A stretch of 35,962 nucleotides of DNA from a virus. The notes beneath the pieces were generated by a model. It searched no databases. It saw only the letters and a list, made by a program, of their open reading frames with translations, and had not been told where the DNA came from. The position numbers and the translations under genes are program-made. The stretch is taken from IMG/VR virus record IMGVR_UViG_3300031623_000022, positions 1-35,962 of that record; one strand, written 5' to 3'. Shown here one piece after another: positions 1 through 35,962 of this stretch; the first letter of the stretch is position 1, and each line of letters begins with the position of its first letter.

Positions 1-422
1 CCTGTACATTCACCAATAAATCCTTGCATTTTACCACCAACTGCTTTTTGCGAAGTATCTAATGTAGCTAACGCATCGCCTCCAGTATATGAAGCGGCAA
101 CCGTTGACGGTGTAAATGATTGTCCTTCTGTTAATGTAGACCAACCATTATTGGCTATTTGTTCAGTTGTCCAAGTAGGCAGGTTAGCATTAAAAACCTG
201 GCATTCAGTTGGTATTACATTACCTAACATAGAAGTTACACCTTTTGTAACTTGCAATGCCGCGGTTTGTTGCATAATAGTTGTTACAGCTTCGCCTAAA
301 CTTAAAGTTTTTCCTGGATCTGGGGCACTACAATCATCACCCATTACTTTACAACCAATTACATTAACCGTGACCTGTTTTGGAAAATCACATACTATTT
401 TTCCAATAACGTATCCTGTCAT
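1..422 (-). CDS. Hypothetical protein, probably virion-associated (3' end outside window)
   Basis: An open frame begins with ATG at 420-422 and runs without a stop off the left edge, giving at least 140 residues. AGGAGAATAAAATT just upstream is a good Shine-Dalgarno site. The protein starts MTGYVIGKIVCDFPKQ and is rich in Thr, Gly, Ala and Val with several Cys (C11, C24, C31), a composition common in phage structural proteins. I recognise no domain. It lies directly downstream of the Sm-like and SET genes and is probably co-transcribed with them. The reading frame is certain; the virion role is only a guess from composition. Confidence 0.6.
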   Translation of the reverse strand, partial: MTGYVIGKIVCDFPKQVTVNVIGCKVMGDDCSAPDPGKTLSLGEAVTTIMQQTAALQVTKGVTSMLGNVIPTECQVFNANLPTWTTEQIANNGWSTLTEGQSFTPSTVAASYTGGDALATLDTSQKAVGGKMQGFIGECT

Positions 423-434
423 AATTTTATTCTC

Positions 435-761
435 CTATTGAATGATCTTTCCTGCTGACGCAGCTATAAGACCAGTTGTTGCTTTTGTATATTCAGCACA
501 TACTTCTTTCTGTGCTTCAGCAACTGCAATAACTTTATTTTTATCAACAACTATAATTAAATTTTCAGCAGATGCTGTTATCATATAAGGTGTTAGTGCC
601 GCACCTTGTGGTCCAATTGATAAAGAAACTGGCCTGACAAATTCATATGTTGTATCAGTTTCTTCGCCTAACTTTGAAACAATTTCTTCACCTGATATTA
701 ATTTAGCACTAATAATATCACCATTTTTAAATTTATTTGTTTTTAACATGTTTATTCCCAT
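435..761 (-). CDS. Small Sm/SH3-like beta-barrel protein
   Basis: A 108-residue protein. Residues 10-35 (KFKNGDIISAKLISGEEIVS) follow the pattern of an Sm-like or SH3-like barrel opening strand (K-x-x-x-G-x-x-(I/V)-x-A-x-(I/L)), followed by alternating hydrophobic strands. Similar short proteins with this opening occur in T4-like marine phages, from memory. A role in RNA or protein binding would be an inference. The gene overlaps the end of the SET gene by 10 nt. A second in-frame Met at codon 5 (base 749) has a better-placed GGGA upstream and may be the true start. Confidence 0.6.
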   Translation of the reverse strand: MGINMLKTNKFKNGDIISAKLISGEEIVSKLGEETDTTYEFVRPVSLSIGPQGAALTPYMITASAENLIIVVDKNKVIAVAEAQKEVCAEYTKATTGLIAASAGKIIQ

Positions 762-1072
762 TGGTCTTCTTCAACAACATACAAAGTATACTTGGCTGTT
801 AATTCATCGTCTTTCTTGATATCTTTTTTTGTTACCAAATACTTTACTGGTATTTGATGCCAGAAGCCATTGAGTATAATACAAGTAGGATCGTCAGAAT
901 GATTATAAAATGCTCCTAACGCTGTTCTTATATACCCGTGTGGAAAATTCTTATTAGCAACATGTACTATTCCTAATACAGTATTTGCTTTAAATTCTTT
1001 TGTCGCTACTACACCTAAGCCGTCTATACCACTTTTACCTATTGTAATACCATCAGGAAGTGGCCTATACAT
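752..1072 (-). CDS. SET-domain protein (putative lysine methyltransferase)
   Basis: A compact 106-residue SET protein. The N-terminal signature is at 17-36 (GLGVVATKEFKANTVLG), the catalytic-core NHSDDPTC at about 57-64, and the closing motif DELTAKYTLY at about 88-97. In SET enzymes these form the S-adenosylmethionine and lysine channel; the last Tyr is usually catalytic. The family methylates protein lysines, so a phage or host protein would be the substrate; which one cannot be said. There is no pre-SET or post-SET region, so this is near the minimum size for the fold. It is expressed from a strong sigma-70 promoter at 1104-1132 through a 10-codon leader reading frame whose stop overlaps this start. 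Confidence 0.8.
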   Translation of the reverse strand: MYRPLPDGITIGKSGIDGLGVVATKEFKANTVLGIVHVANKNFPHGYIRTALGAFYNHSDDPTCIILNGFWHQIPVKYLVTKKDIKKDDELTAKYTLYVVEEDQWE

Positions 1073-1097
1073 TATATTTTTCTATTTCTTTAGACAT
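1065..1097 (-). CDS. Ten-codon leader ORF overlapping the SET start
   Basis: ATG at 1095-1097 opens MSKEIEKYNV and stops at TAG 1065-1067, overlapping the SET start codon (1070-1072) in another frame. The ATG lies exactly 6 nt after the -10 box, so it would sit at or next to the 5' end of the mRNA. The SET gene has no clear Shine-Dalgarno of its own, so leaderless initiation here followed by termination-reinitiation is a plausible way to translate it. Short and unproven. Confidence 0.35.
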   Translation of the reverse strand: MSKEIEKYNV

Positions 1098-1103
1098 AGA
1101 ACT

Positions 1104-1132
1104 ATAATAACAAAAAAATACTACTTTGTCAA
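1104..1132 (-). promoter_or_regulatory. Early sigma-70 promoter for the SET gene
   Basis: On the minus strand, TTGACA (1127-1132), a 17-bp spacer and TATTAT (1104-1109). It fills the 62-bp gap between the tail-type gene and the SET gene and points at SET, so SET and probably the downstream Sm-like gene can be made early with host polymerase. Confidence 0.75.
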
Positions 1133-1134
1133 GT

Positions 1135-2928
1135 CTAAAATCGGCGTTGTATAAATTCTATTGTACCGTCTACACCACGTAGGTTTTTATATAGCAAGAA
1201 TCCAAAATACTTTGTTGAATTATCTACATCTACATATGAAGAACTACCATGTACTTCACCATATTTTGTAGTGTAAGCGGCAGTTCCTGTACCACCTGTA
1301 TTTGCTACAGAATCATCATAATCTTGTTCAAGTACCGGATCGCCTTTTGTTGTTACTCGTCTAGCAACTACTGTTGCAAACTCAAATGTTTGTATAGCAC
1401 TAAATGCAGCTACAGCACCAGTTGTTGATAATGCATCCATTTCATTCCATTGATCTAATATTGCACCGTGTCCTTTTACATTTGCACCATTAACTAAAGG
1501 AAAACCTACAGATGCTCTACCTACCCGCGTTACATAATAAGTCGGGGAACCTACACTATCTGTGAACTTAACACTATAATCAATTTCTATATTCGATATA
1601 CTTGTTAAATCATACCGGACAACACCCACTAATGCTTGTGTTGTAGTATATACTGAACCCACTGCTCGATAAACTTGTGTACCTTGTATTGGATTAGTAG
1701 AAGAACTACCCGGTGAGGTAGTATCACTAACCGTACGTGTTGAAGGATTACCAATTGTTAAGTTTGAAAATACATCTCCTACATTCTCATCAGTTACAAC
1801 CCTAATATTTGAACGAAGATGTGATAATTGTCTTAATGGATTAGAGCCTTCTGCTAACCAACTTTGATTTAAAAACATTGATAAATTTTTAGCACCAATA
1901 TGACTACGAGTCGCAAAAGTTAAATCTTCATCCATACTATATACTGGTACAGTTGTATCAGTTGCATCGCCAAGCGCCACGTCGGTACCAAACTTTGCTA
2001 CACCTTTACCACCATCATTACTAATATTAACTGTAGTGCCATCACCATTGCCCCAATATGCATTGCCTAACCCACTAATTGCACCATTTAGCTTACTGCT
2101 TGCGTGAATAAGATATTCATCAAACCATTCTTTAACTGATTTATTACTTGAACTTGTAGCAACACCAGCATTAGGAACATTAGTGCTGTTATCTGCTTTT
2201 GGAATTTGTGCATCATTAAAACCAACAAAACTCTCGCCAGTAGATTGATCAAAATATAATTGGCTAAGATCTATTACTTGAGTTAGATTAGTAAGAGCAG
2301 TGCCGCCGCCTGCTGGTGTATCATAACTTGCATTGAACGCATTTATAAGATATGTTTCTAAATCTTTTTTCGTTAAATGCACAACATAGATAACATCAGT
2401 AGCAACTAATGCTTTAGCAAATTGTATTCCTAATGTTCCAACGCCACCAATTAATTTATAATCATTAACTGTTACTGGTGCACCATCTGGATCGCCTGGT
2501 ATTAATTTAGCGTGTGATGAGGTAGCCGGAGAATATTTATGAACTGTCAATGACTGATCATTAATACCGCCTGCTAATTTAACACCACTAGCATGTGCGG
2601 CAGTTGCACTTAAACCTGAGTGTACCGACAGAATTGAAAATCCTGTTGATGGAGTTGGTCCTATGCCGGTTACTCCAGTAATAACATCTCTCTTAACTAT
2701 AAACTCTGTAATATTATTTTGTAAATGACTATTAGTAAAATCAAACCCTGTAGCAAAAAAACCAAGCTGTATAGTTCTATTTTGTATTCCACTTAATGAA
2801 TCGGTAACATCATTACCAATAAAAAGTTCTCGTGAATCTGTGGCTAATCCAAACTCACCCGGTGCTAATGGCAACGGGAGGTCTCGACGAAGTCCACGGC
2901 GTTGTTGCATTTTGGTTATTTTAGCCAC
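1135..2928 (-). CDS. Virion protein with Mtd-like N-terminus (tail fibre/adhesin candidate)
   Basis: A 597-residue protein. Its first 45 residues (RRGLRRDLPLPLAPGEFGLA, then RELFIGND) match the N-terminal attachment motif seen in the Bordetella phage major tropism determinant and many tail fibres: R-R-G, then L-x-x-G-E-x-G-x-x-x-D-x-x-x-L-x-I-G. The rest is Ser/Thr/Gly/Asn-rich beta-type sequence, as in adhesins. A late octamer GATAAATA lies at 2960-2967, and GGAG precedes the start. Best reading: a baseplate- or fibre-associated structural protein. Host-binding function is inferred from the N-terminal motif. Confidence 0.75.
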   Translation of the reverse strand: MAKITKMQQRRGLRRDLPLPLAPGEFGLATDSRELFIGNDVTDSLSGIQNRTIQLGFFATGFDFTNSHLQNNITEFIVKRDVITGVTGIGPTPSTGFSILSVHSGLSATAAHASGVKLAGGINDQSLTVHKYSPATSSHAKLIPGDPDGAPVTVNDYKLIGGVGTLGIQFAKALVATDVIYVVHLTKKDLETYLINAFNASYDTPAGGGTALTNLTQVIDLSQLYFDQSTGESFVGFNDAQIPKADNSTNVPNAGVATSSSNKSVKEWFDEYLIHASSKLNGAISGLGNAYWGNGDGTTVNISNDGGKGVAKFGTDVALGDATDTTVPVYSMDEDLTFATRSHIGAKNLSMFLNQSWLAEGSNPLRQLSHLRSNIRVVTDENVGDVFSNLTIGNPSTRTVSDTTSPGSSSTNPIQGTQVYRAVGSVYTTTQALVGVVRYDLTSISNIEIDYSVKFTDSVGSPTYYVTRVGRASVGFPLVNGANVKGHGAILDQWNEMDALSTTGAVAAFSAIQTFEFATVVARRVTTKGDPVLEQDYDDSVANTGGTGTAAYTTKYGEVHGSSSYVDVDNSTKYFGFLLYKNLRGVDGTIEFIQRRF

Positions 2929-2955
2929 GAATTTATTCTCCAGTAATTCTTAATA

Positions 2956-3636
2956 TTAGTATTTATCATAAACCTGATAATACTCTTTTAGTTTATCAAG
3001 CCATTTACTAATATATTCATCAAATTCATCTTGTTCAATTGTGAATTCTAAATACTTTCCCTCATGTGTGACCATCATAATAACAACTGTTTTTATATCT
3101 GTGCCAAATAATTCATTATGTGCCATGGCATATGCTGAACCTTGTAAAAAATAATCCTCAATCCATTCTCTCTTTTTTACTGAACGAGAGGTTTTAAAAT
3201 CTATAATAGCGGGTTTATCTTTCCAAAGTCCTACGCAATCTGTAGTACCTGCATAAAGGTCTGGTGAATACAATGATGCTTCTAAACCCCAAACTTCATT
3301 TATATTAACGAGGCCTTCATTAATAACTACATCTGCTAACTTTGATGCTATTTGCCTAATTAAGTTTGTACCTGTAGGGCGTTCTATACCTAAACAATGA
3401 TTCTCTAAATGTTTATGGGTTGCTGTACCTAAATTTGCAGCTTCTGTTAAAATACGTTGTGCTTCTGCGTGTCCTATCCTGTCTCGCCATTTATTAATTC
3501 CAGTCATATCTTTCATACGACCGAGAATAGTAGTCACAGAAGGTACTTTTGCGCTACCTGTATCATAAAGGCGTTGACCATTAACGTCGGTTCTTTTTAG
3601 GATGGGGTATTCGTATAATTTGTTTATTAAAGACAT
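2956..3636 (-). CDS. PD-(D/E)XK nuclease (RecB/Cas4-like exonuclease family)
   Basis: A 226-residue protein with the full PD-(D/E)XK layout: helix motif GTATHKH at 70-76, E119 in the first strand, D133 (TTDCVGL), the D-F-K core at 146-148 (IIDFKTS), and the trailing QGSAY motif (Q165, Y169). This order is typical of RecB/lambda-exonuclease-type domains that bind two metals and cut DNA ends. Marine T4-like phages commonly carry such a gene; a role in recombination or host DNA breakdown is inferred. It has its own strong sigma-70 promoter whose -10 box ends 6 nt before the ATG, and no Shine-Dalgarno, so it should be translated from a leaderless mRNA. Confidence 0.85.
   Translation of the reverse strand: MSLINKLYEYPILKRTDVNGQRLYDTGSAKVPSVTTILGRMKDMTGINKWRDRIGHAEAQRILTEAANLGTATHKHLENHCLGIERPTGTNLIRQIASKLADVVINEGLVNINEVWGLEASLYSPDLYAGTTDCVGLWKDKPAIIDFKTSRSVKKREWIEDYFLQGSAYAMAHNELFGTDIKTVVIMMVTHEGKYLEFTIEQDEFDEYISKWLDKLKEYYQVYDKY
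2960..2967 (-). promoter_or_regulatory. Late promoter GATAAATA
   Basis: GATAAATAC on the minus strand, close to T4 late TATAAATA, overlapping the last codons of the upstream nuclease gene. It gives a roughly 25-nt leader with GGAG before the Mtd-like virion gene. Confidence 0.6.
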
Positions 3637-3642
3637 TAATAT

Positions 3643-3672
3643 ATTATACTACAAGACAAGCAAGGATGTCAA
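3643..3672 (-). promoter_or_regulatory. Early sigma-70 promoter, leaderless type
   Basis: TTGACA (3667-3672), 18-bp spacer, TATAAT (3643-3648), then 6 nt and the nuclease ATG (3634-3636). The expected transcription start falls on or beside the A of ATG. Confidence 0.8.
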
Positions 3673-3677
3673 TTGTT

Positions 3678-4292
3678 TTACCAAGTTACATACCATTTAA
3701 AAGTGGCATTTGTTGTATCGGCATTCTTTTGCCTAAGGAGAGTATAACCTTTATCTGCAAAATATTTAACTACTTCAGACATTTGCTGTTTATATGTAGT
3801 ATTTACAGAAGTGTTTTGCCAAACAGTATAATAAGTTTTACTAACAGCAGTAGCAGTTGTTGTTGCCGCTGTAAGACCCAGATCACCTAATATTGTACCT
3901 GTTCCAACTGCAATTATTAATGTAAAATTATTATTATCACTTGAAATTTTTAAAGCGCCAGCAACGGCTGTCTTACTTGCAGTAATACCAGTTACTGCTA
4001 AAGTATTAATATCATCCACTATTGAGTTAATTGTTGTACCACTTGCTGTTACAGTGGTACTATTAATTGTAAAAGTATGAGCAGCTGTCGTTGTTGGATT
4101 ATTAACTGTTCCAGTAGCAGAAATTGCTGGAGTACTCATTGTCATTGTAGTACCATCAGATACTGTAGCATTTAATAAATTACTGCTAACCGCAGCTAAA
4201 ATTGCTTCTTCAATTGCACGAACTTCCTGGAGTATAACCAAGTTTCCTTGTGCTTGTAATTTTGCATCTGCGGCACTAATCATTATTGACAT
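3678..4292 (-). CDS. Virion protein with flagellin IN-like repeat
   Basis: A 204-residue Thr/Ala-rich protein. Residues about 72-141 read like one flagellin IN (hook-associated) motif: a TFTINSTTVTASG strand pair, the helix INSIVDDINTL, then ITASKTAVAGALKISSD and the closing GTILGDLGLTA. In bacteria this motif occurs in flagellin and hook proteins; in phages it is found in fibre- or head-decoration-type proteins. The start MSIMISAADAKLQAQGN has AGGAAG upstream. It is the last gene of the cluster that starts at 5343. Surface-exposed virion protein is the likely role, by inference. Confidence 0.65.
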   Translation of the reverse strand: MSIMISAADAKLQAQGNLVILQEVRAIEEAILAAVSSNLLNATVSDGTTMTMSTPAISATGTVNNPTTTAAHTFTINSTTVTASGTTINSIVDDINTLAVTGITASKTAVAGALKISSDNNNFTLIIAVGTGTILGDLGLTAATTTATAVSKTYYTVWQNTSVNTTYKQQMSEVVKYFADKGYTLLRQKNADTTNATFKWYVTW

Positions 4293-4303
4293 TTATTTTC
4301 TTC

Positions 4304-4648
4304 CTATGTAAGAGGATTTGCTCTATCAGCGGCGTTTGCTACTGCATTGTCAGCATCACTGCTTGACATTGCATCGGGCATAGTGTTTTTAAATGATATT
4401 TCATCTACAGTAGCACTTGCTATTAATTCTGGTAGTTCTTCGTTTAACAGATCTACCAAAGATTTAACCGAATCCTCGTCTCCTTCATCAAAGTCATTTA
4501 TACCTTCTTGCTTTAACATTGGTATAAGTTCCTCTGTTTTTATTTTTGTTACTCCCTGTTCTCTTAAATAGAATAGGAAATTAACAACCGCATCACCTAA
4601 CTGATCGACTGCTTGTACTTCACCGAAAAATATCTCGGCAAGTTTCAT
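4304..4648 (-). CDS. Acidic hypothetical protein with capsid-tag-like N-terminus
   Basis: A 114-residue acidic protein that begins MKLAEIFFGEVQ, one of a family of N-terminal tags in this window resembling the T4 internal-protein capsid-targeting peptide; a cleavage after E10 would match the gp21-type rule only loosely (F-G-E). The remainder is predicted mostly helical (a Glu/Asp-rich centre) with an Ala/Asn/Asp-rich tail. It abuts the next gene upstream by one base (TAATG type junction at 4648), indicating translational coupling. No known domain. Confidence 0.65.
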   Translation of the reverse strand: MKLAEIFFGEVQAVDQLGDAVVNFLFYLREQGVTKIKTEELIPMLKQEGINDFDEGDEDSVKSLVDLLNEELPELIASATVDEISFKNTMPDAMSSSDADNAVANAADRANPLT

Positions 4649-5343
4649 TACTTCTCTTCTCTACCTAGCGGTGAATCTGCTGGACCGGAAACTTCATCTG
4701 CTCCGCCCATCATATCTTCTGTATCTTCGATTGGTGGTAATTCCTCACCTGGTATCTCTGGCATAGGTTCTTCCATGTCAGTTGCTGGTAACTGTCCACC
4801 TTGTAATGCAAGTACCTGGTCTCCCATGGCATCTTTAACCATAACAATCGCATCTAACGCAGACTGCAATTGTGACTTTGCTGTCTCATTAAACGACTGT
4901 GCTTGTTGTTGGCCAACATTATATTTAATTTCATCAACTAAAGGCATCAATGCCTTTGTCTGAAGTTCGGCAATATCTTCTGCCATCCCTGCTAGCTTAT
5001 CAACCATATCTTGTGCGGCAAGTAAAATTTGAGCATTTTCCATTTCGTCAGTTTGCTCAGCAATCATTGAAACTGGCATTGTAACAATAGAATTACCATT
5101 AGACAATAGCATATCTACTGCTTCAAGCATAAGAACAGTTTTCATATAATGCTTGTCTTGATGACCAGCATTAAATTTATTGTTTTCTGCTAACTTTTGT
5201 TTATGGTTTTCTAAATTTACTTTTGCACTTGATAATTGATCAATTGTAGAATTTTCGTTTACACTAACGCCAAATTCCTTATTAAGCCAGCGATTAACCT
5301 TGGTAAACCGTCTGGTTTTGTTTGATAAATCATTTAAAAACAT
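4648..5343 (-). CDS. Hypothetical protein, helical, Pro/Glu-rich tail
   Basis: A 231-residue protein: a helical N-terminal region (residues 1-180, with long heptad-like stretches) and an acidic, Pro/Met/Gly-rich tail (about 185-231). I recognise no catalytic motif. It leads a late transcription unit with 4304-4648 and 3678-4292, which suggests a structural or assembly role. A late octamer lies at 5374-5381, and GGGGAA before the ATG is an adequate ribosome binding site. Confidence 0.6.
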   Translation of the reverse strand: MFLNDLSNKTRRFTKVNRWLNKEFGVSVNENSTIDQLSSAKVNLENHKQKLAENNKFNAGHQDKHYMKTVLMLEAVDMLLSNGNSIVTMPVSMIAEQTDEMENAQILLAAQDMVDKLAGMAEDIAELQTKALMPLVDEIKYNVGQQQAQSFNETAKSQLQSALDAIVMVKDAMGDQVLALQGGQLPATDMEEPMPEIPGEELPPIEDTEDMMGGADEVSGPADSPLGREEK

Positions 5344-5373
5344 TATTATTCCCCGTATATTCCTTAATAAACA

Positions 5374-5381
5374 TATTTATC
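5374..5381 (-). promoter_or_regulatory. Late promoter GATAAATA
   Basis: GATAAATA on the minus strand, overlapping the stop region of the upstream gene (5377-5832) and preceding the 4648-5343 gene by about 30 nt. Confidence 0.6.
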
Positions 5382-5832
5382 TATTCTGATATGATTTATG
5401 AAGTTTCTTTTTAGCATCAATTGCTAACATACGTGCTTGCTTATATTTTGCATCCATTACGTCATATTTTAACCAATTGGATTCTTTAGCATAAGTGTTT
5501 CTTTTCTCTTTACAAAAAATTGCTTCATAAAATTTTTGAGAAAAATTACCATGTTGTTTTAAAATTTCTGTAATATTTCCTGAAGAAAGAGTATATCCTT
5601 TATTAATTAAATATGCAACATTATAAGCTACTTCATATAATTCAATATCTTTAACTAAAATAATATTAGTTTTTTTACAGATAATACAATAGTCATTTTT
5701 TCTTAATTTTTTGACTTCCCATTCGTTAGCCAATATGCCGCCGTCGTGAACAATAGGTTTATTCTCCACTAAACTTTTATTAGCAATACTTTTTACTAAA
5801 GCATTTAACTTCTTTAACACATGTTGTCTCAT
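5377..5832 (-). CDS. Hypothetical basic protein with a Cys-x-x-Cys pair
   Basis: A 151-residue Lys-rich protein. A single CIIC pair (C49, C52) could bind metal with the later C107, but no second pair is present. The C-terminal third is a basic helix (KYKQARMLAIDAKKKL). It starts 4 nt after the stop of the 68-residue gene and belongs to the same co-directional block. Conserved in look with unknowns of T4-like marine phages but not identified. Confidence 0.6.
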   Translation of the reverse strand: MRQHVLKKLNALVKSIANKSLVENKPIVHDGGILANEWEVKKLRKNDYCIICKKTNIILVKDIELYEVAYNVAYLINKGYTLSSGNITEILKQHGNFSQKFYEAIFCKEKRNTYAKESNWLKYDVMDAKYKQARMLAIDAKKKLHKSYQNR

Positions 5833-5836
5833 AAGA

Positions 5837-6043
5837 CTATTTAACTAAATTAAAAAACAATCCCGTAGAGTCCTTGGACCGGGTCAATACGCCACGCTTA
5901 ACAAGACCGGTGGCTAATTCAAAATCTCTTTCATTAAATTTATCACAATATGCTACATCTGACTCCTTGACCATTTCAAGGACTTTATGTTCTTCATTAC
6001 TAATATAGGTATGTAAATTACCTAATAGTTCAGCAAATCTCAT
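5837..6043 (-). CDS. Small winged-helix-like protein with capsid-tag-like N-terminus
   Basis: A 68-residue protein. The C-terminal part (ERDFELATGLVKRGVLTRSK, then TGLFFNLVK) has the helix, helix and beta-wing pattern of a small winged-helix domain. The N-terminus MRFAELLGNLHTY belongs to the shared tag family of this window. The start overlaps the stop of the 6040-6807 gene by 4 nt (ATGA junction), so it is translationally coupled. DNA or protein binding is a guess from fold pattern only. Confidence 0.65.
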   Translation of the reverse strand: MRFAELLGNLHTYISNEEHKVLEMVKESDVAYCDKFNERDFELATGLVKRGVLTRSKDSTGLFFNLVK

Positions 6044-6807
6044 TTAGTACCTGCTAATTTCATTAATCGTTGCAAATCTGTACCTTCATCACTTTCAGTA
6101 GTAGCATTTTGGCTATCTATATAATCAGTAACTGCTTCATATGATTCCCAAGTTTTACCACCAACATTCCATTGTACTTCGTCAAGTGGCAATTCTGGAT
6201 ATTTCCAATCATAGATAGTTGCAACTACAGGATAGGTATCTTCCGGATCATCTTCATCACGAACTTCAAATTCTAAATACCATTCAGCATTAGTCTTATC
6301 CATTTGATCGCCTCTTTCTTTAGACTTTGTAGGCTCTCCAAACATACGTACAAGTTCATCATATGTTGTTGTAATTTCGCCGCGTCTGGCTGTACCAGTT
6401 ACATTAACATGTGCATCATTCTCGACGCCCATAATATCCAGTTGTTCTCTTATCCGGTCCTTTTCGTCTTCTTCCGTTGATTCAACTTCTTCAATGGTTT
6501 CCTCTTCATCAGACTGTGCTTCTGTCTCTTCGGCCACTGCCGATTCATTCTTTGGTGCCGCATCGTCATCCTCGTCATGCTTATGTGATAAATCACCACC
6601 TTGATGGGAATGTGTTGTACCGTCTTCGTGTGTATGCTCTAACGCATCTGTTTCTTCATCTATAATACCTGCTTCGCGCAAGATTCGAGTTTTCTCTTTT
6701 TCAATTGGAATTTCTCTTTCAAGCGTTACTTTATCATAATGATTATTAATCTTTTCTGCTAACGCCTTCATTTCCTCGATTAAATCCATATAGGTTTTTA
6801 CTGCCAT
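6040..6807 (-). CDS. Acidic, His-rich hypothetical protein ending in LAG motif
   Basis: 255 residues in three parts: a helical start (1-50); a very acidic stretch (55-120) holding a His cluster (HTHEDGTTHSHQGG at 58-71 and HKH at 75-77) that could bind metal; and a compact C-terminal domain (135-232) with the pattern ITTTYDELVRMFGEP ... AEWYLEFE ... VATIYDWK ... WNVGGKTW, which I associate with a widespread small phage domain of unknown function. It ends DLQRLMKLAGTK, one of the repeated [DE]LxR[LIV]xxLAG motifs of this window. It is coupled one base to one base with the gene upstream (6807). Confidence 0.65.
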   Translation of the reverse strand: MAVKTYMDLIEEMKALAEKINNHYDKVTLEREIPIEKEKTRILREAGIIDEETDALEHTHEDGTTHSHQGGDLSHKHDEDDDAAPKNESAVAEETEAQSDEEETIEEVESTEEDEKDRIREQLDIMGVENDAHVNVTGTARRGEITTTYDELVRMFGEPTKSKERGDQMDKTNAEWYLEFEVRDEDDPEDTYPVVATIYDWKYPELPLDEVQWNVGGKTWESYEAVTDYIDSQNATTESDEGTDLQRLMKLAGTK

Positions 6808-7823
6808 TATTTTTTCCCCTTTGATTTATTATAGGATGCCCATGAAACTGCATAAGGATTATCTACTTTTCCTTTTAATGCTTTTACTTGCTTTTCTCTA
6901 CCAGGTGGTGCTTTTTCTGTAACTAAATTAGCAGCTTTAAGAAATCGTTGTATATCAAACTTTTCATTGTCTTGCTTAAACACTCTAATTAAAAATTCAG
7001 CATGATCTTCTCGTTTATCTCGATTTTCTATATCTCGAAGTACATTAGCAAACATTTCAAAATGTTGTCTAGTTAATGATTCGCCCAATTTTCTTCCTAC
7101 TGCTGTGCCAGCCGTACCTGCATTAGCTTGCTTCATTAGCATTTTAAATCTAGTAAATAATTGTGGATCTGCCATCATCTTTTGAATAGCTTGTGCATAT
7201 GGTGCTATTGCTTTTACTAAAATGGGTGGCATTGTTCCACCTTGACTAACTTTATCTAATCCTTTAGCTACCATACTGGCACTTGCTTTACCGCCGCCAA
7301 CAGTTTTTAATTGTGCGGCTCTTTGGGTAACTTGTTGTGTTGTCTTTTGATCTGGCTGCTCTGCGATACCCTCGTCATTATTAGAATAATTCATTTCATG
7401 ATGTCTACGAAAATGTGCTACAAAGTCAGCAATTTGATCAACATCTAAATATCTAGCAAGTTCATCAACTAGTATGTTATCTTCCAAACCTAATTCATCT
7501 TGTAGTTTATATAATGCTTCTGCTGAATCACCTACTGCTTCTGAAACACCTTCTTTATGCTCAAGAAAATCCTTAACCATATCTAAATCCATATTATGCA
7601 ACTGTTCCCATTCTGGATTGTCGACCCATTTAATACCTGCTTCGCGATCTGTTTTCATATCGCCTTCATATATGCTAGGATTTTTATTTTGCTTCTTTTT
7701 TGTTCTTCGAATCACAGCCGGCCGGCCGTCCGAAGTTGGAGTAAAAAGACTTGAGGCAACCGAAGCAATACTACCTGCTGATGTTGTTTCAAATACTGGT
7801 GCTCCTATTTCTTTAAGTTTCAT
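6807..7823 (-). CDS. Hypothetical head-type protein, tagged N-terminus
   Basis: 338 residues beginning MKLKEIGAPVFETTSAGS, a member of the shared N-terminal tag family (V-F-E at 10-12 would be the protease-type site). Residues 30-45 are strongly basic (RRTKKKQNKN). Residues 75-150 are acidic helices; 180-340 are Lys/Ala/Gln-rich helices. No catalytic motif seen. Start and stop codons share one base with both neighbours (6807 and 7823), a tight three-gene translational chain. Probable internal or assembly protein of the head, by inference. Confidence 0.65.
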   Translation of the reverse strand: MKLKEIGAPVFETTSAGSIASVASSLFTPTSDGRPAVIRRTKKKQNKNPSIYEGDMKTDREAGIKWVDNPEWEQLHNMDLDMVKDFLEHKEGVSEAVGDSAEALYKLQDELGLEDNILVDELARYLDVDQIADFVAHFRRHHEMNYSNNDEGIAEQPDQKTTQQVTQRAAQLKTVGGGKASASMVAKGLDKVSQGGTMPPILVKAIAPYAQAIQKMMADPQLFTRFKMLMKQANAGTAGTAVGRKLGESLTRQHFEMFANVLRDIENRDKREDHAEFLIRVFKQDNEKFDIQRFLKAANLVTEKAPPGREKQVKALKGKVDNPYAVSWASYNKSKGKK

Positions 7824-8425
7824 TATTGCATTCCTGCTAATTGTTGTAATCGAAGTAGTTCACGTGGAACCTCTGCTTCGGTCTCATCTGGATAAACTAA
7901 TTTAAGATTTTTATTACCTGGTTCTACTTTAACTGTCAATGTATCTCCAGTTTTTAAGTCATCTGGCTCCACATCATTGCTTTGTGTATTTTGCATAGTT
8001 GATGTTCCTGTTGAATATGTAGATCCTGTATCTATTTCATTACTTGCAGAATCTCTCATATCTGCGGCGGATTGTGTCTTTGTTGTACCTATTGTACCTG
8101 TTGTACCTGGTCTATCAGTACTACCTACACTCGATGTCTTAGCACCAGGCATAGCACCAATACTGCTTAATGATTTGGGTGTTTTAGGTGGATTACCACT
8201 AAATTCACCACCTGTTCCTTTATTTTGGTTCGCGGTTCGACCTAGCATATTTGTACCACCTGAGTCTGGCTTAAGGTTTTTAGCAACAGTATCAGCTGTC
8301 CGTGCAACACCGCCAGCGGCTTTACCAACAACTTGGGCGCCTTTTTTCACAGCCGTTTTCGCCAACCCGGCTACTGCTCGAGCTGCGATGCCAGCTACTG
8401 CTGGTAAGATCTCATCTATTCTCAT
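7823..8425 (-). CDS. Gly/Thr/Ser-rich protein, tagged N-terminus and LAG C-terminus
   Basis: 200 residues. It carries both shared signals: N-terminal MRIDEILPAVAG and C-terminal ELLRLQQLAGMQ. Residues 10-50 are an Ala/Val/Lys amphipathic stretch; 50-145 are low-complexity Gly/Thr/Ser/Pro; 150-190 form a small beta unit (TLTVKVEPGNKNLKLVYPDE). It is the clearest case of one protein with both tags and no other obvious domain. The low-complexity middle suggests a flexible linker between two binding ends. Confidence 0.65.
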   Translation of the reverse strand: MRIDEILPAVAGIAARAVAGLAKTAVKKGAQVVGKAAGGVARTADTVAKNLKPDSGGTNMLGRTANQNKGTGGEFSGNPPKTPKSLSSIGAMPGAKTSSVGSTDRPGTTGTIGTTKTQSAADMRDSASNEIDTGSTYSTGTSTMQNTQSNDVEPDDLKTGDTLTVKVEPGNKNLKLVYPDETEAEVPRELLRLQQLAGMQ

Positions 8426-8427
8426 AC

Positions 8428-8766
8428 TTAACTACTCCGTTGCCACCATTTAGTTGAACCACCAGACTTTATTTTTGGTCGAGTACTTTTATTCAATTGC
8501 GTAATACGCTTTGTAATTGGATTAAACCGCTTCATCCTTTTTGTTTTCCGAGCAATACGAGGGCCTAGTCGTGCCCTTGTTCTCTTAATACTAAATCTCT
8601 TTTTAATATCTAGAGGTTTTGAACAACTAGCCGGTGTTGCTACTAATCTTCCTTTCCGCCAGCCTGCTGTACAACGAAATTTTTGCACAACTTTATTACC
8701 ACGCCGTGCCCAAACACGCCGTGCTTCCAGCATAGGGTCTTCGCCCAGTAGTTCGCCCAGATTCAT
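8428..8766 (-). CDS. Very basic small protein (internal/DNA-binding protein candidate)
   Basis: 112 residues, about a third Arg or Lys. Tag MNLGELLGEDPMLEARR at the N-terminus (L-G-E at 7-9 and M-L-E at 12-14 both fit an L/I-x-E type protease site), then RCTAGWRKGRLVATPASC (31-48) with two Cys, then long basic repeats (KRTRARLGPRIARKTKRMKR). T4 internal proteins are likewise small, basic, tagged and packaged with DNA; that analogy is an inference. Similar basic proteins with the CT-G-KGR core occur in marine T4-like phages, from memory. A late promoter lies 5 nt before the ATG, with no leader. Confidence 0.75.
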   Translation of the reverse strand: MNLGELLGEDPMLEARRVWARRGNKVVQKFRCTAGWRKGRLVATPASCSKPLDIKKRFSIKRTRARLGPRIARKTKRMKRFNPITKRITQLNKSTRPKIKSGGSTKWWQRSS

Positions 8767-8771
8767 GCTTA

Positions 8772-8779
8772 TATTTATC
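8772..8779 (-). promoter_or_regulatory. Late promoter GATAAATA, leaderless type
   Basis: GATAAATA, then TAAGC, then ATG of the basic protein. Only 5 nt separate the octamer from the start codon, so the mRNA should begin at or beside the ATG. Confidence 0.7.
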
Positions 8780-8796
8780 TTAAAAGAGTTTTTAAA

Positions 8797-9063
8797 TTAT
8801 TTTAATATGACAGCTAATATACTGCCAAGAAGGGTTATAAAAATTGCACCCATACTCCAAATTACTACTTTTTCTATTCGAGAAATTTGTGCTGAGTTTA
8901 TTTCAATTTTTTGTGATAATCTAACTTCAGATTCTTGTAGATGTTGATGAATAGCAAAATATCGTTCACTACATATAGCCACATGTGCATCAAGACTTTC
9001 CGTCTCAATATCATAAGTATCGCCTGCATGAACAGATAATTTGTTTACGTCTGACTTTGCCAT
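8797..9063 (-). CDS. Small C-tail membrane protein (XhlA/holin-accessory-like)
   Basis: 88 residues: a soluble N-terminal half, a coiled-coil-like stretch (about 40-65, HLQESEVRLSQKIEINSAQI) and one C-terminal membrane helix (about 66-87, VVIWSMGAIFITLLGSILAV) ending in Lys. This layout is that of XhlA/haemolysin-like phage membrane proteins, which can assist lysis. That role is possible but not shown. Late promoter octamer 5 nt before the ATG. Confidence 0.65.
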   Translation of the reverse strand: MAKSDVNKLSVHAGDTYDIETESLDAHVAICSERYFAIHQHLQESEVRLSQKIEINSAQISRIEKVVIWSMGAIFITLLGSILAVILK

Positions 9064-9068
9064 AATAG

Positions 9069-9076
9069 TATTTATC
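9069..9076 (-). promoter_or_regulatory. Late promoter GATAAATA, leaderless type
   Basis: GATAAATA, CTATT, ATG: 5 nt from octamer to the start of the small membrane protein. It lies on the stop region of the upstream gene (stop ends at 9072). Confidence 0.7.
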
Positions 9077-9458
9077 CTATTTCCTTTATAGAAAAATACG
9101 TATTTTTTATTTTTAAATCTTTTGTTTCAATATATTCTAACCCATCTAACATAGGTACACCATTTAAATCTTCAACCAATTTTTCAATTGTAATAACACC
9201 CTGATGTTCAACTGCAAATGACCAAGTCCAAACATTTCTTATTTTATTTTTATATTCAGAACCAAAACTAAATTTTGTAAGTTTTCTTTTTTTCTTTAAA
9301 GGTAAATGAGAACCTAAGGGTTGGCAAACCATACTTAGACAGTTAATAATCATATCCCAATTTTTCTGAGATACATCTTTGCGTCTCGAGGATTGTGTAA
9401 TATCAATTAAAGTATAAACAGTAAACCACGTTGCTGTATCTGGGTTAAACTCATGCAT
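9072..9458 (-). CDS. Hypothetical protein, 128 residues
   Basis: I place the start at ATG 9456-9458 (MHEFNPDTATWFTVYTLIDI). The frame is open further upstream to 9560, but that extension crosses a strong terminator hairpin (9479-9507), and a late-promoter-like ACTAAATA sits 5 nt before this ATG. The protein is mixed alpha/beta with a basic patch (LPLKKKRKLTKF). Pattern hints (FSFGSEYKNKIRNVWTWSF, then VEHQGVITIEKLVEDL) do not lead me to a known family. Confidence 0.6.
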   Translation of the reverse strand: MHEFNPDTATWFTVYTLIDITQSSRRKDVSQKNWDMIINCLSMVCQPLGSHLPLKKKRKLTKFSFGSEYKNKIRNVWTWSFAVEHQGVITIEKLVEDLNGVPMLDGLEYIETKDLKIKNTYFSIKEIG

Positions 9459-9463
9459 AAAAA

Positions 9464-9471
9464 TATTTAGT
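9464..9471 (-). promoter_or_regulatory. Probable late promoter ACTAAATA, leaderless type
   Basis: ACTAAATA, TTTTT, ATG. A weaker match to the late octamer, but with the same 5-nt spacing as other late genes here and placed just downstream of a terminator, where a new transcript is needed. Confidence 0.45.
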
Positions 9472-9478
9472 ACTAATA

Positions 9479-9507
9479 AAAAACCCCCTCTAGAGGGGGT
9501 TTTTTCT
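9479..9507. terminator. Bidirectional rho-independent terminator
   Basis: Perfect inverted repeat CCCCCTCTAGAGGGGG flanked by A-runs and T-runs on both sides (AAAAAACCCCC ... GGGGGTTTTTT), so it works for either strand. It ends the transcript of the small structural gene at 9526-9813. Confidence 0.9.
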
Positions 9508-9525
9508 AACTTGCTTAAAACAAAA

Positions 9526-9813
9526 TTAGTATGCGAAATCAACACAAGTGTATGAACCACCTAATGCTGTTGCCAGCGCTGCCGCTGTCCAGGCACTCGG
9601 GGACTCAACACCAACATGTGTTAGTACTGCTGGTGAAGCAGAACCATCACCTAGTGCACCAATCATTACGATTGTTGCTTTTGTTTCAATTGTATCTACT
9701 ACGTGTGTTGCATTAGCTGCTGTTCCTAGTGCTACGCCACCGATTGAGAAGTGCTCAATATCATGACCTATGAATGAACCAGCTGCTACTGCGCCGTTAA
9801 CTTTTGCTACCAT
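9526..9813 (-). CDS. Small virion-type protein (abundant structural candidate)
   Basis: 95 residues, Ala/Gly/Val/Thr-rich, starting MVAKVNGAVAAGSFIGHDIE. It has the signs of a highly expressed stand-alone structural gene: its own late promoter (9864-9871), a strong AAAGGAG ribosome site, only one gene in the unit and a strong terminator directly behind. Beta-rich composition would suit a head decoration or tail-sheath-type small protein; I cannot assign it further. Confidence 0.65.
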   Translation of the reverse strand: MVAKVNGAVAAGSFIGHDIEHFSIGGVALGTAANATHVVDTIETKATIVMIGALGDGSASPAVLTHVGVESPSAWTAAALATALGGSYTCVDFAY

Positions 9814-9863
9814 TGGATTTTCTCCTTTATTTTCTATGCACCATTAATATCGATGCTTACATT

Positions 9864-9871
9864 TATTTATC
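9864..9871 (-). promoter_or_regulatory. Late promoter GATAAATA with leader
   Basis: GATAAATA followed by a roughly 50-nt leader carrying AAAGGAG before the ATG at 9811-9813. One of the late promoters with a proper leader and strong Shine-Dalgarno, in contrast to its leaderless neighbours. Confidence 0.65.
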
Positions 9872-9902
9872 TTTCAGAAACATTTTTAAACATATTTGTT
9901 AA

Positions 9903-10691
9903 TTACTTGCCGCCTCGATACCATACAGGTTTTTTAGCTGTTTTTGTTGTTAAATGCTTACCAAGTCGATATGCACCATATGTGGCGGCGCCTGTAAGAC
10001 CTATACCTGCGGCAATTTTAGAACGAGCGGACATACCACCTTTTGTGTTTGCAGGTTGTGCTTTTTCCATATCCTTTACAGGCTCTACAGGGACATATTT
10101 CTTTTCTTTTGCTAATTTCATCATAACCGGCATAAGTTCTGAACGCATTGCTCTTACTCGCAATGCTTGTATAATTCGTGTTATAACTAATGTCTTTTGT
10201 CCATGTTTTAAATTCCCCCAATCTGATACAAGACGACGAACAGACTTATATTGGGAATTATTAATTTTTAATTGTCTTTCTAATCTATATAAAAATGCAG
10301 AATCTACACTTTTTCTTGCTACACCTTTAGCAGTTAAACGTAACCATTCCTTTAATTGTGGCACATTTACACGTAAATCTGCTAAAAACAAACTACTTGC
10401 TTCTGTATCTGCAAACATATCACTTGTATCATCAGTACCAGTCAACCCTGTTAATAATATATACATATCTGTTCCATTTACACGAAACACATTAAAATTA
10501 TTAAACATTACTGTTTTTTTAGCATATTGAGCTGCTACTGGTGCATATTTAAATTCATTTTTAAGAATAGTCAACATACATGCATATAGAAATACCAAAT
10601 CAGCGGCATCTTTAGACGTATAACGACTTAACTGTCGTTTCTGCCTAATTAATCTACTTTCACATAGCTCGTTAATGAATTCTAATTCCAT
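9903..10691 (-). CDS. Conserved hypothetical protein with tag-like N-terminus
   Basis: 262 residues starting MELEFINELCESRLIRQKRQ; the I-N-E at 6-8 fits the shared tag and protease-type pattern, and a start of this kind (F-L/I-x-E-L-x-E-S/A-R) is what I recall from a conserved unknown of T4-like cyanophages. Residues 25-200 are helical; 200-262 are Lys/Ala/Gly-rich with a possible membrane-like stretch (SKIAAGIGLTGAATYGAY) before a basic tail. Late octamer 5 nt before the ATG. Function unknown; a head-assembly role fits the context. Confidence 0.65.
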   Translation of the reverse strand: MELEFINELCESRLIRQKRQLSRYTSKDAADLVFLYACMLTILKNEFKYAPVAAQYAKKTVMFNNFNVFRVNGTDMYILLTGLTGTDDTSDMFADTEASSLFLADLRVNVPQLKEWLRLTAKGVARKSVDSAFLYRLERQLKINNSQYKSVRRLVSDWGNLKHGQKTLVITRIIQALRVRAMRSELMPVMMKLAKEKKYVPVEPVKDMEKAQPANTKGGMSARSKIAAGIGLTGAATYGAYRLGKHLTTKTAKKPVWYRGGK

Positions 10692-10696
10692 AATAC

Positions 10697-10704
10697 TATT
10701 TATT
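10697..10704 (-). promoter_or_regulatory. Late promoter AATAAATA, leaderless type
   Basis: AATAAATA, GTATT, ATG: 5 nt to the start of the 262-residue gene; overlaps the stop codon of the ligase-like gene. Confidence 0.6.
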
Positions 10705-12049
10705 AATATACCTTTTGGAAGTTGGCGGCGCTAAAGCCTAATCTATCAACAATTTTTACAGCATTACCAATATGATCAACTGCTACAAAACCCTCTGGGT
10801 CTCTAACTTCAAATGTGCCATCTGGCATTTCCTCAAAAGTATCCATTGCTCTAATACCATTTAACTTTTTAGCAAACATACTTTTAATACTAAACAATCC
10901 AAACCATAATTCATATATGTGCAAAAAACTATCTTTATTTGCATCAAAAAACTGCAAACCTGTTTCTAATTCTTGTGTTTTTCTATTAATTGCATCTTCT
11001 TTTTTATAATTTGCAATTGTTTTTTCTATTTTTTCTTCAAAACGAGAAATAAAATTTAAAGCAAATTGCTCAGCATTAGCAGGGATAGAACCTTGCCTAA
11101 CACTTGCATTAATTGTAGCTTCCAGTTGCTTGCCAAACTCTTTACCAAAAGCATCTGTTTCGAGAAAATTAAAAAACTTTCTACCAGTTGATATTAAATC
11201 TTTTCTTGCTTCATTCATCGCTTGTCGGATTGCAGTTGTTTCTTCTAATGTGAATGTCACTTGACCACTAACATCTTTTATATTAGCATCACTAAACCAA
11301 ACATCATCAGTAGAATTTAAATCCTCAACACTGGCGCCATATTTAGCGTCGTTACTTGCAGGCCAGTCTGGATAACTGGTATGAAACACTATACCTATTT
11401 TGGCTTTATCTATCTTTCTACCTATATCGCTATTAGATGGAACTGCATATGTTAATGTATTTGGAGTAAAAAATATCGCTTCTTCATCATCCAATAAAGA
11501 CTTTTCTTTACTTCCTGAAACAAAAAGTAAATCACCTTGTAGCAATCCTTTAAAATTGGGTGGGAAAATCTTAGGCAACTCTTCTAACACTTCTTTTAAC
11601 TTACTACGCAAATTGCTTTTTTCGTCACCTTGTTTATTAGCATCAATTGCATCTGGCGTATCCATTATACGAGCACCAGTTTTTGCAAAAATACCCTTGT
11701 CTCCCATTATAAATTTACCAGTTGTAGCATCTCTACCTGCAAAAATAGCAGGGGATCCGTCCCATTTTGTTGTTATATTTACTGGAGATTTTGTGTGGCC
11801 GTCCAACAAATCTAAAAGAGCGGCTCCAATATTTAATGCTTCTTCAGCACCTTTATAGCCACCATGTAAAATATTATCTTCAAAGTGAGTTAAATGAGTG
11901 TTTGCACCTTCATCGATTTCAACATCATCCGTGATGGGTTTGCGTGTATAGGAAAGTTTATGAAACCCTACACCTTGTGAGCGTGTAATTCGAGGGCCTC
12001 GAAATTTACGCTTCTGTTTTATGTTTAGAATTAGTTCGGTGATCTGCAT
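10703..12049 (-). CDS. Nucleotidyltransferase/RNA-ligase-like protein, tagged N-terminus
   Basis: 448 residues. The motifs of covalent nucleotidyltransferases (DNA/RNA ligases, capping enzymes) can be read in order: motif I K-x-D-G at 95-98 (TTKWDGSPAIFAGRD), a motif III-like acidic strand at 170-178 (LQGDLLFVSG), motif IV E-G-F-V-A at 419-423 and motif V-like KIV at 432-434. Motif IV as EG(Y/F)VAV is what T4 RNA ligase 1 has. The gap between III and IV is unusually long (about 240 residues), holding a helical insertion. The N-terminus MQITELIL is of the shared tag type, so the enzyme may be packaged. It overlaps the 91-residue gene upstream by 44 nt. Ligase activity is an inference; a pseudo-enzyme or other NTase fold is possible. 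Confidence 0.6.
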   Translation of the reverse strand: MQITELILNIKQKRKFRGPRITRSQGVGFHKLSYTRKPITDDVEIDEGANTHLTHFEDNILHGGYKGAEEALNIGAALLDLLDGHTKSPVNITTKWDGSPAIFAGRDATTGKFIMGDKGIFAKTGARIMDTPDAIDANKQGDEKSNLRSKLKEVLEELPKIFPPNFKGLLQGDLLFVSGSKEKSLLDDEEAIFFTPNTLTYAVPSNSDIGRKIDKAKIGIVFHTSYPDWPASNDAKYGASVEDLNSTDDVWFSDANIKDVSGQVTFTLEETTAIRQAMNEARKDLISTGRKFFNFLETDAFGKEFGKQLEATINASVRQGSIPANAEQFALNFISRFEEKIEKTIANYKKEDAINRKTQELETGLQFFDANKDSFLHIYELWFGLFSIKSMFAKKLNGIRAMDTFEEMPDGTFEVRDPEGFVAVDHIGNAVKIVDRLGFSAANFQKVY

Positions 12050-12281
12050 CGTTTATTCGTCTTAAAGCATTACTAAATTTTTCAAGTTTTCCTGTACGAA
12101 TTGCATTTAAGAATTTCTTTTGTAATTTATCGGCTGTTTCTGCATCATAATTACCTTCTAATAAGTGCATAATATTATTAGCACTAGCAATAACATGGCT
12201 TGCCCGATTCTCAACAATTAATTCTTTATCCTTCTTAGGAAGAATATCTTCAATTTCGCTCAATATGCTTTTAATTTTCAT
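12006..12281 (-). CDS. Small helical protein, tagged N-terminus
   Basis: 91 residues starting MKIKSILSEIEDILPKK; L-S-E at 7-9 fits the protease-type site of the shared tag. The rest is a helical pair (ASHVIASANNIMHLLEG, then EKFSNALRRIND) with a basic His/Lys tail. The 3' end overlaps the ligase-like gene by 44 nt in another frame. A late octamer at 12300-12307 precedes it with an 18-nt spacing. Function unknown. Confidence 0.65.
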   Translation of the reverse strand: MKIKSILSEIEDILPKKDKELIVENRASHVIASANNIMHLLEGNYDAETADKLQKKFLNAIRTGKLEKFSNALRRINDADHRTNSKHKTEA

Positions 12282-12299
12282 AACAATTTCCGTACCTAG

Positions 12300-12307
12300 T
12301 ATTTATC
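12300..12307 (-). promoter_or_regulatory. Late promoter GATAAATA
   Basis: GATAAATACTAGG on the minus strand, 18 nt before the ATG of the 91-residue gene; it opens the late unit containing the ligase-like gene right after the early gp41 gene. Confidence 0.65.
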
Positions 12308-12322
12308 TATTTAAAGTTCTTT

Positions 12323-13705
12323 TTAACGATCCAATTTATTCATATTTGAAATCATTTTTCTCAAGTTAGATGCTTTAACTTCAGTTGTTTGCCCTTTATC
12401 ATTTTCTTTATCATCTGTTACTGAAGTTTTTCTAACAACATTACTATATAAAACTTCTGATGGTTGCTCTTCTTCGCCCTCTGGCAAATCACTAATTCTT
12501 AAACTATCTATATCAAATTGCAAATCTACCCGTTGCCCTACACCGCTACTACTACGAGTTTTCATAAATTGAATTTGATAACGACCTCGTTCTCGCATAG
12601 GTGCACTTGTAAATATACCCATAACATTATCTGCTGTTTGTACTTTACTTAATCCACCTGCAATATGAGAATGATCAAATTCTATTTCTTCTACTGCTGT
12701 TCTATTTAACTGTGAGGCCGTTATTAACAATGTATCCAACTCAACTGCTAAATTACGCAACTCCTCTGCAACATATTTGTCTTTAACATACAAATCACTT
12801 GGACTTACACGCTTGTCATTTGGCATCATTAAATCTAAATAATCAATTATAATTGCTTGTGGTTGATTACCTGATTGTATTTCATATTCTTTAAGATATG
12901 ATCTAAGTTGTCCAGTGTTAACACCACTTGGTAAATATGCTATTTGCATTGCGCCTGCTTGTTTAGCAAGCAATTTAACTTTTAATTCTACCTTTTCTAA
13001 ATCTTTAAATAAACCTCTACTGGACATTCCTGTTGCCATACTATCTATTCGCATTGCAACCAATTCTTCACTTAACTCAAAAGTAAAATATATTACATTT
13101 AAACCTATCGAAGCCCAATTTAATGCAAGATTTTGTAAAAATAAACTCTTACCTGTACCACTACCACCTGCAAAAATTGATAATTCACCTTTATTAAAAC
13201 CACCAAACAATTTTTTATCAATTGCTGTCCAACCTGTACTTACTTGCCCATTATTGTCTTTTAATGACCTTAACCGTTTTATAGGATCTTCAAAATAATC
13301 CGTACCTAAACTTTTTGTTAATCCAACTTCACTTGCTTCTTTAACTCGTTTTTCAACTGAATAATATTCACCTTTTTCAATATCATCAGCACTTGCTAAA
13401 ATTGCTTGCTCTAATGCTTTAAATTTTGCAAAATCTTGAAACTCATCAAGAAACCATTCTTTATGACGAACTGTTACTTCATTATCTATTTCAACTTCTA
13501 TACCTGTCTTTGCTTTAATCTGATCAATAGTTGGTAAACTATTATATTTTTCTGAATGCTCATTTATTAATATAACTGCTGGCCGTAACTTATTATTAAA
13601 ATATGTTGGTACAACCAAACTTTGTATACGTACATATAAATCTTTATCGCTTATTAAAAAACCTAAAAATAATTTTTGTAGATCTTCTGTAAACTCTTTT
13701 GGCAT
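12323..13705 (-). CDS. gp41: Replicative DNA helicase, gp41/DnaB family
   Basis: 460 residues, close to T4 gp41 (475). RecA-like core with Walker A GGSGTGKS at 180-187, catalytic Glu in FTFELSEE (E210), Walker B AIIIDYLDLM (D288), the sensor Q in ITASQLNR, and a C-terminal arginine-finger region (QFMKTRSSSG). It unwinds DNA ahead of the fork as a hexamer and pairs with the gp61 primase encoded two genes upstream. The C-terminal 60 residues are acidic and probably flexible. The start shares one base with the stop of the 117-residue gene. Confidence 0.93.
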   Translation of the reverse strand: MPKEFTEDLQKLFLGFLISDKDLYVRIQSLVVPTYFNNKLRPAVILINEHSEKYNSLPTIDQIKAKTGIEVEIDNEVTVRHKEWFLDEFQDFAKFKALEQAILASADDIEKGEYYSVEKRVKEASEVGLTKSLGTDYFEDPIKRLRSLKDNNGQVSTGWTAIDKKLFGGFNKGELSIFAGGSGTGKSLFLQNLALNWASIGLNVIYFTFELSEELVAMRIDSMATGMSSRGLFKDLEKVELKVKLLAKQAGAMQIAYLPSGVNTGQLRSYLKEYEIQSGNQPQAIIIDYLDLMMPNDKRVSPSDLYVKDKYVAEELRNLAVELDTLLITASQLNRTAVEEIEFDHSHIAGGLSKVQTADNVMGIFTSAPMRERGRYQIQFMKTRSSSGVGQRVDLQFDIDSLRISDLPEGEEEQPSEVLYSNVVRKTSVTDDKENDKGQTTEVKASNLRKMISNMNKLDR

Positions 13706-14058
13706 TATGACGTTTTCTCTTTATTCACTTGCTGGACAAAATGCGGATCATTTTTTAACATCCTATCTATAAAATTTAATAACTTAATAGTTACTATTCG
13801 TTTGGTACGCAATTGCGTTGTTATTGACTTTAATACTGTCTGTTCTTTATAATTTAATTTCACACCACATCCTTTTGCAGAGTTAGTTGCTGGTGCACTT
13901 CCAGTATCTTCATTTGCATCTTTAACTGGCAGTGCATCATCAAGCACACCTCCTGCTTGATCAACTATATCTTGAAATTTATCGTTCTGCTCTTTTATAA
14001 CATCCATCTGTTTTTGAAGCTCTTCAATTTTTTTATATAACTCGCTTATATGAGACAT
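13705..14058 (-). CDS. Coiled-coil hypothetical protein between gp61 and gp41
   Basis: 117 residues: an N-terminal coiled coil (about 1-40, ISELYKKIEELQKQMDVIKE), an acidic Ala/Pro linker (45-65), and a basic helical C-terminus (70-110). The gene is joined end to end with the primase (stop before 14059) and with the helicase (shared base at 13705), so it is made with the primosome. A helper for helicase or primase (loader, bridging factor) is a reasonable guess from position only; it is much shorter than the T4 loader gp59. Confidence 0.6.
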   Translation of the reverse strand: MSHISELYKKIEELQKQMDVIKEQNDKFQDIVDQAGGVLDDALPVKDANEDTGSAPATNSAKGCGVKLNYKEQTVLKSITTQLRTKRIVTIKLLNFIDRMLKNDPHFVQQVNKEKTS

Positions 14059-15048
14059 TTATAGTTGCCTCTTTAAAACATTTATTCTCATTGAACTATC
14101 CTCGATTGTATCTATAATACTTCTCAATGTAAACAATCTGCCATACTTTTTAACTGCATCGGCTACATCTTTAACATTCTTATCCCAGTCAGGAAAACTA
14201 ACTGCCCAACCATGTTTAATTGCACTTGGTATCAACTTCTTTCCTGCTCTGTCTCTATCCGGTACTAATATAATTTTTTTATTAAAACTATTCAAAAACT
14301 CTGCTTGTGTATCTGTTACTTGTGAACCTAATAAGCCAACGCCATCTATACCTATTGCATCAAAAGGTCCTTCGACTAGTATAACATATTTTCTGTCTTT
14401 TGTATATAACTGATCTACATTAAACAAATAATCTCGTTGGACATTAACATAATATTTTGGTGTCGTATCTTTATTTGGTTTAATATGCCGAGACACCCAA
14501 CCTACAATTTTATTTTTAAAATAGCAAGGAACAATAATACGGCTATTTAAATCCATATATGTATCTGGCGACCAATAAAAATCCCAATTCTCATAGATAC
14601 CTTTACCGCGTGATTGTAAATATGCTAAAACTTTTTTATCTACTTTATCAGAAATAGGAATAGAGTTGTTTGGCAAAACAATGCTCTCCCAATCTAAATT
14701 TACTTTTCTTTCTGGCTCGACAACTATATCTTGATCTTTTTCCTTTAAACTTTCTATTTTTAATTTATTAACTACACTATCTTCTATGTTAATACTAGTT
14801 AATAAATTAATAAACTTATGTCCTAATACACTTCCACCATGCCAACCAGTTGTATAACCACAATTAAAACAATGATATGAAATTACATTCGTTGTTGTAA
14901 AATTAAAGCCACCACGCTTGCGTTTATCAGGCCTTATTTCGCCCATACTGATACACATTGGACAATTTAAAGACATCCAACCACTCGGATTCACTTTTCG
15001 ACCGGATAGTCGAGATAGAATTAAAGACTTTAACTTATCTATAAGCAC
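14059..15048 (-). CDS. gp61: DNA primase, gp61/DnaG-type
   Basis: 329 residues (T4 gp61 is 342). N-terminal zinc-binding pairs CPMC (29-32) and CFNC (60-63), then a TOPRIM core with the invariant Glu in ILVEGPFDAIG (E226) and the D-x-D in VPDRDRAG (264-266). It makes RNA primers for lagging-strand synthesis with gp41. The start is GTG at 15046-15048: an early -10 box ends 6 nt upstream and there is no Shine-Dalgarno, so the message should be leaderless with GTG as start, which is uncommon. Confidence 0.93.
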   Translation of the reverse strand: MLIDKLKSLILSRLSGRKVNPSGWMSLNCPMCISMGEIRPDKRKRGGFNFTTTNVISYHCFNCGYTTGWHGGSVLGHKFINLLTSINIEDSVVNKLKIESLKEKDQDIVVEPERKVNLDWESIVLPNNSIPISDKVDKKVLAYLQSRGKGIYENWDFYWSPDTYMDLNSRIIVPCYFKNKIVGWVSRHIKPNKDTTPKYYVNVQRDYLFNVDQLYTKDRKYVILVEGPFDAIGIDGVGLLGSQVTDTQAEFLNSFNKKIILVPDRDRAGKKLIPSAIKHGWAVSFPDWDKNVKDVADAVKKYGRLFTLRSIIDTIEDSSMRINVLKRQL

Positions 15049-15054
15049 TAATAT

Positions 15055-15083
15055 ATTTTAACTTCTAATTAGGACTTTGTCAA
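15055..15083 (-). promoter_or_regulatory. Early sigma-70 promoter of the primosome operon, leaderless type
   Basis: TTGACA (15078-15083), 17-bp spacer, TAAAAT (15055-15060), 6 nt, then GTG of the primase. It lies inside the 3' end of the upstream structural gene, whose stop codon overlaps the -10 box. Confidence 0.75.
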
Positions 15084-15846
15084 GTGTACCAGTATTGGCC
15101 GCATCAGGAATATGAACAAATCTAACCCAATTTGTTGATATAGTAAAATTAAAAGGGTCAATTCCGGATGTTGCTGTATATGTATTCCAGTCCATAATGA
15201 GATTTTCTGGATGTAAATCTATAACAAACCAATTTGTTGGAGCAGTTATATCATGACTACCTTCAGCATAAAACTTACCAGTATATGTTGTTGTATAAAC
15301 TGCACAAGTATGTAATGAAGTTTGATAACTCCTATTTGGTGAGGCACTTATCGCATCACTTTCATAACGTACGCCATCTAATGTAAATGACGAGGCACTT
15401 AATGTAGCTGACGGGCTTGGTAAAATATTATCAAGTATTTCAATTGTACCAATTGCACGTTGTGACAAATCTGTATACAATGCACCTGTCTCACCTGCTG
15501 TATCTGTTGTTGTTATACTAAACTCGTATAATCCAGCATCAATGTTAGCAGTGTCTCCCCAACTAAATGTTACATCTAATGTACCTTTTACATTATCATT
15601 TACAACAGGTACCTTTGTTAAAACTAATGCACCAGTGTTAGCATCAATAATATTAACTGCTAATGTTAAATGACTAATAGATGCAAGTCGACGATTCTCA
15701 TCATATACATTAAATGTAATCTTGTCATCTATTCCTTTATGAATTTTAATTGTATTATTATACATGGGTCCTTCCAATCGTTGGCCGTTATTAAGTATCG
15801 TTAATTCATGTATTCGTTTATAAAGATAAAGATTACTTGTAGCCAT
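15058..15846 (-). CDS. Virion protein with BppU-like N-terminal beta domain
   Basis: 262 residues, Thr/Ser/Asn-rich. Residues about 28-135 have the look of the Ig-like N-terminal domain of BppU-type baseplate proteins: IKIHKGIDDKITFNVYDENR, a buried strand series, then DAGLYEFSITTTD and GTIEILDN. The C-terminal part is beta-rich with Trp and Tyr pairs, suited to a jelly-roll or carbohydrate-facing domain. A late octamer at 15865-15872 precedes it. Probable baseplate- or neck-attached structural protein; it sits as a late gene between early replication genes. Confidence 0.65.
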   Translation of the reverse strand: MATSNLYLYKRIHELTILNNGQRLEGPMYNNTIKIHKGIDDKITFNVYDENRRLASISHLTLAVNIIDANTGALVLTKVPVVNDNVKGTLDVTFSWGDTANIDAGLYEFSITTTDTAGETGALYTDLSQRAIGTIEILDNILPSPSATLSASSFTLDGVRYESDAISASPNRSYQTSLHTCAVYTTTYTGKFYAEGSHDITAPTNWFVIDLHPENLIMDWNTYTATSGIDPFNFTISTNWVRFVHIPDAANTGTLDKVLIRS

Positions 15847-15864
15847 TTGTTTATTACTCTATTA

Positions 15865-15872
15865 TATTTATT
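15865..15872 (-). promoter_or_regulatory. Late promoter AATAAATA
   Basis: AATAAATATAATAGAG on the minus strand, 18 nt before the ATG at 15844-15846. It lies in a 44-bp divergent gap shared with the plus-strand gene at 15891. Confidence 0.55.
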
Positions 15873-15890
15873 CGAATAAGTACAATAGCA

Positions 15891-22841: not shown

Positions 22842-23327
22842 TTACTTATTCGGATTACCATAAAACATATTGATTTCGGAATCTTCGAGACCAGCAACTC
22901 GCAACTTAACAATATTATTAATTTGAAACTGCTTTGCTTCAAGTGCTTTTAACACTCCAAGAAACAGATTTCGTAATAAACCAAACTCGTTAATAAGTTC
23001 TGTTTGATCAACAATTATTTGTTCACCATCAACATATGCTGATGCATCGCGTGAACTTAATTGCCTATTATACTTTTCTAAATACATTCTAAAAGTTTGT
23101 GCTCGTAGCTTTCTTAAATGTATATTTAAATGTTCTAGAATTGCTTCAATTTCTTGCAATTCAGAAAAACGTAATTGTACAATTGCTGGAATAGCACTTG
23201 CGGCTTTTTCAATACTTCCAGTAAATTTAATTTCATTACGTGCTATAGCTAACTGCCCTTCATAATAATCTATGCAATCAGGAAGGGCAGCTATACTTTC
23301 AACTACCTGTTGATACCAACTGGCCAT
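22842..23327 (-). CDS. uvsY: UvsY-like recombination mediator
   Basis: 161 residues (T4 UvsY 137). Helical, with the segment IEAILEHLNIHLRKLRAQTF and the later SSRDASAYVDGEQIIVDQTE ... LKALEAKQFQINNIVKLRVAGLED; the acidic-middle and final helix pattern correspond to UvsY, which loads UvsX on gp32-covered single strands. Phage neighbours are in agreement: it lies in the gp32-uvsX-small acidic-uvsY order of one transcription unit. Sequence identity to T4 UvsY looks low, so the assignment rests on pattern and position, and on similar marine-phage proteins I recall. Confidence 0.65.
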   Translation of the reverse strand: MASWYQQVVESIAALPDCIDYYEGQLAIARNEIKFTGSIEKAASAIPAIVQLRFSELQEIEAILEHLNIHLRKLRAQTFRMYLEKYNRQLSSRDASAYVDGEQIIVDQTELINEFGLLRNLFLGVLKALEAKQFQINNIVKLRVAGLEDSEINMFYGNPNK

Positions 23328-23557
23328 TAATATTCCTCTTCGTCTTCGTCTTCGTCTTCGGCTTCTTCTAAATGGTCAGTTAATGCCTTGGCAAGATGCG
23401 AATCTAAAGTATCACAATCTCTCATTTCTTCAATGTCGCCATTTGTATCATAAAAATCTATAATACTATATGCGGCATCTGCTCTTTCTTTTTGAGGGAT
23501 ATATGGTCTTAACAGACTCCACATCTCTACTATTACATCAGGATTAATATCCATCAA
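23327..23557 (-). CDS. Small very acidic hypothetical protein
   Basis: 76 residues: a globular front (MMDINPDVIVEMWSLLRPYI) and an extremely acidic tail (EEAEDEDEDEEEY). It shares one base with the UvsY-like start (23327) and lies behind uvsX, so it is part of the recombination operon. The acidic tail could mimic DNA or bind the single-strand-binding apparatus, as gp32's own tail does; this is a guess. Confidence 0.6.
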   Translation of the reverse strand: MMDINPDVIVEMWSLLRPYIPQKERADAAYSIIDFYDTNGDIEEMRDCDTLDSHLAKALTDHLEEAEDEDEDEEEY

Positions 23558-23592
23558 TTATCTCCATGTTCATTACAATAACGGATATTTAC

Positions 23593-24669
23593 CTAATCCT
23601 CTTCAATTTCTTCTAATACTGAGTCTTCTACAACTGTTTCAAGTACTACACCATCACCTTGCTCTTTCAAAATAACAGGCAATGTATCTGCGTTCCATCC
23701 TTTCCTAAAATATATATGTTCTTCACCATCTTTATCAATATATCTTAATCTATTACCTTGTTTAACAAGGACACCAGATTTTTCAAACATATCAACTAAT
23801 CCGCTGTATGGACTCATACCTGTTTCATATGGAATCTCAACTTGCACTGATTCAAATGGTTTTGAAAATCTTGTTTTCATAACTTTCATTGCGGCTCTAA
23901 TTCCTAAAACCTCAGAAACCTTATTACCATCTGCATCCACCTTAAGTTTTAATTTCCGCATAGCAACAACAATTGAACTTGCATACACAAACCCTTGGCC
24001 GCCTGATATCTTATCATCTGGGTTAAACATATCCTGCGAAGCATATGTATGGTTTGTAACTATAAACCCAATTGGATATGGAGCAATATTATTAACTGTA
24101 TTACGAATCAATGCTGTAAGTGCTTTAGGCTTGCGTCCTAAATCACCTTTTAAATCACCAGCCTCAAACTGTTTAATGTCGGTTGGCGATAGCAACATTC
24201 CCAAACTATCAATAATAATTACTACTTTTGGACAATCTGCATAGTCATTGCCCTGGTTTTCTTCTCGATAACCTTTAAGGAATTCTGATAGGGTTTTAGC
24301 AACACTATCAATCATAGATATATTAATTTTTAGAAGTTTGTCTTCACTTGTATCTACACCAAGTGCCTGTAGCCAAGTATTATCAAGTGCATTTTCACTG
24401 TCCATCATAACAACAAAGCAACCAGAATTCTGTGCATTGCGAGCCAAATTACCACTTACAACTAAACTTTTACCTGAACCGGATTCTCCAGCAAACATAG
24501 TTACCTTACCAAGTGGAACACCTTTATAATAGTCTCCACTAATAAGATAATTTAATGCATAACTGCCAGTGTCAATCCAGTCCTTAGGATCATTGAAGCC
24601 TAAACTTAGACCGTCAATGTTTTTTGTTAAACTTTTTCTTAACTTAGAAAAATCATAGGGTTTTACCAT
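23593..24669 (-). CDS. uvsX: UvsX RecA-like recombinase
   Basis: 358 residues (T4 UvsX 391). RecA core with Walker A GESGSGKS (61-68), Walker B VVIIIDSLGML (about 148-158), loop L2-like region and the catalytic VTNHTYAS. It forms filaments on single-stranded DNA and drives strand exchange and recombination-dependent replication. GGAGG lies before the ATG. The gene follows gp32 across a partial terminator at 24689-24710. Confidence 0.93.
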   Translation of the reverse strand: MVKPYDFSKLRKSLTKNIDGLSLGFNDPKDWIDTGSYALNYLISGDYYKGVPLGKVTMFAGESGSGKSLVVSGNLARNAQNSGCFVVMMDSENALDNTWLQALGVDTSEDKLLKINISMIDSVAKTLSEFLKGYREENQGNDYADCPKVVIIIDSLGMLLSPTDIKQFEAGDLKGDLGRKPKALTALIRNTVNNIAPYPIGFIVTNHTYASQDMFNPDDKISGGQGFVYASSIVVAMRKLKLKVDADGNKVSEVLGIRAAMKVMKTRFSKPFESVQVEIPYETGMSPYSGLVDMFEKSGVLVKQGNRLRYIDKDGEEHIYFRKGWNADTLPVILKEQGDGVVLETVVEDSVLEEIEED

Positions 24670-24688
24670 TTATTATCCTCCGTGAAAT

Positions 24689-24710
24689 AAGAGGGGGCGA
24701 ACCCCCTCTT
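24689..24710 (-). terminator. Hairpin between gp32 and uvsX (attenuator)
   Basis: Minus strand AAGAGGGGG-TTCG-CCCCCTCTT, then ATTTC: a perfect 9-bp stem with a TTCG loop but no T-run. It may trim or partly stop the gp32 message, keeping gp32 in excess over uvsX. Confidence 0.7.
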
Positions 24711-24718
24711 GTATGTTT

Positions 24719-25699
24719 TCAAGCCGACTCTGTTTCAGTCTTTTTACGATTACGAATCATAGCAAGAATTTCATCTGCACTTTTGTTATTGCCAGATGTT
24801 TCCTCACTAACTGTTTCTGTTACAGTTTCAGATTCAGTTGTATCGCTTGCTGTAACCGCCACTGTTTCAGTTTGAGCAACTTGTGCAACTTGTACAGTTT
24901 CAGTTTTCGTTGATGCTGAGACACCATATGGACGATAATGATCGCTCCATTTTGCTGGGTCATACAGTTCACCATCTACAGATGCCTGAAACATGTCATA
25001 AATTACTTTCACACCATCAGCTGATGGCCTCTTTGGAAGATAATCATTTAAAGTAAACAAACCATGTGCACTAACAGAAGTTAATTCATCTTCCGATAAA
25101 CTTCGTTCTCGTCGTGCCCAGTTTGATGTTGAATAATCAGCATACTGACCTTTTTGTGTCTTAGTAAGACGGAAATCAGTTCCTGCTGTATAATCAGTTG
25201 GTAAATTTTCCATTTCTGGATCCATTAATGCCGCTTTGATAATCTTATAAATCGAAGGATTTATAACAAAACGCCTAATGGGATTTTCTGGAGTTGCGTC
25301 ACCTTCCAATGGATTATTTACAACAAATCCTTGAAAGATGTATGAACGCTTTTTCCAATACTTACGTCCGATATCCTCAAGTGCTGGATCTTTGAACCAT
25401 GGACGAATTTCTGCGTGTACTGGACAAGTCTCGCCCCACATTTCTATACACGGTACGTTTACCGTAATAGGTTTTGCTTCGTCCTGTCCTTTCACACCTG
25501 GAAAAGGCATACGAATCATTTGGCGCTCTTGCCAAAAGAATGTATTGCTTTCGTCCCCATCGGGAAGAAATCGTAATGTTGCTGTAGTATCGCTAGGGAT
25601 ATTCCAAAACGCATAAATTGCGTTATCTGTTTCGCGAGTACCAGTCTGACGCTGGTCCTGTGCCGCGAGTTTTGCTCTTAACTCTGCCAATGTAGCCAT
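24719..25699 (-). CDS. gp32: gp32 single-stranded DNA-binding protein
   Basis: 326 residues (T4 gp32 301). N-terminal basic cooperativity region (MATLAELRAKLAAQDQR), then an OB-type core with a zinc knuckle at C84, C92 and H95 (PCIEMWGETCPVH) and aromatic DNA-contact residues (YAFWNIP, YWKKRSYIFQGF). The C-terminal 70 residues are Thr/Glu/Val-rich and acidic, the partner-recruiting tail. It coats single strands during replication and recombination. A roughly 60-nt AT-rich leader with an inverted repeat (TTAATTAAGTTATACTTAAT) may be the autoregulatory binding site, as known for T4 gp32. AAAGGAG precedes the ATG. Confidence 0.92.
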   Translation of the reverse strand: MATLAELRAKLAAQDQRQTGTRETDNAIYAFWNIPSDTTATLRFLPDGDESNTFFWQERQMIRMPFPGVKGQDEAKPITVNVPCIEMWGETCPVHAEIRPWFKDPALEDIGRKYWKKRSYIFQGFVVNNPLEGDATPENPIRRFVINPSIYKIIKAALMDPEMENLPTDYTAGTDFRLTKTQKGQYADYSTSNWARRERSLSEDELTSVSAHGLFTLNDYLPKRPSADGVKVIYDMFQASVDGELYDPAKWSDHYRPYGVSASTKTETVQVAQVAQTETVAVTASDTTESETVTETVSEETSGNNKSADEILAMIRNRKKTETESA

Positions 25700-25734
25700 A
25701 TATTTTCTCCTTTATTAGCCTAAATATTAGTTTT

Positions 25735-25760
25735 AAAATTAAGTATAACTTAATTAAATA
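25735..25760 (-). promoter_or_regulatory. AT-rich inverted repeat in gp32 leader (autoregulation candidate)
   Basis: TTAATTAAGT-TATACTTAATT within the gp32 5' leader can form a weak stem in an otherwise unstructured A/T-rich stretch. T4 gp32 represses its own translation by binding such a leader; the same is inferred here. Confidence 0.35.
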
Positions 25761-25761
25761 C

Positions 25762-25790
25762 ATTATAGTATCTAATTGAACAAATGTCAA
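25762..25790 (-). promoter_or_regulatory. Strong early sigma-70 promoter of gp32 operon
   Basis: TTGACA (25785-25790), 17-bp spacer, TATAAT (25762-25767), all perfect. A late octamer GATAAATA on the same strand lies further up at 25829-25836, so gp32 may be made both early and late. Confidence 0.85.
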
Positions 25791-25811
25791 GTAAAAAATA
25801 ACAAAATTAAC

Positions 25812-25819
25812 AATAAATA
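25812..25819 (+). promoter_or_regulatory. Probable late promoter of the radical SAM cassette
   Basis: AATAAATA on the plus strand, 31 nt before the radical SAM ATG, in a divergent region shared with gp32. A minus-strand GATAAATA lies at 25829-25836. Confidence 0.45.
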
Positions 25820-25840
25820 TTATATAGGTATTTATCTTAC

Positions 25841-25858
25841 ATGTCAACATATGAATAA
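25841..25858 (+). CDS. Five-codon leader ORF overlapping the radical SAM start
   Basis: ATG TCA ACA TAT GAA TAA (25841-25858) overlaps the radical SAM ATG (25851) in another frame. The main gene has no Shine-Dalgarno, and a similar leader frame precedes the SET gene, so coupled reinitiation is possible. It could be chance. Confidence 0.25.
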   Translation: MSTYE

Positions 25859-27074
25859 GAAACATTTCTGCTACATACCATTTGATGGTATTACAATCGA
25901 TCCGCGAGGTCTTGCTCAATTATGTCCTGTCTGGTCAGATGAGGCAGACCACAGTCTACATGACTTTACAAAATCAAGTACTACAATAGAAAACATATTC
26001 TATGGTGATCGTATAAAAGAGATTAGAGAAAAAATGCTTAACGATGAATATATTGACGCATGTAATTATTGTTATAGCAAAGAAAAACACAATCTAGAAA
26101 GTAAACGACTAAAATATGCTAATGGGAGGATACGCCTACCAACCGATATTGAACCAAAAATTAAATATCTCGATATTAGTTTTAGTAATCAATGTAACCT
26201 TGCTTGTGCTATGTGCAACAGCATTCACAGTTCTCATTGGCATCAACAAGAAAAGTCTATGCCGCCAAAAGCAGTTAATGCACTAAAAACACATTACAAC
26301 TATAACCAATTTAAACCAGTTGTATTACAAAAGGAAGTACTTGAGTCAATATTAGATAACATTAACGATTTGGAATTACTAATTATAAAAGGTGGCGAGC
26401 CTTTGTACGATAAAAATTGTTTAACTTTCTTAGACAAAATCAGCAAAGTAAAACCAACTCTCAAAATAAGAATGGTTAGCAACATAACATCCATACCTAA
26501 AAAAACTTTAGAAATTTTTGATAAACTAAAAGATATAGAAATTTTTGCCAGCATCGACGGCATACATAGAACATACGAATGGATACGTGGTACAAACTTT
26601 AATAACATTGACAAAAACTTTCAAGTATTACTAAATCATCCAAACATAACACTACTTGGTATTAACTTTGTATTAAGCATATACAATGTTGGTAACATGA
26701 TTAATACTTTTAACTATTTTTCAAAGTATCAAAATAAAATTTTTGATAGCAATAGCATAAATGTATATCCAGCAGTACAACCATACTTGTCTGCTAACTT
26801 ACTATTAGAAGAACACAAAGAAGTAACATTTAAAAACATAATAAAAGAAGTACAAGAAAATGTTTTTAAAATTAGTCCAATAGAAATACAAAGTATTGAG
26901 AATATAATTTTTAATGTTAAAGATCCGTTTCCTGTAATGAGCAGAAAAGAAAATACATATAATGAACATCAAGCATTTGTTGAATTTACTAATTGGATGG
27001 ACACTGTTCGTAAATTTAATATACAAGACGAACACCAGTACATAAGAGAAATAATGAATTATGCCAATACCTGA
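25851..27074 (+). CDS. Radical SAM enzyme with extra Cys cluster (twitch/SPASM-like)
   Basis: I choose ATG 25851 (MNKKHFCYIPFDGITIDPRG), giving 407 residues; the frame is open to 25776 but that part covers the divergent promoters. The radical SAM [4Fe-4S] motif C-x3-C-x2-C is C115, C119 and C122 (CNLACAMC), with the SAM-binding GGEP at 181-184. Before it, C7, C25, C71 and C74 (DACNYCYSKE) are placed as in proteins with an auxiliary cluster, here N-terminal. Such enzymes modify peptides, nucleotides or sugars by radical chemistry; the substrate is not evident. It overlaps the PLP gene by 14 nt, so the two are made together. It lies opposite to all nearby genes, which suggests a gained cassette. 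Confidence 0.85.
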   Translation: MNKKHFCYIPFDGITIDPRGLAQLCPVWSDEADHSLHDFTKSSTTIENIFYGDRIKEIREKMLNDEYIDACNYCYSKEKHNLESKRLKYANGRIRLPTDIEPKIKYLDISFSNQCNLACAMCNSIHSSHWHQQEKSMPPKAVNALKTHYNYNQFKPVVLQKEVLESILDNINDLELLIIKGGEPLYDKNCLTFLDKISKVKPTLKIRMVSNITSIPKKTLEIFDKLKDIEIFASIDGIHRTYEWIRGTNFNNIDKNFQVLLNHPNITLLGINFVLSIYNVGNMINTFNYFSKYQNKIFDSNSINVYPAVQPYLSANLLLEEHKEVTFKNIIKEVQENVFKISPIEIQSIENIIFNVKDPFPVMSRKENTYNEHQAFVEFTNWMDTVRKFNIQDEHQYIREIMNYANT

Positions 27075-28020
27075 TATTACAATATTAAATAGCCTAATAG
27101 ACAGAGAACCCGGTTCTCGTAAACGACCTATGTTTGATTCAGAAGTACATAAGTTTCATAATACTTTACATAATACTATGAGATTTGACAATTTTAAAAA
27201 CATTACAACAGGCGATACTGAAGATTACAATACAATAACAGAACTATTCAAAGAAAAAACACATAAATGGATATGTGATCACAAACTAATATCATTTACA
27301 GGGTTAGATGCCTTTCCAGATAGAGATATATGCTTAGGAGTAACACATCAAATAGATGAACTCCACATGATGCACAATAAAAAAATAGTAATATTTGATG
27401 GTGACTATGCTTACCATCGTAGATTGTTCCCTAGTATTAATAAAAGAACAGTTGATACACTTGCAACTGGTGATGTATTAGTTATAGCAACACCTTTTAC
27501 ATTCTATAATAACGATGTTCATCCTGAAATGACAAAGATTTTAGAAAAATGCTTACAACTAAAAATTCCCGTACACATTGATGCGGCATGGTATTCTTGT
27601 TGTAAGGATATTAACTTTAATGTAGATCATCCTGCTATTAAAACAGTAACATTTTCGTTAAGTAAAGCATTTGGGATGAATTTACATCGTATAGGATTGC
27701 GTTATTCTCGAAAACGAGAAAATGGACCTATACTTTTAATGAATGATTTTAAATATGTTAATATTGCAGATGTATGGGTAGGTTTAGAATTTATGCAACA
27801 CTTTGGTACTGACTTTTGGTGGCGCAAATACGAAAAACATTATAATACAATAATACAACATTGTGATTTAGCATATAGCAAAGCAATACACACAGCACAA
27901 TCGCTTGATAAAGATGGCAATATTATTAGGCCTGTACCTATGCGACATGCGTTATTATATATGGAATACGGTGTTATTCCGAATCAAGATCCGACTCAAC
28001 CACTTCCATATCAGCTTTAA
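27061..28020 (+). CDS. PLP-dependent aminotransferase-fold protein
   Basis: 319 residues. Fold-type I PLP features: the pyridine-nitrogen Asp in PVHIDAAWYS (D174) and the Schiff-base lysine in TFSLSKAFG (K202), followed by a backing Arg-rich strand (HRIGLRYSRKRE). It is somewhat short for the family (about 380-420), missing part of the C-terminal small domain. The reaction may be transamination, decarboxylation or aldol-type; substrate unknown. Start overlaps the radical SAM stop by 14 nt (ATGCCAATACCTGA). The final 47 nt overlap the oppositely oriented tagged gene at 27974-28330. Confidence 0.8.
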   Translation: MPIPDITILNSLIDREPGSRKRPMFDSEVHKFHNTLHNTMRFDNFKNITTGDTEDYNTITELFKEKTHKWICDHKLISFTGLDAFPDRDICLGVTHQIDELHMMHNKKIVIFDGDYAYHRRLFPSINKRTVDTLATGDVLVIATPFTFYNNDVHPEMTKILEKCLQLKIPVHIDAAWYSCCKDINFNVDHPAIKTVTFSLSKAFGMNLHRIGLRYSRKRENGPILLMNDFKYVNIADVWVGLEFMQHFGTDFWWRKYEKHYNTIIQHCDLAYSKAIHTAQSLDKDGNIIRPVPMRHALLYMEYGVIPNQDPTQPLPYQL

Positions 28021-28330
28021 CCTTTGGAAACGGTGCATGATCGGGCATATCGTCGTTAACATCAAACATTAATTCTTTTATACGAGAGAATGTTTCATCT
28101 TTGGGCGTAATCTTACCATGTAAAATTGAGTCATTGTGCCAGTCAGCAAGTATATCATGTGTATCTGCTTCAACTACTTGCCATTCTTTAATAGAATTGG
28201 CCATAATTGCATCAATTATATCTTTTTTAGTATCAGCAGACCATTGATGCCCAGGTCTAGTATGATCTAAAATAATATATTGACCAAACTCAACATCAAT
28301 TGCTTCGTTTATTAAATCAAAAATTCTCAT
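27974..28330 (-). CDS. Hypothetical protein with capsid-tag-like N-terminus
   Basis: 118 residues starting MRIFDLINEAIDVEFGQ; I-N-E followed by Ala (7-10) is the clearest match in the window to the T4 internal-protein tag and cut (MKTYQEFIAE, cut after E). The rest is acidic with a Trp/His-containing centre (HTRPGHQWSADTKKDIID). A perfect late octamer TATAAATA lies 5 nt before the ATG. Its 3' end runs 47 nt into the PLP gene on the other strand. Confidence 0.7.
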   Translation of the reverse strand: MRIFDLINEAIDVEFGQYIILDHTRPGHQWSADTKKDIIDAIMANSIKEWQVVEADTHDILADWHNDSILHGKITPKDETFSRIKELMFDVNDDMPDHAPFPKVKADMEVVESDLDSE

Positions 28331-28335
28331 AATAA

Positions 28336-28343
28336 TATTTATA
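28336..28343 (-). promoter_or_regulatory. Late promoter TATAAATA (perfect), leaderless type
   Basis: TATAAATA, TTATT, ATG: 5 nt to the start at 28328-28330. Exact T4 late consensus; it overlaps the stop region of the PcfJ-domain gene. Confidence 0.8.
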
Positions 28344-29595
28344 TTCCTGCTAAATGTTTAATACGATTTAAATCAGCAGACTCGGTATGTTCGCGATCAT
28401 CATCATAATCTGGGTGGAATGGCATATCCTTTGTGTTACCAGCAGGACCAAATGTTTCAGGATGTTGTGTAAAAAAGTCATTTAATTTTTCAATATATGG
28501 TCCGTATTTTTCAACAGGTGGTTTGTTTTGTTTGCCTAATGCTGAATCTGGCTCTATATTACTCATATCTACATTTGGATCGTATTCTGCAGATATATGA
28601 GACTCTCCATGTTTATCGCGCAAACTATAAACTAAATGACCATCGGTTAATTCTTCATCATCATCGTCATCAGCATCTCTAATTTGATCTACCATCCACT
28701 CGAATGCGTGTTCTTCCTCATAACCCAATATATCTTCCAGAGCGTACGACAATTGAGGATCGACCTCACCATCATTTATTTTATTGGCAATAAAATCTTG
28801 AACATCTGTGTCATTCTCTTCTAGCCATTCTAAAAGCCACTCATAAGCCGAGTCGTCAGTCTGATCTTCAAAGTCGACATAAGCATTAAATGTATCTCTT
28901 AATCCTAGAGTTAAATCTCCCTGTTCGCCAACTGGACAATAACCACTAATGCAATTCTGCATCATGTCGCCTTCGCGTTTCATTTCTTCTTGTGAGTCTA
29001 ACCTTACCCATTTAGAACCATTTTTAAACTTCATTATAACTGGTGCTTCGGCTTCGACACGCCGTCTTTCTGCTGAATCGTGTTTCCATTTTTGAGCACC
29101 TAATTGAGTCATAACTTTCATTGCGTCTTCTAGGCCTGGCAAATCAAATTTACCTTGTTCGTATTTCTTTTTAATAGGAAGGAGTTTATTTGCAATATGT
29201 GGATCTAATGTTTTTGCATCTTTAACTAAATTATGAAATTTATAAAACAATGGATTACTAGTAGGTTCACCGTCATCAGGTATAAAAAGATCAAGCATAT
29301 TGTTATAGAAAGAATCTAATACGTCTTTATTTACTGTATATACATCTGAGGCATTTTTAATAAAATCTGGATCTGTTTCTTTAGGTTTATACGGTTTTAG
29401 TGGCGTGGATACCTCGGGGTACATAATTGGCTTATTATTAATGATATCTTTTCTTAATCTTTTTAGAAAAGCAGTGTGATTAATACCAGGGTTAGAATCT
29501 TCTAAATCCTCACCCATTTCATGAATCCATTTGTCAAGGAGGTCTAAACCTTTTGGCTCAACGTTAGCCTCTAATATTATATCTTCGACTAACAT
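28339..29595 (-). CDS. PcfJ-domain protein with both shared tags
   Basis: 418 residues. N-terminal tag MLVEDIILEA (I-L-E then A) and C-terminal ADLNRIKHLAGI. A PcfJ-like core occupies about 186-335: WVRLDSQEEMKREGDMMQNC, then SGYC and HLVYSLRDKHGESHISAEYD. PcfJ is a conjugation-plasmid/phage domain of unknown activity. An acidic Asp run lies near 307-315. AAGGAA lies upstream, and the gene follows the 679-residue gene by 11 nt. It is probably a virion or head-assembly protein. Confidence 0.65.
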   Translation of the reverse strand: MLVEDIILEANVEPKGLDLLDKWIHEMGEDLEDSNPGINHTAFLKRLRKDIINNKPIMYPEVSTPLKPYKPKETDPDFIKNASDVYTVNKDVLDSFYNNMLDLFIPDDGEPTSNPLFYKFHNLVKDAKTLDPHIANKLLPIKKKYEQGKFDLPGLEDAMKVMTQLGAQKWKHDSAERRRVEAEAPVIMKFKNGSKWVRLDSQEEMKREGDMMQNCISGYCPVGEQGDLTLGLRDTFNAYVDFEDQTDDSAYEWLLEWLEENDTDVQDFIANKINDGEVDPQLSYALEDILGYEEEHAFEWMVDQIRDADDDDDEELTDGHLVYSLRDKHGESHISAEYDPNVDMSNIEPDSALGKQNKPPVEKYGPYIEKLNDFFTQHPETFGPAGNTKDMPFHPDYDDDREHTESADLNRIKHLAGI

Positions 29596-29606
29596 AGTTT
29601 AATTCC

Positions 29607-31646
29607 TTATACACCTGCTAAATGCTTAACACGATCAAGTTCTATACTTTCTTCTACTTCATCGTCTTCTTCAGCATCAGCATCTTCTGTAGTTTCTTCC
29701 TTGTCGCCATTTTTAGCATCAAGCATTTTTTGGAAAGCTGCTTTTTGTGCTTCGCTTTGTGCTTCGTCTATTTGCTCTGCTTCGTCGTCGGCTTCGTCAT
29801 CTTCAATTACTGGCTCTATGCCTGCTAAATGCGTAACACGATCAAGCTCATCATTTGCAGGTGCTTCAGCTAGGATCCAACCATTTGCAAGATATTCATC
29901 TACTTGTGCTGTATCAATAACTAATACACCCTCATCCTTTTTATAAACTTTAGCATCGCTGCCGTCGCCTTTATACTGGCGTGGTTCGCCTTCGTTAATA
30001 ACATCTTCGCCACTTAATGCGGAATAAAGATCTTCTGCTTTAACATCGTATTCAAGTCCAACTTCTTCACACATGCCCTTAATCTTACGGATTAACGGTG
30101 ATCCATCACCCATACGAGGTAATGTACCCATGCGTTCTTTAGCAGTTGCTAATGCACGGTTAAAATCTACGAACGTATCTTCTGAAACTACTACTTCTTC
30201 AAATAGTGTTTTATCATCAGCAACAGACTCTACCCAGTCATTAAATATCTTGCTTTCCACCTCAGGTGGATCAAATTCATCTGGCATGTCTTCTGTATCC
30301 TGTTGTGTAAATTCATCAGCTGAATCATCAGCATCTGCTGAATCAGCCTTACCAAAAATACCTTGCTCATTTGCTTGGGTCATAATATTTTGTACAATGA
30401 TGCCAGCATCTGATTCGGAGTTAATACCCTTTTCTTCAAGTTTTGAAAGTGCTTCCATTGCATCATCATTATTTGAAATGTTACTTAAAAACGAAGATAG
30501 CAAATCATCTTCTATTAAGCTTGCAAGTTCTCTAACTTTATATCCATATTCATACTTTGGCTCTGAAAAATTAAGTATGTTAGCACTTGCATATTCGTCT
30601 TGTGCCCCTGAAGGCTCATGGAATGATACATTCTCTGACTTTTGTATAAGCGATGGTATATCTTTTAACTTTTCACCGGATGATCTTTTTGCATCCTTTG
30701 ACAATCTATATTCAAGAATTTGAGAAATTAATGGCAATGTTTCTTCTAGTGATTCATCAAATGTTTTGGCAGTAAACATATTACGAAGTTCTGTAACTTT
30801 ATCATCAGTTGCTTCATATGCATCTTCTTGAATAGCACTTACTTGTTCTGTGTATCCTCTAACACTTGTTAGACGACTTAAATTCTTTCTAATATCTTGA
30901 TAGCGATCTTTGATTGCTTCAATAATATTTGATGTTTCTTCGTTGACAACATTATTAGATTTTGCATATCGCATAAAGCGTTGCAATTTTTTATAATCTT
31001 CAGACAACTTTGCAACATGACTACCAACTGAATCATATGGAGTACCTCCCATACTTACGTGGCGTGCCATTGCTCTAGCGCCTGCTAAATGTATATGTGG
31101 ATATTGAAATCTTTCTCCGGCTCCATTTTCTATAAATAAAGCCTTAATATTCCTACTCCGGGATCCACGTACCGTTTCGTCTACTGGTTTTAAATGTCTC
31201 ACAATTAACTTTACATTGTCATCTACCAATTGGTAACTTGACTTTGTACTGCCAGCCATTGAAGACATACCTTCTGCCATTTGTTTCATTGCTAATTCCT
31301 CATCGTTTATTGATTTGATTGCCTGGTGCACATAGTCTTTTGGTTTTAAAGAATGTCCAAATGATTTAAAATCAAAATTTAATCTATACTTGCGTGATAA
31401 ATTTTTTAAAGTTGAATGTAAATTTTCTATTTCTGCTAGCTCAACAGTATCTGGTTTATGTAATTTAAGGATTGCATCCTCTTCACTTATAGTAACCATT
31501 ATATTCGATGGCTTTAGAAAAAATCTACGTGCTTCCCTGTCATCTAATGTTTGATCACCTTGCTCAGTGAACATCTCTAATCGATAACCGGAACCTTTTA
31601 TAACTTTACGGACCTCAGAGGCCACATTCTCTATGCTTATACCCAT
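29607..31646 (-). CDS. Large acidic head/virion protein with two LAG motifs
   Basis: 679 residues. The N-terminal 150 residues are mixed; the middle is helical (LSEDYKKLQRFMRYAKSNNV); the C-terminal 250 residues are very acidic and low complexity. The shared motif occurs twice, ELDRVTHLAGIEP (about 608-620) and the C-terminal ELDRVKHLAGV. Late octamer 6 nt before the ATG. Size, acidity and late expression next to terminase suggest a scaffold, portal-associated or internal head protein; no family recognised. Confidence 0.6.
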   Translation of the reverse strand: MGISIENVASEVRKVIKGSGYRLEMFTEQGDQTLDDREARRFFLKPSNIMVTISEEDAILKLHKPDTVELAEIENLHSTLKNLSRKYRLNFDFKSFGHSLKPKDYVHQAIKSINDEELAMKQMAEGMSSMAGSTKSSYQLVDDNVKLIVRHLKPVDETVRGSRSRNIKALFIENGAGERFQYPHIHLAGARAMARHVSMGGTPYDSVGSHVAKLSEDYKKLQRFMRYAKSNNVVNEETSNIIEAIKDRYQDIRKNLSRLTSVRGYTEQVSAIQEDAYEATDDKVTELRNMFTAKTFDESLEETLPLISQILEYRLSKDAKRSSGEKLKDIPSLIQKSENVSFHEPSGAQDEYASANILNFSEPKYEYGYKVRELASLIEDDLLSSFLSNISNNDDAMEALSKLEEKGINSESDAGIIVQNIMTQANEQGIFGKADSADADDSADEFTQQDTEDMPDEFDPPEVESKIFNDWVESVADDKTLFEEVVVSEDTFVDFNRALATAKERMGTLPRMGDGSPLIRKIKGMCEEVGLEYDVKAEDLYSALSGEDVINEGEPRQYKGDGSDAKVYKKDEGVLVIDTAQVDEYLANGWILAEAPANDELDRVTHLAGIEPVIEDDEADDEAEQIDEAQSEAQKAAFQKMLDAKNGDKEETTEDADAEEDDEVEESIELDRVKHLAGV

Positions 31647-31652
31647 AATACA

Positions 31653-31660
31653 TATTTATC
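31653..31660 (-). promoter_or_regulatory. Late promoter GATAAATA, leaderless type
   Basis: GATAAATA, TGTATT, ATG (31644-31646): 6 nt to the start of the 679-residue gene. Confidence 0.7.
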
Positions 31661-31667
31661 AATTTAA

Positions 31668-33266
31668 TTAAATTATGCCCATCGGCAATGGCTCTTCAAA
31701 ACCAAATTCATCGTCATCGCCTGCATTTTGTGCCAACCTTTCATGAATTCTATCATCATATTTTGCCAAATGATTGCTTATTCGTAAAACTAGCAAAGTT
31801 GCAGATATTAAATCATCTGTTTCACCTACTTTTGCTTCAAACTTTAAACCATTAGCAACAAAGTTCTTTAATTCTTTAACTAAACGTCTACTATTAACTT
31901 CCATTTTATTTGCTTCAACTAAATTTTTTAATGTTGCACACACTGATAATTTAGTTTTAGCAGTTGTTGTAAATCCTTTACGATATCGTCGTTGTCCACT
32001 ACCAGTCTTTGGTTGGTTAACCATCATTCCAGCAAAATTTTCCTCGCCAGTATGTTCTATAACGGTTAAACATGCTTCACCGAGTGTGTTGTTTTCAACA
32101 CTCCAATATATCTCTGTTTCGGTATGTGCTGTCTCTGTATAACCTGTTTCTTTTGCAATATAACCTATAATGTCTTGCATTATTTTTATTTGGCGTTTTA
32201 CTGGAGATTTATTATGTTGCCATTCTGCTACTTGTTCCATAGTTATTCCATCAAAAACTTCAATGGCCGCGTAGTCGCCACCGGTACCTAAACTTGGATC
32301 CAGTCCTATTAAATAAATTCTACCTTTCTTTGGCCTATGAAACCATCGTACTTCGCCTGTTCTCATAAGAGGCTCGCGGCCTTTTAAACCTACTAACTTT
32401 AGTGCATCAATTAAAGTTTCATCATATATAATAAATTCACATAAATGTTCTCGTCTAAACCGTTCTTCACCTACTCTCGAACGTTCTTCTTTTGCCCATT
32501 TTTCATTTCGTTCTGGATGCTGATCCCATACTACTTTTAATCCTGAGAAGCCATTCTTTCCTAACTCTGTAGGCTCACCATATTCATCATGTGTTGCATT
32601 TGCTTCTCGCCAAATTGTAGAGAATTGATCATCATCACTATTAGGCGTTGAAGTAATAATACATTTACCACCTGTTGCAAGTGTTGGTGACAATGCTGTC
32701 CAAAATTCTTTTGCTACTCTTGGTTGTACGAATGCAAACTCGTCCATATAAATTAGCGACAAGGACATACCACGTCCAGTAGTTTCAGTAGTTGTGGCTG
32801 CCATAATTCGTGAACCATTATCAAAATCTATACTATTTCTATTATAATTAACTACACCACACCTTACAAAATCTGGTACACTCTCATATGCATATCGAAC
32901 ACGTTGCATAATTTCTGCAGCTCCAGTATATTTGTGTGCGGCAATTAATATAGTACTATCTGCTTTAAACATTGCAAACCACAAAAGATATCCTGCGGCA
33001 ACAGTGGTTTTACCCATTTGCCTAGCACACATATTAATTGAGAAACGATAATTATGATAGTTATCTATTAAATCATGCTGAAAATTATATGGCTTAAATT
33101 CAATTCTTCCTCTAACAGGATGCTGTATGTATATAAAATTACTCATAAAATGCAACGGTCCAGTATCAGGATTGAGACATTTTTCCAAATGCTCTACTTG
33201 CTGTTTACTATATTTTGTTTTTTTATGAGCAGTCTTAACTAAATGACTGTCTGTTCCGTGTGGCAT
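31668..33266 (-). CDS. gp17: Large terminase subunit, gp17/TerL
   Basis: 532 residues (T4 gp17 610). ATPase half: Walker A CARQMGKT (80-87), Walker B LIYMDEF (171-177), coupling motif TSTP (206-208 region). Nuclease half: first acidic residue in IGLDPS (D323), second in SVENNTLGEA (E391) and the last in GETDDLISA (D484/D485). It packages DNA into the prohead and cuts the concatemer. The start follows a perfect late promoter with 5 nt between and no Shine-Dalgarno. Confidence 0.93.
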   Translation of the reverse strand: MPHGTDSHLVKTAHKKTKYSKQQVEHLEKCLNPDTGPLHFMSNFIYIQHPVRGRIEFKPYNFQHDLIDNYHNYRFSINMCARQMGKTTVAAGYLLWFAMFKADSTILIAAHKYTGAAEIMQRVRYAYESVPDFVRCGVVNYNRNSIDFDNGSRIMAATTTETTGRGMSLSLIYMDEFAFVQPRVAKEFWTALSPTLATGGKCIITSTPNSDDDQFSTIWREANATHDEYGEPTELGKNGFSGLKVVWDQHPERNEKWAKEERSRVGEERFRREHLCEFIIYDETLIDALKLVGLKGREPLMRTGEVRWFHRPKKGRIYLIGLDPSLGTGGDYAAIEVFDGITMEQVAEWQHNKSPVKRQIKIMQDIIGYIAKETGYTETAHTETEIYWSVENNTLGEACLTVIEHTGEENFAGMMVNQPKTGSGQRRYRKGFTTTAKTKLSVCATLKNLVEANKMEVNSRRLVKELKNFVANGLKFEAKVGETDDLISATLLVLRISNHLAKYDDRIHERLAQNAGDDDEFGFEEPLPMGII

Positions 33267-33271
33267 GTAAA

Positions 33272-33279
33272 TATTTATA
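33272..33279 (-). promoter_or_regulatory. Late promoter TATAAATA (perfect), leaderless type
   Basis: TATAAATA, TTTAC, ATG (33264-33266): exact T4 late consensus 5 nt before the terminase start; next to the upstream gene's stop codon. Confidence 0.8.
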
Positions 33280-34509
33280 TTATCGATCTAAAGTTGTAAT
33301 ACGATTAAAACCAGGGCCTATAGAAATCTTAAGCGTATATCTTACCGTCCTGTACTCAATCTTACCAGATCGATTGGATTTCTTCCAGTTACCACCAGCC
33401 GTTGCTAATCTTATCTCAAAAACAATTTCTTCATTATCTTTAAAGGTATTCATAACACGTAAATTTGGCGGGCTTCCTGCTTTTACAGTTGTTATTGCAT
33501 GAAGATTTATCTTATCTACATTCTTACGAATATTATTTAGATGCCCGATTTTATAGCCCGAACCTCGAGTAATTCCAAGTACTTTTAAATCATCACCCTT
33601 TGATACGTGTATCTTTAAAAAATTTTCTAGGTTAGTAAGAAACAGTGCTTCTTGTCTATTAGTATTGATATTTTGATTAATTTGGTCAGCTGCGTTTTTC
33701 ATATGAAATACTGTTTCTTTAAAAGCATCTGACTCGCGACGTTTTTTTATCAAGTCAGTATCTTTCTCACTTTGATATTTTTTCGTTTTAATACTTGCAT
33801 TAACCTTATCTAAATCATCCCGAATAGAATTTTTATCAATAGTTACACCAATATCATTCCAAAAAGTTATTTGATCTCTAGATTTTATAGTTCCATCTTT
33901 ATTATAAGTCGTATTTTTTACAACTGCTGGGTTTTGACCTACTGGTATTAATTTACCACCTTCATCATATTTTAAACTATATAATTGAGTTATTTCATAG
34001 GGAAGGGTAGTATCCGCCGTCGCTGCTCCTATCATTTCGGGATTACTATGTACAATCTTAACATCTACTTTAGTAGTACTTTGATCTTCTCCTCCAATTG
34101 CTGATATAACAACCAAATCTGCTATTCCATTTTCTAAAATCTTTTTAGCACTTATCTTACTATCTATTGCTTCAAGTTCACCATTCGCGGCCGCTAATAC
34201 AGATGGGAAGTTATGACGGATGAATTCTACAGTATTATTAAACTCGTTTGGACTAAACGCATTGAGATGTAACTGATTCTTAATTACGTTCTTAACTTGT
34301 ATAGTATCAGCGGGTTTTCCTGCATTATTAACAGAATAACTCATTCCTGTCTTTGGTGTTAATTGTTTAGCAATTGAAAGCATAGTTGCTTCATCTGCTT
34401 GTCTTGGATAATTTAAAAAAGCTGCTGCCATGGCTGCGCCAAAAAAGGTTTCAGCAATATCGCCTTTTGTTAAACCTGTTCTTTCAAATATAAAATCATG
34501 CGCTCGCAT
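33280..34509 (-). CDS. Hypothetical protein, tagged N-terminus, possible nuclease-like core
   Basis: 409 residues starting MRAHDFIFERTGL (I-F-E at 7-9 fits the tag's protease-type site). Residues about 128-160 read ENGIADLVVISAIGGED then KVDVKIV, which could be a PD-(D/E)XK-like strand pair (D in ADLVV, D-x-K in VDVKI); this is a weak suggestion. The C-terminal half is beta-rich and basic. It overlaps the 99-residue gene by 14 nt. It may be injected or packaged, given tag and neighbours. Confidence 0.6.
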   Translation of the reverse strand: MRAHDFIFERTGLTKGDIAETFFGAAMAAAFLNYPRQADEATMLSIAKQLTPKTGMSYSVNNAGKPADTIQVKNVIKNQLHLNAFSPNEFNNTVEFIRHNFPSVLAAANGELEAIDSKISAKKILENGIADLVVISAIGGEDQSTTKVDVKIVHSNPEMIGAATADTTLPYEITQLYSLKYDEGGKLIPVGQNPAVVKNTTYNKDGTIKSRDQITFWNDIGVTIDKNSIRDDLDKVNASIKTKKYQSEKDTDLIKKRRESDAFKETVFHMKNAADQINQNINTNRQEALFLTNLENFLKIHVSKGDDLKVLGITRGSGYKIGHLNNIRKNVDKINLHAITTVKAGSPPNLRVMNTFKDNEEIVFEIRLATAGGNWKKSNRSGKIEYRTVRYTLKISIGPGFNRITTLDR

Positions 34510-34795
34510 TGTATCTATGTCCTGTTATTTGATTAAGTTTTGCTAACTCATTCCCTAACTGTCTCAATGGCTCGCTTAATTTATCATCATCGGCTTCGGC
34601 TTTTTTTATTATATCGTTAAAATCAACATCATCTAACTCATCATTTATATGTCTTAGTCGTTTTGCTTGTTTCTTTATTACACCACCTACGCCAGTCCAG
34701 ATGCGATGGTCACCGACATGCGGCCTGGTGTCTCGACGACGACCTGGCATATTTGCAATGTCGTTATAGTCTTCAACAAGCTCAACTAATCTCAT
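34496..34795 (-). CDS. Small hypothetical protein, tagged N-terminus
   Basis: 99 residues starting MRLVELVEDYNDIANMPGRR; L-V-E then D (6-9) fits the shared tag and cut pattern. A basic stretch (GRRRDTRPHVGDHRIW) is followed by two acidic-basic helices. Start and stop overlap its neighbours (1 nt at 34795, 14 nt at 34509), a coupled chain. Confidence 0.65.
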   Translation of the reverse strand: MRLVELVEDYNDIANMPGRRRDTRPHVGDHRIWTGVGGVIKKQAKRLRHINDELDDVDFNDIIKKAEADDDKLSEPLRQLGNELAKLNQITGHRYNASA

Positions 34796-35962
34796 TATTC
34801 AGTCTTATATTTGTCATACGCGGCAGTATAATCTTCTTCTAACTGCCCTGCATTCTTATAAGGGTTGTCGCCGCCAGCAACACGTCGTTGCCTTGGCTGT
34901 TTCTTAGATAGTCCAACAACTAAATCTTTAAGACCAAATGTTTTTGCATCACTTGAATGATCTTGCTCAACATCTTCAACTTCTTCAACTGCCTCATCAT
35001 GTCCTACAGGAGGATGTGACACTTTTGAAATTAAATCCTTCATTGAGGAAACTGGACTTGGTTCGTCATGATCCATATCTACACCAGCAATCTCATCGCC
35101 ATCAGGCTCTGAATGTCCAGTGTCCATACCTGATAATTGTAATACTCGTATTAACTCATCTGGTTGATCACTTGTAACTGTCATTGTCTTATGTGTACTA
35201 CCTTCATCTTTTGTAACACTTAGATTGTAGTTTGTTTTTGGCATTTCCATCTCGTCGCCGCATCCACTACCACACATCTCATTTACTCTCATTTCATTCT
35301 CCATATTTGTTTTTTGTTCTTTCGTTGCTTCTGGTGCACTTGGGTTATCGTTCTCGAAAACAAAACTCTTCTTATTATCATTTAACAACTCTCGCAAGTC
35401 GTTGTTAGGAATTTGTGCACTTTCGCCGGGTACAGCTAATACCATACCTGAATTTGTTATCGTTTTTGCTAATTCTTGCATTTCCATATCATCTGCAAAA
35501 GGAGAATCAGGTTTCGACGACACCGGTTCTGTTGGTGCTGGAACTCTCATAGGTGTACCGTCTGGTTTTGTAATCTCACTGGCCTTGGCTGCCTCAACAT
35601 ATCGCTCATACATTTCATCATCCGATGCTTTAAGTATAGGATCAGTTGACGTTGGATCTGTTTTGCGCCATTCGCCGCTGTCTGTTTTTCCAGCCCATTG
35701 TGTACCGTCCCACATATATGATACATCAGTATGTTTAAATGTTGCACCTTTTGGTATACTACCTGTACCTGATTTTGTAGTACGTACTTCATAATCTGTC
35801 AAAGCATCATCAATTGCTTCATCTGATAATTTAGCTGCATTCTTTAATATATTTCTTATACTATCAGTATCTAACTTATTACCTGACTTTTTCCAAGCCT
35901 TATTGGCATTATACTTTATAGTACTCCAATTGAATCTCGGATCGTCTATTCTTCCAGCTGCT
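34795..35962 (-). CDS. Acidic low-complexity virion-type protein (5' end outside window)
   Basis: The frame is open from the right edge to 34795, at least 388 residues; an apparent start at 35802 is an internal TTG, and the frame continues upstream (RFNWSTIKYNANKAWKK) with no ATG in the window. It is rich in Asp/Glu/Pro/Ser, with ATFKHTDVSYMWDGTQWAGK early, a Cys/Met-rich centre (MRVNEMCGSGCGDEMEM) and the shared motif ELIRVLQLSGMDTGH. Composition and position fit a structural or internal head protein. No family recognised. Confidence 0.6.
   Translation of the reverse strand, partial: AAGRIDDPRFNWSTIKYNANKAWKKSGNKLDTDSIRNILKNAAKLSDEAIDDALTDYEVRTTKSGTGSIPKGATFKHTDVSYMWDGTQWAGKTDSGEWRKTDPTSTDPILKASDDEMYERYVEAAKASEITKPDGTPMRVPAPTEPVSSKPDSPFADDMEMQELAKTITNSGMVLAVPGESAQIPNNDLRELLNDNKKSFVFENDNPSAPEATKEQKTNMENEMRVNEMCGSGCGDEMEMPKTNYNLSVTKDEGSTHKTMTVTSDQPDELIRVLQLSGMDTGHSEPDGDEIAGVDMDHDEPSPVSSMKDLISKVSHPPVGHDEAVEEVEDVEQDHSSDAKTFGLKDLVVGLSKKQPRQRRVAGGDNPYKNAGQLEEDYTAAYDKYKTE

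Follow-up and report, generated by a model that had tools for sequence, protein, structure and literature searches.

A radical SAM–PLP gene cassette beside gp32 in a T4-like ocean phage and its possible role in a nitrogen-containing surface decoration

We propose, with a probability of about 0.4, that a two-gene cassette of a T4-like ocean phage is a two-enzyme module in which a radical SAM protein (rSAM) would oxidize carbon and a PLP enzyme would then carry out amino transfer or decarboxylation on behalf of a small molecule or sugar of the virion or cell surface. The PLP family repeatedly occurs beside carbon-oxidizing enzymes, and late in infection the pair thus probably synthesizes or adds a decoration that contains nitrogen. 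The window analyzed, that is, the whole stretch of 35,962 bases, is an entire IMG/VR record of a virus that infects bacteria in the ocean. A biosynthetic or modifying pathway had been suggested in a first-pass annotation, and the present analysis supports this suggestion together with the enzyme classes, the motifs and the T4-like context named there.

The cassette and its surroundings comprise the following features.

24719..25699, minus strand: gp32-like ssDNA-binding protein, the divergent left neighbor of the cassette
25762..25790, minus strand: sigma-70-type promoter of gp32 (TTGACA-N17-TATAAT), common to cassette-bearing and empty-site phages with small variations
25813..25819, plus strand: ATAAATA element, a candidate late promoter, 38 nt before the rSAM ATG
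25819..25847, minus strand: second TTGACA-N17-TATAAT, which points to gp32 from inside the cassette-specific leader; a candidate tandem promoter
25851..27074, plus strand: rSAM gene (ATG at 25851, stop at 27074; 407 aa)
27061..28020, plus strand: PLP gene (319 aa), encoding a small fold-type-I PLP enzyme
27974..28330, minus strand: p118 (118 aa), the convergent right neighbor, kept with or without the cassette

The rSAM and PLP frames share 14 nt (27061-27074). The overlap noted in the first-pass annotation is therefore genuine, but the genes are separate ORFs and not a fusion. The 3' end of the PLP gene in turn overlaps the p118 gene by 47 nt. Minus-strand genes continue on both sides. The gp32 side carries UvsX and UvsY, and the p118 side carries a protein of 418 aa with weak similarity to PcfJ, a virion protein of 679 aa and the large terminase, which is closest (about 50%) to its counterparts in the PA5oct/MIJ3 group and in Sinorhizobium phage Phosso. 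The cassette had been described as running against all surrounding genes, which is nearly true but not fully right because a second conserved gene (15891-16268, 125 aa) also occupies the plus strand. This second gene is 37-85% conserved across many related phages, including L096-L098 and the record of L144.

The rSAM protein belongs to the NCBIfam family NF033640 (N_Twi_rSAM), which it matches at 234.7 bits (E=1.8e-69; curated cut-off, 170) over practically its full length (residues 4-395 of 407; model positions 2-391 of 398), and it also exceeds the PF04055 cut-off. The family name, however, specifies no reaction, and the family is defined without a PLP partner. C115, C119 and C122 form the CX3CX2C triad of the SAM cluster, a GGEP motif is located at 181-184, and C7, C25, C71 and C74 are the predicted ligands of an auxiliary cluster. 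The triad, the GGEP motif and the four extra N-terminal cysteines were all anticipated by the first-pass annotation, and the seven cysteines are invariant or nearly so in the family alignment (A7), in which the GGEP motif is conserved too. Positions 6-83 of the family profile align with the twitch domain of BtrN. In the structure model (pLDDT 86.3), the closest folds are SuiB and SkfB, followed by viperin, BlsE and MoaA. A tblastn search of cultured phages with the rSAM protein at 1e-5 gave no match; searches of PDB sequences with the single rSAM or PLP protein returned only noise, and profiles were required.

Pfam yields no match to the PLP protein, and no NCBIfam model reaches its cut-off. 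It fails PF00155 (aminotransferase class I/II), which recognizes 7 of 24 family members at best with 3.2e-5. Nonetheless, all 24 aligned members (A6) retain D174, K202 and R210, of which K202 would be the Schiff-base lysine, D174 the aspartate to the pyridine nitrogen and R210 the phosphate-side arginine, and the structure model (pLDDT 87.4) adopts fold type I with aminotransferase and decarboxylase relatives. These observations bear out the earlier fold-type-I assignment based on D174 and K202, and they place the protein among PLP-enzyme folds outside the curated families. Its closest folds are CobD, HisC and NifS-type structures (TM about 0.5). By eye, the C-terminal motif of the PLP clade that is partnered with 2OG enzymes reads RVCIS, similar to the carboxylate-binding arginine of aminotransferases, and is replaced by V-[GP]-x-[RK]-x-x-L in the rSAM-partnered clade. 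Because an AAT-type substrate arginine motif is not obvious in the rSAM-partnered subfamily, transamination is the presumed rather than the demonstrated reaction type.

Locus comparison indicates that the cassette was inserted between gp32 and p118, behind the promoter of gp32; the cassette-specific sequence begins just past the promoter at 25762-25790. The comparison of relatives recommended in the first-pass annotation yields four forms of this site. In the sister phages L021-L027, whose gp32 is 76-78% identical, p118 adjoins gp32 with no gene between them, and the site is empty. L144 (107.5 kb) carries the rSAM gene (about 70%) at the gp32 site without the PLP gene, and no PLP homolog is found in its whole record; thus, the rSAM need not depend on the PLP partner. 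Both genes are present in the window, L002, L003 and L007, and also in L029, where they are more diverged (rSAM, 53%; PLP, 64%). In L008, a cobalamin-binding rSAM (PF04055 + PF02310; 9229-10656 of contig 3300003702_000017) is inserted between the two genes. The L008 contig also contains a PhyH-type oxygenase near uvsX. Both cassette genes are under purifying selection (NG86 dN/dS 0.09-0.22), similar to gp32. Family scores, selection and same-site homologs in several contigs confirm, at the sequence level, that the cassette is real and not a product of chance. The catalytic cysteines and lysine, whose loss from all relatives was envisaged in the first-pass annotation as an argument against its reading, are conserved, and none of the known cofactor pathways was found to match the two genes together.

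When would the cassette be transcribed? In the 107-kb relative L144, no 7-mer upstream of genes is more enriched than ATAAATA (24 of 86, about 15-fold), and the genes that carry it 25-42 nt upstream include virion genes such as those of the portal, the tail tube and the head-tail adaptor. In this relative, the element also stands upstream of the rSAM gene, at 28 nt from the ATG, and it is retained throughout the aligned cassette phages. Because ATAAATA precedes both virion genes and the rSAM gene, the cassette is probably transcribed late, a call that depends on a single 7-mer. Both TTGACA-N17-TATAAT elements are perfect, and the overlap of the outer one (25819-25847) with a near-palindrome, ATAAATA...TATTTAT, hints at a late promoter that acts in both directions. 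Matches to TATAAATA also precede p118 and terL, but they were discounted since each overlaps the end of the upstream gene.

The rSAM–PLP pair also occurs away from gp32. The copies of L147 and L096-L098 (rSAM, 40-43%; PLP, 47-52%) are found close to a DnaB-type helicase, and after the pair come a second rSAM and an FAD/NAD-binding reductase, which is a plausible electron donor. Among 21 PLP clusters, 13 contain an A7-type rSAM within 3 kb, and in 8 the two genes are directly adjacent; the PLP gene directly adjoins an NF033640-type rSAM in L093, L095, L098, L100, L101, L102, L117 and L147. In total, 41 rSAM genes are found in 363 kb around PLP genes versus 2 in 622 kb from 69 cassette-free gp32 loci. 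The other PLP clades mostly adjoin a 2OG Asp/Arg-hydroxylase-like gene, some of these assignments being motif readings by eye, and a Mosig-like clade adjoins a fatty-acid-desaturase-like (diiron desaturase) gene; L099 and L118 have no recognized partner directly beside the PLP gene. Partner type tracks the PLP tree, with 3 changes compared to 8.7 when shuffled. The common theme appears to be a PLP enzyme beside an enzyme that would oxidize an unactivated carbon. GDP-mannose dehydratase/epimerase and DegT-type genes are located near some PLP genes, and TPP-enzyme genes are located near others. Several cluster genes have no Pfam match, and the amidinotransferase-like gene of cluster 4 and the acetyltransferase-like gene of cluster 5 were assigned by eye only. 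Amidinotransferase-like sequences, likewise read by eye, lie near PLP genes at L116:7230-8291 and L099:8139-9350, the latter without a Pfam match, hinting at guanidino-amino-acid chemistry in some clusters.

The PLP family looks close to virus-restricted within the sampled records. A single match was obtained among 50,697 phage records, in Pelagibacter phage Mosig EXVC030M (host HTCC1062; 28%), and a genome-contig scan likewise gave one, a 7.8-kb contig from G022 that contains a DnaB-type helicase and the rSAM–PLP module. Two bacterial draws (369 and 398 genomes) returned only this phage-like contig and one weak 40-bit match (386-aa frame). L147 (PAHB01000063.1), a MAG contig from a Proteobacteria bin with a phage-like DnaB-type helicase and the module, probably represents phage sequence that was placed in a bacterial bin. 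We considered a cellular source for the PLP enzyme but rejected it, the sole genome-contig match being interpreted as phage DNA assigned to a MAG. Given its near confinement to viruses, the family may represent a chemistry that arose in viruses or was retained by them alone. In Mosig, the putative aminotransferase Mosig_00079 has the same fold-I motifs as the family, but its modification cluster, beside tail-fiber genes, contains a desaturase and Asp/Arg hydroxylases as PLP partners, and NF033640 has no match in the Mosig genome.

T4-like phages rich in rSAM genes have been reported before, including Campylobacter phages CP220/CPt10, a marine genome with 12 rSAM genes and pelagimyophage cassettes (PMC2853527, PMC5332604, PMC7029224), and like the present phages, they carry multiple rSAM genes in exchangeable cassettes. 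The accounts of these genes in the three reports describe rSAM genes and not an rSAM–PLP module or the present PLP family. Among viruses of the type studied here, NF033640 matches reach 12 in a single record, which agrees with those reports, and many NF033640 genes are orphans without a PLP partner. Accordingly, the rarity in T4-like phages that had been ascribed to the pair holds for the pair in cultured phages but not for rSAM genes as such. The rSAM cassettes are already known; the partnership with a nearly virus-only PLP family that swaps oxidase partners is the new element.

How could the two enzymes cooperate? The sequences establish the two genes, their active-site residues, their co-inheritance and selection, and the recurrence of the pair and its association with other C-H oxidizing enzymes; late timing, the order of the reactions, the type of PLP reaction, the substrate and its destination are inferred. 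The twitch rSAM would generate a 5'-deoxyadenosyl radical and use it to abstract hydrogen from a carbon that is not activated. Helped by the auxiliary FeS cluster, the rSAM would most likely oxidize this carbon in the manner of BtrN-type twitch dehydrogenases, which convert an alcohol into a ketone. Nitrogen chemistry by the PLP enzyme would follow on the rSAM product, the simplest case being transamination of the carbonyl just formed. Oxidation followed by transamination is the logic of butirosin biosynthesis, and in aminocyclitol formation a twitch rSAM (BtrN or SpeY) is followed by a PLP aminotransferase. The window rSAM shares the twitch auxiliary domain and would share this logic, but its twitch domain is N-terminal (permuted order), and cyclitol or sugar genes were not recognized beside the cassette. 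The substrate would most likely be a sugar, an amino acid or another small building block, and the product would end up on the virion or on the surface of the infected cell. The GDP-mannose dehydratase/epimerase and DegT-type neighbors and the position of the Mosig copy beside tail-fiber genes favor such a surface decoration. Against it, no sugar-nucleotide gene was recognized among the window genes scanned, the similarity to BtrN covers the auxiliary domain only, and the closest folds are peptide maturases.

The last point is also the starting point of a possible, if doubtful, alternative, in which a SuiB/SkfB-like rSAM maturase modifies a virion or host protein or a small peptide and the PLP enzyme acts as an aminotransferase or decarboxylase on the oxidized side chain or C-terminus. 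A peptide route of oxidation and then transamination is known from daptides (PMC10036551), and the late-type promoter element is common to virion genes. However, other rSAM folds score within two logs of SuiB and SkfB, the extra domain is a twitch rather than a recognized peptide-binding domain, and a search local to the cassette recognized no RiPP precursor peptide gene in the cassette or its 151-nt leader. An auxiliary metabolic role, by which the enzymes would alter the amino-acid, polyamine or cofactor pool of the host without a virion target, is unlikely: PLP relatives do occur near amidinotransferase-like, acetyltransferase-like (by eye) and TPP-enzyme genes, and HisC and CobD of primary metabolism are among the closest folds, but the late-type promoter element argues against it, and a borrowed metabolic enzyme would be odd because the PLP family is essentially absent from the 369- and 398-genome bacterial draws.

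Two further readings are harder to reconcile with the loci. That the genes are functionally independent passengers, adjacent by happenstance, would agree with the lone rSAM of L144 and the many orphan NF033640 genes; it is nevertheless improbable, given that the two genes adjoin at two separate loci and in diverged phages, that their frames overlap and that partner type agrees with the PLP tree. The first-pass annotation had drawn a parallel to thymidine hypermodification, and Pseudomonas phage M6 indeed encodes an rSAM and a PLP enzyme together. The M6 PLP enzyme, however, is a PALP of fold type II instead of fold type I, and BLASTP against the M6 PLP and rSAM enzymes detected no similarity (E 0.90 and 0.36). 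The ADDT gene was not found in the window or 19 related records (0 of 20), which is only suggestive since all but Mosig are IMG/VR records and possibly fragments; a ThyA-type HMdU synthase occurs in just one distant record among those scanned, again possibly fragments, and not in the window. With the M6 enzymes unrelated and their partner genes not recovered from the window and its close relatives, the parallel is not supported, and DNA hypermodification of this type is highly improbable.

Beyond the proposed surface decoration by the rSAM–PLP pair, we speculate, tentatively, that the small virus-born PLP family provides a general nitrogen-installing step behind interchangeable C-H oxidizing enzymes (twitch rSAM, 2OG Asp/Arg-hydroxylase-like or diiron desaturase), and that such modules might be used late to decorate the virion or host surface with non-canonical amines. 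The rSAM genes of T4-like phages have been tallied for years without being given a function. A conserved partner, a minimal two-gene version, natural presence/absence variants and a likely late promoter turn them into a testable two-enzyme problem.

The neighbors of the cassette on the p118 side share features of their own. Both p118 and the 418-aa protein (28339-29595) have N-terminal sequences, LINE/A and IILE/A, that resemble T4 prohead-protease sites, and the 418-aa and 679-aa (29607-31646) proteins have a common C-terminal tail, R-[IV]-K-H-L-A-G-[IV], that recurs in proteins of L029 and L007. Proteins with such N-termini or tails are possible capsid-targeting or internal head proteins.
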